A stretch of DNA of 64,000 nt from Flavobacteriaceae bacterium (GTDB lineage Bacteria; Bacteroidota; Bacteroidia; Flavobacteriales; Flavobacteriaceae), in NCBI GenBank assembly GCA_002862805.1, contig PKEA01000047.1, positions 1 to 64,000 on the forward strand, written 5' to 3'. This document shows positions 1 to 64,000 of this stretch, piece by piece. Numbering within the stretch: position 1 is the stretch's first letter; each line of letters starts with the position of its first letter. Position numbers and translations under genes: made by a program. A model generated the notes under the pieces. The model was not told where the DNA came from and ran no database searches. It saw only the letters and a list, made by a program, of their open reading frames with translations.

Positions 1-2
1 GT

Positions 3-1934
3 TATCCTATTTTATTAGATGTCTCAATACAACAAGGTCCTTACGCGGGAGCTAATTCAACTCAATCATATTGTACAACAGATGCAATAACCGATTTATT
101 TAGCTTGCTTGGAACTGGTGTTACAACTGGTGGAAACTGGACTTTTAATGGTGTTGCTAGAGCAAATGGAAGTTTAGACCCATCGACAGATGTATCAGGA
201 AATTATACTTATACAATCCCTGCAAGTGGTGTCTGTGATGCAACTTCTGCTACAATTACTATAACTGTAAATCAAACACCTTCAATTGTTGCAGTTTCTG
301 ATTATGAAGAATGCGATAATACTTTAGTTGATAGTGACGATACAAATGGACAAACGGTCTTTTCATTAACTACTAAAAATAGTGATGTATTAAATGGTCA
401 AACAGGTATTAATGTTACATATCATGATTTAGAATCTCAAGCTATTGCAGGAACAAATGCAATTACAACCATTCATACAGCAAATAGAATTATTTATGTT
501 CGCTTAACAAACACTTCAACTAATTGTTACGCTACAACTTCATTTAATTTGGTTGTAAACCCAAAACCTGTCGCTGTTAGTGAAATTTTTCTAAAACAAT
601 GTGATGATGATACTGATGCTAGTACAAACTTTAATTTAACTGATGCTAACGATTTTATTTCAACAGATACTAGCTTAATCTTTACTTATCATAACTCACA
701 ATCTGGAGCAAACAATAACAATGATTTAATTGCTAATGAGTTGAATCATATTGCATCAAACGGAAGTGTTATTTGGGTAAGAAGCGAAACGCCTAAAGGG
801 TGTTACAGGGTAACTAAAGTTAATTTAGTAGTGTCTACAACTCAAATTCCTGCTTCGTTTAACCCAGCTCCATTAGAAGAGTGTGATGATTATGTAGACG
901 CAACTAATTTAGCAAATGATGGTTTTGACAATTTTGATATTGAAACTGCCTTTACTCAATTAATTAAAAATGTATTCCCTGTTGGACAAAGACCTTTTCT
1001 TGAAATATCATATTACGAGTCTTACGATGATGCATTGTTAATTGTGAATCCAATTACTAATTCAACTGATTATAGAAATATAACGGCAAATGCTCAGCCT
1101 ATTTGGGCAAGAGTAGACAGTAGTTTAAATACTGATAGTGGTTGTAAGGGTATTAAAGAGCTTCGACTTGTTGTAAACCCTTTACCAGATGTGGATTTAG
1201 GTGTAAACTTTACCCTTTGTGTTGATCCTGTAACAGGAATAGGTTCTGAAATTGTAGATGCTACACCCGCAACTCCTGGAAATTATCAATATGTATGGAC
1301 TCCTTCCAACCCTAATGTTGATGCATTAGGAAATGAAAGTGCTCAATTTGATATTACACAAGCTGGTACTTTTTCAGTAATTATTTCTAATTCTACTACA
1401 GGTTGTCAAAATTTCGACAGTATAACAGCAGACTTTTCTTCTGAACCTGCTACATTTACCGCTAATGTGATAACTCCAGCTTTTTCCACAGGCTTAACAA
1501 CAATTGAATGCATTGCTACTGGTGGTTTTGGTACATATGAGTATAGTCTAAACCTTATTGATTGGCAAACTAGCCCAATATTTACAGATTTACCAAATGG
1601 AACTTACACCGCATATGTAAGAGATATTCAAGGCTGTGATATATTGTCAGTTCCTAATCTATTTGCAATAACTTATCCTAACTTTTTTACTCCAAATGGA
1701 GATGGGTATCATGATACATGGAATATAACTGATTTAGATGATACTTATAATGCTAATATTTTTATCTACGATAGATATGGAAAATTATTAAAGCAAATTA
1801 CTCCTAATGGCCAAGGGTGGAATGGAACTTTTAATGGACAGCCATTACCATCAACAGATTATTGGTTTAGAATTGAATATACAGAAAGTAACGTGAGAAA
1901 AGAATTTAAATCACATTTTAGTTTAATTAGATAA
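3..1934 (+). CDS. Type B T9SS-secreted surface protein, 3' part (partial)
   Basis: The reading frame is open from base 3, so the true start lies upstream of the window; 643 residues are visible. It is built of repeated beta-rich segments of about 80-100 residues, each opening near an 'xxxECDD' or 'CDDDTD' motif, typical of Ig/PKD-like stalks of Bacteroidetes adhesins. The last ~85 residues are a gliding-motility-associated C-terminal domain: 'NFFTPNGDGYHDTWNI', then 'IFIYDRYGKLL' and 'WNGTFNGQPLPSTDYWF'. This is the type B signal for export through the type IX secretion system to the cell surface. Unlike the adhesin at 6947-13081 it has no PorP/SprF gene directly downstream; a partner could lie upstream, outside the window. 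Function beyond surface exposure (adhesion or gliding) is inferred. Confidence 0.9.
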   Translation, partial: YPILLDVSIQQGPYAGANSTQSYCTTDAITDLFSLLGTGVTTGGNWTFNGVARANGSLDPSTDVSGNYTYTIPASGVCDATSATITITVNQTPSIVAVSDYEECDNTLVDSDDTNGQTVFSLTTKNSDVLNGQTGINVTYHDLESQAIAGTNAITTIHTANRIIYVRLTNTSTNCYATTSFNLVVNPKPVAVSEIFLKQCDDDTDASTNFNLTDANDFISTDTSLIFTYHNSQSGANNNNDLIANELNHIASNGSVIWVRSETPKGCYRVTKVNLVVSTTQIPASFNPAPLEECDDYVDATNLANDGFDNFDIETAFTQLIKNVFPVGQRPFLEISYYESYDDALLIVNPITNSTDYRNITANAQPIWARVDSSLNTDSGCKGIKELRLVVNPLPDVDLGVNFTLCVDPVTGIGSEIVDATPATPGNYQYVWTPSNPNVDALGNESAQFDITQAGTFSVIISNSTTGCQNFDSITADFSSEPATFTANVITPAFSTGLTTIECIATGGFGTYEYSLNLIDWQTSPIFTDLPNGTYTAYVRDIQGCDILSVPNLFAITYPNFFTPNGDGYHDTWNITDLDDTYNANIFIYDRYGKLLKQITPNGQGWNGTFNGQPLPSTDYWFRIEYTESNVRKEFKSHFSLIR

Positions 1935-1935
1935 G

Positions 1936-2691
1936 ATGGACGGAGTAATTAAAACATCTATAGAAAATAATATTGCAACGGTAAGTTTTTTTCACCCCGC
2001 TAGTAATTCTTTTCCTAGTTTACTACTCGCAAATTTAACTCAAGAATTAAATGTCTTGAGCGAAAACAATTCAATTAATCTAATTGTTTTGAAAAGTGAA
2101 GGTAATGGTGCTTTTTGTGCTGGAGCCTCTTTTGACGAACTTTTAGAAGTGAGTAATTTAGAAGAAGGTAGGTTGTTTTTCTCTGGCTTTGCCAATGTAG
2201 TTAATGCTATGCGTAATTGCTCAAAAATCATTATTGGAAGAGTTCATGGAAAAGCAGTTGGTGGTGGAGTAGGAATAATCTCCGCTTGTGATTATGTTTT
2301 TGCTACAAATAATGCTTCAACAAAATTATCTGAATTAGCAATTGGTATTGGTCCATTTGTAATTGAACCAGCGGTATCAAGAAAAATAGGTAAAACTGCA
2401 ATGACAGAAATGACTCTTGCTGCTACCGAATGGAAAACAGCCGAATGGGGTCTAAATAAAGGCCTGTTTACTCAATTATTTAGTTCTTTAGATGAACTGG
2501 ATAATTCTTTAAGTAACTTTGCTTTAAACCTTGCAAGTTATAACCCTGAAGCACTTACTGAAATAAAAAAAGTAATATGGGAAGGAACCGAAAACTGGAA
2601 TACATTACTTTATGAAAGAGCTGAAATATCAGGAAAATTAGTTTTATCTGATTTTACAAAAAATGCTTTACAAAAATTCAAAACCAAATGA
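1936..2691 (+). CDS. Enoyl-CoA hydratase/isomerase (crotonase) family protein
   Basis: A 251-residue crotonase-fold protein. The oxyanion-hole segments are visible as 'GAFCAGASFDELL' (about residues 57-69) and 'AVGGGVGIISACDYVFA' (about 109-125). The usual 'GGTQR' stretch after the second active-site loop is replaced by 'FVIEPAVSRKIG', so the precise reaction (hydratase, isomerase or methylglutaconyl-CoA hydratase) cannot be assigned from sequence alone. Members of this subgroup in Flavobacteria are often annotated as methylglutaconyl-CoA hydratases of leucine degradation. It starts one base after the stop of the upstream adhesin gene and overlaps the next small gene by four bases (ATGA), suggesting read-through transcription and translational coupling. 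Confidence 0.85.
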   Translation: MDGVIKTSIENNIATVSFFHPASNSFPSLLLANLTQELNVLSENNSINLIVLKSEGNGAFCAGASFDELLEVSNLEEGRLFFSGFANVVNAMRNCSKIIIGRVHGKAVGGGVGIISACDYVFATNNASTKLSELAIGIGPFVIEPAVSRKIGKTAMTEMTLAATEWKTAEWGLNKGLFTQLFSSLDELDNSLSNFALNLASYNPEALTEIKKVIWEGTENWNTLLYERAEISGKLVLSDFTKNALQKFKTK

Positions 2692-2861
2692 GTTATTTCG
2701 TAACATTACAACCTGCTACTATTGAAGAAAAAATAGCAAATGCACCTGACGAAAGTTATCAAATAGGATTAGCAATTGGCAGTTATTTGCCTTTTGTAGT
2801 TTTAATTATTATTGCCTATATAATGTACTATAGGGCTAAAAACAACAAACCTAAAGATTAA
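2688..2861 (+). CDS. Small single-pass membrane protein, hypothetical (57 aa)
   Basis: A short gene of 57 residues. Its ATG overlaps the TGA of the crotonase gene (ATGA), a classic coupled start. The product has an N-terminal polar part, one hydrophobic helix at about residues 32-48 ('YLPFVVLIIIAYIMYY') and a basic tail 'RAKNNKPKD', which predicts an inner-membrane peptide with a cytoplasmic C-terminus. Its last 11 bases overlap the 3' end of the convergent oxygenase gene. No family was recognised. The tight coupling and clean topology argue that it is real. Confidence 0.6.
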   Translation: MSYFVTLQPATIEEKIANAPDESYQIGLAIGSYLPFVVLIIIAYIMYYRAKNNKPKD

Positions 2862-3477
2862 TTTTTCTTGTTTTTAACCACCCTGTAATGCTTAATCTTT
2901 CTTGTTTTACAGGCTTTACTTCATGCTCAAGAATCTGGCTTTCAAAAACAACCATTCTTCCTTTTAATGGGTAAACCTTAATGTCATCTTCACCGTCTTT
3001 ATAAATGACTAATTCTCCGCCATATTCTGGCAACCAATCTTCATCATTTAAATAACATACTAATGATAATTTTCTACTATCATCATTTTGAAAAGTATCT
3101 AAATGTCTTTTATAAAAAGTTCCTTCAGGGTATAGTGCATAATGAAATTCTCTTTCTTGAATTCCTAAAAAACAAGTCCTATTAAGGTAATTAGTAAAAT
3201 GTTCTATTTTTTCAAAAAACGCTAATTCTTTTGCATTAGCTAGTTTTTCATCTATCCAAAAAATAAAATCACCTCTAATTGCTTTCACAATTAATTCATT
3301 GAATTGGTTTCCAATAGCAGCTTTTTTAAAATCTTCTTCATCATACTTATCAAGTAAGCTTGAACGGAGGTTTTCAACTTCTTTCATCAAAAAGAAGTCA
3401 TCAACAATACTATATTGCTGGTTTAAAAGATCGTCAATTATCTTTTCGTATTGCGGGTTCAATTGTAGATCTTCCAT
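2851..3477 (-). CDS. 2OG-Fe(II) oxygenase (prolyl 4-hydroxylase-like)
   Basis: A 208-residue cytoplasmic dioxygenase of the 2-oxoglutarate/Fe(II) superfamily. The facial triad is visible as His125 and Asp127 in 'YKRHLDTF' and His185 in 'ILEHEV', with the 2-oxoglutarate-binding Arg194 in 'ERLSITGW'. The double-stranded beta-helix core covers roughly residues 108-203. Proteins of this size and motif spacing resemble bacterial prolyl hydroxylase / SM-20-like enzymes, but the substrate is unknown. It stands alone on the minus strand, with 89 bases between it and the divergent queD. Confidence 0.85.
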   Translation of the reverse strand: MEDLQLNPQYEKIIDDLLNQQYSIVDDFFLMKEVENLRSSLLDKYDEEDFKKAAIGNQFNELIVKAIRGDFIFWIDEKLANAKELAFFEKIEHFTNYLNRTCFLGIQEREFHYALYPEGTFYKRHLDTFQNDDSRKLSLVCYLNDEDWLPEYGGELVIYKDGEDDIKVYPLKGRMVVFESQILEHEVKPVKQERLSITGWLKTRKINL

Positions 3478-3538
3478 ATTTTAAAAGTGGGCAAATATAG
3501 TGTTAAATAGCATATAAAAATTAGTAAATTTTATTTAG

Positions 3539-3546
3539 TAAATTTG
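3539..3546 (+). promoter_or_regulatory. Flavobacterial -7 element upstream of queD
   Basis: TAAATTTG fits the Bacteroidetes -7 consensus TANNTTTG and lies 20 bases before the queD start codon. No TTG was found at the usual -33 distance. The leader would be about 14 bases. Confidence 0.5.
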
Positions 3547-3566
3547 CAGTCATAATTATCTTAAAT

Positions 3567-4016
3567 ATGAGTAACATAAGAATAACAAAACAATTTACTT
3601 TTGAAACTGGCCACGCGTTATATGGATATGATGGAAAGTGTAAAAATGTTCATGGGCATAGCTATAAATTGTCAGTAACTGTAATAGGAAAACCGATAAC
3701 TGATTCTTCAAATGTAAAATATGGAATGGTTATAGATTTTACAGATTTGAAAAAAATTGTAAAAGAAGAAATTGTTGACATCTTTGATCACGCAACTGTG
3801 TTCAATCAAAACACACCACATATTGAATTAGCCAAAGAATTAAAAGATAGAGATCATCATGTAATTTTAGTTGATTATCAACCTACCAGCGAAAATATGG
3901 TAATTGACTTTGCAAAAAAAATAAAAAAACGTCTTCCGGAAAACATTAATTTATTTTCTCTTAGACTACAAGAAACTGAAACTTCATTTGCAGAATGGTT
4001 TGCTTCTGATAATTAA
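3567..4016 (+). CDS. queD: 6-carboxy-5,6,7,8-tetrahydropterin synthase
   Basis: QueD converts 7,8-dihydroneopterin triphosphate to 6-carboxytetrahydropterin, the second step of queuosine/7-deazaguanine synthesis. The 149-residue protein shows the zinc histidines His16 ('TFETGHALYG') and His29/His31 ('VHGHSYKL'), the catalytic Cys25 in 'GKCKNVHGH', a 'HATVFNQ' segment and the C-terminal 'LQETETSFAEW' with the substrate-anchoring Glu. It differs from eukaryotic PTPS in having the CxxxHxH pattern. No other queuosine genes are nearby. A strong terminator follows. Confidence 0.93.
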   Translation: MSNIRITKQFTFETGHALYGYDGKCKNVHGHSYKLSVTVIGKPITDSSNVKYGMVIDFTDLKKIVKEEIVDIFDHATVFNQNTPHIELAKELKDRDHHVILVDYQPTSENMVIDFAKKIKKRLPENINLFSLRLQETETSFAEWFASDN

Positions 4017-4051
4017 AAAAAAGCCTCAATAAAATTTATTGAGGCTTTTTA
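4016..4051. terminator. Bidirectional intrinsic terminator
   Basis: The perfect stem GCCTCAATAA / TTATTGAGGC with loop AAT is flanked by an A-run on the left and a T-run on the right. It can end transcription of both queD (+) and the PorE-like gene (-). Confidence 0.85.
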
Positions 4052-4074
4052 AATATTAACTTAATTTAACTAAC

Positions 4075-5943
4075 TTATTTTTTTACGATTAAGAATTCAC
4101 TTCTTCTGTTTTGGGCATATTCTTCTTCAGTACATTTTTTACAATCTACTTTTGGTTCGCTTTCACCAAATCCTTGACCCGTAATTCTTTCTTTAGAAAT
4201 TCCTTTAGAAATAATATACTGAACTGTAGATTTAGCTCTTCTGTCTGATAAATTCATGTTGTATTTATCTCCACCTCTACTATCTGTATGAGATTTAGCA
4301 AATATTACCATTTCTGGATATTCATTCATAACTTCAACTAATTTATCTAACTCAGCAGCTCCTTCTGCAGTAATATTACTTTTATTGAACTCAAAAAATA
4401 TTGGTTGTAAAATAACTTCTGTTTCAGTAATAATTGGCTTAATTGGTTCTAAGTTTATTACAACTGTAGACTTACCTCCTTCAGATTTTTCCATTGTTCC
4501 TACTCCATTCTCATAACCTAATCTTGAAGCTTGAACGGCGTATTCCATATCACAGTTAACCTTAAATATGCTTTCTCCATTTTCTGAAGTTTCTGACTTT
4601 CCAACCAGTTCTAATTTCTCATCAATCATTGCTACAGTAGCGCCTTGTAATAGCTTACCTGTTTTAGCATCTTTTACAGTTACAGTAGTTTCTACTCCAC
4701 AAATAGGGTCCGCAATGTAAATATTATCTACACCATCTCTATTACTAGAAAAGAAACCAACTTTGTTCTTTGTATTAAAACTAAAAGCAAAGTCATCTTT
4801 TTCAGAATTTACTGGTAACCCAAGATTCATTGGTTCAGAACTATCATTTAAATTAACTTTAAACACATCAAATCCTCCTAAACCAACTCTAGAGTCAGAA
4901 GAAAAATATAATATATTATCATCTGTTACGAAAGGGAAACTATCATTTCCTTCTGTATTAACTCGTGATCCTAAATTTTCAGGTGTTCCATAAGAATCTC
5001 CATTTACACTTACCTTCCAAATATCTTCTCCACCTAAACCTCCAGGCATATTTGAAGAAAAATATAATGTTTTTCCGTCTTTACTAATACTAGGGTTTCT
5101 TACAGAGTAGGCAACATTATTAAATGGTAATGCTTTTTTATTAGACCAAGAATCTCCTTCTTTGGTTGCTTTATAAAGATAAATTTTACCAAACTTTAAT
5201 TGTTTTTCTTTATCTTTTTCAAAGCCTTTACTTTCATTAAAACTCTCACTTGCAAAATACATTGTTGAGCCGTCAGAAGTAATCGTAGCCGGACCATCAT
5301 GCCATTTTGTATTTAAGTTATCCACAGTAGTAGCTTCACTTATTGTTTTATTTGAATTATAAGTTGCTTTATATAAATCCAAATAAGGCTCTTCGTTTAA
5401 ACCATACTCTTTTCTTGAAGTATTACGAGCACTTGCAAAATAAAGTGTATTATCATTAGTTAAAACAGCACCAAAATCAGATTTATCACTACTTATGTCA
5501 GATTTTGTTGCTCCAAATAATTTAAATTGAGAAGTAATGTCTGAAACATAATCTTGATTACCAAGAAATGTTTTTGCTCTACTATCATTTGGCTTCATAG
5601 AAGCAAAAGTTTTCATTTGCTTGTTAGCTTCAGAATAATTCCCTTCAGCTTTTAGCATTTGAGCATACTGAAAATATGTTTCAGCATCTTGTTTTTCTTC
5701 AACTAATTTAGCAAACCACTTTGTTGCTTCTTTAGTATTAAAGACATTATAATAACTATCCGCTAATTGCTTATATACATAATTATCAGCTTTGCCTTTG
5801 TCTAGTAATTTTAAATATTCTTGTGCTGCCTCAGTATATTCATATCTATCGAATAACTTGTCAGCTGCTTTTGTGTCTTTGTTTTGTGCACTTAGTATTC
5901 CACTAGCGATTACAAAACTTAAGGTGATATATAATTTCTTCAT
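4075..5943 (-). CDS. PorE-like OmpA-family protein of the T9SS surface module
   Basis: A 622-residue exported protein with signal peptide 'MKKLYITLSFVIASGILSAQ'. Order of parts: TPR-like helices (about 20-130), a WD40/PD40-type beta-propeller with repeated 'LYFSSDS/LYFASAR' blades (about 145-410), a carboxypeptidase-regulatory-like beta-sandwich (about 415-500), and an OmpA peptidoglycan-binding domain (about 510-622) with 'SHTDSRG', 'NLSDRRAKSTVQYI' and 'GFGESEP'. This order matches PorE, a T9SS component that anchors to peptidoglycan. It lies 18 bases downstream of a PorP/SprF gene and is the last gene of the adhesin-SprF-PorE operon. Flavobacteria carry several paralogues, so it is probably a module-specific version rather than the core PorE. 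Confidence 0.85.
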   Translation of the reverse strand: MKKLYITLSFVIASGILSAQNKDTKAADKLFDRYEYTEAAQEYLKLLDKGKADNYVYKQLADSYYNVFNTKEATKWFAKLVEEKQDAETYFQYAQMLKAEGNYSEANKQMKTFASMKPNDSRAKTFLGNQDYVSDITSQFKLFGATKSDISSDKSDFGAVLTNDNTLYFASARNTSRKEYGLNEEPYLDLYKATYNSNKTISEATTVDNLNTKWHDGPATITSDGSTMYFASESFNESKGFEKDKEKQLKFGKIYLYKATKEGDSWSNKKALPFNNVAYSVRNPSISKDGKTLYFSSNMPGGLGGEDIWKVSVNGDSYGTPENLGSRVNTEGNDSFPFVTDDNILYFSSDSRVGLGGFDVFKVNLNDSSEPMNLGLPVNSEKDDFAFSFNTKNKVGFFSSNRDGVDNIYIADPICGVETTVTVKDAKTGKLLQGATVAMIDEKLELVGKSETSENGESIFKVNCDMEYAVQASRLGYENGVGTMEKSEGGKSTVVINLEPIKPIITETEVILQPIFFEFNKSNITAEGAAELDKLVEVMNEYPEMVIFAKSHTDSRGGDKYNMNLSDRRAKSTVQYIISKGISKERITGQGFGESEPKVDCKKCTEEEYAQNRRSEFLIVKK

Positions 5944-5961
5944 GTTTTTGTCGCTTTATAA

Positions 5962-6882
5962 TTAGAAATATCTTGGTGAACTTGATACTTTTTTAGAGAA
6001 TTTCAAATCAAACAACAAAATAATTTCGTGTGAAGCTGGAGTTGAAACGTCTAAATCTGAAACAATATGGTCATATGCATAACCAATTCTAATGTCTGGT
6101 GTTATAGCATAATTTACCATAGCTCCAAAACTGTCATCTAATCTATAAGTTGCGCCTATTTCAAATTTCTCATTAAACAAAAAGTTTGTAGATAAATCTA
6201 AAGATGCTGGTGCACCAAATGCAGATTTCAACATAAAAAATGGTTTGAATTTAATAGATTCATTAACATCGAATACATATCCTCCAGTTAAAAAGTAATG
6301 TGAATATTCAGAACCATACTCTCTTCCATTAAAATCTAAATGTTTAGACTTTAACATATTTGGTACTGAAAACCCTAAATAATATTTATTGGTATAATAA
6401 AATAAACCAGAACCAATATTCAAATAAGCGTTACTCGTGTTCTCAGCAAAAGCTGGATCACTAGCGTCTGGTAATGTATTATAAACATCGCTATACAAAC
6501 CTACTTTATGTAAAGTAACACCAGCTTTTAAACCAAATGCTAATTTATGTTCTTCACCTAAATTTAAGGTATATGAAAAATCTCCATAGATATTATTTTC
6601 CTCAACAGGACCAATTTTATCTGAGATAACAGACAAACCTAAACCTACATTTTTACCGGCACGTGTATGCCCAAAAAATGTTCCTGTTGTTGGAGCATCT
6701 TCAATATCAACCCACTGTTTTCTATACAATAAACCCAATGATAGATTTTCCTTACTTCCTGCATAAGCAGGATTCATAACACTCATATTGTACATATATT
6801 GTGTGTAATGAGGATCTTGTTGTGAAAAGCCTTCTATTACAAAGCTTAACAATAATATCGAAACTAAATATAGTTTGTTCAT
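5962..6882 (-). CDS. PorP/SprF family type IX secretion outer-membrane protein
   Basis: A 306-residue outer-membrane beta-barrel protein with a signal peptide ending near 'VIEGFSQQDPHYTQYMYN', the family hallmark just after cleavage ('QDPHYTQYMYN...NPAYAG'). Established knowledge: SprF of F. johnsoniae is needed for secretion of the type B adhesin SprB, and PorP/SprF homologues pair with neighbouring type B cargo. Here the gene follows the 2044-residue type B adhesin by 64 bases, so it is very likely that cargo's dedicated partner. The C-terminus lacks an obvious terminal barrel phenylalanine motif beyond 'SSSPRYF', which does end in Phe. A perfect 12-bp hairpin lies just upstream. Confidence 0.9.
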   Translation of the reverse strand: MNKLYLVSILLLSFVIEGFSQQDPHYTQYMYNMSVMNPAYAGSKENLSLGLLYRKQWVDIEDAPTTGTFFGHTRAGKNVGLGLSVISDKIGPVEENNIYGDFSYTLNLGEEHKLAFGLKAGVTLHKVGLYSDVYNTLPDASDPAFAENTSNAYLNIGSGLFYYTNKYYLGFSVPNMLKSKHLDFNGREYGSEYSHYFLTGGYVFDVNESIKFKPFFMLKSAFGAPASLDLSTNFLFNEKFEIGATYRLDDSFGAMVNYAITPDIRIGYAYDHIVSDLDVSTPASHEIILLFDLKFSKKVSSSPRYF

Positions 6883-6902
6883 TTTTATTTTGATTAATTA
6901 TA

Positions 6903-6935
6903 GAACTACTCTTACTTATAAAATAAGAGTAGTTC
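6903..6935. promoter_or_regulatory. Intercistronic hairpin between adhesin gene and sprF-like gene
   Basis: The inverted repeat GAACTACTCTTA / TAAGAGTAGTTC is perfect over 12 bp with a 9-base loop. It starts 12 bases after the adhesin stop codon in the direction of transcription. No clear T-run follows on the minus strand, so it may act as an RNA processing or stability element, or as a partial terminator that sets the cargo:partner ratio. Confidence 0.6.
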
Positions 6936-6946
6936 ATAGTTGTATT

Positions 6947-9900
6947 TTATTGTTCTCTATTGATATAAACCCATCCAGTTCTTGAAGCCATGTCATTAAA
7001 TTGAATAACATAGTAGTAAGTTCCATCTGGTAATTCATTTCCGTTATTAGACTTACCTACCCATTCATTTGTATAGTTTGATTTAGAATAAACTTCTTTA
7101 CCATATCTATTAAATATTTCAACTTTTTTAACATCAAAACCAGATAAATCCCAACTATCGTTTAATCCATCTCCATTTGGAGAAACTCCTTTAGGAATAG
7201 TACAACTTTCAACAAATACAACTAATTCTCCAACTTGACTACATGAAGCATTGTTTGGAGTAAAGAAATAGGTTGTTGAACCTAAAACAGAAACATCAGC
7301 AACAGCTGGTGACCAAGTTCCGCTATATCCTTCTAGTGATTGAAGTGGTAATTGGAAATTTGAACCAACACATACTTCTACATCATTAAAAGTTGGAACT
7401 TCTTCACCATTTATAACTAATTCATACTGACTAGTTCCACTATTTATACAGTTTGTAGCATCTTGAGCAAAAGTATAAGTAATAGTATAAGTACCTGGGA
7501 AGCTTGAAGATAAATCTACTTCTCCTGTTGAAGGGTTTACAACTATATTAGAATTATTTCCAGCGAATGTTCCTCCTGTGTTAAATCCAGTAACTGACGT
7601 ATCAGGTAAAGGGTTAGAAGTGCTTGAAATACAAACTGGACTTACATATGTAAATGTTAGAACCGGATTAGTAAACACAAATGGATCAATTGTAAATGTA
7701 TATGGTTCTGAGAAACAACCTGTAATTAAATCATGAACAATCAACGTATACGTTCCAGGAGTTACGCCTGTAAAGTCAACACTTGTTTGAGTTGTTGTTG
7801 ATGTACCATTACTTAAGATATACTCATAATCTGTAACATATAATGTATAGAAACCAACATCTGAATAATCTTCTGGGTCAAGTAGTGACCAGTCTGCAGG
7901 ATCCCAAGTAACGCTTGGTAAAGTTGCAGTAGTTAATCTTCTGTAAGTATATCCAACTCCAGGAGTAAACACTGTTCCGTTGATTCCCCAAACATCTAAA
8001 ATTACATCTGTGCTATTTGATAAAGCAATTTGGTCATTGTTATTAACACCTCCACAAGTTGTAAAACTTAAATCTGGTGTAACTCCTCCTGTATTTGCAC
8101 TTGTACTTAATTTAATGACAACTACATCGTTATTAGATAAAGTTCCTGATAAAACTAAATCACATGAAGGAGCTGCATTTCCGTTAGTATACACTTTTAA
8201 CTTGTAATTACTTAGGTTAACAGTAGCTCCTGTTCCATTGTACACCTCAACATAAGTTAATGCTCCAGTAGCTGCGTCAGTAACTTCAGATATAAATAAA
8301 TCTGAAGCGGTATTTAACTGCATATTTAATGGAGATAATACTTCAAATGTTGCTGTTTGATCAGCACATGTTGGTAACGAAGTAATATCTATTGTTGGAA
8401 CAGGTACAGAGTTTACAACAATTGTAATTGTATTACCTAATGCATTATTACAAGTTCCATCATTAATATTGCTTAATAAAACAACTACATCAGCAGTAGG
8501 ATTAGGAACTGTAATTGTAGCAGAACCTGTAGCGTCTAAATCAACCGTTTGAGCAGTAGCTGTACCTATCGTATAAGTTACAGTTGCATTTGGTGTTCCT
8601 GTGATGGTAAATTCAGCATCACTTCCTAAACAAATTGAAGGGTTAACAGCAGTTAAGCTAGTAACAGTAGGTAAGGCTCTTACCACAACTGTAGATGAAT
8701 TTGTTAAAGCCGTGTTACAAGCTCCGTTATCAATATCTGATAAATTTAACACTACGTTTCCAACAGCTGGCGCCGTAACAGTAATTGTTACAATACCTGA
8801 AGCGTCAATCGGAATTGTTTGAGTAGCTCCCGTTCCTATTATATAACTTAAAGTAGTATTTGCCGAACCAGTTACAGTAAATACAGCATCCTCACCAACA
8901 CAAATTGGAGTATTTGAAGTAACATTAGTTACTGAAGGAGCCGGGTTTACTACTACAGTATAAGGTGTAAACACTGTTGCACATTGACCTGCATCTGGCA
9001 TAAATGTGTAAGTTGTTGTTTGTGTATTATCAACCGCAGGTGACCATGAACCTGTAAAGCCTTCTATAGATGTTGTTGGCAATGTAATCACATCTCCAAC
9101 ACAGAATGGGCCAACTTGAGTAAATGTTGGATTGTATACTGGGTCAACTAAAGTAATAGCAATAGCATCGTTTATTGTACAGCCATTTATTGTAAAATTA
9201 AATCCTGTATAATCTCCTGCAGGTAAATTTGAAATAATAATATCTCCATTTACATTGGCTGTATAATTAATTGGTCCTACTGGTGCCGTATCTTGTGTAT
9301 AAGAAACTCCATAAGTATCTCCTGGTGTAAATCCAGAAACAGTAATAGATCCTTCTGTACCATTACAAGTTGAAGGGTTAACTGAAACAAATGAAGGCGC
9401 AGATTGTATTGAAAAAGTAGCTGAATAATATAATCCTCCATTGTCAAGGACAAGACTGTCATCACATTGAGTAGGGTCATCATTATCTCCAGTTACATCA
9501 TAATAAACTTCAATAATATAATTACCAGGTGTATTTGTAGTTAAATCAATAGCAGAAGAAACTTCTTGCCATCTTTGATCTCCACTTGAACAAGAAGCAC
9601 CTCCTGTTGGATAAGTACCCGTTGTACATTCTTCTAGTAATGGTAAGTTTACAACTGTAAATGCTCCAGGAGCACTAGAAGCTTCATACACTCTATAATT
9701 TAATCTTGCACTACAAACATTTGAAGTAGCTGTTTTAAAAGTTCTTAATTCTGCTCCATTAAAAATTAGGTTTCCAGAAGCTTGAACATAAGTACCTAAA
9801 TCGCTATTTGGGAAAACATTCATTGCTGATCCTATAGTTTGAGAACCAGAAGTTGTATTGAAAAATTCACCGTTAGCGGTTGTATTACAATCATCTAATA

Positions 9901-12900
9901 AGACAGCACTAGCTATTGTACCAAAAGTACATGTAGCCAATACTTGGACATTTAAAGTGACTGTAGACGCACATTGTCCAGCATCTGGTGTAAATGTATA
10001 AGTAGCCGAATTCATATTATCAACTAATGCAGGTAACCAAGATCCTGTAATACCATTATTAGAAGTGTTAGAAAGTACTGGCGCTGTATCTCCAGAACAA
10101 ATAGGTGCTGGTGAAATAAACGAAGGCACAGTTTCTGCATTTACTGTAATTGAAACATCTATTGGTATAGCACACTGACCTGCGTCTGGTGTAAATGTGT
10201 AAACTCCCGAATTCACATTATCAACTAAAGCAGGTAACCATGTTCCTGTAATTCCATTAGTTGAAGTATTAGGTAAAGTCGGCGCTGTAGTGTTTTCACA
10301 AAACGGAGCAATTGCATTAAAAGTTGGAGTTACTAAGTCTAAAACTGTTATTTCAACAAAATCAGAAGTTGCACAAAGTGAGTTAGTATCTGTAGATTGT
10401 ACATTTACTGTATAAACTCCTGGTGCAGGAGGTGTAAACGTAACTGTAGAACCAGTAGTTGCACTTAATCCAGTATTTGGAGTCCAATTATAAATTCCGT
10501 TACCACCTGTTGCAGTTAAATTTACCGTTTCATTTATACAAATTGTTGGATTTACTGGTGTTAATTCAACGTCTGTAGAAGTTGAACCACCTGAAGTTAC
10601 TGTAACAGAATAATCACAAACTGCTCCTGCATAACCATCAATCATTAAATAATATGTTTGACCAATAGTCAACCCTGTAAATGACAATGCATTTACTCCA
10701 GGGTTCATTGGAGAAAAACAATTTATAGAAGTTACAGGCCCACTACCACAAGTAGCAGCTGTAAATACATAAAACTGAATTCCTGAGCCATTCGTACAGT
10801 TTCCTACATTTACATCCATTGTAATTGAAGTTGCTGTTGCTTGAAAGGTCAAGAAAGAGTTGTTTTCAATAGAACCACAAAAAGCGGTTGTTAATTGAGA
10901 CCATGTATTTACAGTATATGTGTTTGATGTGTTACCACAGTAACCATCTAAGTTACATACAGGCGCAGCTGTAGGACAGTCATTTCCTGCTGGCGAAGAA
11001 CCACTACAACCAGGAAATAATGTATTAAACGTTCTAGGTCCTGACCAAAAACTTAAACCATCTGTAGAACCACAATCAGATAATACATAAAACTCATATG
11101 GAGTATTAGGGTTTAATCCAGTTACTGTAAAAGGATTAGATGAAGCATTAATTATTGTAGAAGCTCCTGTAGGATAACCTGAACCTGCAGGTTGAACCAC
11201 AATTTGCCAATTAGAAACCCCAGTATTAGTATCCGTCCAAGACAATGTTGCCTCAGTTGAAGTAATACCTGTTACAGTTAATGCTGTAGGTTGTCTACAA
11301 GGAGGTGGAGGTGAACAAATAATTGTTGCATCCCAACCAATACCCGTTACTGATGAATCAGAATTAAATACAAATGTCAAACATCCTGAAGCGCTTGTCG
11401 CAGTATATTGAGGCGGTAATGCAGTTCCTGCATAAGTACCTACTAAAGGTGAAGCAGAAGTTGGACCATCATAAATTCTTAGACTATCACAACAACTCTC
11501 TAAACCAAAAGTGTTAAAAATAACGGTTACAACTTCTCCAGCATTATCAGGACAAATTGTTGTAGTAACATTAGTTTGACTATTAGAATAGTTACCAGTA
11601 GCTCCTCCTTGATCATAAAAATGATCCCCAGCACAATAAAATGGCTGTGTTGTAAATGTTGCTTTTGTTGACCATAAACTTAAGTCAGTTGTAGGAGTAC
11701 AAATAGCACGAACATAAACATCATATGTTGTTTGTGAATTTAAACCTGTAATTGTATATGGATTTAAACTTGTTGTAACACCCACAGAACCAGCAGTTGG
11801 AGCTGGTGAACCAGCTGGTAACCAAATTACTTCCCATTGAGTAGCAGAGCCTGTTTCAGTCCAGCCAACATTTGCAGTTGTAGCTGTAATTGCTGTCATA
11901 GTTAAAGCTGTTGGTTTAGGACATGTTGGCACTGGTGCACAAGTTACGTTTGATGTCCATCCAACTCCTGTAACACTTCCATCTGAAGTGAAATTAAATG
12001 TCAAGCATCCATTTGCTGCCGAAGAAGTAAAGGCTGGCGGCATATTAGTACCTGTGTAAGTTCCTAATAAAGGTGCTGCTGTACTATTTCCATCATAAAT
12101 TCTTAAAAAATCCCAGTTATTTTCAATATTAAATGATGTAAATGTAACCGTAACTAATTCCCCAGCATTTGTAGGGCAAATTGTAGTCGTAATGTTTTCA
12201 CTATTAGAATAATTCCCTGAAGCACCACCAGAATCTACAAAATTACCTCCGCAAACAGGTGGTAAAGCTGTAGTTGTAAAATTCATTCCTCCAGACCAAG
12301 CACTTGAATTATCTGTTCCACACAATGCTCTTACATAGTATGTATAATTTGTTAAAGGAGAAAGACCTGTTAAGTTATAAGGTCTCGTTACTGGCGAAAC
12401 GACTGTTCCTGTACCCTGAACAAAACCAGCAGGGCCATATTCAATTGCAAACTGAGTAGCAGGACCAGTATATGTCCAGTTTAAAGTTGCAGATGTAGAT
12501 AATGGTGTAACAGTTAATGCCGTTGGCACTACAGTACATGCTTGATCTACATTTACATTATCAACAATCCATGCATCACCGTTGTCATTTTCCATAACAA
12601 ACGCAATGTAAATACTTTGATTTGCATATGCTGTTAAAGGAATAACTTTTTGTTCAAAAGGAGCATTTATGATATCTAACTCTGTGTAGGTTACAAGTGT
12701 AGTTGTAAAATCCGCAGGATTATTTTGAGAAGCAGTAGAGATCTTTACTTTATAAATACTCCCCTGCTCTCCGTTAGCAATAGATCTTGCAAAAAACCTA
12801 AGTTGTCCATCTGTTGGAACCGTAACTAATGGAGTAACCATCCAATCTTCAGCTATTCCAGAAGTAACATCTTCTTTGTTAATAATTGCAGCCTTACCTC

Positions 12901-13081
12901 CGGCATAAACCCAGCCTAATCCAGTTGCAGTAGTTGTAGTCCAACTTCTTGTTGTACCAATCCCATTGTCAAAAGTAGTCCAACCCGTTGGTGGAAATGT
13001 CGCACCTTCGAAACCTTCAGACAATTGCCCGTAACTAAAGAAAGTGAATAATGACATGAAAAAAAGTAATAATTTTTTCAT
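6947..13081 (-). CDS. Giant multidomain surface adhesin with type B T9SS domain
   Basis: A 2044-residue secreted protein with signal peptide 'MKKLLLFFMSLFTFFSYG'. Domains in order: choice-of-anchor J/MAM-like (about 20-178), fibronectin III (about 183-270), CUB-like (about 275-382; 'GGASGNYSNSENITTTICP'), Fn3, a second CUB-like (about 480-590; 'GGATGNYSNSQTNVTTTICP'), Fn3, a Cys-bearing beta-domain near 700-840, a series of Ig-like repeats with 'TYTFTPDAGQCA', a lamin-tail-like domain (about 1590-1710; 'ISEVTDAATGALTYVEVYNG'), and the C-terminal gliding-motility domain (about 1960-2044; 'PKGVSPNGDGLNDSWDL', 'VEIFNRYGKEVY'). The type B tail predicts T9SS export and SprF dependence, and sprF- and porE-like genes follow in the same operon. 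Carbohydrate or surface adhesion is inferred. Confidence 0.9.
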   Translation of the reverse strand: MKKLLLFFMSLFTFFSYGQLSEGFEGATFPPTGWTTFDNGIGTTRSWTTTTATGLGWVYAGGKAAIINKEDVTSGIAEDWMVTPLVTVPTDGQLRFFARSIANGEQGSIYKVKISTASQNNPADFTTTLVTYTELDIINAPFEQKVIPLTAYANQSIYIAFVMENDNGDAWIVDNVNVDQACTVVPTALTVTPLSTSATLNWTYTGPATQFAIEYGPAGFVQGTGTVVSPVTRPYNLTGLSPLTNYTYYVRALCGTDNSSAWSGGMNFTTTALPPVCGGNFVDSGGASGNYSNSENITTTICPTNAGELVTVTFTSFNIENNWDFLRIYDGNSTAAPLLGTYTGTNMPPAFTSSAANGCLTFNFTSDGSVTGVGWTSNVTCAPVPTCPKPTALTMTAITATTANVGWTETGSATQWEVIWLPAGSPAPTAGSVGVTTSLNPYTITGLNSQTTYDVYVRAICTPTTDLSLWSTKATFTTQPFYCAGDHFYDQGGATGNYSNSQTNVTTTICPDNAGEVVTVIFNTFGLESCCDSLRIYDGPTSASPLVGTYAGTALPPQYTATSASGCLTFVFNSDSSVTGIGWDATIICSPPPPCRQPTALTVTGITSTEATLSWTDTNTGVSNWQIVVQPAGSGYPTGASTIINASSNPFTVTGLNPNTPYEFYVLSDCGSTDGLSFWSGPRTFNTLFPGCSGSSPAGNDCPTAAPVCNLDGYCGNTSNTYTVNTWSQLTTAFCGSIENNSFLTFQATATSITMDVNVGNCTNGSGIQFYVFTAATCGSGPVTSINCFSPMNPGVNALSFTGLTIGQTYYLMIDGYAGAVCDYSVTVTSGGSTSTDVELTPVNPTICINETVNLTATGGNGIYNWTPNTGLSATTGSTVTFTPPAPGVYTVNVQSTDTNSLCATSDFVEITVLDLVTPTFNAIAPFCENTTAPTLPNTSTNGITGTWLPALVDNVNSGVYTFTPDAGQCAIPIDVSITVNAETVPSFISPAPICSGDTAPVLSNTSNNGITGSWLPALVDNMNSATYTFTPDAGQCASTVTLNVQVLATCTFGTIASAVLLDDCNTTANGEFFNTTSGSQTIGSAMNVFPNSDLGTYVQASGNLIFNGAELRTFKTATSNVCSARLNYRVYEASSAPGAFTVVNLPLLEECTTGTYPTGGASCSSGDQRWQEVSSAIDLTTNTPGNYIIEVYYDVTGDNDDPTQCDDSLVLDNGGLYYSATFSIQSAPSFVSVNPSTCNGTEGSITVSGFTPGDTYGVSYTQDTAPVGPINYTANVNGDIIISNLPAGDYTGFNFTINGCTINDAIAITLVDPVYNPTFTQVGPFCVGDVITLPTTSIEGFTGSWSPAVDNTQTTTYTFMPDAGQCATVFTPYTVVVNPAPSVTNVTSNTPICVGEDAVFTVTGSANTTLSYIIGTGATQTIPIDASGIVTITVTAPAVGNVVLNLSDIDNGACNTALTNSSTVVVRALPTVTSLTAVNPSICLGSDAEFTITGTPNATVTYTIGTATAQTVDLDATGSATITVPNPTADVVVLLSNINDGTCNNALGNTITIVVNSVPVPTIDITSLPTCADQTATFEVLSPLNMQLNTASDLFISEVTDAATGALTYVEVYNGTGATVNLSNYKLKVYTNGNAAPSCDLVLSGTLSNNDVVVIKLSTSANTGGVTPDLSFTTCGGVNNNDQIALSNSTDVILDVWGINGTVFTPGVGYTYRRLTTATLPSVTWDPADWSLLDPEDYSDVGFYTLYVTDYEYILSNGTSTTTQTSVDFTGVTPGTYTLIVHDLITGCFSEPYTFTIDPFVFTNPVLTFTYVSPVCISSTSNPLPDTSVTGFNTGGTFAGNNSNIVVNPSTGEVDLSSSFPGTYTITYTFAQDATNCINSGTSQYELVINGEEVPTFNDVEVCVGSNFQLPLQSLEGYSGTWSPAVADVSVLGSTTYFFTPNNASCSQVGELVVFVESCTIPKGVSPNGDGLNDSWDLSGFDVKKVEIFNRYGKEVYSKSNYTNEWVGKSNNGNELPDGTYYYVIQFNDMASRTGWVYINREQ
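9929..10327 (-). repeat. Tandem Ig-like coding repeat inside the adhesin gene
   Basis: Two adjacent units of 67 and 66 codons encode nearly the same domain (shared 'TSTNGITGTWLPALVDN' and 'YTFTPDAGQCA'). The DNA copies are also clearly alike, implying recent duplication. More diverged copies occur near 8940-9140 and near the 3' end of the gene. Confidence 0.8.
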
Positions 13082-13209
13082 TATGTTATGTTTTTGTTAT
13101 GATTTGATTAATTTTCAAAGTTAGTAATTATAAGTGTTCAGAAAACATCTGTCGATGAAATGTAACAATTATCCGATGAAATGTTTTTTTTAACATAGTA
13201 TATTTTATG

Positions 13210-13217
13210 TATTTTTG
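13210..13217 (+). promoter_or_regulatory. -7 element upstream of lpxH
   Basis: TATTTTTG fits TANNTTTG, 25 bases before the TTG start of lpxH. No good -33 TTG was seen. Its placement supports the TTG start rather than a downstream one. Confidence 0.45.
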
Positions 13218-13241
13218 CATACTCACATTTAAAATCAAAAC

Positions 13242-13994
13242 TTGAAAGAAAAAAATAAAATATATTTTGCATCTGACCAACATTTTGGAGCACCTACATC
13301 AGAAAAAAGTTTTCCACGCGAACAAAAATTTGTAGCTTGGTTAGATGAAGTAAAAAAAGACGCTGATGCTATTTTTCTTTTGGGTGATTTATTTGATTTT
13401 TGGTTTGAATATAAAACAGTTGTTCCAAAAGGTTTTGTTAGAGTTTTAGGCAAATTAGCTGAAATTAGAGATTCTGGGATTCCGATTTATTTTTTTGTTG
13501 GAAATCACGATTTATGGATGCACGATTATTTTCAAAATGAATTAAACATTCCTGTTTTTCACGATAATGAAGAGTTTACTTTTAACGGAAAATCTTTTTT
13601 AATAGGACATGGTGACGGAAAAGGACCCGGAGACAAAGGATACAAACGCATGAAAAAAGTGTTTACAAATTCTTTTTCTAAATGGTTGTTTCGCTGGTTA
13701 CATCCAGATATTGGTGTAAAACTAGCTCAATATTTATCGGTAAAAAATAAATTAATTTCTGGCGAGGAAGACGTAAAATTTCTAGGAGAAGAAAACGAAT
13801 GGTTAGTTCAGTATGCCAAACGCAAACTAGAAACCAAACACTACGATTATTTTATTTTTGGACATCGTCATCTACCAATGATTATTGAGGTTTCTGAAAA
13901 TTCTAAATATGTCAATTTAGGAGATTGGATAGGTTACTTTACCTATGGTGTTTTTGATGGAGAAACTTTCGAATTGAAAGAATATAAAAATTAA
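13242..13994 (+). CDS. lpxH: UDP-2,3-diacylglucosamine diphosphatase
   Basis: This metallophosphoesterase hydrolyses UDP-2,3-diacylglucosamine to lipid X plus UMP in lipid A synthesis, at the cytoplasmic face of the inner membrane. The 250 residues carry the calcineurin-like metal motifs: Asp12/His14 in 'ASDQHFGAP', 'GDLFDFW' (48-54), 'GNHD' (87-90), 'GHGD' (122-125) and 'FGHRHLP' near the C-terminus. The start is a TTG: an in-frame TAA lies four codons upstream, no in-frame ATG precedes the first metal motif, and a -7 element sits just upstream. The 3' end overlaps the convergent MFS gene by four bases. Confidence 0.88.
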   Translation: MKEKNKIYFASDQHFGAPTSEKSFPREQKFVAWLDEVKKDADAIFLLGDLFDFWFEYKTVVPKGFVRVLGKLAEIRDSGIPIYFFVGNHDLWMHDYFQNELNIPVFHDNEEFTFNGKSFLIGHGDGKGPGDKGYKRMKKVFTNSFSKWLFRWLHPDIGVKLAQYLSVKNKLISGEEDVKFLGEENEWLVQYAKRKLETKHYDYFIFGHRHLPMIIEVSENSKYVNLGDWIGYFTYGVFDGETFELKEYKN

Positions 13995-15259
13995 TCTTGT
14001 TGTTCTAATTCTTCAACTTCTTTTTCTAAATCCAATTTTCTGAATGATGGAGAAACAATAGCTGTCCCAAAAACTGTCACTAAAGTCATACACCCTCCAA
14101 AAACAACAGCTGGCACAACTCCCATTAATTTAGCGGTTAAACCACTTTCGAAAGCACCTAATTCATTAGAAGAACCCACAAAAATAGAATTCACAGAAGA
14201 GACTCTTCCACGCATATTGTCTGGAGTATGTAATTGCAATATAGTATTTCGAATCACAACTGAAACACCATCGGCAACACCACTTAAAAATAAGGCTACA
14301 ACAGAAATCCAAAATATTTCTGAAACACCAAAAACAATTATACAAAGTCCAAATACAAAAATGGCTGTTAATAATTTTACACCCGCATTTTTATTCAACG
14401 AAAAGTAAGCTGCTGCTAACATAGTTACGATAGAACCTACCGCTGGTGCAGCACGAAGAATTCCAAAACCTTCCGACCCAACTTTTAAGATGTCTTGCGC
14501 AAAAATGGGCAATAATGCAACTGCTCCTCCAAATAAAACTGCAAACATATCTAAAGAAATTGCACCTAAAATGGTTTTATTATTGAATACAAATTTTACC
14601 CCTTCTTTTAAACTTTGAAATATAGGTTCACCAATTTTAGGATTTAAAATAGGCTTTTTAGAAATTTGGGTCAACCAAAACAAAGCAAACAGAGTACATC
14701 CAAAAACCAAACACATTGACCAATGTACTCCTATAATTCCAATAGAAACTCCAGCTAATGCAGGACCAAACATAGAACCCATTTGCCAAGTTGAACTACT
14801 CCAAGTTGCAGCATTTGGGTAATTTTTCTTTGGAACAATTAAAGATAAAAGTGAAAAAACAGTTGGACCAATAAAAGCTCTCACTAATCCTCCGCAAAAA
14901 ACCAAAGCATAAATAATTCCTAAAGTTGTCGATGTAGAAAGTGACTCAACAACACTTGGAACCGTTACTAAAAAAAGTCCTAAACTGATGATTGAAAAAC
15001 CTAAAAGGCATTTCATAAGCAGACTTCTTTTTTCATTCTGGTCAACGATATGTCCTGCAAATAAAGCCATTGAAACAGCTGGAATAATTTCCATTAAACC
15101 AATAATTCCTAATGAAAGTGGATCTTTTGTTAAACTATAAACTTCCCATTCAATAATTACAAATTGCATGGACCAAGCAAAAACCAATGCGAATCGCATG
15201 GAAAGAAAAAAACGAAACTCTTTAAATCGTAATGCTGCGTATGGGTCTTTTTTAGCCAT
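13991..15259 (-). CDS. MFS transporter (ENTS/multidrug exporter-like)
   Basis: A 422-residue integral membrane protein with about 12 predicted helices. The region after helix 2 reads 'GHIVDQNEKRSLL', matching the major facilitator motif A (G-x-x-x-D-x-x-x-R-R). The overall form, including the loop after helix 6 ('SKKPILNPKIGEPIFQSLKEG'), resembles the enterobactin exporter EntS and related MFS drug-efflux proteins. The substrate is unknown. The gene starts within the last 8 bases of recJ and is presumably cotranscribed with it, which is a common but functionally unexplained arrangement. Confidence 0.85.
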   Translation of the reverse strand: MAKKDPYAALRFKEFRFFLSMRFALVFAWSMQFVIIEWEVYSLTKDPLSLGIIGLMEIIPAVSMALFAGHIVDQNEKRSLLMKCLLGFSIISLGLFLVTVPSVVESLSTSTTLGIIYALVFCGGLVRAFIGPTVFSLLSLIVPKKNYPNAATWSSSTWQMGSMFGPALAGVSIGIIGVHWSMCLVFGCTLFALFWLTQISKKPILNPKIGEPIFQSLKEGVKFVFNNKTILGAISLDMFAVLFGGAVALLPIFAQDILKVGSEGFGILRAAPAVGSIVTMLAAAYFSLNKNAGVKLLTAIFVFGLCIIVFGVSEIFWISVVALFLSGVADGVSVVIRNTILQLHTPDNMRGRVSSVNSIFVGSSNELGAFESGLTAKLMGVVPAVVFGGCMTLVTVFGTAIVSPSFRKLDLEKEVEELEQQD

Positions 15260-16952
15260 TTGAAGGTTTGATGTCGCGTAATTGAAGCTGCAAAGTTACA
15301 ACATCTCTCCATTCATTTTCTTCTAAAGAAACAATTGCATCAAACTTTTGCAAATTTTTAACAACTGATAATTTATCTCCAATTTTAAACCCAATTGCTC
15401 CAAAACTTTCTGAATTACCTTGTTTAACAAACGCTTTTAAATGTTCATTATCTGAACCCAAATTTTTTGCATAACCTGAATCCGTTAATTCTTTTATCAA
15501 AAATAAAGGCGTCATATTTTGAGGACCAAAAGGTTCAAATTGTTTTAAAATTCGCATCAATTTTGGGTTTACTTCAGTCAAACAAATTTCAGCATCATAT
15601 TCTAATTCTGGAATCAACAAATCAGGATGTATGGTTTCTTTTACTGTTTTTTCAAATGCGCTTTTGAAGTTTTCGTAATTTTCTTCTAGGAGTGTCATTC
15701 CGGCTGCATACATATGTCCGCCAAATTGTTCCAAATGTTCTTCGCAAGCTTCTAATGCATTATAGACATCAAAATCTTTTACCGAACGCGCAGAAGCAGC
15801 TAATTTATTGCCACTTTTTGTAAAAACAATTGTAGGTCTATAATAGGTTTCGATTAATCGAGAAGCTACAATACCAATTACGCCTTTGTGCCAATTTTCT
15901 TGATACACCACAGTAGAAAATCTTTTTTCTTCATTTGAATCGGTAATTTGAGATAAAGCTTCTTTGGTAATTTGTTTGTCTAAGCCTTTACGCTCGTTAT
16001 TATTGTCTTCAATTTCTTTGGCAAACTCTTCGGCTTGAGCCAAATTGAATTCGGTTAATAAACGCACCGCATAATCGCCATGTTTAATTCGGCCAGCAGC
16101 ATTGATTCGAGGAGCCACAACAAAAACAACGTCGGTTATGGTAATTTCTTTCTTTTTTATGGATTGAGTTAATGCCTTTATTCCTGGTCTTGGATTAGAA
16201 TTTATTACTTCTAATCCAAATTTCGCTAACGTTCTATTTTCTCCCGTAATAGGAACAATATCAGCCGCAATTGCAGTAGCAACCAAGTCTAAATATGGAA
16301 TTAAATCTTTTGCTGTTTGGTTTCGATTTTTCCCCAAAGCTTGAATTAATTTGAACCCAACACCACAACCGCATAGTTCGTCATAAGGATAGGAGCAATC
16401 TTCACGTTTTGGATCTAAAACAGCAACGGCTTCGGGCAATTTATCTCCAGGTCGGTGATGATCACAAATGATAAAATCAATGTCTTTTTCTGCAGCATAA
16501 TTTACATGGTCAACTGATTTTATTCCGCAATCTAAAGCTATAATTAAAGTAATTCCATTGTCTTCAGCAAAATCGATTCCTTTATAAGAAATTCCGTAAC
16601 CTTCGGCATAACGATCTGGAATATAAGTAGCAACATTGGGGTAAAATGTTCGTAAATAACTTGAAACCAATGAAACAGCTGTTGTTCCATCTACATCGTA
16701 ATCGCCAAAAACCATTATATTTTCATTGGCAGCAATTGCTTTTTCAATTCGCGCAACCGCTTTATCCATATCTTTCATTAAATATGGATCATGTAAATCA
16801 TCTAAAGACGGACGGAAAAAAGTTTTGGCTTGTTCAAAGGTTTCAATTCCTCTTTGAACTAGTAAAGTCGCAATAATTTCATCGACTTGAAGTGCATTTT
16901 GTAAGGCTTGTACTTTTTGTTTTTCGGGCTTTGATTTTAAATTCCAACGCAT
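15252..16952 (-). CDS. recJ: Single-stranded-DNA-specific exonuclease RecJ
   Basis: RecJ degrades single-stranded DNA 5'->3' in recombination and repair. The 566-residue protein has the DHH phosphoesterase motifs: 'FGDYDVDGTTAV' (82-93), 'ALDCGIKS' (139-146), 'CDHHRPGD' (163-170), and a DHHA1 domain with 'GGHMYAAGM' at about residue 410. An OB-fold follows to the C-terminus. Length is close to the family norm. The following MFS gene overlaps it by 8 bases. Upstream lie AT-rich direct repeats and then the GIY-YIG element. Confidence 0.93.
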   Translation of the reverse strand: MRWNLKSKPEKQKVQALQNALQVDEIIATLLVQRGIETFEQAKTFFRPSLDDLHDPYLMKDMDKAVARIEKAIAANENIMVFGDYDVDGTTAVSLVSSYLRTFYPNVATYIPDRYAEGYGISYKGIDFAEDNGITLIIALDCGIKSVDHVNYAAEKDIDFIICDHHRPGDKLPEAVAVLDPKREDCSYPYDELCGCGVGFKLIQALGKNRNQTAKDLIPYLDLVATAIAADIVPITGENRTLAKFGLEVINSNPRPGIKALTQSIKKKEITITDVVFVVAPRINAAGRIKHGDYAVRLLTEFNLAQAEEFAKEIEDNNNERKGLDKQITKEALSQITDSNEEKRFSTVVYQENWHKGVIGIVASRLIETYYRPTIVFTKSGNKLAASARSVKDFDVYNALEACEEHLEQFGGHMYAAGMTLLEENYENFKSAFEKTVKETIHPDLLIPELEYDAEICLTEVNPKLMRILKQFEPFGPQNMTPLFLIKELTDSGYAKNLGSDNEHLKAFVKQGNSESFGAIGFKIGDKLSVVKNLQKFDAIVSLEENEWRDVVTLQLQLRDIKPSNG

Positions 16953-16958
16953 ACTTAA

Positions 16959-16991
16959 TTATGAATTAAAAATTATGAATTATTATGAATG
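16959..16991. repeat. Short AT-rich direct repeat upstream of recJ
   Basis: ATTATGAAT occurs three times in 33 bases, between the recJ start codon and the left repeat of the GIY-YIG element. Similar AT-rich repeats are common between genes in Flavobacteria. Confidence 0.5.
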
Positions 16992-17030
16992 GCTTATATA
17001 ATACAAATGTATAATTATTTTTTATTTTTT

Positions 17031-17060
17031 TGTCATTTCGACCATAGGGAGAAATCACAT
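17031..17060 (+). repeat. Palindromic repeat, left copy
   Basis: The arms TGTCATTTC and GAAATCACA pair at 8 of 9 positions around the core GACCATAGGGA. The first 29 bases are identical to the inverted copy at 29303-29331. Confidence 0.85.
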
Positions 17061-17068
17061 ACTAATAA

Positions 17069-17389
17069 TCAAAAATGATGATTTAAAAATTCAAATTCAG
17101 AATTAAACTTTTTTATTAATTCTAATTTCTTTTCTCTTCTCCATTTTTTCAGTTCTTTTTCTCTTGCAATAGCTTCCTCAACCCAAACAAATTTTTCGTA
17201 ATAAACTAAAAATCCTAAATTATATTTTGAAGCAAACGTTTTGTTTCCTTGTTCTAAATTTTCTTTGTGTTGCTGTAATCGTTGTTTTAAATTATTTGTC
17301 ATACCAATATAAAAAGTAGATCTATATTTATTGGTAATTATATAAACATAATAAGAATGAAAGCCTAATTGCGGATTGAATTCATTCAT
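17069..17389 (-). CDS. Single-domain GIY-YIG endonuclease
   Basis: A 106-residue protein consisting almost only of a GIY-YIG nuclease domain (as in UvrC and homing endonucleases): 'YYVYIITN' (13-20), 'FYIGMTNNLKQRLQQHK' (26-42) with catalytic Arg37, and the metal-binding Glu in 'EAIAREKELKKW' (about 77 or 79). The C-terminal tail is basic. Solo GIY-YIG proteins of this size are frequent in Flavobacteria and often present in many copies; their role is not established. This copy is tightly bracketed by inverted palindromic repeats, suggesting that the protein recognises or mobilises them (inference). Confidence 0.88.
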   Translation of the reverse strand: MNEFNPQLGFHSYYVYIITNKYRSTFYIGMTNNLKQRLQQHKENLEQGNKTFASKYNLGFLVYYEKFVWVEEAIAREKELKKWRREKKLELIKKFNSEFEFLNHHF

Positions 17390-17405
17390 GATTTAATTTT
17401 ACTTT

Positions 17406-17434
17406 ATGTGATTTCTCCTTGCGTCGAAATGACA
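17406..17434 (-). repeat. Palindromic repeat, right copy (inverted)
   Basis: On the minus strand it reads TGTCATTTCGAC, then a core differing from the left copy (GCAA against CATAG), then GGAGAAATCACAT. It sits just upstream of the GIY-YIG start codon. Confidence 0.85.
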
Positions 17435-17439
17435 AAGTT

Positions 17440-17859
17440 TTACTTATGAAAAAAAGTTTTAACCTCAACAGTTGCAAACTTTCTAAACATTTCCATTACA
17501 CCACAGTATTTTTCTACTGATAAATCAACTGCGCGTTGTAATTTCTTCTCATTTAAATTATTCCCATAAAAATGATATTCAACCGTTACGTGGTCGTAAA
17601 TTTTTGGATGTTCTTCTGTTAAGTTTGCAGATGTTTCAATTTTAAAATCAGTTACTTCTAACTTCATTTTTTCTATTAATGAAGCCACATCTAGGCCCGA
17701 ACAACCCGCTAAAGAAGCCAACATCATTGCTTTTGGTCGTAAACCTGCTCCTTCGCCACCATTTTCTTCTCCGGCATTGATTGATACAGTTTCTCCACTA
17801 GGATTTGTAGATTCAAATTGCATTTTTCCTTTCCAAGTTGTAGTTACGTTGTGTGTCAT
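17440..17859 (-). CDS. OsmC family peroxiredoxin-like protein
   Basis: OsmC/Ohr proteins reduce organic hydroperoxides with a pair of Cys residues. With the start at 'MTHNVTTTWKGKMQFE' the protein is 139 residues, with reactive Cys53 in 'LAGCSGLDV' and Cys119 in 'EKYCGVMEMF'. An in-frame GTG at 17895 would add 12 residues ('MSFLTIKQINNK'), but the shorter form matches the family N-terminus, so the ATG at 17859 is preferred. It is the last gene of a minus-strand cluster with rsmI. Confidence 0.88.
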   Translation of the reverse strand: MTHNVTTTWKGKMQFESTNPSGETVSINAGEENGGEGAGLRPKAMMLASLAGCSGLDVASLIEKMKLEVTDFKIETSANLTEEHPKIYDHVTVEYHFYGNNLNEKKLQRAVDLSVEKYCGVMEMFRKFATVEVKTFFHK

Positions 17860-17894
17860 TTTATTATTGATTTGTTTAATTGTTAAAAAACTCA

Positions 17895-18062
17895 CTAATC
17901 ATTATATAATTTCACAATACCCACTAATCCAATAGAGAATATAAAGATTCCAGATATTATAAAAAAAGTGTTTGCATTTTTAAATCCACGAAATGCAATT
18001 GTAATTCCAATAATAAAGGAAAGTATTGTAATTAGAAATATAATTTTAGAACGTTTTTTCAT
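17895..18062 (-). CDS. Small two-helix membrane protein, hypothetical (55 aa)
   Basis: From ATG at 18062 the product is 55 residues: a basic start 'MKKRSK', helix 1 (about 7-21, 'IIFLITILSFIIGIT'), a short charged loop 'FRGFKNAN', and helix 2 (about 33-50). A longer form from 18095 would overlap rsmI, so the internal ATG, 5 bases after the rsmI stop, is preferred. No family was recognised. Confidence 0.6.
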   Translation of the reverse strand: MKKRSKIIFLITILSFIIGITIAFRGFKNANTFFIISGIFIFSIGLVGIVKLYND

Positions 18063-18067
18063 CAAAG

Positions 18068-18745
18068 TTATTTTAAACTCTTTCCGCCAACACAAATTAC
18101 AATTTCGCCTTTTGCAGGTTTGGCTTCAAAGTGTTTTAGTACTTCTTCGGCAGTTCCACGAACGGTTTCCTCGTGTAGTTTCGACAATTCACGAGAAACA
18201 GAAACAGGTCTGTCGGCACCAAAGTATTGCACATATTCGGCAAGCGTTTTATTTAATTTATGAGGCGAAACGTAGAAAATCATGGTTCTTGTTTCTTCGG
18301 CTAAAGCTAAAAAACGCGTTTGACGACCTTTTTTATCGGGTAAAAAACCTTCGAAAACGAATTTATCATTAGGCAAACCACTATTTACTAAAGCTGGGAC
18401 AAAAGCCGTTGCTCCAGGCAAACATTCTACTTCCACTCCGTTTTCTACACAAGCACGTGTTAGTAAAAAACCTGGATCGGAAATAGCTGGTGTTCCAGCA
18501 TCGCTAATTAACGCAATGGTTTCGCCAGCTTGCATACGTTTTACTAAATTTTCAACGGTTTTATGTTCGTTGTGCATGTGGTGACTGTGCATGTGTGTAG
18601 CAATTTCGAAATGCTTTAGCAATTTTCCGCTGGTGCGTGTGTCTTCGGCTAAAATTAAATCGACTTCTTTTAAAACGCGAATTGCTCTAAAAGTCATGTC
18701 TTCAAGATTACCTATTGGTGTTGGAACAAGAAATAATTTTCCCAT
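18068..18745 (-). CDS. rsmI: 16S rRNA (cytidine(1402)-2'-O)-methyltransferase
   Basis: RsmI methylates the 2'-O of C1402 in 16S rRNA using S-adenosylmethionine. The 225 residues show the tetrapyrrole-methylase fold: 'LFLVPTPIGNLEDMTFRA' (4-21), 'ILAEDTRTSGKLLKHF' (32-47), 'ISDAGTPAISDPGF' (about 79-92), and 'VSRELSKLHEETVRG' (about 182-196). E. coli RsmI is longer at the C-terminus; the short form is common in Bacteroidetes. It lies 3 bases downstream of the Glu-rich gene. Confidence 0.93.
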   Translation of the reverse strand: MGKLFLVPTPIGNLEDMTFRAIRVLKEVDLILAEDTRTSGKLLKHFEIATHMHSHHMHNEHKTVENLVKRMQAGETIALISDAGTPAISDPGFLLTRACVENGVEVECLPGATAFVPALVNSGLPNDKFVFEGFLPDKKGRQTRFLALAEETRTMIFYVSPHKLNKTLAEYVQYFGADRPVSVSRELSKLHEETVRGTAEEVLKHFEAKPAKGEIVICVGGKSLK

Positions 18746-18748
18746 AAA

Positions 18749-19630
18749 TTAGTTGAACTTTTTCTCAACAATTTCTAAAAATCGATTTTCAAACTCTTCT
18801 TTTCCGTCCCAATTGTTATAGTCTGGCTTAACGAAATCGTTAATAAATCCTTGCGCTTCATCAAAAGAATCGAATGTGTTTAATTGAGAAAGCACTCTGT
18901 TGAAATCATCTGAACTTCCTCCAAATAATTTTTTCTCAAAAGCAATTCTATCGTTTAGTCCTATGTTTATTCCTTTCGTTAATCTATCGTTAAGCGACAT
19001 TGTTTTTGGTTCTTCAAAAACTACTTCAGGAACTTTTTCAATTACAATTTCTTCTTTTACTTCTGCAACAGCTTCTTCTTTTGCTTCAAACAAATCTTCA
19101 GCTATTTCAGGTTTTGATGCTTCAACCGCTTCAAAAGTAAGTTCTGCAACTTGCTCTACTTCTACGGGAACATCATTTACTTTTACAAAATCGGGTTCTT
19201 GAAAATCTCCACCAAAAACATCGTCAAATAAAACCGATTGAGGTTGCTTAAGGTCGTCTTCATGAACTAAAGATTTTTCTTCTTCAACTTCTTCCTCGGT
19301 TTCCGCTTCCGATACAACTTCCTCTTCAATAATTGATTCTTCAACTGGTTCTTCTGTCTTAGCTTCAACAACTGGTTCTTCAATTTTTTCCTCAACTACC
19401 GCTTTTTCTAGTACATCAGAAACTTTTTGATTTTCTAATTTATGCTCTAAGTCTTCACGAGAAATTTCTTTTTCAGCGATAGCAATATTTTCTTCATAAA
19501 AACGTAAAACCGTTAATTGATCGTACAGTTTTTTTGTCTCTTCATGCAGTTGAACCGTTTCAGAACGGTTTTTTAACTTCAAAACTCGGTGTGCAATACT
19601 GATTAGTTCTGCTTCTAACTTTTTCTTCAT
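18749..19630 (-). CDS. Glu-rich hypothetical protein with conserved C-terminal domain
   Basis: A 293-residue protein of unknown function. Residues 1-75 are predicted coiled coil or helical ('ELISIAHRVLKLKNRSETVQ'). Residues 75-210 are a low-complexity acidic linker rich in Glu, Val and Pro ('EEPVVEAKTEEPVEES'). The last ~80 residues form a compact domain: 'SLNDRLTKGINIGLNDR', 'IAFEKKLFGGSSDDFNRV', 'DSFDEAQGFINDF'. There is no signal peptide or membrane helix, so it is probably cytoplasmic. It heads the rsmI operon and is divergent from tdk. The architecture suggests an adaptor: two folded ends joined by a flexible acidic tether. Confidence 0.75.
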   Translation of the reverse strand: MKKKLEAELISIAHRVLKLKNRSETVQLHEETKKLYDQLTVLRFYEENIAIAEKEISREDLEHKLENQKVSDVLEKAVVEEKIEEPVVEAKTEEPVEESIIEEEVVSEAETEEEVEEEKSLVHEDDLKQPQSVLFDDVFGGDFQEPDFVKVNDVPVEVEQVAELTFEAVEASKPEIAEDLFEAKEEAVAEVKEEIVIEKVPEVVFEEPKTMSLNDRLTKGINIGLNDRIAFEKKLFGGSSDDFNRVLSQLNTFDSFDEAQGFINDFVKPDYNNWDGKEEFENRFLEIVEKKFN

Positions 19631-19726
19631 AACGTAAAGGAATAGAAATTGAATAATTATAAATTTCTTGTAAAAATATTATTTTAAAACTTGAAAATAA
19701 AGAACTTACTTAAAAACTTATATTGT

Positions 19727-19756
19727 TTGTCTTTAGTGTAAATTTACGTAAGTTTG
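19727..19756 (+). promoter_or_regulatory. Flavobacterial promoter for tdk
   Basis: TTG, a 19-base spacer, then TAAGTTTG matches the consensus TTG-N17-23-TANNTTTG. It lies 52 bases before the tdk ATG. Confidence 0.65.
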
Positions 19757-19808
19757 TTACGACTACAAAAGTAGTGGATTCTAATATTAATTGACCGAAA
19801 TATACGAA

Positions 19809-20399
19809 ATGTTTCTTGAAAATACAGTAAATCAACACGAACAATTTGGCTGGATAGAAGTAATCTGCGGCTCAATGTTTTCTGGAAAAACAGAAGAACT
19901 CATTCGTCGTTTAAAAAGAGCTCAATTTGCCAAACAAAAAGTTGAAATTTTTAAACCGGCAGTTGATACTCGTTACGATGATGAAATGGTGGTTTCTCAT
20001 AATAAAAATGAAATTCGTTCTACGCCTGTACCAGCTGCTGAAAACATACGAATACTTGCTCAAGGTTGCGATGTTGTAGGTATAGACGAGGCTCAATTTT
20101 TTGACGATGAAATTGTTGCGGTTTGTAATGATTTGGCCAATAGCGGAATTAGAGTTATTGTTGCTGGTTTAGATATGGACTTTAAAGGAAATCCTTTTGG
20201 ACCAATGCCTGCGCTTATGGCAACTGCCGAATATGTTACTAAAGTTCATGCGGTTTGTACACGTACCGGAAATTTAGCAAATTATAGTTTTAGAAAGTCT
20301 GAAAACGACAAATTGGTAATGCTTGGTGAAACTGAAGAGTATGAACCATTAAGTAGAGCTGCTTATTATAAAGCGCTTAGAGAAAACTTAGAAAAATAA
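19809..20399 (+). CDS. tdk: Thymidine kinase (type II)
   Basis: This enzyme phosphorylates thymidine to dTMP in the salvage pathway. With the start at '[15 protein letters not shown]' it has 196 residues; a TTG six codons upstream is less likely. Motifs: Walker A 'GSMFSGKT' (21-28), Walker B-like '[13 protein letters not shown]', the glycine-rich '[15 protein letters not shown]', and the lasso region '[18 protein letters not shown]'. Type II kinases normally have four zinc Cys; here only the first ('AVC') is present, and the C-terminal pair is replaced ('[12 protein letters not shown]'). It is followed by murF-alr after 6 bases. Confidence 0.93.
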
Positions 20400-20405
20400 A
20401 TTCTT

Positions 20406-22847
20406 TTGAATTATACTTTACAACATATTATATCTACTTTAGACATTAAAAATCAAGAAAATTTTCCTGATTTTAATGTAGATAATATTTCTATTGACAG
20501 CCGTTCGTTACAAAACAACAGCGGAACACTTTTTTTTGCTTTAAAAGGCAATAATCACGATGGACATCAATTTATTGAACAACTTATTAAAAAAGGAGTT
20601 GCTTTTTTTGTTGTAGAATACATTCCAAATCATTTAAAAAATAAAGCGCACTTTATTGTAGTTAAAAACACTTTAAAAGCGCTACAAAAAACGGCAATTT
20701 ATTATCGTAATCTATTTCAATTTCAAACCATAGGAATTACAGGAAGTAACGGAAAAACAATTGTGAAAGAATGGCTTAACTTTCTTTTGAGCCCTAATTT
20801 TAACATAGTAAGGAGTCCGAAAAGTTATAATTCACAAGTTGGTGTTCCATTATCGATTTTTGGAATCAATGAAAATCATAATTTAGGAATTTTTGAAGCC
20901 GGAATTTCCCAAAAAGGAGAAATGGAAAAACTTCAAGAAATTATTCAGCCAACTATTGGAGTTTTTACCCATTTAGGTAGTGCTCATGATGAAAGTTTCG
21001 CGAATTTGGATGAAAAAATAAAAGAAAAAACAGCACTTTTTAAAAAATGTGAAGTTGTACTTTTAGAAAAAAATGCAGAAGTAGAAAAATACATCAGTTC
21101 ACCAATAATTACTTGGAGTTTTGACAATAATAAAGCTGATTATTTTTTGTCTAAAAACACAAAGAGTAATAAACTTACAGAAATAGAAATTAAAGGAAAA
21201 AACCTTGATTTTAAAGTTTCAATTCCTTTTAATGATGAAGCTTCAATAAAAAACGCAACTACGTGTATTATTGCAATGCTGTATTTAAAATATGAAATAA
21301 AAGATATTCAAGAACGAATTCAACAATTGTATCCTATTGAACTTCGATTGCAAGCTAAAAAAGGGATTAATAATTGTTTACTAATTGATGATTCTTATTC
21401 GTCAGATTACCAATCCTTACAAATAGCATTAGATTTTTTAGAACAACAAAAATTACACAGTAAAAAAACTATAATTCTTTCTGATGTTTTTCAGGGCGGA
21501 TTACCTTTAAATGAGTTGTATCAAAAAGTTGCAAGCGCTATACAAAACAACAAAATAGACAGAGTAATTGCAATTGGCGAAACCATTAGCGGATATTTGA
21601 ATGAATTGCCAAATGTAATTTCATTTCCAAATACAAATGACTTTTTAAAGCAGTTTAACCTCAATTCATTTGAAAACGAAACCATTTTAATTAAAGGAGC
21701 TCGAAATTTTTATTTTGATGAAATTGTGGTGGTTTTAGAAGAAAAAAATCACGAAACTGTTTTAGAAATTAATCTTGATGCCTTAAGTCATAATCTAAAT
21801 TTTTACAAATCGAAACTATCTCCTAAAACCAAAATTATGGTTATGGTAAAAGCTTTTGGTTACGGAAATGGCGGTTATGAAATTGCAAAACTATTAGAAC
21901 ATAATAATGTTGATTATTTAGGTGTTGCTTTTGCTGATGAAGGAATTTCATTAAGAAAAGCCGGAATTAAAATTCCAATTATGGTGTTGAATCCAGAAAA
22001 CAGTAGTTTTCATGCCATGATTGCTTACGATTTAGAACCTGAAATATATTCTTTAACAGGATTAGAAGCTTTTTTAAAAGTCGCCAAGCAACAAAATATT
22101 ACTTCATACCCAATACATTTAAAAGTAGATACGGGTATGCATCGTTTGGGTTTTGAATTACCTGAATTACCTGAATTGAAGAAGCTTTTAAAAAACAATA
22201 ATTTTATTGAGGTAAAAAGTGTTTTTTCACATTTAGCCGCTTCAGATGATATTACATTTAAAGAATTTACCGAATTACAATTTAATAGGTTTGAAAAATT
22301 CTATAATGAACTAATTAGTGTATTGCAAAAAAAACCAATCCGACATATTTTAAACACTTCAGGTATATTTAATTATCCTCATTATCAAATGGAAATGGCA
22401 CGCCTTGGAATAGGACTTTATGGTGCAGGAAACTCAACTGTAGAAAATAAAAACTTACAAAATGTAAGCACATTAAAAAGCATTATTTCGCAAATTAGAA
22501 CAGTTGAAAATGGCGAAAGTATTGGCTATAGCCGAAAATATTTAGTCAAAGAAAAAATTAAAGTAGCCACAATTCCTATTGGTTACGCAGATGGAATTAG
22601 AAGAGCTTGGGGAAATGGAATAGGATATGTTTTAATAAACAATCAAAAAGCAGCTATTCTTGGTAATATTTGTATGGATATGCTTATGGTTGATGTAACT
22701 TCTATAAACTGCAACCCTGGAGATGAAGTCATCATTTTTGGAGAGCAGTTAACCGTAAATGAAATTGCAGAAAAAACAAACACCATTTCTTATGAAATTC
22801 TTACAGGTATTTCTCAACGTGTGAAACGTGTTTTTTACAAAAATTAA
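20406..22847 (+). CDS. murF-alr: Bifunctional MurF ligase / alanine racemase
   Basis: An 813-residue fusion of two cell-wall enzymes. The N-terminal half (about 1-450) is UDP-MurNAc-tripeptide:D-Ala-D-Ala ligase, with P-loop 'ITGSNGKT' (111-118) and 'LLIDDSYSSDYQSL'. The C-terminal half (about 453-813) is PLP-dependent alanine racemase: PLP Lys482 in 'VMVKAFGYGNGG', 'KVDTGMHRLGF', catalytic Tyr region 'SIGYSRKYLV' and 'GNICMDMLMVDVT'. The fusion is known in Bacteroidetes; it couples D-Ala production to its use. The start is a TTG directly before 'NYTLQHII'; it follows tdk by 6 bases, so the two are probably cotranscribed. Confidence 0.93.
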   Translation: MNYTLQHIISTLDIKNQENFPDFNVDNISIDSRSLQNNSGTLFFALKGNNHDGHQFIEQLIKKGVAFFVVEYIPNHLKNKAHFIVVKNTLKALQKTAIYYRNLFQFQTIGITGSNGKTIVKEWLNFLLSPNFNIVRSPKSYNSQVGVPLSIFGINENHNLGIFEAGISQKGEMEKLQEIIQPTIGVFTHLGSAHDESFANLDEKIKEKTALFKKCEVVLLEKNAEVEKYISSPIITWSFDNNKADYFLSKNTKSNKLTEIEIKGKNLDFKVSIPFNDEASIKNATTCIIAMLYLKYEIKDIQERIQQLYPIELRLQAKKGINNCLLIDDSYSSDYQSLQIALDFLEQQKLHSKKTIILSDVFQGGLPLNELYQKVASAIQNNKIDRVIAIGETISGYLNELPNVISFPNTNDFLKQFNLNSFENETILIKGARNFYFDEIVVVLEEKNHETVLEINLDALSHNLNFYKSKLSPKTKIMVMVKAFGYGNGGYEIAKLLEHNNVDYLGVAFADEGISLRKAGIKIPIMVLNPENSSFHAMIAYDLEPEIYSLTGLEAFLKVAKQQNITSYPIHLKVDTGMHRLGFELPELPELKKLLKNNNFIEVKSVFSHLAASDDITFKEFTELQFNRFEKFYNELISVLQKKPIRHILNTSGIFNYPHYQMEMARLGIGLYGAGNSTVENKNLQNVSTLKSIISQIRTVENGESIGYSRKYLVKEKIKVATIPIGYADGIRRAWGNGIGYVLINNQKAAILGNICMDMLMVDVTSINCNPGDEVIIFGEQLTVNEIAEKTNTISYEILTGISQRVKRVFYKN

Positions 22848-22907
22848 AAGCAATGTCCCTTATTTTTTATAAATTCGCAAATAATTAACCAATTAAACTA
22901 GATAAAT

Positions 22908-23315
22908 ATGTTAAAAGAGTTCAAAAATTTCATAATGACAGGAAATGTAGTTGAGTTTGCTGTTGCTGTAATTATGGCTGGCGCTGTTGGCGGAGTTGTA
23001 AATGGTTTCGTTAATGACATTGTAATGCCTTTCGTAGGTTATTTCAGTGGAGGTGTTGACTTTGCAGATAAAAAAATCATCTTAACAGAAGCCGTTGCTG
23101 CATCTGAAGGGGTTGCTGAAGTTGCTGAAGTTGCAATTCGTTATGGTGCTTGGGTTAATACATTAGTAAACTTAGTAATTGTAGGTTTTGTAATGTTTAT
23201 GATTGTAAAAGCTTACAATAAAACTAAAAAGCCGGTTGTTGAAGAAGCTCCTGCTCCTGCTGGACCATCTCAAGAAGAATTATTAGCAGAAATTAGAGAT
23301 TTGTTAAAAAAATAG
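22908..23315 (+). CDS. mscL: Large-conductance mechanosensitive channel
   Basis: MscL is a homopentameric inner-membrane channel that opens under membrane tension and protects against osmotic downshock. The 135-residue protein begins 'MLKEFKNFIMTGNVVEFAV', with the glycine/alanine-rich gate helix 'AVAVIMAGAVGGVVNGFVND' (18-37), a periplasmic loop (about 45-75), TM2 (about 82-104) and a C-terminal helix bundle 'SQEELLAEIRDLLKK'. Length is typical. An intrinsic terminator follows. Confidence 0.95.
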   Translation: MLKEFKNFIMTGNVVEFAVAVIMAGAVGGVVNGFVNDIVMPFVGYFSGGVDFADKKIILTEAVAASEGVAEVAEVAIRYGAWVNTLVNLVIVGFVMFMIVKAYNKTKKPVVEEAPAPAGPSQEELLAEIRDLLKK

Positions 23316-23345
23316 TAATATCCGCTACATTATATATTCTAACTA

Positions 23346-23376
23346 AATCCCGCTTAATCAGCGGGATTTTTCTTTT
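23346..23376 (+). terminator. Intrinsic terminator after mscL
   Basis: The stem AATCCCGC / GCGGGATT with loop TTAATCA is followed by a T-rich run. Confidence 0.9.
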
Positions 23377-23430
23377 TGATAAAGTTTTGTGAAAATTATA
23401 TAAACTTTCTGTTTACAAAAGAATATTCTA

Positions 23431-23438
23431 TATTTTTG
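23431..23438 (+). promoter_or_regulatory. -7 element upstream of asd
   Basis: TATTTTTG fits TANNTTTG, 21 bases before the asd ATG. No -33 TTG was found at normal distance. Confidence 0.45.
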
Positions 23439-23458
23439 TATTACAAATTCATAAAAAA

Positions 23459-24448
23459 ATGAAAGTAGCAGTAGTAGGTGCAACCGGAATGGTTGGTGAA
23501 ATAATGTTAAAGGTATTAGCAGAAAGAAATTTTCCGGTAACAGAATTAATTCCAGTTGCCTCTGAGAAATCTGTTGGTAAAGAATTAGAATGGAATGGTA
23601 AATCTTATAAAGTTGTTGGTTTACAGACAGCTGTAGAAATGCATCCAGATATTGCTTTATTTTCAGCTGGTGGAGAAACTTCATTAGAATGGGCTCCAAA
23701 ATTTGCTGAAGTGGGCACGACAGTTATTGATAATTCTTCTGCTTGGAGAATGGATCCTTCAAAAAAACTAGTAGTGCCAGAAATTAATGCTTCATCTTTA
23801 ACAAAAGAAGATAAAATTATTGCAAACCCAAACTGCTCTACTATTCAAATGGTGTTAACATTAGCTCCTTTACATACAAAATATAAAATAAAAAGAGTTG
23901 TCGTTTCTACTTATCAGTCTATTACGGGTACTGGTGTAAAAGCAGTACAACAATTAGAAAATGAATATGCAGGTACAAAAGGTGAAATGGCTTACAAATA
24001 CCAAATCCATAGAAATGCAATTCCTCAATGTGATGTTTTTGAAGAAAACGGATATACAAAAGAGGAAATGAAATTGGTTCGTGAAACACAAAAAATATTA
24101 AACGACAAAACTATTGCTGTAACTGCAACTGCTGTTCGTGTGCCAATTGTTGGCGGTCATAGTGAAGCAGTTAATGTGCAATTTGAAAACGATTTTGAAG
24201 TGAATGAAATTCGTCAAATTTTACACAACACTTCTGGAATAACCTTACAAGATAATTTAGATGCTTTTACTTATCCAATGCCTTTGTATGCAGAAGGAAA
24301 AGACGATGTTTTTGTGGGTAGAATTCGAAGAGACGAAAGTCAACCAAACACTTTAAATATGTGGATTGTAGCTGATAATTTAAGAAAAGGAGCAGCTACA
24401 AACACAATACAAATTGCAGAATACTTAGTTGCCAGTAAATTGGTATAA
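23459..24448 (+). CDS. asd: Aspartate-semialdehyde dehydrogenase
   Basis: Asd reduces aspartyl phosphate to aspartate semialdehyde (NADPH), the branch point to lysine/diaminopimelate, threonine and methionine. The 329 residues show the nucleotide loop 'VAVVGATGMVGEIML' (3-17), catalytic Cys126 in 'IANPNCSTIQMV', and the substrate Arg/His region 'VRVPIVGGHSEAVNV'. Length and motifs fit the bacterial family. It supplies diaminopimelate for the cell-wall enzymes encoded just upstream. Confidence 0.95.
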   Translation: MKVAVVGATGMVGEIMLKVLAERNFPVTELIPVASEKSVGKELEWNGKSYKVVGLQTAVEMHPDIALFSAGGETSLEWAPKFAEVGTTVIDNSSAWRMDPSKKLVVPEINASSLTKEDKIIANPNCSTIQMVLTLAPLHTKYKIKRVVVSTYQSITGTGVKAVQQLENEYAGTKGEMAYKYQIHRNAIPQCDVFEENGYTKEEMKLVRETQKILNDKTIAVTATAVRVPIVGGHSEAVNVQFENDFEVNEIRQILHNTSGITLQDNLDAFTYPMPLYAEGKDDVFVGRIRRDESQPNTLNMWIVADNLRKGAATNTIQIAEYLVASKLV

Positions 24449-24455
24449 AACCTAA

Positions 24456-24785
24456 ATGAAGAAAAAGTTTGCCATATTAAATTTTATTTTGATGCTTTCG
24501 GTATTATTTGCCGTTAGTTATCAATCGCTACATACTTTTTCACACCATAAACACGAAGAAACAAAATCTGTTTCTTTAGAAAAAACTTTTACAAAAAACT
24601 TATCAGAGAAAGAAAACTGTCCGGTTTGTGATTTCAAATTTACCAGTTTTCTTTCTCCAGAGGTTTTTACTTTTACTTTCTTTCCTCCACATTTTGAGAT
24701 TCCTTATCAGTTTTCAGTTAATGAAAATTTTAATTCAATTTGTGATTGTTTATTCTCTCCTAGAGGACCACCTTATCTAGTTTAA
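24456..24785 (+). CDS. Small exported His/Cys-rich protein upstream of a TonB receptor
   Basis: A 109-residue protein with an N-terminal hydrophobic segment ('FAILNFILMLSVLFAVSYQS', 5-24) that is either a signal peptide or an anchor. It is followed by 'LHTFSHHKHEE', a CxxC ('ENCPVCDFKF'), a 'CDC' and a C-terminal 'FSPRGPPYLV'. The His cluster, CxxC and Arg-Gly-Pro-Pro tail resemble small DUF2946-like periplasmic proteins of other Gram-negatives found beside metal-related TonB receptors; this is resemblance only. It lies 7 bases after asd and 82 bases before the receptor gene. Metal binding is inferred. Confidence 0.7.
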   Translation: MKKKFAILNFILMLSVLFAVSYQSLHTFSHHKHEETKSVSLEKTFTKNLSEKENCPVCDFKFTSFLSPEVFTFTFFPPHFEIPYQFSVNENFNSICDCLFSPRGPPYLV

Positions 24786-24794
24786 TTTACTATT

Positions 24795-24802
24795 TATTTT
24801 TG
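24795..24802 (+). promoter_or_regulatory. -7 element upstream of the TonB-dependent receptor
   Basis: TATTTTTG fits TANNTTTG. It would give a leader of about 60 bases that contains the hairpin at 24812-24837. Confidence 0.45.
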
Positions 24803-24811
24803 CAAAAATGA

Positions 24812-24837
24812 GCTTCAACTTTATTTTAAGTTGTAGC
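24812..24837 (+). promoter_or_regulatory. Leader hairpin of the TonB-dependent receptor
   Basis: GCT-T-CAACTT pairs with AAGTTG-T-AGC around a 6-base TATTTT loop, with one T-T mismatch. It lies in the predicted 5' leader, 30 bases before the start codon, and no T-run follows. Confidence 0.4.
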
Positions 24838-24867
24838 AATTTCTTTATATATATTAATTAAACTACA

Positions 24868-27069
24868 ATGAAAAAAATAATTCAATTAGTCATCATATTT
24901 ACATCTTTATTAAGTTATTCACAAAATAAACTTACTGGAAAAATAACAACGGAAAAGAATATTCCTTTACAAAACGCCATAATTCATATTACAGAAAACA
25001 ACACTTTTACAGAAACAAATGAATTGGGTATTTACACATTTGAAAATATTCCCAAGGGAGAAATAACAATAGTTGTACACTTATTAGGTTACGAACAAAA
25101 GACAGAAAAAACAAACAGTATTTCTTCTACAGAATTAAATTTTATTCTTCAAGAAAAAGAACAACATTTAGACGAAGTAATTGTTTCAACGGCTTTCAAT
25201 AAAATGCAATCGCAAAATGTGATGAAAGTAGAACATCAGTCTGTTAAAGAAATGCGTAAAAACGGAAACATAGCTTTGATGGATGGATTATCAGAAGTTC
25301 CTGGTGTAAGTCAAATTTCAACCGGAACTTCTATTGGAAAACCGGTAATTAGAGGCTTAAGCGCATCTAGAGTTTTGGTTTACGCGCAAGGAATTCGATT
25401 AGAAAACCAACAATTTGGCGAAGAACACGGACTTGGATTAAGTGCTTCTGGAATTGAAAGTGTAGAAATTATTAAAGGTCCTGCTTCTTTATTATATGGT
25501 TCTGATGCAATAGGCGGAGTAGTCTATTTTAATCCTGAAAAATATGCTCAATTTGGAAAACAGGAAGCTAATTTTTTACAACAATTTTCAAGCAATACAC
25601 AAGGCACAAACACTTCTTTTGGATATAAAGCAACACCAGGAAATTGGAAATTTTTAATAAGAGGAAATTATAATTCTCAAGCAGATTATAAAATTCCAAA
25701 TGGAGATAGAGTCATCAACACGCGTTCAATTGAAAAGGATTTAAAATATGGAATTGGTTATTCTAATTCGCATTTTTCAACCGATTTTCGATACAATTAC
25801 AACAACTTAAATTTAGGGTTACCTGAAGAAGATATTGAAAATTCCGGTTTTAGAAATCCGTTGTTTCCGAAACAAGATATTGACAATCATATTTTAAGTT
25901 TAAACCAAAAATTTTATTTCAAAAACTCAAAATTAGAAGCAGATTTAGGTTATATTTTTAACAACAGAAAAGAAATAGAAGACATAGATGAAACAGCTTT
26001 GCATATGAAATTAAAAACAGCAAACTATAACATCAAATACTATTTTCCAAAATGGAAAAATTTTGAAACTATTGTTGGAATTCAAGGAATGCATCAAACC
26101 AATTTAAACTTTGGGGAAGAAAGATTAATTCCTGATGCAATAATTAAAGACTTTGGCGCATTTATGACTTCAAATTACGAATGGAACAAAAACGCTATTC
26201 AGGCAGGAATTCGTTTTGATAAAAGATCCATTTCAACTTCAGAATATGGAAATTTTGGAGACGAAGGTTATTTTGAAGCTTTAGATAAACAATTTGAAAG
26301 TTTTAATTTCGCATTGGGATACAAAACAAACTTAACTGAAAAAATCACAACCAGATTCAACTTAGCTTCTGGATTTAGAGCGCCAAATCTATCTGAATTA
26401 ACTTCAAATGGAGTTCATGAAGGAAGTAATCGTTATGAAATAGGGAATTCTAACTTAAAAAACGAACAAAATTTTCAAGCCGATTTAAATTTGGAATACA
26501 ACAGTGAACATTTTGAAATTTTTGTAAATGGCTTTTACAATCATGTAAATAACTACATTTATATTGAACCAACTTCTGCAACTATAGATGGAAATGATGT
26601 GTACAATTACGTTCAAAACAATGCATATTTATTTGGTGGAGAAGCAGGAATTCACTTCCATCCACATCCGTTAGATTGGTTGCATTTTACTAGTAGTTTT
26701 GAAAACGTAACCGCTAAACAAGAAAATGGGGATTATCTTCCATTAATTCCTGCAAATCAATGGAAAAACAATTTAAAAACGAACTTTAACTTGTCTAACT
26801 GGTTCCAAAAAAATTATATTTCAGCACAAATAAATTATACTTATAATCAAAATAACACAAGTGCTTTTGAAACAAAATCGAAAGATTATAATTTGGTAAA
26901 TTTAGGTTTTGGAGGAGAAATGAATTTTGGTAAACAAAAAATTGATGTTTATTTAAATGCAAACAACTTGTTTGACAAAAATTATATTGCTCATTTGTCA
27001 CGATTAAAAAATGACGGCATTCCAAATATGGGTCGAAATATTGTTTTAGGATTGAATTTTGATTTTTAA
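24868..27069 (+). CDS. TonB-dependent receptor with N-terminal carboxypeptidase-regulatory-like domain
   Basis: A 733-residue outer-membrane active-transport receptor. Signal peptide 'MKKIIQLVIIFTSLLSYSQ'; CarboxypepD_reg-like beta-sandwich at about 20-105 ('LTGKITTEKNIPLQNAIIHI'); plug domain at about 115-220 with 'GVSQISTGTSIGKPVIRG' and 'VEIIKGPASLLYGSDAIGGV'; then a 22-strand barrel ending '...IVLGLNFDF' with terminal Phe. Several His-rich turns occur ('HFHPHPLDWLH'). Together with the upstream His/Cys-rich protein this points to a metal or metal-complex substrate, but sequence alone does not identify it. Confidence 0.9.
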   Translation: MKKIIQLVIIFTSLLSYSQNKLTGKITTEKNIPLQNAIIHITENNTFTETNELGIYTFENIPKGEITIVVHLLGYEQKTEKTNSISSTELNFILQEKEQHLDEVIVSTAFNKMQSQNVMKVEHQSVKEMRKNGNIALMDGLSEVPGVSQISTGTSIGKPVIRGLSASRVLVYAQGIRLENQQFGEEHGLGLSASGIESVEIIKGPASLLYGSDAIGGVVYFNPEKYAQFGKQEANFLQQFSSNTQGTNTSFGYKATPGNWKFLIRGNYNSQADYKIPNGDRVINTRSIEKDLKYGIGYSNSHFSTDFRYNYNNLNLGLPEEDIENSGFRNPLFPKQDIDNHILSLNQKFYFKNSKLEADLGYIFNNRKEIEDIDETALHMKLKTANYNIKYYFPKWKNFETIVGIQGMHQTNLNFGEERLIPDAIIKDFGAFMTSNYEWNKNAIQAGIRFDKRSISTSEYGNFGDEGYFEALDKQFESFNFALGYKTNLTEKITTRFNLASGFRAPNLSELTSNGVHEGSNRYEIGNSNLKNEQNFQADLNLEYNSEHFEIFVNGFYNHVNNYIYIEPTSATIDGNDVYNYVQNNAYLFGGEAGIHFHPHPLDWLHFTSSFENVTAKQENGDYLPLIPANQWKNNLKTNFNLSNWFQKNYISAQINYTYNQNNTSAFETKSKDYNLVNLGFGGEMNFGKQKIDVYLNANNLFDKNYIAHLSRLKNDGIPNMGRNIVLGLNFDF

Positions 27070-27124
27070 TTAACAACTACTTTAAAATCAAATTCTTATT
27101 TTTGATAAAACTGAAAAAGCAAAC

Positions 27125-29224
27125 ATGAAAAAAACAATAACAATAGCAACTATTGTTTGTACATTAACTATGAACGCACAAACAAAAATTAATTATCCGG
27201 TAACTAAAAAAATAGATCACGTAGATACTTATTTTGAAGAATCTTTAAATGATCCTTATCGTTGGCTAGAAGACGACAGAAGTACTGAAACAGAAGCTTG
27301 GGTTAAAGCTCAAAACGAAGTTACTTTTGGGTATTTAGAAAAAATTCCATATCGAAATAAGTTGAAATCTCGAATGGAAAAACTATGGAATTACGAAAAA
27401 ATTTCAGCTCCATTTAAAGAAGGAAAATATACATATTATTACAAAAATAACGGTCTACAAAATCAATCGGTTGTATATAGAAAAGATACTAAAGGTAAAG
27501 AAGAAATCTTTTTAGATCCAAATACTTTTTCAAAAGACGGAACAACTTCTCTTGGTGGTTTAAACTTTTCAAAAGACGGTTCGCTTGTTGCTTATGCGAT
27601 TTCAGAAGGCGGAAGCGATTGGAGAAAAGTTATTGTGATGAAGACTGCAAACAAAGAAATTATTGGGGATACAATTGTCGACATTAAATTTAGTGGTGTT
27701 TCTTGGTACAAAAACGAAGGTTTCTATTACTCAAGTTACGATAAACCAAAAGGAAGTGAACTTTCTGCAAAAACTGATCAACATAAACTGTATTTCCATA
27801 AATTGAATACTGCTCAAAAAGACGACAAAGTTATTTTCGGGTTAAATGAAAAAAGAAGGTATGTTGGAGGTTATGTTACTGAAGATGAAAATTATTTAAT
27901 TATTTCTGGAGCAACTTCTACTTCAGGAAATGAGTTATATTATAAAGATTTATCTAAAAACGGACCTATTATAAACATCGTTAATAATTTTGACAATGAT
28001 AATAATGTTTTAGACAATGTAGGAACTAAATTTTATATATCTACTAATTATAACGCACCAAATAAACGAATTGTAACTTTCGATTTAGCAAAACCAAGTC
28101 AAGAAAACTGGGTAGATTTTATTCCAGAAACTGAAAACGTATTATCGCCTTCAACTGGTGGTGGTTTTATTTTTGCGGAATACATGAAAGACGCCGTTTC
28201 ACAAATCAAACAATACGATTATGATGGAAAATTAGTCCGTGAAGTTGAATTGCCTGGAATTGGTTCGGCAGGTGGATTTGGTGGCAAAAAAGAAGAAACG
28301 ACTTTATATTATTCTTTCACTAATTATGTTACTCCTGGTACAATATATTCGTTTGATCCAAAAACAGGAAGTTCTAAAGTATATAACAAGCCAAAAGTAG
28401 ATTTCAAAAGTGAAGACTTCGAATCAAAACAAGTGTTTTATACTTCGAAAGACGGTACAAAAATACCTATGATTATTACCTATAAAAAAGGAACTGAACT
28501 AAATGGAAAAAACCCAACGATGCTTTACGGTTATGGCGGATTCAACATTAGTTTAACACCAAGTTTTAGTATTGCTAATGCTGTATGGTTAGAAAACGGC
28601 GGAGTTTATGCAGTTGCTAATTTACGTGGTGGTGGTGAATATGGTAAAAAATGGCACAATGCAGGAACGCAAATGCAAAAACAAAATGTATTTGACGATT
28701 TTATCGCTGCAGCTGAATATTTAATCGCTGAGAAATATACTTCTTCTGATTATTTGGCAATTTCTGGTCGTTCTAACGGAGGATTATTAGTTGGTGCAAC
28801 TATGACACAAAGACCCGATTTAATGAAAGTAGCATTGCCAGGCGTTGGTGTTTTAGACATGTTGCGTTACCATACTTTTACAGCTGGTGCAGGTTGGGCT
28901 TACGATTATGGAACAAGTGAACAAAGCAAAGAAATGTTTGATTATTTGAAAGGATATTCACCAGTACATAATGTAAAAGCAGGAACAAAATATCCTGCAA
29001 CAATGGTAACTACTGGAGATCATGATGACAGAGTAGTTCCTGCACATAGTTTTAAATTTGCTGCAGAATTACAGGCAAAACAAACAGGTTCTAACCCAAC
29101 ATTAATTCGTATTGATGTTAATGCAGGTCACGGAGCAGGAAAATCTGTTGCAGCAACCATACAAGAATTTGTAGATATGCAGGCGTTTACGTTGTATAAT
29201 ATGGGAATTAAAGAATTGAAATAA
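27125..29224 (+). CDS. Prolyl oligopeptidase (S9A family)
   Basis: This serine peptidase cleaves short peptides after proline. The 699-residue protein has signal peptide 'MKKTITIATIVCTLTMNAQ', so it is exported, an N-terminal beta-propeller (about 85-420), and a C-terminal alpha/beta-hydrolase domain with catalytic Ser550 in 'SGRSNGGLL', Asp in 'DHDDRVVPAHS' and His in 'NAGHGAGK'. Length is typical of S9A. It follows the TonB receptor by 55 bases and is closed by a strong terminator. Confidence 0.93.
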   Translation: MKKTITIATIVCTLTMNAQTKINYPVTKKIDHVDTYFEESLNDPYRWLEDDRSTETEAWVKAQNEVTFGYLEKIPYRNKLKSRMEKLWNYEKISAPFKEGKYTYYYKNNGLQNQSVVYRKDTKGKEEIFLDPNTFSKDGTTSLGGLNFSKDGSLVAYAISEGGSDWRKVIVMKTANKEIIGDTIVDIKFSGVSWYKNEGFYYSSYDKPKGSELSAKTDQHKLYFHKLNTAQKDDKVIFGLNEKRRYVGGYVTEDENYLIISGATSTSGNELYYKDLSKNGPIINIVNNFDNDNNVLDNVGTKFYISTNYNAPNKRIVTFDLAKPSQENWVDFIPETENVLSPSTGGGFIFAEYMKDAVSQIKQYDYDGKLVREVELPGIGSAGGFGGKKEETTLYYSFTNYVTPGTIYSFDPKTGSSKVYNKPKVDFKSEDFESKQVFYTSKDGTKIPMIITYKKGTELNGKNPTMLYGYGGFNISLTPSFSIANAVWLENGGVYAVANLRGGGEYGKKWHNAGTQMQKQNVFDDFIAAAEYLIAEKYTSSDYLAISGRSNGGLLVGATMTQRPDLMKVALPGVGVLDMLRYHTFTAGAGWAYDYGTSEQSKEMFDYLKGYSPVHNVKAGTKYPATMVTTGDHDDRVVPAHSFKFAAELQAKQTGSNPTLIRIDVNAGHGAGKSVAATIQEFVDMQAFTLYNMGIKELK

Positions 29225-29241
29225 TTTTATTAGTTAAAAAC

Positions 29242-29276
29242 AAAAAATCCCGATTTAAATTGAATCGGGATTTTTT
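29242..29276 (+). terminator. Intrinsic terminator after the prolyl oligopeptidase gene
   Basis: The stem AATCCCGATT / AATCGGGATT with loop TAAATTG is flanked by A-run and T-run, extending the stem to 14 bp. Confidence 0.9.
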
Positions 29277-29302
29277 ATATACGATAGTTAATTTCTATCT
29301 TG

Positions 29303-29331
29303 TGTGATTTCTCCCTATGGTCGAAATGACA
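29303..29331 (-). repeat. Solo palindromic repeat, third copy
   Basis: Read on the minus strand it is identical over 29 bases to the left repeat of the GIY-YIG unit at 17031-17059. It lies between a terminator and the 3' end of the AIM24-like gene, with no nuclease gene beside it. Confidence 0.9.
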
Positions 29332-29341
29332 AAAAAACATA

Positions 29342-30142
29342 CTAAAACCTGTTATCTCCGTCTAAAAGATTTCCAAGTCCGCCGAGTAAGCTTCCTTCTC
29401 CTTTATCTTTTCCACCCATTTGTGGTGCAGATTGTATAATTCTATCGGCTAAACGACTAAATGGTAATGATTGAATATAAGCAATTCCAGGTCCTCGAAG
29501 CGTAGCGAAGAAAACACCTTCACCGCCAAAAATGGTGTTTTTTATTCCACCTACAAATTCAATATCGTAGTTGATGTCTTTGGTAAAACCAACAATACAA
29601 CCTGTATCAACTTTTAAAACTTCTCCTGCTTGTAATTCTCTTCTTGCCAATGTTCCACCGGCATGAACAAAAGCCATTCCATCTCCTTCCAGTTTTTGCA
29701 TAATAAAACCTTCTCCGCCAAACAAACCTCTTCCAAGTTTTCTAGAAAAATCAATTCCTACAGAAACACCTTTTGCAGCACATAAGAATGCGTCTTTTTG
29801 GCAAACAAATTTTCCACCGTATTTATTCAAGTCAATTGGAACAATTTTCCCAGGATAAGGTGATGCAAAAGACACTTTTTTCTTGCCGTATTCAATATTT
29901 TGATAAGCTGTCATAAACAAACTTTCACCAGTTAATACACGTTTCCCAGCAGACAATAATTTTCCGAAAATTCCACCCTCTTGTTGGCTTCCATCGCCAA
30001 AAATAGTTTCCATTTTGATTCCACTATCCATCATCATAAAACTTCCAGCTTCAGCTACAACAATTTCTTGCGGATCTAGTTCTATTTCTACATATTGCAT
30101 TTCTTCACCAAAAATTTGGTAATCTATTTCGTGTGCTTGCAT
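29342..30142 (-). CDS. TIGR00266/AIM24 family protein
   Basis: A 266-residue protein of the AIM24 family, a trimeric double-beta-helix fold of unknown biochemical role. Glycine-rich beta repeats are visible: '[18 protein letters not shown]', '[19 protein letters not shown]', '[18 protein letters not shown]' and '[18 protein letters not shown]'. There is no signal peptide. It is alone between the prolyl oligopeptidase terminator and the mtgA terminator. Family membership is clear; function is unknown. Confidence 0.88.
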
Positions 30143-30205
30143 AATTTTATAGTTTTATTAATTGGTCGAGGATTTTAAAAAAATGTTACGAAATATTTTA
30201 AAGGC

Positions 30206-30233
30206 AAAAAAAAGCCTCACGATTTGTGAAGCT
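30206..30233 (-). terminator. Intrinsic terminator after mtgA
   Basis: On the minus strand the stem AGCTTCAC / GTGAGGCT (one G-U pair) with loop AAATC is followed by eight Ts. It ends the five-gene minus-strand operon. Confidence 0.85.
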
Positions 30234-30250
30234 AATAATTTTTATATAAA

Positions 30251-30985
30251 CTAATAATCTAATTTCACGTAACCAATATATTTGCTAATTTTTGCTTTGC
30301 GTTTATTAATATATGATGATGAATTTGTTGCTTTAAACCTTCTTGGATTTGGTAAAATTGCAGCTATTCCTGCAGCTTCATATTTAGTCAAATTTTTAGC
30401 TTCTTTTTTATACCAATGTTTAGCCGCAGCTTGAGCACCATAAACACCGTCTCCCATTTCAATGCTGTTTAAATACACTTCCATGATGCGTTCTTTACCC
30501 CAAATTAATTCAATAAGCACGGTGAAATAAGCTTCTAAACCTTTTCGTAAATAACTTCTTCCTTGCCAAAGGAAAACGTTTTTAGCTGTTTGTTGAGAAA
30601 TGGTACTTCCGCCTTTTAGTTTTTTACCTTTTTGATTGCTTTCAAATGCTTTTTGCATGGATTTAAAATCGAATCCGTTGTGTTCTAAAAACAAACCGTC
30701 TTCGCTTGCAATAACTGCTTTTTGAAGGTTAGGAGAAATGTGTTCTAACGCTACCCAATCATGAGAACAAACCATTTCTTTATTTTGTGAATTATGTTCA
30801 AAAGCTCTAATTGCCATTAATGGTGTAAATGGTACAGGTACAAATTTAAATAGAATCACAAAAAATAAACTGATCCCAAAAAACCATAAAAACATTTTAA
30901 AGAAGAAAAATAAAATTCTTTTTCCTGGACTTTTTTTAGAAACTTTTGGAGAACTTTTTTTCTTTATTTTTTTTGCTACTGCCAT
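30251..30985 (-). CDS. mtgA: Monofunctional biosynthetic peptidoglycan transglycosylase
   Basis: MtgA polymerises lipid II glycan strands in the periplasm. The 244-residue protein has a basic N-terminus, one membrane helix (about 25-48) and a GT51 domain with catalytic Glu in 'VIASEDGLFLEHNGFD', 'GGSTISQQTAKNVFLW' and 'MEVYLNSIEMGDGVYGAQAA'. There is no transpeptidase domain, and the length fits MtgA. It is the last gene of the operon and complements the bifunctional PBP at 48631-50916. Confidence 0.93.
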   Translation of the reverse strand: MAVAKKIKKKSSPKVSKKSPGKRILFFFFKMFLWFFGISLFFVILFKFVPVPFTPLMAIRAFEHNSQNKEMVCSHDWVALEHISPNLQKAVIASEDGLFLEHNGFDFKSMQKAFESNQKGKKLKGGSTISQQTAKNVFLWQGRSYLRKGLEAYFTVLIELIWGKERIMEVYLNSIEMGDGVYGAQAAAKHWYKKEAKNLTKYEAAGIAAILPNPRRFKATNSSSYINKRKAKISKYIGYVKLDY

Positions 30986-30988
30986 ATT

Positions 30989-32101
30989 TTAAACTAAATC
31001 TGCTAATTCTTTTCCTATTAAAATTCCTATTGCTACTCCCATTCCACCTAAACGAACCCCACAAAAAACATTGTTAGAAAGTTGTTCTACAATAGGTTTT
31101 TTATGATTTCCAACACCCATAACTCCACTCCAGCGGTGTTCGATTTCAAATTTTTGATGAGGCAAAATTACTGTTTTTAATAACTCTTCCAACTTGTCTT
31201 GAATAATTTTTGATTGCGACAAATCGGTTGTAGTTTCACCTTCAAAATCAAGGTTTCTTCCTCCTCCAAAAAGAATTCTATTCCCAATGTTTCGAAAATA
31301 ATAATATCCTTTATCTAAATGAAAAGTTCCTTTAATATCTAAATTTTCAATAGGTTTTGTAATTAAAACTTGTGCTCTTGCAGGCTGAACTTTATTATTC
31401 GTTAACTCTGAAGCAAAACCATTGGTTGCAAATAATAATTTATTAGTAACAAACGAAATTTCATTGGTAACAACCTTAACTTTATCATTTAAATCTTGAA
31501 AAGAAGTCACGTTTTGTTGATTTAAAATCAGAATATCTTTTGAAATGGCTTCCTTTAATAAAGCTTGCATCATATTTCCGGTATCAATTTGTCCTTCAAA
31601 CGGATTGAAAATTAGATTTTCGAAAATATTTTGAAAATTAAATCGATCTATTTCTTTTGCAAAAACATCGGCTTTAAATAAAGGTTTTAAAATGTCATTT
31701 ATAAAGGGTAGCTTTTCAAGGCACTCATTATAAAAAGGTTCGTCATTATTCAAAAACAACTCGTAAGCGCCGTAAGGCTTGAAGTCTATTACCTCATCAC
31801 CTAATCGATTTCGAAGCAACTTTAAACCTTGGACTCTTTTTTGAACCAATTGGATTACTTCTTCTTCTGTATGGGTTTTTAAATCGTCTATAATTTCTGA
31901 AATACTTCCAAAACAAGCAAAGCCAGCATTTTTTGTACTTGCTCCTTGTGGTAAAATTCCTTTTTCTAAAACAAGAATTTTTGCTTTTGGAAATTTATCT
32001 CTGAGTGCTAACGCACAATGTAATCCAACAATTCCACTGCCTACAATTGTATAATCGACATTGGTAAACCAATTTTTTAATTCCCAATAACTCAACTGCA
32101 T
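30989..32101 (-). CDS. FAD-dependent oxidoreductase (DAO family)
   Basis: A 370-residue flavoprotein of the D-amino-acid-oxidase/glycine-oxidase superfamily. The dinucleotide-binding motif is 'YTIVGSGIVGLHCALAL' (17-33) followed by 'ILVLEKGILPQGASTKNAGF', whose 'STKNAGF' resembles the flavin-contact segment of DadA-like enzymes; the C-terminal 'FCGVRLGGMGVAIGI' closes the FAD site. The substrate is unknown. It starts on the last base of the DedA gene and ends 3 bases before mtgA. Next to amino-acid symporters, an amine or D-amino-acid substrate is plausible but unproven. Confidence 0.85.
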   Translation of the reverse strand: MQLSYWELKNWFTNVDYTIVGSGIVGLHCALALRDKFPKAKILVLEKGILPQGASTKNAGFACFGSISEIIDDLKTHTEEEVIQLVQKRVQGLKLLRNRLGDEVIDFKPYGAYELFLNNDEPFYNECLEKLPFINDILKPLFKADVFAKEIDRFNFQNIFENLIFNPFEGQIDTGNMMQALLKEAISKDILILNQQNVTSFQDLNDKVKVVTNEISFVTNKLLFATNGFASELTNNKVQPARAQVLITKPIENLDIKGTFHLDKGYYYFRNIGNRILFGGGRNLDFEGETTTDLSQSKIIQDKLEELLKTVILPHQKFEIEHRWSGVMGVGNHKKPIVEQLSNNVFCGVRLGGMGVAIGILIGKELADLV

Positions 32102-32790
32102 TATTCTTTATTTTTAAGAAGTTTTTTTTGCTTGAAATAGTTCCAAACTAAAGGAAATGTTGTAATTGCAATTAGTGTAAGAATAATCGTTTCAATATGC
32201 TTTTTCAAATCGATATCAAATTGCTCTAGAAATATATTATAAAGATAATGTCCTGCAAAAACTAAAGTAAACGACCACAGTAAAGAACTAAGAATGTTAT
32301 ACAACATAAACTTACTTTTTTTCATGTGAACAATTCCAGCTATGATGGGTACAAAAGTTCTAATTATAGGTAAGAAACGAGCAAAAATGATTGCTTTTCC
32401 TCCATGTTTTTCAAAAAATATTTGAGATTCTATTAAATATTTTTTCTTAAAAAAGAAACTATCTTCTTTATTGTATAAAAATTGCCCGCTTCTTGATCCA
32501 AACCAATATCCAAAAACATTTCCTAAAGTAGCGGCAGTTGCAATAAGTAAAGAAAGAATAGTAACATTTGATAAATCACTTGGAATTAAAAAGAATGTTT
32601 CAACTAATTCTCTGGTATAAATTCCAGATAAAAACAACAAACTATCTCCTGGTAAAAAGAAACCAGCAAATAAACCTGTTTCGGCAAACACAATGAACAA
32701 AACCATGTAAATCCCTATAGGAATTCCATTTATTTCCATCGTTATATAAAACTCTGGGTTAAATAATTTTGTCCAGTGAAATTCATTCAT
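32101..32790 (-). CDS. DedA family membrane protein
   Basis: A 229-residue integral membrane protein of the DedA/SNARE-associated family, which includes undecaprenyl-phosphate and phospholipid translocases. Visible signatures: 'FAETGLFAGFFLPGDSLLF' (35-53), 'GNVFGYWFGSRSGQFLY', 'FFEKHGGKAIIFARFLPIIR' and 'VPIIAGIVHM'. These include the re-entrant-helix glycine/proline segments and the conserved Arg of 'ARFLPIIR'. Undecaprenyl-phosphate recycling would fit its operon partner mtgA (inference). It overlaps the upstream symporter gene by 8 bases. Confidence 0.92.
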   Translation of the reverse strand: MNEFHWTKLFNPEFYITMEINGIPIGIYMVLFIVFAETGLFAGFFLPGDSLLFLSGIYTRELVETFFLIPSDLSNVTILSLLIATAATLGNVFGYWFGSRSGQFLYNKEDSFFFKKKYLIESQIFFEKHGGKAIIFARFLPIIRTFVPIIAGIVHMKKSKFMLYNILSSLLWSFTLVFAGHYLYNIFLEQFDIDLKKHIETIILTLIAITTFPLVWNYFKQKKLLKNKE

Positions 32791-34018
32791 TATTAATTGG
32801 TTTAGTTTCCCATTTATCGATTACAGCTGTTGCTAACGAATTTCCTAATACATTTGTCATACTCCTAGCCATATCACAAAAATGATCAATTGGCAATATT
32901 AAAGCGATTCCTTCGGGAGGAATTCCAAACATAGCACATGTTGCAACAATTACTATTAAAGAAGCACGAGGTACCCCAGCAACTCCTTTACTAGTTAGCA
33001 TAAGAACAAGTAACATTGTTAATTGCTCTCCAACAGACATATCAATACCATAAACTTGAGCAATAAAAACACTTGCAAAAGTCATGTACATCATGCTTCC
33101 ATCTAAGTTAAATGAATAACCTAATGGTAAAGTAAAGGAAACTATTTTATTTTGACAACCAAAACGCTCTAATTCTTCAACTAATTTTGGAAAAACAGCT
33201 TCAGAACTTGTAGTAGAAAAAGCTATTAATAATGGGTTTTTAATTCTTTGAAGTAAAATGAATAATCTTTTACCTAAAAACAAATAACCAACGATTAAAA
33301 GTATAATCCATAAAACGGCAATACCTATTACGAATGCTATTAAATAATGTGCATATAATTCAAAAATACCAAATCCATGTTTAGCTACAGCCGCGGCGAC
33401 TGACCCAAAAACACCAAATGGTGCAACCCACATAATATAGGTTACCATTTTAAGAATTACATGAGACAAGGTGTCTAATGAAGAAATAATTAATTTTCCT
33501 TTTCTACCTAATGAAGCTAAGGCTATACCAAATAAAATTGAAAAAATTACAATTTGCAGAATTTCATTAGTTGCCATTGCTTCAAAAATACTTTTAGGCA
33601 CTAAATGTTTTACAAACTCTTCCAATGAAAACGTTTGTGTTTTTTCAATTATTTCAGAAGCTCCATCTAATTGATCTAATGAAATTTCCGTTTTTTTACC
33701 AGGATTTAAAGTATTAACTAAAACTAACCCAAGTAATAATGAAATTAATGAAGCTGTTACAAACCAAGCCATTGCTTTAGCTCCTACTCTGCCAACCATT
33801 TTTAAATCGCCCATTTTTGCTATTCCTACAACTAATGTTGAAAAAACTAATGGCGCAATTATCATTTGAACCATCCTAATAAAAATGGTTCCTAATAATT
33901 TTACATTTTTTGAAAATTCTTCTTGAAAACTTGGGTAATAATAATGAGTAATTGCTCCTGCAAAAACCCCTAAAATTAAAGCTACAATAATAGCAACGAA
34001 TAATTTATTGTTTTTCAC
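32783..34018 (-). CDS. Dicarboxylate/amino acid:cation symporter (DctA/GltP-like), copy 2
   Basis: A 411-residue SLC1-type elevator transporter. It shows the HP1 serine-rich tip 'IAFSTTSSEAVFPKLVEEL', the TM7 motif 'NLDGSMMYM' (NMDGT in GltPh), and in TM8 'CDMARSMTNVLGNSLATAV'. The Asp and Arg that bind acidic substrate in TM8 are kept ('DMAR'), but the sodium-site Asp after 'NVxG' is Asn, as in DctA. It is therefore likely an acidic-substrate transporter with altered ion coupling. It follows a paralogue by 45 bases. Confidence 0.9.
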   Translation of the reverse strand: MKNNKLFVAIIVALILGVFAGAITHYYYPSFQEEFSKNVKLLGTIFIRMVQMIIAPLVFSTLVVGIAKMGDLKMVGRVGAKAMAWFVTASLISLLLGLVLVNTLNPGKKTEISLDQLDGASEIIEKTQTFSLEEFVKHLVPKSIFEAMATNEILQIVIFSILFGIALASLGRKGKLIISSLDTLSHVILKMVTYIMWVAPFGVFGSVAAAVAKHGFGIFELYAHYLIAFVIGIAVLWIILLIVGYLFLGKRLFILLQRIKNPLLIAFSTTSSEAVFPKLVEELERFGCQNKIVSFTLPLGYSFNLDGSMMYMTFASVFIAQVYGIDMSVGEQLTMLLVLMLTSKGVAGVPRASLIVIVATCAMFGIPPEGIALILPIDHFCDMARSMTNVLGNSLATAVIDKWETKPINNE

Positions 34019-34063
34019 TGATTTTTTAAATTATTCAGTAAATGTATGTAAAAAAGGAATTAG

Positions 34064-35326
34064 TTATTCTAGTTTATCAACGGATTTTGCAACAACCATC
34101 GATACAGCTGCATCACCAGTTACATTAACCATTGTTCTACACATATCTAATGGCCTATCTATTGCAAAAATAAGCGCCAATCCGGCTTCAGGAATTCCAG
34201 CTTGCGCCAATACAATTACCAACATAACCATTCCTGCCCCAGGTACTGCAGCACTTCCAATTGATGCTAATGTTGCTGTTGCTATAATTCCTAACTGAAC
34301 TCCAAAACTTAAATCCATACCAAATGCTTGTGCAATAAAAACCGCCGCAACGGCTTGATACAAACTTGTACCGTCCATATTAATTGTGGCTCCTATTGGC
34401 AGTACAAAACTCGCTACCTCATCATCAACTCCTAAATTATCAACCACTCTTTCCATTGTGACTGGTAAAGTAGCCGCACTAGAACTTGTAGAAAATGCTA
34501 ATAATTGGGCAGGAGCAATTCCGTTAAGGAAAAATTTTGGGCTTCTATTAGTAAGCACTTTTACAATTAGGAGATAAATTCCTATCATAATAGCTAAACC
34601 TAAAACAACGGTTAAACCATACATTCCAAGTGCTTTAAATAAATCTAGACTTGGAGATTCTGCTACTAAAGATGCTAATAATGCGAAAACCCCAAAAGGC
34701 GCTGCAAGCATTATAATATCAATCATTTTTAGAATTGCTTCATTGAATCCATCAAAAAATGCTTTTACAGGCATGGCTTGTTCTGCAGGAATTAGTATTA
34801 ATGCAATTCCAAAGAAAACTGCAAAGAAAATTACTTGAAGCATATTTCCATTATCTGCCGCTGCACCAACTATATTGCTAGGAACAATATCTTCTAATGC
34901 TTGAAGCGGTCCTGCTTCTTTTTGGTTTTCCGCAGCTGCAATTTTTGAATTGGCATCGTTAGAATAACTACCTACCAATTCTGTTCTTGTTTCTTCAGAA
35001 ATAAAACTTCCCGGTTTAATAATATTTACTACAACTAAACCTATAGAAACCGCAAAAACTGTTGTAAGAATATATAACCCAATGGTTCTTCCACCCATTT
35101 GAGAAAGTTTTGAAATATCTTTTAAATCAGAAACACCCTTAATTAAAGAAGCTAAAATTAACGGAACTGCAATAAGTTTTAATAAATTGATAAATATGTT
35201 ACCAAAAGGTTTTACCCAGTCAACAATTACTTGTTTTCCCCAATCAAATTGTATTAAAATAAAAGCAAATAATACCCCTAATAACATTCCTAGTAATATT
35301 TGCCAATGCAGTGCCAGTTTCTTCAT
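34064..35326 (-). CDS. Dicarboxylate/amino acid:cation symporter (GltP-like), copy 1
   Basis: A 420-residue SLC1-type transporter. Motifs: HP1 'LAFSTSSSAATLPVTMERV', TM7 'INMDGTSLYQAVAAVF', and TM8 'LDMCRTMVNVTGDAAVSMV', all as in the sodium-coupled aspartate transporter GltPh, including the Asp of the Na1 site ('NVTGD'). A polar insertion between TM3 and TM4 (about 112-145, 'SEETRTELVGSYSND') is longer than in the neighbouring copy. It probably imports glutamate or aspartate. It heads the operon symporter-symporter-dedA-FAD-mtgA. Confidence 0.92.
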   Translation of the reverse strand: MKKLALHWQILLGMLLGVLFAFILIQFDWGKQVIVDWVKPFGNIFINLLKLIAVPLILASLIKGVSDLKDISKLSQMGGRTIGLYILTTVFAVSIGLVVVNIIKPGSFISEETRTELVGSYSNDANSKIAAAENQKEAGPLQALEDIVPSNIVGAAADNGNMLQVIFFAVFFGIALILIPAEQAMPVKAFFDGFNEAILKMIDIIMLAAPFGVFALLASLVAESPSLDLFKALGMYGLTVVLGLAIMIGIYLLIVKVLTNRSPKFFLNGIAPAQLLAFSTSSSAATLPVTMERVVDNLGVDDEVASFVLPIGATINMDGTSLYQAVAAVFIAQAFGMDLSFGVQLGIIATATLASIGSAAVPGAGMVMLVIVLAQAGIPEAGLALIFAIDRPLDMCRTMVNVTGDAAVSMVVAKSVDKLE

Positions 35327-35412
35327 ATTGTATACTTTCTATTTTAAAACGTGAAAATAGGGATATTTTTCAAAAAATCAGTAATTTTAGCCTAGATATT
35401 AAATTTATCCCA

Positions 35413-37308
35413 ATGAAAAAATATATAATTTTAACTTTAAGCATGATTAGCCTAACAACCACTGCACAAGAAGTAATGACTCCTGAATTATTATGGAAAT
35501 TAGGTAGAGTTTCTCCTCTTGGAATTTCTAAAGATGGGAAAAACATCATTTATAAAGTAAGTACCCCTTCGGTTGAAGAAAATAAATCCAATTCCAAATA
35601 CTATAGCATTCCTGTTTCTGGCGGAAAAGCCATAGAACTTAAAGAATATAAAAGTCTAATTAACGATAAAAACATTTCCGCAGATGGAAAATGGACACTT
35701 TCAGATAAAGAAGTGAAAATAAATAAAGTTGATGGAAAGGATTTTTATCCAGAATTAGAAAAAAGTGATGTAAAAATTTATGATGCACTTGACTATCGTC
35801 ATTGGGATACTTTTAATCACGGAAATCACAATCATGTAATTCTAACCAATGCAAATGGAGAAGAAATAGACATCATGAAAGACGAACCATATGACGCACC
35901 TCAAAAACCTTTTGGTGGAGATGAAGATTATATTTGGTCGCCTGATGGTTCTAAAGTGATTTACGTATCTAAAAAGAAAACAGGAACGGCTTATGCTACT
36001 TCAACAAATACCGATTTATATGAATACGATTTAACTTCAAAAACAACTAAAAACTTAACAGAAAAGAATCTCGGTTATGATGTTGCTCCACAATTTTCAC
36101 CTAACGGAGATTTATCTTGGTTGCAAATGAAACGCGATGGTTTTGAAGCCGATAAAAACGACATCATCGTTCGTCACAAAGGTTTAGATATAAACTTAAC
36201 TTCTGGTTGGGATGGAACTGTAGATAGTTTCACTTGGAGTAAAGACGGCAAAAAAGTGTATTTCTTAGCGCCAGTTGATGGAACAAAGCAATTATTTGAA
36301 GTCAACTTTCCGGGTTTAACAAAAATTGCAGTTCGTGTTCGTCAAATTACCGAAGGTCAATTTGATGTGAACCAAATTATAGGTTTTCATGAAAACACTG
36401 TTTTGGTTACCCAAAGCGATATGAATCATGCGAATGAAATATTCAGTTTTGATTTAAAGAAAAATTCTTGGAAACAAATTACCAATATAAATACAGAAGT
36501 ATATTCAAAATTAGCTTTACCAAAGGTTGAAAAACGAATGGTAAAAACTACCGATGGGAAAGAGATGTTGGTTTGGGTTATTTTACCTCCAAATTTTGAT
36601 GCAAAAAAGAAATATCCAACACTTTTATATTGTCAAGGTGGACCGCAAGGCGCATTATCTCAGTTTTATTCATTTAGATGGAATTTTCAAGTAATGGCTT
36701 CACAAGGTTATATTATTGTGGCTCCAAATAGACGTGGAATGCCGGGTCATGGTGTAGAATGGAACGAACAAATTAGTAAAGATTGGGGCGGACAAGCAAT
36801 GGACGATTATTTAAGCGCTATTGATGATGTTGCAAAAGAATCTTATGTTGATAATGAACGATTGGGTGCGGTTGGCGCAAGTTATGGCGGATATTCGGTG
36901 TTTTATTTAGCTGGAATTCACAAAAACAGATTTAAAACATTTATTGCTCACGCTGGAATTTTCAACACACAAAGTATGTATGGAACTACAGAAGAAGTAT
37001 TCTTTACCAATTGGGATATGGGTGGCGCTTATTGGGAAAAAGAAAATGTTTCTGCACAAAAAGCAGTTAACGAATTCAACCCAATTAATTTAGTAAACAA
37101 CTGGAATACGCCTATATTCATTATCCAAGGAGCGAAGGACTATAGAGTTCCTATTGGACAAAGTCAAGAAGCATTTCAAGCAGCACAATTAAAAGGAATT
37201 AAGAGCCGATTTATGCTATTCCCTGAAGAAAATCATTGGGTTTTAAAACCACAAAATGGGTTGGTTTGGCAACGCGAATTTTTTAAATGGTTGAAAGAAA
37301 CGCTTTAA
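35413..37308 (+). CDS. S9 family peptidase (dipeptidyl/acylaminoacyl-peptidase type)
   Basis: An exported serine peptidase of 631 residues from 'MKKYIILTLSMISLTTTAQ'. An upstream extension of 34 codons would read through the divergent promoter region and bury the signal peptide, so the ATG at 35413 is chosen. The N-terminal beta-propeller has WD40-like blades ('YIWSPDGSKVIYVSKKK', 'FTWSKDGKKVYFLAP'). The C-terminal hydrolase domain has Ser490 in 'VGASYGGYS', Asp in 'QGAKDYRVPIGQS' and His in 'PEENHWV'. It probably removes dipeptides in the periplasm, complementing the prolyl oligopeptidase and the M4 protease. Confidence 0.92.
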   Translation: MKKYIILTLSMISLTTTAQEVMTPELLWKLGRVSPLGISKDGKNIIYKVSTPSVEENKSNSKYYSIPVSGGKAIELKEYKSLINDKNISADGKWTLSDKEVKINKVDGKDFYPELEKSDVKIYDALDYRHWDTFNHGNHNHVILTNANGEEIDIMKDEPYDAPQKPFGGDEDYIWSPDGSKVIYVSKKKTGTAYATSTNTDLYEYDLTSKTTKNLTEKNLGYDVAPQFSPNGDLSWLQMKRDGFEADKNDIIVRHKGLDINLTSGWDGTVDSFTWSKDGKKVYFLAPVDGTKQLFEVNFPGLTKIAVRVRQITEGQFDVNQIIGFHENTVLVTQSDMNHANEIFSFDLKKNSWKQITNINTEVYSKLALPKVEKRMVKTTDGKEMLVWVILPPNFDAKKKYPTLLYCQGGPQGALSQFYSFRWNFQVMASQGYIIVAPNRRGMPGHGVEWNEQISKDWGGQAMDDYLSAIDDVAKESYVDNERLGAVGASYGGYSVFYLAGIHKNRFKTFIAHAGIFNTQSMYGTTEEVFFTNWDMGGAYWEKENVSAQKAVNEFNPINLVNNWNTPIFIIQGAKDYRVPIGQSQEAFQAAQLKGIKSRFMLFPEENHWVLKPQNGLVWQREFFKWLKETL

Positions 37309-37316
37309 AAACACAA

Positions 37317-37360
37317 AATCAATAACAATTTCAAGTTTCAAACTTGTTGTTGATTTTTGA
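37317..37360 (+). terminator. Intrinsic terminator after the S9 peptidase gene
   Basis: AATCAA/TTGATT outer arms and CAAGT/ACTTG inner arms form an interrupted stem followed by a T-run. It overlaps the promoter of the next gene. Confidence 0.65.
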
Positions 37361-37372
37361 AATTTAAATTTG
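37344..37372 (+). promoter_or_regulatory. Promoter of the HExxH protein gene
   Basis: TTG, an 18-base spacer, then TAAATTTG fits TTG-N17-23-TANNTTTG. The box ends 9 bases before the ATG at 37382, so the transcript would have almost no leader. Confidence 0.55.
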
Positions 37373-37381
37373 TACTTGAAT

Positions 37382-37891
37382 ATGATGCCATTTGAAGAAA
37401 TTGAGTTTACCATAAAAAAGTTTCATGATTTAGAAATGACTATTGAAGCGGCTGAATTTTTAATTAAAAACTACGAATTAGAACATCCTAATTTTAAAGG
37501 TTTTGAATTGAGGGAAAAAGCCGAGCCTAGTTTTATATTGTTTACAACCGAAGGTGTTTTTGGAAAACCTCAAATTATTAGAATTCCCGAAAACACTTTT
37601 GAATTTCCATTGGTTTTAAATCTAAACTTATTGGCACATGAAATGTTGCATGTAAAACAAAAAGATAAGATAAGTATTGTTGAAGATAAAAACGAACGCG
37701 AATGGCAGGCTTATTATGAAAATTTATTTCACAAAGAATTTCCTTTAATTCCTGAATTAACTGATTTTCATAAAAAAGCATTTGCCAACAAAGCATTAGA
37801 ATATTATAACCGAATGGGGGAAAATTCAGAATTACAATTAAAATATAGAGAACAGAAAAATGAAGTTGAGCAATTAGTTTCTTCACAATAA
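37382..37891 (+). CDS. Hypothetical protein with HExxH zinc-peptidase-like motif
   Basis: A 169-residue protein without signal peptide. Its centre reads 'NLNLLAHEMLHVKQKDKI', an HExxH motif (His86, Glu87, His90), and a downstream acidic helix 'NEREWQAYYENLF' could give the third ligand (Glu). This layout is seen in small metallopeptidase-like proteins, but no named family was recognised. Start candidates are two adjacent ATGs at 37382 and 37385; TTG codons upstream are inside the promoter. It stands alone between a terminator and the trpS terminator. Confidence 0.75.
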   Translation: MMPFEEIEFTIKKFHDLEMTIEAAEFLIKNYELEHPNFKGFELREKAEPSFILFTTEGVFGKPQIIRIPENTFEFPLVLNLNLLAHEMLHVKQKDKISIVEDKNEREWQAYYENLFHKEFPLIPELTDFHKKAFANKALEYYNRMGENSELQLKYREQKNEVEQLVSSQ

Positions 37892-37919
37892 AAAAAGTCC
37901 TGCAATGCAGGATTTTTTT
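37889..37919. terminator. Bidirectional terminator between the HExxH gene and trpS
   Basis: The stem TCCTGC / GCAGGA with loop AAT is flanked by an A-run and a T-run, usable on both strands for convergent genes. Confidence 0.88.
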
Positions 37920-37937
37920 GTTTTTATATTTTGAATA

Positions 37938-38906
37938 CTAATAACCTAGTTTCGCTCGAACACGTTGTAAAACGCCATTGGCCACTTTACTTGCTTTTTC
38001 AGCTCCTTTTAACAACAAAGCGTCTACTTCTTCTAAATTGTTAATGTAGTAATTGTATTTTTCTCTTTCGGTAGCGAACTTTTCAACGATAAGTTCAAAT
38101 AATTCTTGTTTTGCATGTCCGTATCCGTAGTTTCCACCTTCATAATTAGCGCGCATTTTTTCTATTTGAACTGGAGAAGCTAATAGTTTATATAAAGTAA
38201 AACAATTACAAGTATCTGGGTTTTTTGGTTCTTCAAGTGGTGTACTATCTGTTTCAATAGACATTATTTGTTTTCGCAAAGCTTTATCATCTAAAAATAT
38301 ATTGATAAAATTATTTGCCGATTTACTCATTTTTCCACCATTTGTTCCTGGAATAATCATAGTTCCTTCGTCAATTTTAGCTTCAGGCAAAACAAATGTT
38401 TCTCCCATTTGATGATTGAAACGAGAAGCCACATCGCGGGTAATTTCTAAATGCTGTAATTGATCTTTTCCAACTGGTACTAATTCTGCATCGTATAATA
38501 AAATATCGGCCGCCATAAGCATTGGATAAGTAAACAAACCTGCATTAACATCATCTAATCTATCTGCTTTATCTTTAAACGAATGTGCTAATGTTAAACG
38601 TTGAAACGGAAAGAAACAACTTAAATACCAAGATAATTCGGTAGTTTGCGGAACATCTGATTGACGATAAAAAACCACTTTATTCACATCTAAACCACAA
38701 GCTAACCAAGCCGCAGCAGTACTGTAAGTGTTTTCGCGAAGCGTTTTTCCGTCTTTAATTTGAGTAATTGAATGTAAGTCAGCAATAAACAAAAACGGTT
38801 CGTTATTAGGGTCATTTGCCATTTTAATTGCCGGAATAATTGCTCCTAATAAATTTCCTAAATGTGGAGTTCCTGTACTTTGAACTCCCGTTAATATTTT
38901 TGCCAT
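37938..38906 (-). CDS. trpS: Tryptophan--tRNA ligase
   Basis: TrpRS charges tRNA-Trp. The 322-residue class I synthetase shows the HIGH-like 'STGTPHLGNLLG' (10-21) and the KMSKS loop 'GGKMSKSANNFI'. Length is typical of bacterial TrpS. The upstream region shares a 226-base spacer with the candidate RNA and plsC. Confidence 0.95.
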   Translation of the reverse strand: MAKILTGVQSTGTPHLGNLLGAIIPAIKMANDPNNEPFLFIADLHSITQIKDGKTLRENTYSTAAAWLACGLDVNKVVFYRQSDVPQTTELSWYLSCFFPFQRLTLAHSFKDKADRLDDVNAGLFTYPMLMAADILLYDAELVPVGKDQLQHLEITRDVASRFNHQMGETFVLPEAKIDEGTMIIPGTNGGKMSKSANNFINIFLDDKALRKQIMSIETDSTPLEEPKNPDTCNCFTLYKLLASPVQIEKMRANYEGGNYGYGHAKQELFELIVEKFATEREKYNYYINNLEEVDALLLKGAEKASKVANGVLQRVRAKLGY

Positions 38907-38983
38907 TTTTATATATTTTGTACAAAAATAGGTTTTTTACCCAAATGGTAAAAGAGTAATGCTAAAAGGTTGAAGAATATTGC

Positions 38984-38991
38984 TATTTTTG
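38984..38991 (+). promoter_or_regulatory. -7 element of the candidate RNA gene
   Basis: TATTTTTG fits TANNTTTG; no TTG lies at the normal -33 distance. Transcription would begin near 38997. Confidence 0.45.
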
Positions 38992-38996
38992 ACCTT

Positions 38997-39121
38997 CATA
39001 TAAAAAAGGTAATTAGTTTGTGCTCTAACCCTGATGGAAGTGATAGCTTACTGAACTTGTTTCAGTAACTAAAACGAACAGCAGGAATGTAATTTAAAAA
39101 ATGCCCGAAAGTTGGGTTTTA
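38997..39121 (+). ncRNA. Candidate structured small RNA (or plsC leader)
   Basis: The non-coding spacer between trpS and plsC holds, in order, a -7 element, a segment 'CCCTGATGGAAGTGATAGC', a perfect 8-bp stem TTACTGAA/TTCAGTAA with loop CTTGT (39048-39068), a second single-stranded segment 'TAAAACGAACAGCAGGA', and a terminator-like GCCC/GGGT hairpin with T-run. CCTG (39030-39033) can pair with CAGG (39082-39085) to enclose the whole. Conserved-looking flanks around a variable hairpin recall a multi-copy RNA motif of Flavobacteria, possibly the Rfam 'Flavo-1' motif; that identity is from memory and not verified. Confidence 0.5.
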
Positions 39122-39132
39122 AAATATTGTAA

Positions 39133-39876
39133 ATGAAATTATTTAAAATAGTCTTTTGGATTCTTTGGCGCATTTGGTTTTATGTGTTGATAATGGCTCC
39201 TATTATTGTTTTATTTCCAGTTCTGTTTGTTTTGGTTTTATCTGACAAAACCTATCCTCAGTTTTATAAAGTTGCTCGTTTTTGGGGAAAATTAATTTTA
39301 TTTGGAATGGGTTTTTACTATAAAATTGATTTTGAACAACAGCTTGAAAAAGGAAAAAGTTATATGCTTGTTGCCAATCATACCTCAATGACAGATATTA
39401 TGCTGATGTTGGCAGTTGTAAAAGATAATCCTTTTGTTTTTGTAGGAAAAAGAGAATTAGTAAAAATTCCTATTTTTGGTTTTTTCTATAAACGTGTATG
39501 TATATTGGTTGACAGAAGTAGTAGTAAAAGTAGGTTTAAAGTGTTTGAATTGGCTCAAAAAAGACTTCATCAAGGATTAAGTATTTGTATTTTTCCTGAA
39601 GGTGGAGTTCCTGATGATGAAAGTATAGTTTTAGATACTTTTAAAGACGGTGCATTTAGATTAGCTATTGAGCACAAAATTGCTGTTATACCTATGACAT
39701 TTGCCGATAATAAAAAACGTTTTTCGTTTACTTTTTTAAGTGGAAGCCCGGGAAAAATGCGGGTAAAAGTTCACAAAGCAATAGAAACTCAAAACCTTGT
39801 TATTGAAGACAAAGGAAAAGTAAAAGACGAAGTAAGAACTATTATTTTAGAACAACTAAATACTTTTAATAATTAA
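39133..39876 (+). CDS. plsC: 1-acyl-sn-glycerol-3-phosphate acyltransferase
   Basis: PlsC acylates lysophosphatidic acid to phosphatidic acid in phospholipid synthesis at the inner membrane. The 247-residue protein has N-terminal membrane segments (about 8-38 and 52-64) and the acyltransferase motifs: HX4D 'VANHTSMTDIMLML' (about 80-93), 'FVGKRELVKIPIFG', 'ILVDRSS' and 'IFPEGGVPDDE' (about 155-165). An intrinsic terminator follows. Confidence 0.92.
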   Translation: MKLFKIVFWILWRIWFYVLIMAPIIVLFPVLFVLVLSDKTYPQFYKVARFWGKLILFGMGFYYKIDFEQQLEKGKSYMLVANHTSMTDIMLMLAVVKDNPFVFVGKRELVKIPIFGFFYKRVCILVDRSSSKSRFKVFELAQKRLHQGLSICIFPEGGVPDDESIVLDTFKDGAFRLAIEHKIAVIPMTFADNKKRFSFTFLSGSPGKMRVKVHKAIETQNLVIEDKGKVKDEVRTIILEQLNTFNN

Positions 39877-39880
39877 CTAA

Positions 39881-39909
39881 AAAAAGTCTCGCAATTTGCG
39901 AGACTTTTT
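39881..39909 (+). terminator. Intrinsic terminator after plsC
   Basis: The stem GTCTCGCA / TGCGAGAC with loop ATT is extended by A-run and T-run. Confidence 0.9.
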
Positions 39910-39965
39910 AAGTTTCAAAAGTATGGGATTTGAAACAAACTTAACTTAAGCTTAACCAACAAAGC

Positions 39966-41777
39966 TTAAAAACTAAAACTTATCCCAGAATACAATCCTA
40001 TAAAATAAGGCTTGAAATTTCCAGAATCATTACTAAAAGTATTGATTTGGTATTTAAACATTGGTTGAAAATTTGCTTGAAAAGATTTCCAAAACGCATA
40101 TTTAAAACCCAAACCGACATTACTACTAAAATGTATATTGTTTAAATTATTTGCTTTACCTATTTCCATTTCTGTTCCATTTGAAACCAATGATACGGAA
40201 TTAGAATTTAAAAAAAGAGTACTCATTCCTCCTACTAAATTGATTCCAAATTTTTTATCTAACAATTTATAGTTTAACTCTAATGGAATTTCTATGTAAC
40301 TAATATTTTGACTTAAAGAACCTGTGTTGTTTTGAACGTAATTTTCAACATCATTGCTATTACTCATTGCTTGTTTATTGGCTAAAATAATGTTTTCACC
40401 ATTTCTATTTCTTTCTATTGTTTTAACATTATAATTTACAGAGCGTAAAGTGGTTGTGTAATAAACATCGTTTGTTGAATAATTAAAAGCTAATGTATTT
40501 ACTCCTGATTTTAAACTAAACTTATTAGACATTTCATATTCTAGACCTAAACCAAAACTTAATGAATTTTCATATGATTTAGAATTGTCCTTAAATTGCT
40601 CATCTATAGCCGAACCACTAGATGTTGAATTAAAATAAACAGGCGAAGCGTTTGTGCTAACCGCCCATTTATTTCTTTTCTCTTTTTCTTTTTCATCAGC
40701 ATCTTCCCCTTCTAACTTTTCTTTAAGCAATTTCTCCAATGGGTTTTCTTCAGTTTCAACTGAAGCCAAAAGGATACTATCTTCAACTGCATTTGCAATT
40801 ATATTTTCATTCTCTATTAATAGAGAATCTGTTTTTTCTATACTTGATGAGTTTTCTGAAACAACCATTTCATTATTAATACCTTTATTTGAATTTAATA
40901 ACTTAAGTTTAGATTTATTAATTAAACTGTTGTTTTCTCCCTCTTTCTTATTGAAAACCAACTGACTATCCTCTTTAGAATTAGCATTTTGCTTTACAAA
41001 CAATTGTTCGTTACTCTCAATATTTGATTTATTTTGTGTTTTATCATTAGTTACTAAATTTTGGTTTTCACTAATAGAATTTAAACTATTTACAAATAAT
41101 TGATTATTGTCTTTTTGGTTTGATTTTTTTTGCAATTTATTATTAGTTGCTAAACTTTGATTTTTACTAATAGAATTCGAATTGTTTTCGTTAACAGATA
41201 ATTGTTTATTATTTGATTTCGTTTGTGTTTTATTATTGGTCACTAGACTTTGATTGCTAAACACTTCTCTTTTATTGATAGAAGGTTTATTGTTCTTTTT
41301 TTGACTTTTGTTTGAAACGACTCCTCTATTTGAATTGCTATTTATGGTATTGTATGTGTTTTTATCCAATTCTTTACTATTGACAGAATTCTTGTTCTCT
41401 AAGACAACATTGCTGTTGTTGTTTAACATTTTTTCATCTAACAAACCTTCGCTTTTAATTGACGTTGGATTTAATTGATTGTTGAATTCGTTTCCTTTTG
41501 TATTTGCTTCTACGTTTGAAATAGAATTTTCATTTATATTATCTGAATCATTATTTATTAAACTTGTGTCGTTTCCTTTATTTATAAAAACAAAAAAAAC
41601 AATTGCTAAAGAAGCAGCTATTCCGCTTGTCTTAAACCAAAATGGGATAACTCTTTTTTTCTTTTCTTTTTTATTTAAACGTGCTGCAATATTATTCCAA
41701 GAATCTGAAGGTGGGTTGACTTCAAAATCTTTAAATTTTTCTTGAAAAAGACGTTCTAAATTTTTACTTTCTTTCAT
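39966..41777 (-). CDS. Trans-envelope protein: anti-sigma-like N-terminus, Asn-rich linker, outer-membrane barrel
   Basis: A 603-residue protein of unusual design. Residues 1-42 are cytosolic-type and resemble short anti-sigma N-termini ('LERLFQEKFKDFEVNPPSDSW'). One hydrophobic helix follows at about 47-66 ('FWFKTSGIAASLAIVFFVFI'), with no signal peptide. Residues 67-365 are an Asn/Ser/Lys-rich low-complexity stretch that includes three ~32-residue repeats (175-270). The last ~235 residues form an outer-membrane beta-barrel domain ('NKWAVSTNASPVYFNS' ... 'YFIGLYSGISFSF'), with the terminal Phe expected for barrel assembly. The start overlaps the ECF sigma stop by four bases. Role as anti-sigma/sensor is inferred from position and topology. 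Confidence 0.8.
   Translation of the reverse strand: MKESKNLERLFQEKFKDFEVNPPSDSWNNIAARLNKKEKKKRVIPFWFKTSGIAASLAIVFFVFINKGNDTSLINNDSDNINENSISNVEANTKGNEFNNQLNPTSIKSEGLLDEKMLNNNSNVVLENKNSVNSKELDKNTYNTINSNSNRGVVSNKSQKKNNKPSINKREVFSNQSLVTNNKTQTKSNNKQLSVNENNSNSISKNQSLATNNKLQKKSNQKDNNQLFVNSLNSISENQNLVTNDKTQNKSNIESNEQLFVKQNANSKEDSQLVFNKKEGENNSLINKSKLKLLNSNKGINNEMVVSENSSSIEKTDSLLIENENIIANAVEDSILLASVETEENPLEKLLKEKLEGEDADEKEKEKRNKWAVSTNASPVYFNSTSSGSAIDEQFKDNSKSYENSLSFGLGLEYEMSNKFSLKSGVNTLAFNYSTNDVYYTTTLRSVNYNVKTIERNRNGENIILANKQAMSNSNDVENYVQNNTGSLSQNISYIEIPLELNYKLLDKKFGINLVGGMSTLFLNSNSVSLVSNGTEMEIGKANNLNNIHFSSNVGLGFKYAFWKSFQANFQPMFKYQINTFSNDSGNFKPYFIGLYSGISFSF
40968..41255 (-). repeat. Three ~32-codon repeats in the Asn-rich linker
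   Basis: Three units begin 'NQSLVTNNKTQTKSN', 'NQSLATNNKLQKKSN' and 'NQNLVTNDKTQNKSN' and continue with 'QLFVN/QLSVN'-like segments. They lie in the predicted periplasmic linker. Confidence 0.8.
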
Positions 41778-42316
41778 TTTACTTTGGGAATTGAAGATTG
41801 CTCATTCAACTCTATCTTTTCTTTTAATATTCCTTTTGCTCTAGCTAAATTTGATTTAGACGTTCCAACACTTATTCCTAACATTTGTGCTATTTCTTTG
41901 TGTGAATACCCATCCATTACATATAAATTAAAAACTAACCTATAACGGTCTGGTAATTCTTGTATTATTTTGGTTAAAAATTCTATCGAAACAGTATCAT
42001 CTTCAATTTCCAAACTTGTTTCGTCTGGAATGTTTTCTGAAATTATTTCAAATACATTTTGATTTCTATATTGTTGTAAAACATAATTTATTACAACTCT
42101 TTTACACCAACCTTCAAAAGAACCTTTAAAATCATATTTATCAATTTTTTCAAAAATCAACAAAAAACCTTCCTGTAAATTATCTTGAGCTTCTGCATAA
42201 CTTCTCGAATACTTAAGACAAACTGCAAAAATTTTAGGACTTAGAGTCTTATAAACCTGCTCTTGTGCTTTAGTATTTCTTCTTTTACAGTCATTTATAA
42301 GTTGCTCTATAATCAC
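41774..42316 (-). CDS. ECF-type RNA polymerase sigma factor
   Basis: A 180-residue extracytoplasmic-function sigma factor. Region 2 covers about 10-80, with 'KYSRSYAEAQDNLQEGFLLI' and 'FKGSFEGWCKRVVINYVL'. Region 4 covers about 115-170 ('LPDRYRLVFNLYVMDGYSH' and the helix-turn-helix 'EIAQMLGISVGTSKSNLARA'). It overlaps the downstream trans-envelope protein by ATGA, so the two are translationally coupled, the usual arrangement for sigma/anti-sigma pairs. A lipoprotein gene lies 14 bases upstream. Confidence 0.93.
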   Translation of the reverse strand: MIIEQLINDCKRRNTKAQEQVYKTLSPKIFAVCLKYSRSYAEAQDNLQEGFLLIFEKIDKYDFKGSFEGWCKRVVINYVLQQYRNQNVFEIISENIPDETSLEIEDDTVSIEFLTKIIQELPDRYRLVFNLYVMDGYSHKEIAQMLGISVGTSKSNLARAKGILKEKIELNEQSSIPKVK

Positions 42317-42330
42317 CTATGATTTACTAA

Positions 42331-42741
42331 TTAATCAACAACAGGAACTTCTACTTCGAGAAAAATATCTTCTCCGCTTGTATTTGTTCCTTGCCAAAAT
42401 TTAAAAATATATGATCCGTTGTTTGTTACATAAAAATACATTGTTGCTTCAACTAATTCTTGTTCTAAATCTTGACATGAAGAGCTTTCGCTTACAATGC
42501 TTTGTACTGCTATTGTTCTAATATTTAAATCTTTTTCATAATAAAACCCATTAAACCCATGACAAGTTGTTGGTTTATAATACCAAACTTTTATAGGATG
42601 TGTTTCACCTAATATAAATGAACTAGGGAGCTCAACCTCAACAACAGGTAAATTTTCATAATGAACATTAGGTCCGTCATCTTCAGGACTACATGATATT
42701 GTTAAAAATATAAAGCTTAAAAGCATTAGTATTCTTTTCAT
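42331..42741 (-). CDS. Lipoprotein, hypothetical
   Basis: A 136-residue lipoprotein with signal peptide II: 'MLLSFIFLTISCSPEDDG', lipidated Cys17. The 'SPEDDG' just after the Cys resembles the acidic lipoprotein export signal of Bacteroidetes, predicting surface exposure. The mature part is beta-rich with several Cys ('KPTTCHGFNGFYYEKD', 'SESSSCQDLEQEL'). No family was recognised. With only 14 bases to the ECF sigma gene it is probably cotranscribed and could be part of the same signalling unit. Confidence 0.75.
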   Translation of the reverse strand: MKRILMLLSFIFLTISCSPEDDGPNVHYENLPVVEVELPSSFILGETHPIKVWYYKPTTCHGFNGFYYEKDLNIRTIAVQSIVSESSSCQDLEQELVEATMYFYVTNNGSYIFKFWQGTNTSGEDIFLEVEVPVVD

Positions 42742-42800
42742 ATACTTACATTGTTTAATTTACAGATGCAAAATAATTAAATAGGTTGCGTGTAAAAACA

Positions 42801-42830
42801 AAAAAATCACGTTTTTCAACGTGATTTTTT
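42801..42830 (-). terminator. Intrinsic terminator after recA
   Basis: The stem AATCACGTT / AACGTGATT with loop TTTC has A-run and T-run flanks, just 3 bases after the recA stop. Confidence 0.88.
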
Positions 42831-42832
42831 AT

Positions 42833-43837
42833 TTAACTATTCTTTTCCTTCAAAAATTCTTTAATTTTTAATTCTAATTCATCCATTAGTTCTGGATTAT
42901 CTTTAATTAAAGATTTAACTGCATCACGTCCTTGCCCTAACTTAGTTTCTCCATAGCTGAACCAAGAACCACTTTTCTTTACAATTTCGAATTCAACTGC
43001 TAAATCTAAAATCTCTCCTACTTTAGAAACTCCTTCTCCATACATGATGTCAAATTCTGCAGTTCTAAAAGGCGGTGCAACTTTATTTTTTACAATTTTA
43101 ACTTTAGTTCTATTTCCTATAACGTTATCGCCATCTTTAATTTGAGTAGATCTTCTAATATCAACCCTTACAGAAGCATAGAATTTCAATGCATTTCCTC
43201 CTGTTGTAGTTTCTGGACTTCCGAACATTACTCCAATTTTATCACGTAATTGGTTAATGAAAAATACCGTACATTTCGTTTTGTGAATTGTTCCGGTTAA
43301 TTTTCTTAATGCTTGAGACATCAAACGAGCATGTAATCCCATTTTAGAATCTCCCATATCGCCTTCAATTTCACTCTTTGGTGTTAACGCAGCAACTGAG
43401 TCAATTACAACAATATCAACTGCTCCCGAACGAATTAAACTTTCTGCAATTTCTAATGCTTGTTCTCCATTATCTGGTTGTGAAATAATTAAATTATCAA
43501 TATCAATTCCTAATTTTTCAGCATAAAAACGATCAAAAGCATGCTCTGCATCAATAAAAGCAGCAATCCCACCTGCTTTTTGCGTTTCTGCAATAGCGTG
43601 TAATGTTAAAGTCGTTTTTCCTGATGATTCAGGACCGTATATTTCAATAATTCTTCCTTTCGGATATCCATTTACTCCTAATGCAATATCTAAACCTAAT
43701 GATCCTGACGAAATTGTTTCTACTTCTTCTACAGCAGAATCTCCCATTTTCATTACTGTTCCTTTACCATAAGTTTTATCAAGCTTATCTAATGTAAGTT
43801 GTAAAGCCTTTAATTTAGCGTCTTTTTCTGAACTCAT
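42833..43837 (-). CDS. recA: Recombinase A
   Basis: RecA forms filaments on single-stranded DNA for homologous recombination and SOS signalling. The 334-residue protein shows Walker A 'GPESSGKTT' (68-76), Walker B '[17 protein letters not shown]', the DNA-binding loop '[16 protein letters not shown]', '[20 protein letters not shown]' and the C-terminal acidic/basic tail. No SOS-type operator was recognised upstream. Confidence 0.97.
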
Positions 43838-43918
43838 TTTCTGTATATTTTTCGTAAAAATACTTCTTTTTTTTATGGAAACAAATATTGTTAATATGTT
43901 TCCTTTTAACCTTATATT

Positions 43919-43948
43919 TTGTCTAACTTATATAAATTCATACCTTTG
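43919..43948 (+). promoter_or_regulatory. Canonical flavobacterial promoter of the trhO-trhP-ferredoxin operon
   Basis: TTG, a 19-base spacer, then TACCTTTG fits TTG-N17-23-TANNTTTG very well. It lies 34 bases before the trhO ATG. Confidence 0.7.
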
Positions 43949-43982
43949 CAAAAATATTTTTCTCACTTAAAACGTTTATAGC

Positions 43983-45338
43983 ATGCAACTGTATAACACC
44001 TTAAGCGCAGAAGAAAGAGCTCAATTAATTGATGAAGCAGGTAAGCAACGTCTTACACTATCTTTCTATGCGTATGCCAAAATTGAAGATCCTAAAAAAT
44101 TTCGCGACGAATTATTTATTGCTTGGAATGCACTTGATGCTCTAGGCCGAATTTATGTTGCCAACGAAGGAATTAATGCTCAAATGAGTGTTCCTGCCGA
44201 TAATTTTGAAGCTTTTAAAGAAACTTTAGAAGTGTATGATTTCATGAAAGGGATAAGATTAAATGTTGCAGTTGACCAAGACGATCACTCCTTTTTAAAG
44301 CTAACCATAAAAGTGAGGCATAAAATTGTTGCCGATGGATTAAATGATGACACTTTTGACGTTACTAATAAAGGAATTCACTTAAAAGCACAAGAATTTA
44401 ATAATTTATTAGAAGATCCAAATACTATTGTAGTCGATTTTAGAAATCACTACGAAAGTGAAGTTGGACATTTTAAAGGAGCTATAACTCCAGATGTAGA
44501 AACATTTAGAGAAAGTCTACCCATTATTAACGAGCAATTACAAAACCATAAAGAAGATAAAAATCTTTTAATGTATTGTACAGGTGGAATACGTTGTGAA
44601 AAAGCAAGTGCGTATTTTAAACACCAGGGCTTTAAAAACGTCTACCAACTAGAAGGTGGAATTATTGAATATACACGTCAAATAAAAGAAGATAAAATTG
44701 AAAGTAAATTCATTGGTAAAAACTTTGTTTTCGATCACAGATTAGGAGAAAGAATTACCGACGATATTGTTTCTCAATGCCACCAATGTGGAAAACCTTG
44801 TGATAATCACACCAATTGTTTTAACGACGGATGCCATTTATTATTCATTCAATGTGACGAATGCCAAGCCGCAATGGAGAATTGTTGTTCTACCGAATGT
44901 TTAGAAATCACCCATTTACCTTTAGACGAACAAGTAAAGCTAAGAAGAGGAAAGCAAGTTGGAAATAAAGTTTTCCGTAAAGGAAAATCTGATGCTTTGA
45001 AATTTAAAAATTCTGGCGAGCTTCCAAATAAACCTTTAGCAAAGGTAATAAGTAAAAACATTCGCCAAAAAATAACCGTTAAAAAAGTATTAGTTGGAAA
45101 AGCCGAACATTATTTCACAAAATCAAAAGTTGCACAGTTTTTAATTGAAAACAAAGAACTTTCTGTTGGCGACAAAATACTTATTTCAGGTCCAACAACT
45201 GGAGAACAAGAATTGACAATCACTACTCTTTTTGTAGACGGAAAATCTTGTGAAACATCAAAAAAAGGAGATCAAATTACTTTTGAAGTGCCTTTCAGAA
45301 TTCGCTTATCGGACAAATTATATAAAATTTTAGGATAA
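43983..45338 (+). CDS. trhO: tRNA uridine(34) hydroxylase TrhO with extra U32-type C-terminal domain
   Basis: TrhO (YceA family) carries out the O2-dependent hydroxylation of tRNA U34 to ho5U. The N-terminal alpha/beta domain covers about 1-110 ('RIYVANEGINAQMS'). The rhodanese domain covers about 120-240, with active Cys199 in 'LMYCTGGIRCEKAS'. A Cys-rich segment follows ('QCHQCGKPC', 'QCDECQAAMENCC'). The family's usual end is near residue 350. Here an extra domain (367-451) follows that is 46/85 identical, without gaps, to the C-terminus of the next gene, trhP. Stop and next start overlap (TAATG). Confidence 0.88.
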   Translation: MQLYNTLSAEERAQLIDEAGKQRLTLSFYAYAKIEDPKKFRDELFIAWNALDALGRIYVANEGINAQMSVPADNFEAFKETLEVYDFMKGIRLNVAVDQDDHSFLKLTIKVRHKIVADGLNDDTFDVTNKGIHLKAQEFNNLLEDPNTIVVDFRNHYESEVGHFKGAITPDVETFRESLPIINEQLQNHKEDKNLLMYCTGGIRCEKASAYFKHQGFKNVYQLEGGIIEYTRQIKEDKIESKFIGKNFVFDHRLGERITDDIVSQCHQCGKPCDNHTNCFNDGCHLLFIQCDECQAAMENCCSTECLEITHLPLDEQVKLRRGKQVGNKVFRKGKSDALKFKNSGELPNKPLAKVISKNIRQKITVKKVLVGKAEHYFTKSKVAQFLIENKELSVGDKILISGPTTGEQELTITTLFVDGKSCETSKKGDQITFEVPFRIRLSDKLYKILG

Positions 45339-46579
45339 TGACTACTTCTGGAAAAATTGAATTGATGGCGCCAGCTGGAAATTTCGAATCCATGCAAGCC
45401 GCTTTAGATAATGGTTGCGATTCTATTTATTTTGGTGTCGAACAATTAAACATGCGAGCTCGTGCAACAGTAAATTTCGTTTTAGATGATTTACCTGAAA
45501 TTGCTCGTAGATGCAACCAAAAAAACGTTAGAACCTATCTAACCTTAAATACTATTATTTACGATCACGATTTATCAATTGTAAAAACACTATTAACAAA
45601 AGCCAAAGAAGCAGGAATTACAGCGGTTATCGCTTCTGATCAAGCGGTAATTATGTCAGCCAAAACAATGGGAATTGAGGTGCATATTTCTACCCAATTG
45701 AATGTTACCAACATCGAAACCGTTAAATTTTATGCTTTATTTGCCGATACAATTGTACTTTCTCGAGAACTGAGTTTGCGTCAAGTAAAAAAAATAACGG
45801 AAGATATTGAGAAAGAACAAATTAAAGGCCCAAGTGGCAATTTAGTTGAAATTGAAATTTTCGGTCACGGAGCTTTATGCATGGCGGTTTCGGGAAAATG
45901 TTATTTGAGTTTACATTCGCATAATTCCTCTGCAAATCGTGGTGCTTGTAAACAAAATTGTAGAAAAAAATATACGGTAATTGACCAAGAATCTGGTTTT
46001 GAAATAGAAATGGACAACGAATACATGATGTCTCCAAAAGATTTATGTACGTTAGATTTTCTAGATCAAGTAATTGATTCAGGAATAAAAGTATTAAAAA
46101 TTGAAGGTCGAGGTCGTGCTGCTGATTATGTGGCAACGGTTATCAAAACCTATCGCGAAGCAATTGATTCTTATTACGAAGGAACTTTTACCAAAGAAAA
46201 AATTAGTATTTGGATGGAAACTTTGTCAACCGTTTACAATCGTGGTTTTTGGAGTGGTTATTATTTGGGACAAAAATTAGGTGAATGGTCAGATAATCCG
46301 GGTTCGAGCGCAACTCAGAAAAAAGTATATGTTGGAAAAGGAATGCATTATTTTCCAAAATCTAATATTGCTGAATTCAAAATTGAAGCTTACGACATTA
46401 AAAAAGGAGATAAACTTTTAGTTACAGGCCCAAGTACAGGTGCACAAGAACTAATTTTAGAAGATTTTTTGGTAAACGATTTAGCTTCCGAAAAAGCATC
46501 AAAAGGAGACAGTTGTACTATGAAAGTGCCGTTTAGAATTCGTTTATCAGATAAACTCTATAAAATTGTAGAAAACTAA
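45338..46579 (+). CDS. trhP: tRNA hydroxylation protein TrhP (peptidase U32 family)
   Basis: TrhP (YegQ) is an iron-sulfur U32-family protein that makes ho5U34 in tRNA by a route independent of O2 that needs prephenate. The 413 residues begin with a TIM-barrel-like half ('IELMAPAGNFESMQAALD'). They show the U32 signature 'EIFGHGALCMAVSGKCYLS' (about 169-187) and further Fe-S Cys in 'RGACKQNCRKKY' and 'SPKDLCTLDFL'. The C-terminal domain (328-413) is the standard U32 tail and is shared with TrhO. It is coupled to both neighbours by one-base overlaps. Confidence 0.9.
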   Translation: MTTSGKIELMAPAGNFESMQAALDNGCDSIYFGVEQLNMRARATVNFVLDDLPEIARRCNQKNVRTYLTLNTIIYDHDLSIVKTLLTKAKEAGITAVIASDQAVIMSAKTMGIEVHISTQLNVTNIETVKFYALFADTIVLSRELSLRQVKKITEDIEKEQIKGPSGNLVEIEIFGHGALCMAVSGKCYLSLHSHNSSANRGACKQNCRKKYTVIDQESGFEIEMDNEYMMSPKDLCTLDFLDQVIDSGIKVLKIEGRGRAADYVATVIKTYREAIDSYYEGTFTKEKISIWMETLSTVYNRGFWSGYYLGQKLGEWSDNPGSSATQKKVYVGKGMHYFPKSNIAEFKIEAYDIKKGDKLLVTGPSTGAQELILEDFLVNDLASEKASKGDSCTMKVPFRIRLSDKLYKIVEN

Positions 46580-46809
46580 TGATCGTTGTTACTTTACAAA
46601 GAGATAAATGTATTGGTTGTAATTACTGTGTAGAAATGGCTCCAGCACAATTTCAAATGTCAAAAAAAGACGGAAAAACAGTTTTAATAAATTCAACCAA
46701 TTCAAAAGGTTTTCATACTATAAAATCAAATGATTATCTAATATTAGAAAATTGTGAACTAGCAGAAAAAGCATGTCCCGTTAAGATCATATCTGTTAAG
46801 GTTACTTAA
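46579..46809 (+). CDS. Small 4Fe-4S ferredoxin
   Basis: A 76-residue single-cluster ferredoxin. Ligands Cys11, Cys14 and Cys17 in 'DKCIGCNYCVEMAP' and the C-terminal Cys of 'AEKACPVKII' match the CxxCxxC...CP pattern of 4Fe-4S ferredoxins. Its start overlaps the trhP stop by one base, so it belongs to the operon. An electron-transfer role for TrhP or for assembling its cluster is inferred. A terminator follows. Confidence 0.9.
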   Translation: MIVVTLQRDKCIGCNYCVEMAPAQFQMSKKDGKTVLINSTNSKGFHTIKSNDYLILENCELAEKACPVKIISVKVT

Positions 46810-46832
46810 ATCTAAAGTGAAATATACTTTTC

Positions 46833-46868
46833 AAAACCTATTTACGTTAAAAATGTAAATAGGTTTTT
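46833..46868 (+). terminator. Intrinsic terminator after the trhO-trhP-ferredoxin operon
   Basis: The 13-bp stem AAAACCTATTTAC / GTAAATAGGTTTT with a 9-base loop is followed by T residues. Confidence 0.85.
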
Positions 46869-46985
46869 GCGTTATCACTAAAATTTCAGTTTATTTTTGT
46901 TTAAAAATTATACTATCTTTACACTCAAATACACTATTGACAAGTAGTTCTGTATAACAGAACAATCACTATATATTCAAAAATT

Positions 46986-48155
46986 ATGGCATGTACAAAC
47001 TGTTCTACGGGGACCGATGGCGGAGCTCCAAAAGGATGTAAAAATAATGGGACTTGCGGCACCGATAGCTGCAACAAACTAACTGTTTTCGATTGGCTTT
47101 CAAACATGAGTTTACCTCAAGGTCAAGAACCTTTTGATTGTGTTGAAGTGCGTTTTAAAAACGGACGAAAAGAATTTTATAGAAATACAGAAAAATTACC
47201 TTTATCTATTGGTGATATTGTAGCTACAGAATCTTCTCCAGGTCACGATGTAGGAATTATTAGTCTTTCAGGAGAATTGGTAAAAATCCAAATGAAAAAA
47301 AAGCATGTAGATCCAAAAGGCGAAGTGCCAAAGATTTACAGAAAAGCGACTCAAAAAGATATTGATATTTGGAGCGAAGCTCGTGCCAAGGAAGAAAAAG
47401 TAAAAGTAAAAGCTAGAGAATTAGCCATTTCATTGAAATTAGAAATGAAAATTTCTGATATTGAATTTCAAGGAGATGCCTCTAAAGCAACTTTTTATTA
47501 CACAGCTAATGACAGAGTAGATTTTAGACAACTTATTAAAGAATTTGCACAAGAATTCAAAATAAGAATCGAAATGAAACAAGTTGGTTTTCGTCAAGAA
47601 GCAGCTCGTCTTGGAGGAATTGGATCTTGTGGTAGAGAACTGTGTTGTTCAACTTGGTTAACAGATTTTAGAAGCGTAAACACAGCAGCAGCACGTTATC
47701 AACAACTTTCATTAAATCCGCAAAAACTTGCGGGTCAATGTGGTAAGCTTAAATGTTGTTTAAATTATGAGTTAGACACTTATTTAGACGCTTTAAAAAG
47801 TATTCCAGATATGGATACAAAGCTTTATACCGAAAAAGGTTCTGCCGCTTGTCAAAAAATAGATATCTTTAAAGAATTAATGTGGTTTTCATATGAAAAT
47901 CAATCTTCTCAGTGGCATATTTTATCTGTAAAACAGGTAAAAGAAATTATCGAATTAAATAAGCAAAAGAAAAAAGTTCTTGCTCTTGAAGATTTTGTAA
48001 TTGAACAACCAAAAGCAAATACTGAAAACTTCCAAAATGTTGTAGGACAAGATAGTTTAACTCGTTTTGATAAACCAAAAAAGAAAAACAATAATAATAA
48101 AAATAAAAAAAGAACTAAACCAACTATTAACAAAAATGTTACTAAGAAAAAATAA
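46986..48155 (+). CDS. ricT: RicT/PSP1-domain regulatory iron-sulfur protein
   Basis: A 389-residue PSP1-family protein; in Bacillus the RicA-RicF-RicT complex carries Fe-S clusters and controls RNase Y-dependent RNA processing. The PSP1 core shows 'GIGSCGRELCCSTWLTDF' and 'GQCGKLKCCLNYE'. Bacteroidetes-type additions are visible: an N-terminal Cys-rich segment (Cys3, 6, 18, 24, 29) and a Lys/Asn-rich basic tail (about 360-389, 'KKKNNNNKNKKRTK'). The 3' end overlaps gldH by 20 bases. The exact role in Bacteroidetes, which lack the full Bacillus complex, is uncertain. Confidence 0.85.
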   Translation: MACTNCSTGTDGGAPKGCKNNGTCGTDSCNKLTVFDWLSNMSLPQGQEPFDCVEVRFKNGRKEFYRNTEKLPLSIGDIVATESSPGHDVGIISLSGELVKIQMKKKHVDPKGEVPKIYRKATQKDIDIWSEARAKEEKVKVKARELAISLKLEMKISDIEFQGDASKATFYYTANDRVDFRQLIKEFAQEFKIRIEMKQVGFRQEAARLGGIGSCGRELCCSTWLTDFRSVNTAAARYQQLSLNPQKLAGQCGKLKCCLNYELDTYLDALKSIPDMDTKLYTEKGSAACQKIDIFKELMWFSYENQSSQWHILSVKQVKEIIELNKQKKKVLALEDFVIEQPKANTENFQNVVGQDSLTRFDKPKKKNNNNKNKKRTKPTINKNVTKKK

Positions 48156-48627
48156 GTTTGCTTTTATACTATTAATTGGCCTAAGTTTTATGTCTTGCGA
48201 CAAAGACCGAGTTTTTGATGAATATAAAAACATAAATGGTTCTTGGAAAAAAACAGATACCATTAGTTTTTCATTTGAACAAAATGACACTATTAAACCG
48301 TATGATTTATTTTTAAACATAAGAAGTAATAACGATTATCCTTATAATAATTTATATTTAATTGTATCGTTAAAACAACCCGATAATTTGGTTAAAACAG
48401 ATACTTTAGAGTATTTAATGGCTAATCCAGATGGTTCATTAATGGGAGAAGGTTTTTCAGATATTAAAGAAAGTAAGCTTTGGTATCAAGAAGGGTTTAT
48501 TTTTAATAAAAAAGGAAAGTACAATATATCTATTTCACAAGCAGTAAGGGAAACTGGCGATATCGAAGGTGTTCAAGATTTAAAAGGAATTACAGACCTT
48601 GGCTTTAGAATAGAAAAAACAAAATAA
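48136..48627 (+). CDS. gldH: Gliding motility lipoprotein GldH
   Basis: GldH is one of the Gld lipoproteins needed for flavobacterial gliding and T9SS function. The start 'MLLRKNKFAFILL' gives a proper lipoprotein signal with Cys21 in 'LSFMSCDKDR'; an earlier in-frame codon at 48067 would add a basic stretch that breaks the signal peptide. The mature 143 residues include 'YDLFLNIRSNNDYPYNNLYL' and 'DGSLMGEGFSDIKESKLWY', typical of GldH. It overlaps ricT by 20 bases and is followed by PBP1A after 3 bases. Confidence 0.92.
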   Translation: MLLRKNKFAFILLIGLSFMSCDKDRVFDEYKNINGSWKKTDTISFSFEQNDTIKPYDLFLNIRSNNDYPYNNLYLIVSLKQPDNLVKTDTLEYLMANPDGSLMGEGFSDIKESKLWYQEGFIFNKKGKYNISISQAVRETGDIEGVQDLKGITDLGFRIEKTK

Positions 48628-48630
48628 TTT

Positions 48631-50916
48631 ATGGCAAAAAATCAAACTAATAACCAAGATTTTTCAAAATATATTAAAACATTTTGGAAGCTATTTTTAT
48701 TTGGTGTTATAGGGGTAATTTTATTATTCTTATTTGCATCATGGGGATTTTTTGGAGAAATGCCAAGTTTTGAAAAATTAGAAAATCCAGATTCAAATGT
48801 AGCTACAGAAATTATTTCTTCAGACGGTGAAGTAATTGGGAAATTTTATGCAGAAAACAGAGTTCCTGTAAAATATGCCGATCTTCCTAAACATTTAGTA
48901 GACGCCTTAGTTGCTACAGAAGATGAACGTTTTTATGAACATTCTGGTATTGACGCTAAAGGTACATTTAGAGCAGCGCTATCTTTAGGAAGTAGCGGTG
49001 GTGCAAGTACAATTACACAACAATTGGCTAAAAATTTATTTCATGGTGCAGATGGCTCAAAAAACATTGTATTAAGGGTTCTTCAAAAAATAAAAGAATG
49101 GGTAATAGCCGTTCGTTTGGAAAGACAGTATTCAAAAAAAGAGATTCTTGCCATGTACTTAAACGAAGTAGATTTTGTTAACGGAGCCGTAGGAATTCGT
49201 TCAGCTTCTAAAATTTACTTCAATAAAGAACCTAAAAATTTAACAATAAATGAAGCAGCAGTTTTTGTAGGAATGCTTAAAAACCCATCTTTATATAATC
49301 CAAATAGAGAAAAAAGAATTCAAAGAGTAACAGATAGAAGAAATACTGTTTTAGGCCAAATGGTTAAAAACAATTTACTATCAAAAGAAGAAAAAGAAAA
49401 ACTGGAGAAAGAACCTATTGTTTTAGATTTTAAACCAGAAAGTCATAGTGAAGGTAGTGCAACTTATTTTAGAGAATATTTGCGTGATTACATGAAAAAA
49501 TGGGTAAAAGATCATCCAAAAGAAGACGGTACTGAATATGACATTTATAGAGATGGTTTAAAAATATATACAACCATCGATTCACGTATGCAAAAATATG
49601 CCGAAGAAGCAGTTACTGAACATTTAACAAATCTTCAAGCAGAGTTTTTTAAAAATGCAAAGGGAAAGAAAAATGCACCTTTTGTAAATATAACTGAAGA
49701 CCAAACAACCGGAATTATTACCAGAGCGATGAAATCTTCAGAAAGATGGAGACTTCTAAAAGATGACGGTAAAACAGAAGATGAAATTATTAAATCTTTC
49801 GACATAAAAACCAAAATGAAAATTTTCACTTGGGCAGGAGAAAGAGATACAATCATGACGCCTAAAGATTCTATCATATATTACAAACATATGTTACAAA
49901 CCGGAATGATGGCTATGGAGCCACAAACCGGACATATAAAAGTATGGGTAGGAGGAATTAATTACAAACATTTTCAATATGACCATGTAGGTCAAGGTGC
50001 TAGACAAGTTGGATCAACATTTAAACCATTTGTTTATGCAACAGCAATTGAGCAATTAGGGATGTCTCCTTGCGATTCAATAATTGACTCACCATTTACA
50101 ATGCCAAAAGGAAAATGGAATATAGATGAAGCCTGGTCGCCAGGAAATTCTGATGGTAAATTTAGAGGATTACTTACTTTAAAAAGCGCATTGGCAAACT
50201 CTGTAAACACTATTTCTGCAAAACTAATGGATAGAATTGGTCCAAAAACAGTTGTTGATATGGTTCATGAATTAGGTGTAACTTCTGAAATTCCAGAAAG
50301 ACCAGCGATTGCATTAGGAGCTGTTGAAATTACTGTTGAAGAAATGGTAGCTGCATATAGTACTTTCGCAAATCAAGGAGTATATATAAAACCTACATTT
50401 ATCACTAAAATTTCTGATAAAAATGATGTGGTTATAGACCAAATTATACCTGTAAGTAAAGACGTTGTTAATACAGATGTTGCTTATGCAGTTTTAAAAT
50501 TATTAGAAGGAGTTACCGAGGGAGGTTCTGGAACAAGACTACGTTGGGGAGGAGCTGGTTTTAGAAACTATGATTATAGTTTTACAAACCCTATTGCAGG
50601 TAAAACAGGTACAACCCAAAATAATAGTGATGGATGGTTTGTAGGAATGGTTCCTAATTTAGCTGCTGGAGTTTGGGTTGGAAACGATGATCGTTCGGCT
50701 CACTTTAGATCTACTTTTTACGGTCAAGGTGCAACTATGGCTTTACCTATTTGGGGTTTATTCATGAAAAAATGTTATAAAGATTCTGATTTAAGTGTAT
50801 CTAAAGATGCGTTTGATAGACCCGCAAAACTTTCTATAAAAGTAGATTGTTGGAAAAAACCTGCAGTTGATACAACAGCAGTTGATGAACCAGACATGGA
50901 TGAATTTGGATTATAA
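48631..50916 (+). CDS. Class A penicillin-binding protein 1A
   Basis: A bifunctional peptidoglycan synthase of 761 residues: one N-terminal membrane helix (about 17-40), a GT51 transglycosylase domain ('VATEDERFYEHSGIDAKG', 'GGASTITQQLAKNLFHG', 'EILAMYLNEVDFVNGAVG'), and a transpeptidase domain with Ser462/Lys465 in 'GSTFKPF', 'SVN' and 'GKTGTTQ'. The insertion between the domains (about 320-430) is larger than in E. coli PBP1a. It is cotranscribed with gldH. Confidence 0.94.
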   Translation: MAKNQTNNQDFSKYIKTFWKLFLFGVIGVILLFLFASWGFFGEMPSFEKLENPDSNVATEIISSDGEVIGKFYAENRVPVKYADLPKHLVDALVATEDERFYEHSGIDAKGTFRAALSLGSSGGASTITQQLAKNLFHGADGSKNIVLRVLQKIKEWVIAVRLERQYSKKEILAMYLNEVDFVNGAVGIRSASKIYFNKEPKNLTINEAAVFVGMLKNPSLYNPNREKRIQRVTDRRNTVLGQMVKNNLLSKEEKEKLEKEPIVLDFKPESHSEGSATYFREYLRDYMKKWVKDHPKEDGTEYDIYRDGLKIYTTIDSRMQKYAEEAVTEHLTNLQAEFFKNAKGKKNAPFVNITEDQTTGIITRAMKSSERWRLLKDDGKTEDEIIKSFDIKTKMKIFTWAGERDTIMTPKDSIIYYKHMLQTGMMAMEPQTGHIKVWVGGINYKHFQYDHVGQGARQVGSTFKPFVYATAIEQLGMSPCDSIIDSPFTMPKGKWNIDEAWSPGNSDGKFRGLLTLKSALANSVNTISAKLMDRIGPKTVVDMVHELGVTSEIPERPAIALGAVEITVEEMVAAYSTFANQGVYIKPTFITKISDKNDVVIDQIIPVSKDVVNTDVAYAVLKLLEGVTEGGSGTRLRWGGAGFRNYDYSFTNPIAGKTGTTQNNSDGWFVGMVPNLAAGVWVGNDDRSAHFRSTFYGQGATMALPIWGLFMKKCYKDSDLSVSKDAFDRPAKLSIKVDCWKKPAVDTTAVDEPDMDEFGL

Positions 50917-50932
50917 TTTATAAAAAGAAATA

Positions 50933-51634
50933 ATGATAAGTAGAAAAGTTAATAATGTTCAAGAAGCCTTACAAGGTATTGAAAACGGTATGACTATTAT
51001 GTTAGGCGGTTTTGGTCTTTCTGGAATTCCAGAAAATAGTATTGCCGAATTGGTGCATAAAAACGTAAACAACTTAACTTGTATTTCAAATAATGCAGGT
51101 GTAGATGATTTCGGATTAGGTTTACTATTACAAAAACGTCAAATTAAAAAAATGATTTCTTCTTATGTAGGAGAAAACGCAGAGTTTGAGCGTCAAATGC
51201 TTTCTGGAGAATTAGATGTAGAATTAACGCCTCAAGGAACTTTAGCTGAAAAATGTCGTGCTGCACAAGCAGGAATCCCTGCATTTTTTACTCCAGCTGG
51301 TTATGGAACAGAAGTTGCCGAAGGAAAAGAAACACGCGAATTCAACGGAAAAATGCATATAATGGAATTGGCTTATGAAGCCGATTTTTCAATTGTAAAA
51401 GCATGGAAGGGTGACGAGGCAGGAAATTTAATTTTTAAAGGAACAGCACGAAATTTTAACGCACCAATGGCTGGAGCTGCAAAAATTACTATTGCAGAAG
51501 TAGAAGAATTAGTGCCTGTAGGAACTTTAGACCCTAATGAAATTCATATTCCAGGAATTATGGTAAATAGAATTTTTCAAGGGGAAAAGTTTGAAAAAAG
51601 AATTGAGCAACGTACCACAAGAAAAAAAGATTAA
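50933..51634 (+). CDS. scoA: Succinyl-CoA:3-ketoacid CoA-transferase subunit A
   Basis: The alpha subunit of a 3-oxoacid CoA-transferase, which activates acetoacetate with succinyl-CoA. The 233 residues show '[19 protein letters not shown]' (18-36), '[17 protein letters not shown]' and '[20 protein letters not shown]', all typical. The beta subunit follows after one base. Together they allow use of ketone bodies or acetoacetate from leucine and fatty-acid breakdown. Confidence 0.93.
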
Positions 51635-51635
51635 A

Positions 51636-52292
51636 ATGGCTTTAGATAAAAATCAAATTGCACAGCGAATAGCAAAAGAAGTAAAAGATGGTTATTATGT
51701 AAACCTTGGAATTGGTATTCCTACTTTAGTTGCAAATTATGTTCGAACTGATATTTCTGTAGAATTTCAATCTGAAAATGGGGTTCTAGGAATGGGTCCT
51801 TTTCCTTTTGAAGGAGAAGAAGATGCCGATATTATAAACGCAGGAAAACAAACCATAACAACATTGCCAGGAGCAAGTTTTTTTGACTCCGCTTTTAGTT
51901 TTGGAATGATAAGAAGTCAAAAGGTCGATTTAACTATTCTTGGAGCAATGGAAGTTTCAGAAAATGGCGACATTGCCAACTGGAAAATTCCCGGCAAAAT
52001 GGTAAAAGGAATGGGTGGTGCTATGGATTTAGTAGCTTCAGCCGAAAATATTATCGTTGCTATGATGCATGTAAACAAAGCAGGTGAATCTAAATTACTT
52101 AAAAAATGTAGTTTACCATTAACTGGTGTTGGTTGTGTGAAAAAAGTAGTAACAGAATTAGCTGTTTTAGAAATAACGGATAAAGGATTCAAACTTTTAG
52201 AAAGAGCACCTGGAGTTACGGTTGAAGAAATTCAAAAAGCAACAGAAGGGACTTTAATTATTGAAGGAGATATTCCTGAAATGAAGTTTTAG
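51636..52292 (+). CDS. scoB: Succinyl-CoA:3-ketoacid CoA-transferase subunit B
   Basis: The beta subunit, 218 residues from 'MALDKNQIAQRIAKE'; a longer frame from 51591 would overlap scoA by 44 bases and is not needed. The catalytic Glu47 is in 'EFQSENGVLGMGPFP'; 'YVNLGIGIPTLVANYV' and 'DLTILGAMEVSENGDIANW' are also conserved. A terminator follows. Confidence 0.94.
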   Translation: MALDKNQIAQRIAKEVKDGYYVNLGIGIPTLVANYVRTDISVEFQSENGVLGMGPFPFEGEEDADIINAGKQTITTLPGASFFDSAFSFGMIRSQKVDLTILGAMEVSENGDIANWKIPGKMVKGMGGAMDLVASAENIIVAMMHVNKAGESKLLKKCSLPLTGVGCVKKVVTELAVLEITDKGFKLLERAPGVTVEEIQKATEGTLIIEGDIPEMKF

Positions 52293-52315
52293 ATTTTAAC
52301 GAAAAATCACAATTT

Positions 52316-52343
52316 AAAACCTGCACAACCGCAGGTTTTTTTT
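52316..52343 (+). terminator. Intrinsic terminator after scoB
   Basis: The stem AAAACCTGC / GCAGGTTTT with loop ACAACC is followed by a T-run. Confidence 0.88.
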
Positions 52344-52430
52344 ATATAACAAAAAAATAATTATTATATAAAACTTATTTTTTTAACATTTTTAATAAAA
52401 TATATGTAATTTTTTTTCAATTAGTGTTGA

Positions 52431-52438
52431 TATATTTG
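52431..52438 (+). promoter_or_regulatory. -7 element upstream of the M4 metalloprotease gene
   Basis: TATATTTG fits TANNTTTG, 35 bases before the ATG. No TTG at the -33 distance. Confidence 0.45.
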
Positions 52439-52472
52439 ACAATCAAATCTTATTTAACACAAACTACTAATT

Positions 52473-55400
52473 ATGAAAAAAAATCTACACAAGAAAATTG
52501 CCTTGCTAACAGCAGTTTCATTTTTTTCTTTAACAGCCTCAGCTCAAGAAGTAAACAAATCAATTAAATTAAAAAAAACAGACGTTTTTGGCCAAACAAG
52601 TTTTTTATCTTTTAATGAAAATTCAACTTATAAATCAAATGATTTTGAAAAAGTATTTAAAGAACAATTAAACATTCAAGACGGAACTCAATTTGTAAAG
52701 TTGTATACAGAAACTGATAAATTAGGTTTCACCCATGATAAATACCAAATGTATCAAAATGGCGTTAAAATTGAATTTGCTACATATACTGTACATTCAA
52801 AAAATGGAAAAATAACCGCAATGAATGGAGAAATGTACAAAACCAATGCCGTTTCTCTTGTCCCAGAAATCACTTCTCAAGACGCACTACAAAAAGCAAT
52901 GCAACACCTTAATGCCAAACAATATCTTTGGGACAATCCTACCGAGGCTTCAAAATTAGATAATTATAAAAAACCACAAGGTGAACTTGTTTTGTTGCCT
53001 ATGTTCGATGATAACTCAAAAAAAATATCTGAAGCATCAAACTTAAAATTAGCTTATAAATTTGATATTTATGCAACTCAACCTTTAAGCAGAGGAGATG
53101 TATATGTAGATGCTCAAACTGGAGATGTTTTGTTCTATAATGCAACGATAAAACACGCAACACATTTTGGCTATTCTTCTTCAATATTTAATAAAGATTC
53201 TAAATGCGACACTTTTTTAACTCAAGAAGAAACGAAAAAAATTGCAACATGTTTTGATGCTTTGGTTTCTGGAACCGCAGCAACACGTTACAGTGGCTCA
53301 AAAACGATTCAGACTACATTATCTGGTTCAAATTACGTTTTAAAAGACGCTACTCGTGGCAGTGGAATAAATACCTACGACTTAAATACAAGTACGAATT
53401 ATAATTCAGCAGTTAACTTTACAGATAACGATAACAACTGGACCACTGCAGAACATACAGCAAACAAAGATAACGGTGCTTTAGATGCGCACTGGGGAGC
53501 TGAAATGACATACGACTATTGGATGACAAAACACAACCGTAATAGTTTTAATAATTCAGGAGCAGCAATAAACAGTTACGTTCACTATAGTTCTAATTAT
53601 GATAATGCTTTTTGGGACGGTTCAAGAATGACTTATGGTGACGGAAGTGGAACCTATTTCGACATCCTTACATCTTTAGATGTAGCAGCTCACGAAATTG
53701 GACATGCAGTTTGTACTTACACTGCTAATTTGGCTTACCAAAGAGAGTCAGGAGCTATGAACGAAGGTTTCTCTGATATTTGGGGAGCTACAGTAGAATA
53801 TTACGCTGCACCAAATAAAAGCACATGGTTAATTGGTGAAGATATTGAAAGACGTTCAGGTCATTTGGCTCTACGTTCAATGAGTAACCCAAAAAGTGAA
53901 GGACAACCAGATACTTACGGTGGAACATATTGGATAAACCCAAACTGCGGAACACCAACACAAAGTAATGATTATTGTGGCGTACACACAAATTCAGGAG
54001 TTTTAAATCATTGGTTTTATATTTTAGTTCAAGGAAAATCTGGAACAAATGACATTGGCAGTTCTTATAACGTTACAGGAATAGGAATGGACAAAGCTGC
54101 AAATATTGCTTATCGTTTAGAAAGTGTCTATTTATCAGCAAATTCAACTTTTGCAAATGCCAGAACCTACGGAATACAAGCAGCAACAGATTTATATGGA
54201 GCAAACTCTGCTGAAGTTATTGCTACAACAAATGCTTTTTATGCAGTAGGTATAGGTAGTGCTTACCAAGGTGCGACAGACACACAAGCACCAACTGTTC
54301 CAACAAATTTAGTTGCAAGCGGTACAACAAATACAACAACAACTCTAAACTGGACTGCTTCAACTGACAATGTGGGTGTTGTAGGATATGATATTTACCA
54401 AGGTACTTCAAATCTTGGGACAGTTACTGGTACTTCAGCAAATATTACTGGTTTAACTGCAAGCACAACTTATTCATTTTCTGTTAGAGCTAAAGATGCG
54501 GCCGGAAATGTTTCTGGATCAAGTAATACAGTAAACGTAACTACAACTGGCTCTTCTACAGGATGTTCTGGAGCAATATCTTCGTTCCCATATTCTGAAG
54601 GATTTGAAAACACTATTGGAGCTTGGACACAAGATTCGGCAGATGATTTTGATTGGATTGTAGATGCAAATGGAACACCTTCAAGTAATACAGGACCTTC
54701 TTCAGCAATTCAAGGAACGTATTATATTTATGTAGAAGCATCAAGTCCAAACTATTCAAACAAAAAAACTATTTTAAACTCACCTTGTTTCAATTTAACA
54801 AATGCTCCATCTGCAACTTTCAATTTCAAATACCATATGTATGGTGCTTCAACAATGGGAGCTTTAAAATTAGAAGCAAGCACAAATAATGGTTCAACTT
54901 GGACTGAAATTTGGAGTAAATCTGGTAACCAAGGAAACAGTTGGTTAACTGCAAATGTAAGTTTAGCAAGTTACATTGGAAACACAGTTCAATTACGCTT
55001 TGTAGGATCAACAGCTGCAACATGGCAAGGAGACATTGCTGTAGATGATGTTTCATTAACTACTGCTTCAGCTCCTGTTTGTACTAATGTAAACATTAAC
55101 ATGACATTTGACAATTACCCAGAAGAAACAAGTTGGGAAATTTTAAACGCAAGTAATCAGGTTGTGTTTTCTGGTGGTACATACGGAAGTCAAGCAGACG
55201 GATCTTCATTAACTGTAACAAAATGTTTAGATGCTGGTTGTTATACATTTACAATTAAGGATACATATGGAGACGGAATTTGTTGTTCTTATGGAAATGG
55301 TAGTTATACTGTAACTTCAAACGGAATAACATTTGCAAGCGGTGGAACTTTTGGAGCAAGTCAATCTACTAACTTTTGTGTAGGAACTTCTTCTTTAATT

Positions 55401-55661
55401 TCGAATGTATCTACTACAACAGAAACCCAAACAGAAATTCCATTTTCTATTTACCCAAACCCTGTTAAAGGAGACATTTTAAATGTTCAAATTGGGAAAG
55501 ACTTAGAAGATTATAAAATCTATAACATTATGGGGCAACTGGTTTTACAAGGAAAAATTACTAACGGACAAATCAATGTTAGTTCTTTAAATACTGGAGT
55601 TTTCATAATTGAAACAAATACGTACAAAGAAAAAATAGCAAAAAAATTCATTAAAGAATAA
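52473..55661 (+). CDS. Secreted M4 (thermolysin-like) metalloprotease with type A T9SS domain
   Basis: A 1062-residue secreted zinc protease. Order: signal peptide (1-25, ends 'LTASAQ'), FTP and PepSY inhibitory propeptide (about 35-235), M4 catalytic domain (about 245-605) with zinc ligands His407/His411 in 'AAHEIGHAV' and Glu431 in 'GAMNEGFSD', fibronectin III (about 610-698), a choice-of-anchor J/MAM-like domain (about 705-865), a Cys-containing beta-domain (about 868-985; 'DTYGDGICCSYGNGSY'), and a type A secretion tail (about 995-1062; 'FSIYPNPVKGDILNV', 'YNIMGQLV', 'GVFIIETNT'). It should leave the cell through the T9SS and digest proteins outside. Confidence 0.94.
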   Translation: MKKNLHKKIALLTAVSFFSLTASAQEVNKSIKLKKTDVFGQTSFLSFNENSTYKSNDFEKVFKEQLNIQDGTQFVKLYTETDKLGFTHDKYQMYQNGVKIEFATYTVHSKNGKITAMNGEMYKTNAVSLVPEITSQDALQKAMQHLNAKQYLWDNPTEASKLDNYKKPQGELVLLPMFDDNSKKISEASNLKLAYKFDIYATQPLSRGDVYVDAQTGDVLFYNATIKHATHFGYSSSIFNKDSKCDTFLTQEETKKIATCFDALVSGTAATRYSGSKTIQTTLSGSNYVLKDATRGSGINTYDLNTSTNYNSAVNFTDNDNNWTTAEHTANKDNGALDAHWGAEMTYDYWMTKHNRNSFNNSGAAINSYVHYSSNYDNAFWDGSRMTYGDGSGTYFDILTSLDVAAHEIGHAVCTYTANLAYQRESGAMNEGFSDIWGATVEYYAAPNKSTWLIGEDIERRSGHLALRSMSNPKSEGQPDTYGGTYWINPNCGTPTQSNDYCGVHTNSGVLNHWFYILVQGKSGTNDIGSSYNVTGIGMDKAANIAYRLESVYLSANSTFANARTYGIQAATDLYGANSAEVIATTNAFYAVGIGSAYQGATDTQAPTVPTNLVASGTTNTTTTLNWTASTDNVGVVGYDIYQGTSNLGTVTGTSANITGLTASTTYSFSVRAKDAAGNVSGSSNTVNVTTTGSSTGCSGAISSFPYSEGFENTIGAWTQDSADDFDWIVDANGTPSSNTGPSSAIQGTYYIYVEASSPNYSNKKTILNSPCFNLTNAPSATFNFKYHMYGASTMGALKLEASTNNGSTWTEIWSKSGNQGNSWLTANVSLASYIGNTVQLRFVGSTAATWQGDIAVDDVSLTTASAPVCTNVNINMTFDNYPEETSWEILNASNQVVFSGGTYGSQADGSSLTVTKCLDAGCYTFTIKDTYGDGICCSYGNGSYTVTSNGITFASGGTFGASQSTNFCVGTSSLISNVSTTTETQTEIPFSIYPNPVKGDILNVQIGKDLEDYKIYNIMGQLVLQGKITNGQINVSSLNTGVFIIETNTYKEKIAKKFIKE

Positions 55662-55683
55662 ATTTCCCTTAGTTAAGTAAATG

Positions 55684-55717
55684 AAAAGGCTGCTCTAGAT
55701 TTCTAGGCAGCCTTTTC
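55684..55717. terminator. Bidirectional terminator between the M4 protease and fumarase genes
   Basis: AAAAGGCTGC / GCAGCCTTTT plus an inner CTAG/CTAG stem with loop ATTT and one bulged T gives a 14-bp stem. The A/T ends suit both convergent genes. Confidence 0.85.
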
Positions 55718-55738
55718 TCTTTTAAAATATTTATCTAT

Positions 55739-57340
55739 TTACAAATTCGCAAAGAAATCATTTCCTTTATCATCGGTAATAATGAATGCTGGGAAATCTT
55801 TAACTGTAATTTTACGAACCGCTTCCATTCCTAATTCTTCAAAATCAACAACCTCAACTTTTAAAATATTATCTTTTGCTAAAATAGCAGCAGGACCTCC
55901 AATTGAACCTAAATAAAAACCACCATGTTTCGCACAAGCATCTGTAACTTGTTGCGAACGGTTCCCTTTTGCTAACATAATCATACTTCCACCTGCCGCT
56001 TGAAACTCATTTACATAAGGATCCATTCTACCCGCTGTTGTTGGTCCGAAACTTCCTGATGGCATTCCGTCTGGAGTTTTTGCAGGTCCGGCATAGTATA
56101 TTGGATGGTTTTTAAAGTAATCAGGCATTGGTTTACCCGCATCTAATAATTCTTTAATTTTAGCATGAGCAATATCACGAGCCACAATAACTGTTCCACT
56201 CAATTTTAAACGTGTTTTGATTGGATATTTTGTCAATTCAGCTAAAACTTCATTCATTGGTTTGTTTAAATCAATTTCAACAGCTGGTTCTAAATGAGGT
56301 GCTACTTCTGGTAAAAACTGACCTGGATTGGTTTCTAATTGTTCTACGAAAATACCATCTTTGGTAATTTTACCCTTAATATTTCTATCGGCAGAACACG
56401 AAACTCCTAGTCCAACCGGACAAGAAGCTGCATGACGTGGTAAACGAATTACACGAACATCATGTGTAAAGTATTTTCCTCCAAATTGTGCACCAATAGC
56501 GCTTTCTTGACAAATTTCTTGTACTCTTTTTTCCCATTCTAAATCACGGAAAGCTTGACCGGCCATATTTCCTGAAGTTGGTAACTCATCAAAATAACCA
56601 GCAGATGCTTTTTTAACCGTTGCTAAATTGGCTTCGGCAGATGTTCCTCCAATTACTAAAGCTAAATGGTAAGGTGGACAAGCAGATGTTCCTAAATCTT
56701 TGATTTTTTCACGAACAAATTCTTCCATTCCTTTTTCATTCAATAACGATTTCGTTTTTTGGTATAAGAATGTTTTATTGGCAGAACCTCCTCCTTTTGC
56801 TAAAAACAAGAACTCATAAGAACTTCCTTTTTTAGCATAAATATCTATTTGTGCAGGTAAGTTGGAACCCGAATTCTTTTCTTCAAACATGCTAATAGGC
56901 ACAATTTGAGAATAACGAAGGTTTTTCTTTTCGTAGGTATTGAAAATCCCTTTTGAAAGCCATTCCGCGTCATCTACGCCTGTATATACGTTTTCTCCTT
57001 TTTTGGCCATTACGATAGCGGTTCCTGTATCTTGACAAGAAGGCAATTCGCCATCAATAGCAACAGAAGCATTTTGCAATAAATTATACGCCACAAAACG
57101 ATCGTTATCTGTCGCTTCTGGGTCATCTAATATGTTTGATAAGCTCTTTAAATGTTTGGTGCGCAACATAAACGAAACATCATTCATTGCCACTTCTGAT
57201 AACAACTCTAATCCTTTTGGATCAATGGTTAGAATTTCTCTGTCGCCTAGCTTTTCAACCTTTACGTATTCTGAAGAAATTTTCTTGTATTGTGTATCGT
57301 CTTTTAAAATAGGATACGGGTCTTGGTATATAAAATCCAT
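55739..57340 (-). CDS. Class I fumarate hydratase (Fe-S)
   Basis: A 533-residue class I fumarase, the oxygen-sensitive 4Fe-4S enzyme of the TCA cycle that interconverts fumarate and malate. The alpha and beta parts are fused. Visible conserved parts: '[18 protein letters not shown]' with the first cluster Cys, '[20 protein letters not shown]', '[18 protein letters not shown]' and the beta part '[20 protein letters not shown]'. Length matches FumA/FumB of E. coli. It is a single gene, with a 168-base spacer upstream in which nothing was recognised. Confidence 0.93.
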
Positions 57341-57508
57341 GTGTGTTATTTTTTGATAATGTAAAGTTACGGATTTTTTCTTTTTTTATCTGCAAGCTTG
57401 AATGCCGAATAAGGATTTTTTCTTTATTCTAAAGAAAGCTTTACAACTTTTATTTTTTTAAACATTTCCGTAAGGCTTTTTGAAACTTTGAACAAATTGA
57501 ATCTTAGA

Positions 57509-58948
57509 TTAAAAAAACCAAGTCGCCACAAAAATTGCAGTAATTACACAAATTAAATCTACTAAAAGCATCGTAGTTAAAGCATAACGTGTATTTTTTA
57601 TATTCACAGAACCAAAATAAACCGCAATTACATAAAAAGTGCTCTCTGCACTACATTGAAAAATACTGCTCAATCTTCCGGTTAATGAATCGGCTCCAAA
57701 AGTATTCATTGAATCAATCAAAAATCCCCTTGAACCAGCAGAACTAAAAGGTCGTAATAAAGCAACCGGTAAGGAATCGACAATTTGTTTATTTACACCA
57801 ATATTTGAAAACACAAAAGCCAAACCATTGCTTATAATATCAAACAAACCGCTGTTTCTAAATAAAGAAATGGCCGCTAACATTCCTAAAACATATGGAA
57901 AAATAGTAACGCCAGTTTTTACACCGTTATTTGCACCTTTTACAAAAGCATCAAAAACGGTTGTATTCGCTTCGGCAAATAATTTCTCTTTTTTAAATGC
58001 ATACATCAAGGTAAAACCAATAATTGCTAATAATATTAATCCCGAAAGATTAGATGTAAAATAATTTTTTCCAATAATATCCAAATGATTTACATACATC
58101 AACAAGCCAATAATTGCCCCAATTAATGTCATTAAGCCAATTGCCAATGAAGCACTTTTGAAATTGATTTTTTGTTTGATTCCCACAATTATAAAAGCTG
58201 CGATGGTACCAATAAATGAAGTAATAATACAAGGCAACATCACATCTGCAGGGTTACTAGAACCGGCCGCTGCTCTATATCCAATAATTGAAGTTGCAAT
58301 TAACGTTAAACCGGAAGCATGCAAACACATAAACATAATTTGCGCATCACTAGCTCTATCTTTATCTTCATTGAGCTCTTGCAAACTTTCCATAGCTTTT
58401 AAACCAAAAGGTGTTGCAGCCGAATCCAATCCTAAAAAGTTGGCCGCAAAATTCAACGTCATATAGGAAATAGATGGATGATTTTTAGGAATACTTGGAA
58501 ATACTTTTACAAAAACTGGACTCAAAACTTTGGCTAATTTTCCGGAAACTCCAGATATAATTAACAATTCCATCAATCCACAAAAGAAAGCTAAATAAGC
58601 TATAAGCGGTATTATTATATCTACTAAGCTGCTTTTGCAAGTTGCCAATAATCCATCCGATTTTTGAACACCGCTGTAAATTTGTACCGTTTGATTTTTG
58701 TATACATACGTCGTATCAGGATCTGACAAATTACGATTAACAATCATTGTTTTATCGTCTTTCAGTTGGATACTGTCTTTTATAAAAGCAGGAACTTGAT
58801 CTATATATTTTTCAGATATTAAAATAGGATTTCCTTTTTCGCCATTCAACACATAATCAATAGTATATGTTGTACCAGAAAACAAACTGATTACCACAAA
58901 GACAATTGATGAAATAAAAATTGCTAACCAAAACCTACTTAATACCAT
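57509..58948 (-). CDS. SpmA/SpmB-like nucleoside-recognition membrane protein
   Basis: A 479-residue integral membrane protein in which two 'Gate'/nucleoside-recognition domains (as in Bacillus SpmA and SpmB) are fused. The first lies at about 110-260 ('FCGLMELLIISGVSGKLAKV', 'LNFAANFLGLDSAATPFGLK'). The second lies at about 330-479 ('FVKGANNGVKTGVTIFPYVL', 'LLRPFSSAGSRGFLIDSM', 'IFQCSAESTFYVIAVYFGSV'). Residues 25-100 form a periplasmic insert between the first two helices. The protein probably transports a small molecule; the substrate is unknown. A known Bacteroidetes fusion, here not near sporulation genes. Confidence 0.85.
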   Translation of the reverse strand: MVLSRFWLAIFISSIVFVVISLFSGTTYTIDYVLNGEKGNPILISEKYIDQVPAFIKDSIQLKDDKTMIVNRNLSDPDTTYVYKNQTVQIYSGVQKSDGLLATCKSSLVDIIIPLIAYLAFFCGLMELLIISGVSGKLAKVLSPVFVKVFPSIPKNHPSISYMTLNFAANFLGLDSAATPFGLKAMESLQELNEDKDRASDAQIMFMCLHASGLTLIATSIIGYRAAAGSSNPADVMLPCIITSFIGTIAAFIIVGIKQKINFKSASLAIGLMTLIGAIIGLLMYVNHLDIIGKNYFTSNLSGLILLAIIGFTLMYAFKKEKLFAEANTTVFDAFVKGANNGVKTGVTIFPYVLGMLAAISLFRNSGLFDIISNGLAFVFSNIGVNKQIVDSLPVALLRPFSSAGSRGFLIDSMNTFGADSLTGRLSSIFQCSAESTFYVIAVYFGSVNIKNTRYALTTMLLVDLICVITAIFVATWFF

Positions 58949-58966
58949 AATTTGAATTTTTTAACC

Positions 58967-59002
58967 ACTAGGTTCACAAAGATAAAAACTAAGTTCACTA
59001 AG
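58967..59002. repeat. Degenerate 15-bp direct repeat
   Basis: ACTAGGTTCACAAAG and ACTAAGTTCACTAAG match at 13 of 15 bases, 21 bases apart. Similar 'ACTAAGTTCACAAAG' strings recur between genes in many Bacteroidetes (recalled, not verified). Confidence 0.6.
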
Positions 59003-59034
59003 CCATTTATTTTTTAAACAAAGTGTTTTGAAAT

Positions 59035-59748
59035 TTATACATGAATTATTTCATCGTCAATTAAAAGCCCTTCTCTTCTAAAACGGAGAAAAACTTGTGC
59101 CACTGCAATAACGTCTTTTTCGCAGTAGGTTATAATTCTATCGATATCGTTTTCAATATAAAAAACTCGAGCCACTTCGCTACCATCAATATCTCCTTTT
59201 GGAGAAGGAACACCTAATACTTTCGTTAATAATTTTAGCGAAGTAAAATGTTTGTAATCACCAAATTTCCACAATTCTAAAGTATCTAAGTGCGGTACTT
59301 CCCAAGGTTTTTTACCAAATAAATTCAATTTATCTGGTAAAGCAACTGAATTGATAATCATTCTTCGGGCAATAAATGGAATGTCAAATTCCTTTGCATT
59401 ATGTCCGCATAAAACATGTTGTGCTCCATTATAATGTTGGTTCAATAAATTAGAGAAATCTTGAAGAATTTTCTTTTCTTCACCCCAAAAACTAGTGACT
59501 CTAAAATTTCTAACATCTGCTTTATTGACAAAATAACCCACTGAAATAGTAATGATTTTCCCAAATTCAGCCCAGATACCAGCACGTTCATAAAAATCTT
59601 CGGCTGTAACCTCATCACGACGCTGGTATTGTGTTTTATTTTCCCAAAGTTTTTTGGTTTCTTCATCCATTCCTAAATATGAATCATACTCAGGAACCGT
59701 TTCAATATCTAAAAATAGAATATTGTTAAGGTTAATTTTTTCAATCAT
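59035..59748 (-). CDS. Predicted 3'-5' exonuclease (PolB-like DEDDy)
   Basis: A 237-residue stand-alone exonuclease domain related to that of DNA polymerase B. DEDD residues: Asp14/Glu16 in 'ILFLDIETVPE', the ExoII-like 'CGHNAKEFDIPFIARRM', and the ExoIII region 'IITYCEKDVIAVAQVFL' with Tyr and Asp of the DEDDy type. The polymerase domain is absent, which is normal for this family. It is followed on the minus strand by no close partner; upstream the serine hydrolase gene is 8 bases away, so both may be cotranscribed. Confidence 0.87.
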   Translation of the reverse strand: MIEKINLNNILFLDIETVPEYDSYLGMDEETKKLWENKTQYQRRDEVTAEDFYERAGIWAEFGKIITISVGYFVNKADVRNFRVTSFWGEEKKILQDFSNLLNQHYNGAQHVLCGHNAKEFDIPFIARRMIINSVALPDKLNLFGKKPWEVPHLDTLELWKFGDYKHFTSLKLLTKVLGVPSPKGDIDGSEVARVFYIENDIDRIITYCEKDVIAVAQVFLRFRREGLLIDDEIIHV

Positions 59749-59756
59749 ATAATTAA

Positions 59757-60923
59757 TTAATGAGTTGTTTTTCTTTTTTCTAACATCTTATACGCTTCTT
59801 CTACATAAACATATAAATCATTGCTGTGCGGATCAGTTTCTGTTTGCAATCCTTTTAAATGCCCTAGACGAACAATAATTAAATTATCTTGAGGAATAAC
59901 AATTACAAACTGACCTAGATGACCGCGCATATAAAATAAGTCTTTGCCTTTTATAGCATGTAACCACCAGCCATATCCATATTGTGGACTTTCTGAGAAT
60001 CGAGGTGTTATGCATTTGTTAATAAACGTTGAGTCCAAAATTTGTTTTCCATTCCAGCTTCCATTATTTAAATATAGTTTTCCAAAACGCGCAAAATCGC
60101 GAGCGTTACTTGCAATACAACAATAGGCTTTTTCAATTCCGTCTGGTTCATGGTCTAATTGCCAAAGCGCTTCGTTTTCTGCTCCCATAGGCTGCCAAAA
60201 GTGTTTAGAAACGTAATCTGAAACATATTCACCTGTTGCTTTTTCGATACACATAGCTAACAATTGTGTTGAGCCGCTTAAATATTTAAAAAACTGTCCT
60301 GATTTTTCATTGATTTCTAAACCCAGCATTACTTTTTTTAAATCGTCATCAAAGTAGGCACGAGTAACAATAGAAAGTGGACTGTAATATTTTTCATCCC
60401 AATTTAAACCTGATGCCATTGAAGATAAATCGCCAACGGTAACTTCTTTTGCAAACTCACCTTTTAAATCAGGAATAAAATCTATTACTTTTTGATCTAA
60501 ACTTTTAATTTTTCCTTCCATAATGGCTTTACCAAGAGCCATAGTAATGACGCTTTTTGCCATTGAAAAAGAATTGGATTTTGAATCTTTGGTATAACCA
60601 TCAAAATAACTTTCGTGAAAAACACTATCGTTTTGAATAATTAAAAAAGCTGCCGTTTGCAGTTCTTTATGTGTTTTTTCTAAAGTTGAAGTAGCTACTA
60701 TTGAATTATAATCTTTGGCTAGTGCCCAAGGTTGGGCTGTTCCTTTTTTAATTGCTCTATTTGGAAAATCTTTATAATCTTCTAAAAAAGCTGTGGTATA
60801 GCCTTTAAAATAAATTGTTTTTACCGCTCGAAGTAAGTAATCTACATCGAAAATATACATTAAGATAATTATAGATACTAATACTATGGCGAGCCATTTG
60901 AAAAAACCTTTTAGAAACTTCAT
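59757..60923 (-). CDS. Serine hydrolase (class C beta-lactamase family)
   Basis: A 388-residue protein with an N-terminal membrane anchor (about 8-26) and a beta-lactamase/esterase fold outside the membrane. Catalytic Ser120 and Lys123 are in 'NSFSMAKSVITMALG', a second motif is near 'FFKYLSGSTQLLAM', and the third motif is 'MRGHLGQFVIVIPQ' (HxG in place of KTG). This form is common in esterases and D-aminopeptidases of the family, so a true beta-lactamase role is not implied. Confidence 0.87.
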   Translation of the reverse strand: MKFLKGFFKWLAIVLVSIIILMYIFDVDYLLRAVKTIYFKGYTTAFLEDYKDFPNRAIKKGTAQPWALAKDYNSIVATSTLEKTHKELQTAAFLIIQNDSVFHESYFDGYTKDSKSNSFSMAKSVITMALGKAIMEGKIKSLDQKVIDFIPDLKGEFAKEVTVGDLSSMASGLNWDEKYYSPLSIVTRAYFDDDLKKVMLGLEINEKSGQFFKYLSGSTQLLAMCIEKATGEYVSDYVSKHFWQPMGAENEALWQLDHEPDGIEKAYCCIASNARDFARFGKLYLNNGSWNGKQILDSTFINKCITPRFSESPQYGYGWWLHAIKGKDLFYMRGHLGQFVIVIPQDNLIIVRLGHLKGLQTETDPHSNDLYVYVEEAYKMLEKRKTTH

Positions 60924-60981
60924 GTTTTCATTTTAAGAATGTGATATAAAAGTAAGAAAAAAGAATATTTTTAAAAGAGTT

Positions 60982-61452
60982 TTAGAAAAGAGTTTGTTGT
61001 TTAATCGGGTTTTCATGCTCAATTAACCATTTTTTACGCCAAAGCCCACCTGCATAACCGGTAAGTGAGCCGTCAGAACCAATAACTCTATGGCAGGGTA
61101 CAACAATCCAAAGAGGGTTTTTTCCGTTAGCGGAAGCCACTGCTCTAATTGCTTTAACATCGCCAAGTTGTTTAGAAAGCTCTAAATATGACATTGTTTT
61201 TCCATAAGGAATTTCTAAAAGTGCTTTCCATACTTTTTTTTGAAAATCAGTTCCTTTTGGATTCATTATAAAAGTAAATTTCTTTCTATTGCCTTCAAAA
61301 TATTCATTTATTTCTTTAACTGCAGACTTCAACTCTAAAGGGATTGTTTTAGAAATTTCACCTTCTTGTAGAACTGAAATAAGACAAACCCCATTTTCAT
61401 CACCTTTAATTTTTGCGGTTCCTAGTGGTGTATTTATAAAAACTGTTTCCAT
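60982..61452 (-). CDS. ogt: Methylated-DNA--protein-cysteine methyltransferase
   Basis: This suicide enzyme removes alkyl groups from O6 of guanine in DNA. With the start at 'METVFINTPLGTAKIKGD' it has 156 residues. A frame nine codons longer would begin inside the upstream terminator hairpin, so the ATG at 61452 is chosen. Acceptor Cys120 in 'IVVPCHRVIGSDGSLTGYAGG', the helix-turn-helix 'GKTMSYLELSKQLGD' and the arginine finger 'AIRAVASANGKNP' are clear. Confidence 0.93.
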   Translation of the reverse strand: METVFINTPLGTAKIKGDENGVCLISVLQEGEISKTIPLELKSAVKEINEYFEGNRKKFTFIMNPKGTDFQKKVWKALLEIPYGKTMSYLELSKQLGDVKAIRAVASANGKNPLWIVVPCHRVIGSDGSLTGYAGGLWRKKWLIEHENPIKQQTLF

Positions 61453-61460
61453 TTTATAAA

Positions 61461-61494
61461 TATAAAAAAAACCACTCAAAAATGAGTGGTTTTC
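61461..61494 (-). terminator. Intrinsic terminator after the DUF1573 gene
   Basis: On the minus strand AAAACCACTC / GAGTGGTTTT encloses a short ATTTTT loop and is followed by a T-run. It ends the DUF1573 transcript just before ogt. Confidence 0.82.
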
Positions 61495-61529
61495 TAACCT
61501 TAAGATGTAATAGTTGAATTAATATATTT

Positions 61530-61955
61530 TTATTTTACAGAACCTTTGATAATAAGAACCTTTGGCGCAGCCCCTTCTTCATTTGTAGTTACAGTAATTG
61601 TTTTGTGAAAATTTCCTGGTGCAGCTGCATTGTAAGTAGCTTCAACTGTTCCTTTTTCTCCTGGTTTAATTGGAGTTTTTGTATAATTTGCAGCAGTACA
61701 ACCACAAGATGGTTTTACATTAGTTAGCAAAACCGTTTCTTTTGATGTATTAGTAAAAGTAAATTCATAAGTTACTGGTTTACCTTTTTCAATATCTCCA
61801 AAATCGTGTGTTTCACTAACCCATTTCATAGAAGAAATAGTTGCAGGTGCTGATTGATTTGTTACAAGAGCTTTTGCTTCTTGTGTTGTTGGAGCTTGAG
61901 CAAAAGACAAAGCCGATATAAATAAGGCTGCAATTGTTACTTTTAATGTTTTCAT
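61530..61955 (-). CDS. Secreted DUF1573 protein
   Basis: A 141-residue exported protein: signal peptide 'MKTLKVTIAALFISALSFAQ', then one DUF1573 domain (ASH/MSP-like Ig fold) with 'ETHDFGDIEKGKPVTYEFTF', the conserved Cys pair 'KPSCGCTAANY', and 'PGEKGTVEATYNAAAPG'. The family is abundant in Bacteroidetes; its biochemical role is unknown. It is a single-gene unit, divergent from the two-component system. Confidence 0.9.
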   Translation of the reverse strand: MKTLKVTIAALFISALSFAQAPTTQEAKALVTNQSAPATISSMKWVSETHDFGDIEKGKPVTYEFTFTNTSKETVLLTNVKPSCGCTAANYTKTPIKPGEKGTVEATYNAAAPGNFHKTITVTTNEEGAAPKVLIIKGSVK

Positions 61956-61990
61956 GATATAATTTTTTGTTTTTTTATAATTTTGATAAG

Positions 61991-61998
61991 CAAATCTA
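61991..61998 (-). promoter_or_regulatory. -7 element of the DUF1573 gene
   Basis: On the minus strand TAGATTTG fits TANNTTTG, 36 bases before the start codon. Confidence 0.45.
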
Positions 61999-62015
61999 AT
62001 AAGTAAATAGTAGTT

Positions 62016-62057
62016 TTGTTGTTAAGCATTCATTAATTGTTGTTAATGACATGTTAA
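62016..62057 (+). promoter_or_regulatory. Helically phased TTAA boxes upstream of the kinase/regulator operon
   Basis: TTAA occurs at 62022, 62033, 62043 and 62054, spaced 11, 10 and 11 bases. Two of the boxes lie in perfect TTGTTGTTAA repeats 21 bases apart. OmpR/PhoB-type regulators bind such same-face direct repeats, so this is a candidate autoregulatory site. Confidence 0.45.
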
Positions 62058-62069
62058 CGGTAAATAAAA

Positions 62070-63338
62070 ATGAAATTAAACAAACTAAATATAGTAATTA
62101 TTATAGGTTTTCTTGCCATTATAGGTACAATGGTAATGCAATTGTTTTTATTAAATCAAGCTTATTTATTTGAAAAAAGAGAAATTGAAGATAAAATTCA
62201 TTCTTCATTACTTAAAGTTGTTTCTAGAATTTATGCTGATAATAATAATGATTTACCACATGTTGATTTTATTAAAAAAACTTCATCAAATTATTACATT
62301 GTTAATGTCCAAAATGTTTTTGAAAACGTAATATTAGAACATTATTTAAAAACTGAATTTGCAAAAGTAAAACTCGACCTTGACTTTGAATATGCCATTT
62401 ACGATTGTGGAACAAACAAAATGGTTTATGGAAATTATATTTCAACGAAAGGAGAATCTGACAATAAGTGCGAAGATTGTTTTACAAAAAACGATGAATT
62501 AATTTATTATTTTGCACTAAGATTTCCAAACTTAAGCGAAAATCTATTCAGTAGTTTATATAAATATTGGGCATATAGTTTTGTTCTTTTTATTGTACTT
62601 ATCATTTATGTTTATTCGGTAATTTTACTCTTAAAGCAAAAACAATACACTGAACTACAAAATGATTTTATTAATAATATGACGCATGAATTTAAAACAC
62701 CGTTAGCTTCAATATTAATAGCTTCAAACTATGCAAAAAAACAAAAAGAAATAATTGAAAATCCTAAACTATCAAAATACATTGAGATTATCATTAATCA
62801 AAGTGCTAAACTAAACGAACATATTGAGAATATTTTAACTGTTGCGAAATCTAGTAATAACTCTATAGAACTTCAAAAAAGTAAAGTGGAAATTCTTAAA
62901 AACTTAGATTTAATTAAAGAAAATATTGAACTCAAGCATCAAAAAGAAGTTGTCTTTAAGATTTTGTTTCAAAAAAATTATTTAATAAATGCCGATGAAT
63001 TTCATTTTTATAATTTATTGTTTAATTTATTAGATAATGCAGCAAAATATTCAATTGAAAAAACAGTTATAGAAATTAATTTTTTTGAAACCGATAAAAA
63101 CTACAACTTAACTATAAGTGATAACGGGCCAGGAATTCCTGAAAAAGACCTACCTTTTGTTTTTGATAAGTTTTACAGGGTTGCTCGAAAAAACAATAAG
63201 GACATTGAAGGGTTTGGAATTGGATTAGCTTATGTTAAAAAAATATGTGAATTACATAACTGGAAAATAAAATTATCAAACAAAAATAATGGTTTGTTAG
63301 CTGTAATTGAAATTCCAAAAAAAGACATTTATGAATAA
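62070..63338 (+). CDS. Membrane sensor histidine kinase
   Basis: A 422-residue two-component sensor. TM1 (about 7-29) and TM2 (about 166-188) enclose a ~135-residue periplasmic sensor domain with Cys113 and a CxxC-like pair ('NKCEDCFTK', 134-137). HisKA has phospho-acceptor His206 in 'INNMTHEFKTPLASIL'. The ATPase domain shows the N-box 'LLDNAAKYSIEK', G1 'SDNGPGIPEKD' and G2 'GFGIGLAYVKKI'. There is no HAMP domain. It overlaps the response-regulator gene by 8 bases. The signal is unknown; the Cys residues hint at redox or metal sensing, which is speculative. Confidence 0.93.
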   Translation: MKLNKLNIVIIIGFLAIIGTMVMQLFLLNQAYLFEKREIEDKIHSSLLKVVSRIYADNNNDLPHVDFIKKTSSNYYIVNVQNVFENVILEHYLKTEFAKVKLDLDFEYAIYDCGTNKMVYGNYISTKGESDNKCEDCFTKNDELIYYFALRFPNLSENLFSSLYKYWAYSFVLFIVLIIYVYSVILLLKQKQYTELQNDFINNMTHEFKTPLASILIASNYAKKQKEIIENPKLSKYIEIIINQSAKLNEHIENILTVAKSSNNSIELQKSKVEILKNLDLIKENIELKHQKEVVFKILFQKNYLINADEFHFYNLLFNLLDNAAKYSIEKTVIEINFFETDKNYNLTISDNGPGIPEKDLPFVFDKFYRVARKNNKDIEGFGIGLAYVKKICELHNWKIKLSNKNNGLLAVIEIPKKDIYE

Positions 63339-64000
63339 GAAAAAGATTTTATATGTTGAAGATGATGAAACTCTAGCTTTTTTAACAGCAGATAATCTAG
63401 AGCAACATTTTGATGTCACCCATTCTAATAACGGAAAAGAAGCTTTTGAATTATTTTGTAATTCTGATTTTGATTTATGTGTATTAGACATTATGTTACC
63501 AGACATGGATGGCTTTGAAATTGTATCAGCAATTAGAAAAAGAAATGAAGAAATTCCAATTATTTTTTTATCAGCAAAAACATTAAAAGAAGATAAAATT
63601 AACGGATTAAAACTTGGCGCAGATGATTATTTAATAAAACCCTATTCAATTGAAGAACTTATTTTAAAAATTGAAATATTCTTAAACAGAAGTCAAAAAA
63701 ACAGTATTGGAACTCATCAAAACTATAATATAGGCTCGTTTATTTTCGAACCTGAGAATTTTTTATTAAAAACGGGAACTAAAAAAATAACACTTACAGA
63801 ACGAGAGACAACACTTCTAAAGCTTTTCTTAGATAATTCTAATAGTGTTTTAAAAAGAGAGAAAATTCTAAATACTTTATGGGGAAATGATGATTACTTT
63901 TCAGGAAGAAGTTTAGATGTTTTTATTTCAAGATTAAGAAAAATATTTAAAGACGAAACCCACGTAAGAATTGAAAACATTCCTCGCGTGGGCTTTAAAC
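63331..64000 (+). CDS. OmpR/PhoB-family response regulator (3' end cut by window)
   Basis: The frame opens with 'MNKKKILYVEDDETLAF' 8 bases inside the kinase gene and is still open at the window end after 223 codons. The receiver domain has Asp11/Asp12, phospho-acceptor Asp53 in 'LCVLDIMLPDMDGFE', Ser81 and Lys103 in 'DDYLIKPYS'. The C-terminal winged helix shows 'LTERETTLLKLFLDN', 'VLKREKILNTLWG' and 'SLDVFISRLRKIF', so it binds DNA as an OmpR-type regulator. Only the last few residues are missing. Confidence 0.93.
   Translation, partial: MNKKKILYVEDDETLAFLTADNLEQHFDVTHSNNGKEAFELFCNSDFDLCVLDIMLPDMDGFEIVSAIRKRNEEIPIIFLSAKTLKEDKINGLKLGADDYLIKPYSIEELILKIEIFLNRSQKNSIGTHQNYNIGSFIFEPENFLLKTGTKKITLTERETTLLKLFLDNSNSVLKREKILNTLWGNDDYFSGRSLDVFISRLRKIFKDETHVRIENIPRVGFK

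Follow-up and report, generated by a model that had tools for sequence, protein, structure and literature searches.

REP-RAYT systems combine GTAG-tagged REPs with a tyrosine transposase of the HUH type, and free-standing GIY-YIG homing endonucleases, such as I-TevI and those encoded by phage genes, are known for selfish insertion into intergenic DNA. The group UPF0213 (COG2827) comprises single-domain GIY-YIG proteins such as E. coli YhbQ, B. halodurans BH0048 and E. faecalis EF2693. For GTAG REPs, the link to RAYTs has been described (PMC3733652), and passages of the same paper deal with CGTC-tagged REPs from five phyla that ‘apparently lack a dedicated transposase’. According to those passages, no examined tyrosine transposase gene had flanking CGTC sequences, and the authors left open whether the partner enzyme had been lost or replaced.

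The locus analyzed here lies in a stretch of 64,000 nucleotides (the window; positions 1 to 64,000 of contig PKEA01000047.1) from a Flavobacteriaceae bacterium. It holds a solo GIY-YIG nuclease gene between two inverted, tagged repeats (Table 1) and is likely to be a small mobile unit composed of a REP, the GIY-YIG gene and an inverted REP, one of a large set of units that have their own CGTC or TGTC REP families and work like REP-RAYT. The feature is real and general, and it probably functions as an enzyme-repeat pair. In common with the REP-RAYT (or REPtron) arrangement outlined in passages of PMC3733652, it has few enzyme genes, many short tagged palindromes, inverted repeats around the gene, inverted pairs (REPINs, HH dimers) as gene-less units and matched families of enzymes and repeats. 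Unlike that arrangement, it has a GIY-YIG (PF01541) enzyme in place of an HUH/Y1 enzyme and a TGTC/CGTC tag in place of GTAG; membership in REP-RAYT itself was rejected for the window locus, which has no HUH domain and no GTAG tag.

Table 1. Positions in the window of the gene and its repeats, the flanking genes and the further repeat copy
Feature	Positions	Strand	Remarks
recJ	15252..16952	-	one flank of the insertion site; syntenic in cassette-free relatives
recJ-side repeat	17029..17061	+	TTTGTCATTTCGACCATAGGGAGAAATCACATA; TGTC head outward, AATC tail gene-facing
Solo GIY-YIG nuclease gene, 106 aa	17069..17389	-	
osmC-side repeat, inverted copy	17405..17436	-	TTTGTCATTTCGACGCAAGGAGAAATCACATA; head outward
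OsmC-family gene	17440..17895	-	internal ATG at 17859; other flank of the insertion site
Lone third window copy of the repeat	29303..29331	-	loop same as in the recJ-side copy

The gene is framed by inverted copies of GTCATTTCGA..GAGAAATC, also given as TTTGTCATTTCGAC..GGAGAAATCACATA. In each copy, two 14-nt blocks are 100% complementary to the opposite copy, the framing copies differ by one base of loop length, and repeat, gene and inverted repeat together span 408 bp. This agrees with an earlier note on this DNA that had placed a GIY-YIG gene between inverted repeats, as both the 106-codon ORF and the inverted copies were located. The gaps of 8 and 16 bases given there measure 9 and 17 from the ends of the 29-mer to the ORF. 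The inverted arrangement it described also stands, and its description of each repeat as a hairpin holds only weakly, the folding energy being -3.6 kcal/mol (z -2.3) for the recJ-side window copy and -2.5 kcal/mol (z -0.8) for the osmC-side one. As single-stranded DNA, this hairpin has 5 bp and 3 bp around a mismatch. The third copy in the window appears, from a reading of the sequence, to lie between a prolyl-oligopeptidase-like gene and the next convergent gene. A large gene nearby, at 6947-13081 of the window, encodes 2044 aa; its translation reads as a repetitive protein of the secreted type, in which the repeats are fibronectin-like and the C-terminus is of the gliding type. A structured RNA was rejected as an explanation of the locus, with no Rfam match up to an E-value of 1 for 16900-17600.

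A 26-nt pattern of the repeat matches the window at 17031 (+) and at 29306-29331 (-), and the average in 100 shuffles is 0.01 matches. In the 2.67-Mb genome, the strict pattern GTCATTTCGAN{2,10}GAGAAATC has seven copies and its reversed control pattern has none. Two of the seven are those that frame the window gene; the other five show no partner within 1.5 kb under a relaxed pattern and no inverted dimers. Both window copies carry the tag TGTC, and relatives with a visible tag have CGTC or TGTC, so that the window repeat has the CGTC, TGTC or CCTC tag at one end that is characteristic of CGTC-REPs. Compared with the CGTC-tagged REPs in the passages of PMC3733652, it shares the CGTC or TGTC tag, the short stem-loop, the inverted dimers and the dispersed copies, and it differs in the enzyme that is proposed here and in its stem, which is 5 bp long in the window and 8-9 bp there. 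The full combination of a stem of that length starting with AT, a loop of 4-5 bp and a tail that is mostly CCA is absent from the window, where the tail is CACA. Several alphaproteobacterial and CCTGC-type relatives do have long stems, in some cases together with CCA tails. The repeats are therefore either members of the CGTC/TGTC-tagged REPs or similar to them, and the window copy, given its differences in stem and tail, is classed with their relatives and not as a strict member.

The window ORF scores 62.9 bits with the Pfam GIY-YIG profile PF01541 (cut-off 22.6), which places the protein in that family, and GIY-YIG and T5orf172 are the only Pfam families found on the framed gene. Among 71 sequences, Y27, G29, R37 and H41 are conserved in all 71, E77 in 70 and Y16 in 69, and the window protein keeps all six residues, which include the catalytic Tyr, Tyr, Arg, His/Tyr and Glu of the GIY-YIG family. 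The AlphaFold model of the protein has a mean pLDDT of 88.7. In a fold search, the best match was 1zg2 (E 1.3e-3) and none reached E ≤ 0.001; the nearest solved folds, all above E 0.001, are those of the UPF0213 protein BH0048 and, further down, SLX1, UvrC and I-TevI. By sequence profile, the nearest solved structures are 1zg2 and 1ywl, and the sub-threshold matches of the nuclease name homing or intron endonucleases. The window protein is of the same single-domain GIY-YIG type as UPF0213/COG2827. A defence gene was rejected as an identification, the PADLOC matches being weak only (best E 1.1e-4).

Recurrence of the framing was evaluated with a pair score, defined as the best local alignment between the left flank of a gene and the reverse complement of its right flank, with a threshold of 30. 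The PF01541 search covered 80 genomes of the same family, and contexts of 10-20 kb were used for 60 listed short frames, mostly the highest-ranked ones, together with the window. A score of at least 30 is reached by 33 of 68 solo GIY-YIG genes versus 20 of 939 other genes; if the controls are restricted to genes that have 50 bp or more of gap on each side, the count is 11 of 334 (Fisher p 2.8e-20 versus GIY-YIG). Inspection of 12 control cases at a score of at least 32 gave mostly AT-rich stretches by reading and one IS-like case. The controls are other genes of the same regions, and they replace a first cross-locus control, in which only 5 of the first 32 loci exceeded the 99th percentile and which is read as confounded because repeat families are common to several genomes.

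The tagged hairpins themselves are concentrated around the genes. Hairpins with a [CT]GTCA tag reach 1.15 per kb in the 150 bp next to GIY-YIG genes; their density then falls to 0.50 at 150-300 bp and 0.08 at 300-600 bp, and the background at 1 to 10 kb is 0.05 per kb. A strict test of the paired arms requires a [CT]GTC tag and a perfect 5-nt stem. With the pair score set at 26 or more, 17 of 47 GIY-YIG loci and 2 of 90 paired controls pass it; at 30 or more, 13 of 33 GIY-YIG loci do. At these 33 loci, the tag points head-out only in nine, in both directions in three and head-in in one, with no tag direction in the remaining 20.

The layout extends beyond the family. In a sample of 95 loci, made up of 80 named genome contigs found via one protein clade and 15 records of a plasmid collection, 53 reach a score of at least 30, versus 6 of 1900 dinucleotide shuffles. 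A further sample, drawn from one alphaproteobacterial order and from other named genomes, gives 26 of 51 genes, and the proportion within that order is 17 of 32 (one locus counted twice). The same layout is found in Alphaproteobacteria, Neisseria, Fibrobacteria and Rickettsiales, and the stems of the wider sample include CGTCATCCTCGGGCTTGACCCGAGGATCCA. Repeats thus adjoin solo GIY-YIG genes elsewhere, in 33 of 68, 53 of 95 and 17 of 32 cases, and the concern that they might never do so proves false. About half of the solo genes in each of the three samples have no pair at a score of at least 30 (35 of 68, 42 of 95 and 25 of 51).

Within the window genome, five frames match PF01541. Three of them are short (102-112 aa); the two long ones measure 600 and 459 aa, and the 600-aa frame is probably UvrC. 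Besides the window gene, one solo gene is framed by inverted GTCATTGCGAGG.ACGAAGCAATC with a score of 54, and the other by ATTCCTGCGAAGGCAGGAATC / ATGCCCGCGAAGGCGGGTATC with a score of 22, below the threshold. All three solo genes have the same relative orientation and different repeat stems; the repeat of the gene with score 54 folds weakly (-2.4, z -0.2) and that of the gene with score 22 strongly (-8.0, z -6.7). Solo genes also occur in groups in other genomes, with four within about 6.2 kb at one locus (L073) and two very similar copies about 1 kb apart at another (L087), pointing to local duplication. On plasmid p1 of Planktothrix agardhii (L217), a solo GIY-YIG gene with a repeat pair of score 36 has an MmeI-type restriction gene on one side and the DISARM gene drmA on the other.

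Enzyme clades and repeat families correspond to each other. The 47 loci whose pair score is 26 or higher were compared between genomes; a Mantel test of protein identity against repeat similarity gives a Spearman coefficient of 0.46, a value reached by 0 of 2000 permutations. The stems largely follow the clades of the protein tree, and include CCTGCGnAGGCAGG, CTGAAnT..TTCAG, GAGCGCAGTCGA, TTCGAGTG..TATCGAGA, GTCATTnCGA and others. Among the 80 genomes, with membership set at 115 bits or more for the CCTGC clade and 130 bits or more for the CTGAA clade, all 16 genomes of the first group carry the CCTGC-stem repeat, versus 24 of 64 others, and all 13 genomes of the second have at least seven copies of the CTGAA-stem repeat, versus 11 of 67 others. 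The cross pairings are weaker, 11 of 16 versus 13 of 64 for the CTGAA repeat (at least seven copies) with the CCTGC clade and 10 of 13 versus 30 of 67 (p 0.07) for the CCTGC repeat with the CTGAA clade, and they arise in part because eight genomes hold both clades. The match between clade and stem may partly reflect co-inheritance of a moving unit and not recognition.

The possibility that the repeats are abundant where solo GIY-YIG genes are lacking, which would have severed the proposed link, is partly answered by the 41 of 80 genomes without a match to the A3 clade model (E ≤ 1e-12), which may carry solo GIY-YIG genes of other clades. Their median is 0 copies of both repeats, the two families counted being others than that of the window, and 6 of the 41 hold at least four copies of at least one family (G024, 4; G075, 36 and 17; G019, 5; G052, 7; G061, 17; G063, 4). 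The repeats of G075 and G061 are orphans in this sense, and further orphan repeats, of the CTGAA family, are found in G071 (74 copies) and G028 (40 copies), where no gene of that clade exceeds the threshold. A further genome, G005, contains 26 and 21 copies of two repeat families and a broken GIY-YIG gene with six stops; decayed GIY-YIG copies with several stops lie at C11:2637-2915 and C4:4322-4504. Decayed genes in a genome with surviving repeats are what is expected after loss of a selfish enzyme.

Filled and empty sites were compared at the window locus and in Azospirillum. Nine relatives of the same genus have a close osmC, and seven of these loci show osmC together with recJ. In this comparison, which the earlier note had suggested, none of the seven carries the nuclease gene between them. 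The osmC-recJ gap is 13-68 bp in four relatives and 269 bp without the nuclease gene in one, and contains other genes in two. One of the relatives, L106, has a lone degenerate repeat at the recJ-side position, a score reached by 0 of 1000 shuffles. Beside this repeat, a different 110-aa gene lies between osmC and recJ (L106:1921-2253), whose product reads as HopJ-like from its sequence, and in another relative, L109, a 224-aa gene occupies the junction on the opposite strand; the osmC-recJ junction seems to take up small genes repeatedly. In Azospirillum lipoferum 4B, the GIY-YIG gene between two repeat pairs is located between sufB and sufC, and both repeats and gene are absent from all four relatives compared, A. 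ramasamyi, A. oryzae, A. sp. B510 (flank identity 95-96% for these three) and A. argentinense (91%). The empty gap of A. sp. B510 contains another short GC-rich palindrome. No target-site duplication or clean boundary is readable in Azospirillum or in a Sinorhizobium repeat pair, the junctions being too diverged.

Gene-less pairs were found in genus-mates. The window repeat is present in 25 of 41 genomes of the genus, and its copy number rises to 64 in G085, 84 in G087 and 121 in G094. Of the neighbouring copies in G085 that are no more than 150 bp apart, 21 of 22 show +/- order, mostly at 74-78 bp from start to start, and in G119 all six neighbouring copies are in +/- order, 42-46 bp apart, so that both genomes show the mainly inverted (HH) dimers of CGTC-REPs. 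A GIY-YIG gene was looked for in the window genome, G085 and G094, in the latter two in regions chosen by copy spacing, and lies between inverted copies in G085 (L324:891-1205) and in G094 (L325). For 13 hand-picked pairs of G085 and G094, the inner 26 bases match a cassette inner end at 26 of 26 ends (p at most 0.01, 200 shuffles each). None of eight comparisons of the short G119 pairs with the G085/G094 cassette ends gives a match, a comparison weakened by the short spacers (about 20 bp). In the G085 cassette, the two inner ends mirror each other over 29 bp; those of the G094 cassette are not mirror images of each other. At 29 other loci of the genus with the window repeat, no GIY-YIG frame occurs within 1.5 kb, as is expected because the copies are dispersed.

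In G085 and G094, inverted ends around a gene thus occur together with gene-less copies that keep both ends, as in a transposon with its MITEs. Judged by their sequences, the dispersed pairs look like gene-deleted cassettes. The shared inner ends are the anatomy of an autonomous unit and its deleted derivatives, and entry of the gene into an existing pair fits them equally well.

This second possibility is the core of an alternative in which REP pairs spread by other means and the GIY-YIG gene, as a free-standing homing endonuclease gene, enters the spacer of an existing pair of its target family after cutting there. It would account for the weakly shared I-TevI fold, for the homing and intron endonucleases among the sub-threshold matches, for the repeat without the nuclease gene at the recJ-side place in L106, and for inner ends common to cassettes and repeat pairs. 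It is nevertheless considered unlikely. In Azospirillum, this kind of repeat is absent from the four empty relatives, which thus show no earlier target, and homing leaves unexplained both the tracking of copy number with the matching clade and the spread of CGTC REPs by other means. The unit shares its catalytic fold and its selfish intergenic insertion with the homing endonucleases, but differs from them in its size of about 100 aa, its single domain, its full inverted repeats in place of a split target, and its gene-less derivatives.

A considerably less probable explanation is that another transposase (a RAYT, another IS200/IS605 enzyme or an IS) moves repeats and gene alike, with the nuclease as a passenger or stabiliser. 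GTAG REPs provide a precedent in their tie to RAYTs, but no examined tyrosine transposase gene in the PMC3733652 passages was flanked by CGTC sequences, and a passenger is not expected to match the stems clade by clade. Slighter still are the prospects of a resident function, in which the enzyme trims or resolves REP cruciforms for the host and the nearby repeats are regulatory, for example terminators. This would suit the structure-specific nucleases among the nearest solved folds. The related E. coli gene yhbQ, for which RefSeq gives the annotation DNA damage response nuclease, has closely packed neighbours and, unlike the window gene, is not framed by a repeat pair (flank score 16); this relative may be resident. 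The patchy presence of the units, the broken copy in G005, the several different repeat-enzyme pairs in one genome and the sufB-sufC copy, however, all look selfish. Chance placement of small genes in repeat-rich intergenic DNA, to which the commonness of repeats in some genomes and the unclean first cross-locus control might point, has practically no probability left given the same-region controls, the match of clades and stems and a hairpin density near background within 600 bp, and on these results together with the genome copy counts it was rejected along with an insulator reading, provided that the samples are representative.

Wider relationships of the proposed mobile units may be seen in Sinorhizobium, where long repeat pairs flank the GIY-YIG gene at three loci (L214, L263 and L264) and share a conserved, GC-rich centre, and where the gene of S. 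meliloti Ak57 has long repeat pairs with a conserved central part on both sides. These pairs resemble RIME1 elements, which are not known to have a partner enzyme, suggesting that RIMEs may be part of the same GIY-YIG system. The plasmid collection contains 33 records with a match, and Azospirillum lipoferum, Novosphingobium aromaticivorans, Sinorhizobium meliloti and Neisseria are common to these matches and PMC3733652, the other genera not being among the taxa named in the passages of that paper. Among the literature matches listed, no title or start of an abstract joins GIY-YIG to REPs, in a search whose scope excluded subscription papers and most preprints. Nothing was found for GIY-YIG with ‘extragenic palindromic’, and the titles returned with ‘miniature inverted-repeat’ concern eukaryotic genomes, their viruses or transposons generally. 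In the part of the 2025 REP survey PMC12306157 that was searched, no word starts with GIY, nuclease, transposase or RAYT, and the part of PMC6006769 searched has no GIY.

The proposal that the nuclease and its hairpin form a GIY-YIG counterpart of REP-RAYT is supported by the recurrence of the layout, the match of clades and stems and the dispersed pairs, from which recognition, cutting and spreading are inferred. In the proposed mechanism, the nuclease would recognise the tagged hairpin of its own family, which could be presented as a cruciform or, while the DNA is being replicated, in single-stranded form, and would nick beside the tag. Its nearest solved folds include that of SLX1, a nuclease of branched DNA, besides those of UPF0213, UvrC and I-TevI. 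From the nick, host repair would copy the unit, or in trans a gene-less pair, into other locations, and single repeats would be remnants after decay.

On balance, it is somewhat more likely than not that solo GIY-YIG proteins are the long-missing mobilising enzymes of the CGTC/TGTC REP superfamily across bacteria, and that they define a minimal class of DNA transposon (about 0.4-0.5 kb, one gene) with REPIN- or MITE-like derivatives and matched clades and stems. If this is true, an open question would become testable with a protein of roughly 100 aa and a substrate of roughly 26 bp, and many annotations of the type ‘GIY-YIG nuclease family protein’ would gain a function. Natural sets of matched enzyme-hairpin pairs would be on hand, and the range of enzyme chemistries behind bacterial transposon-like elements would be wider.
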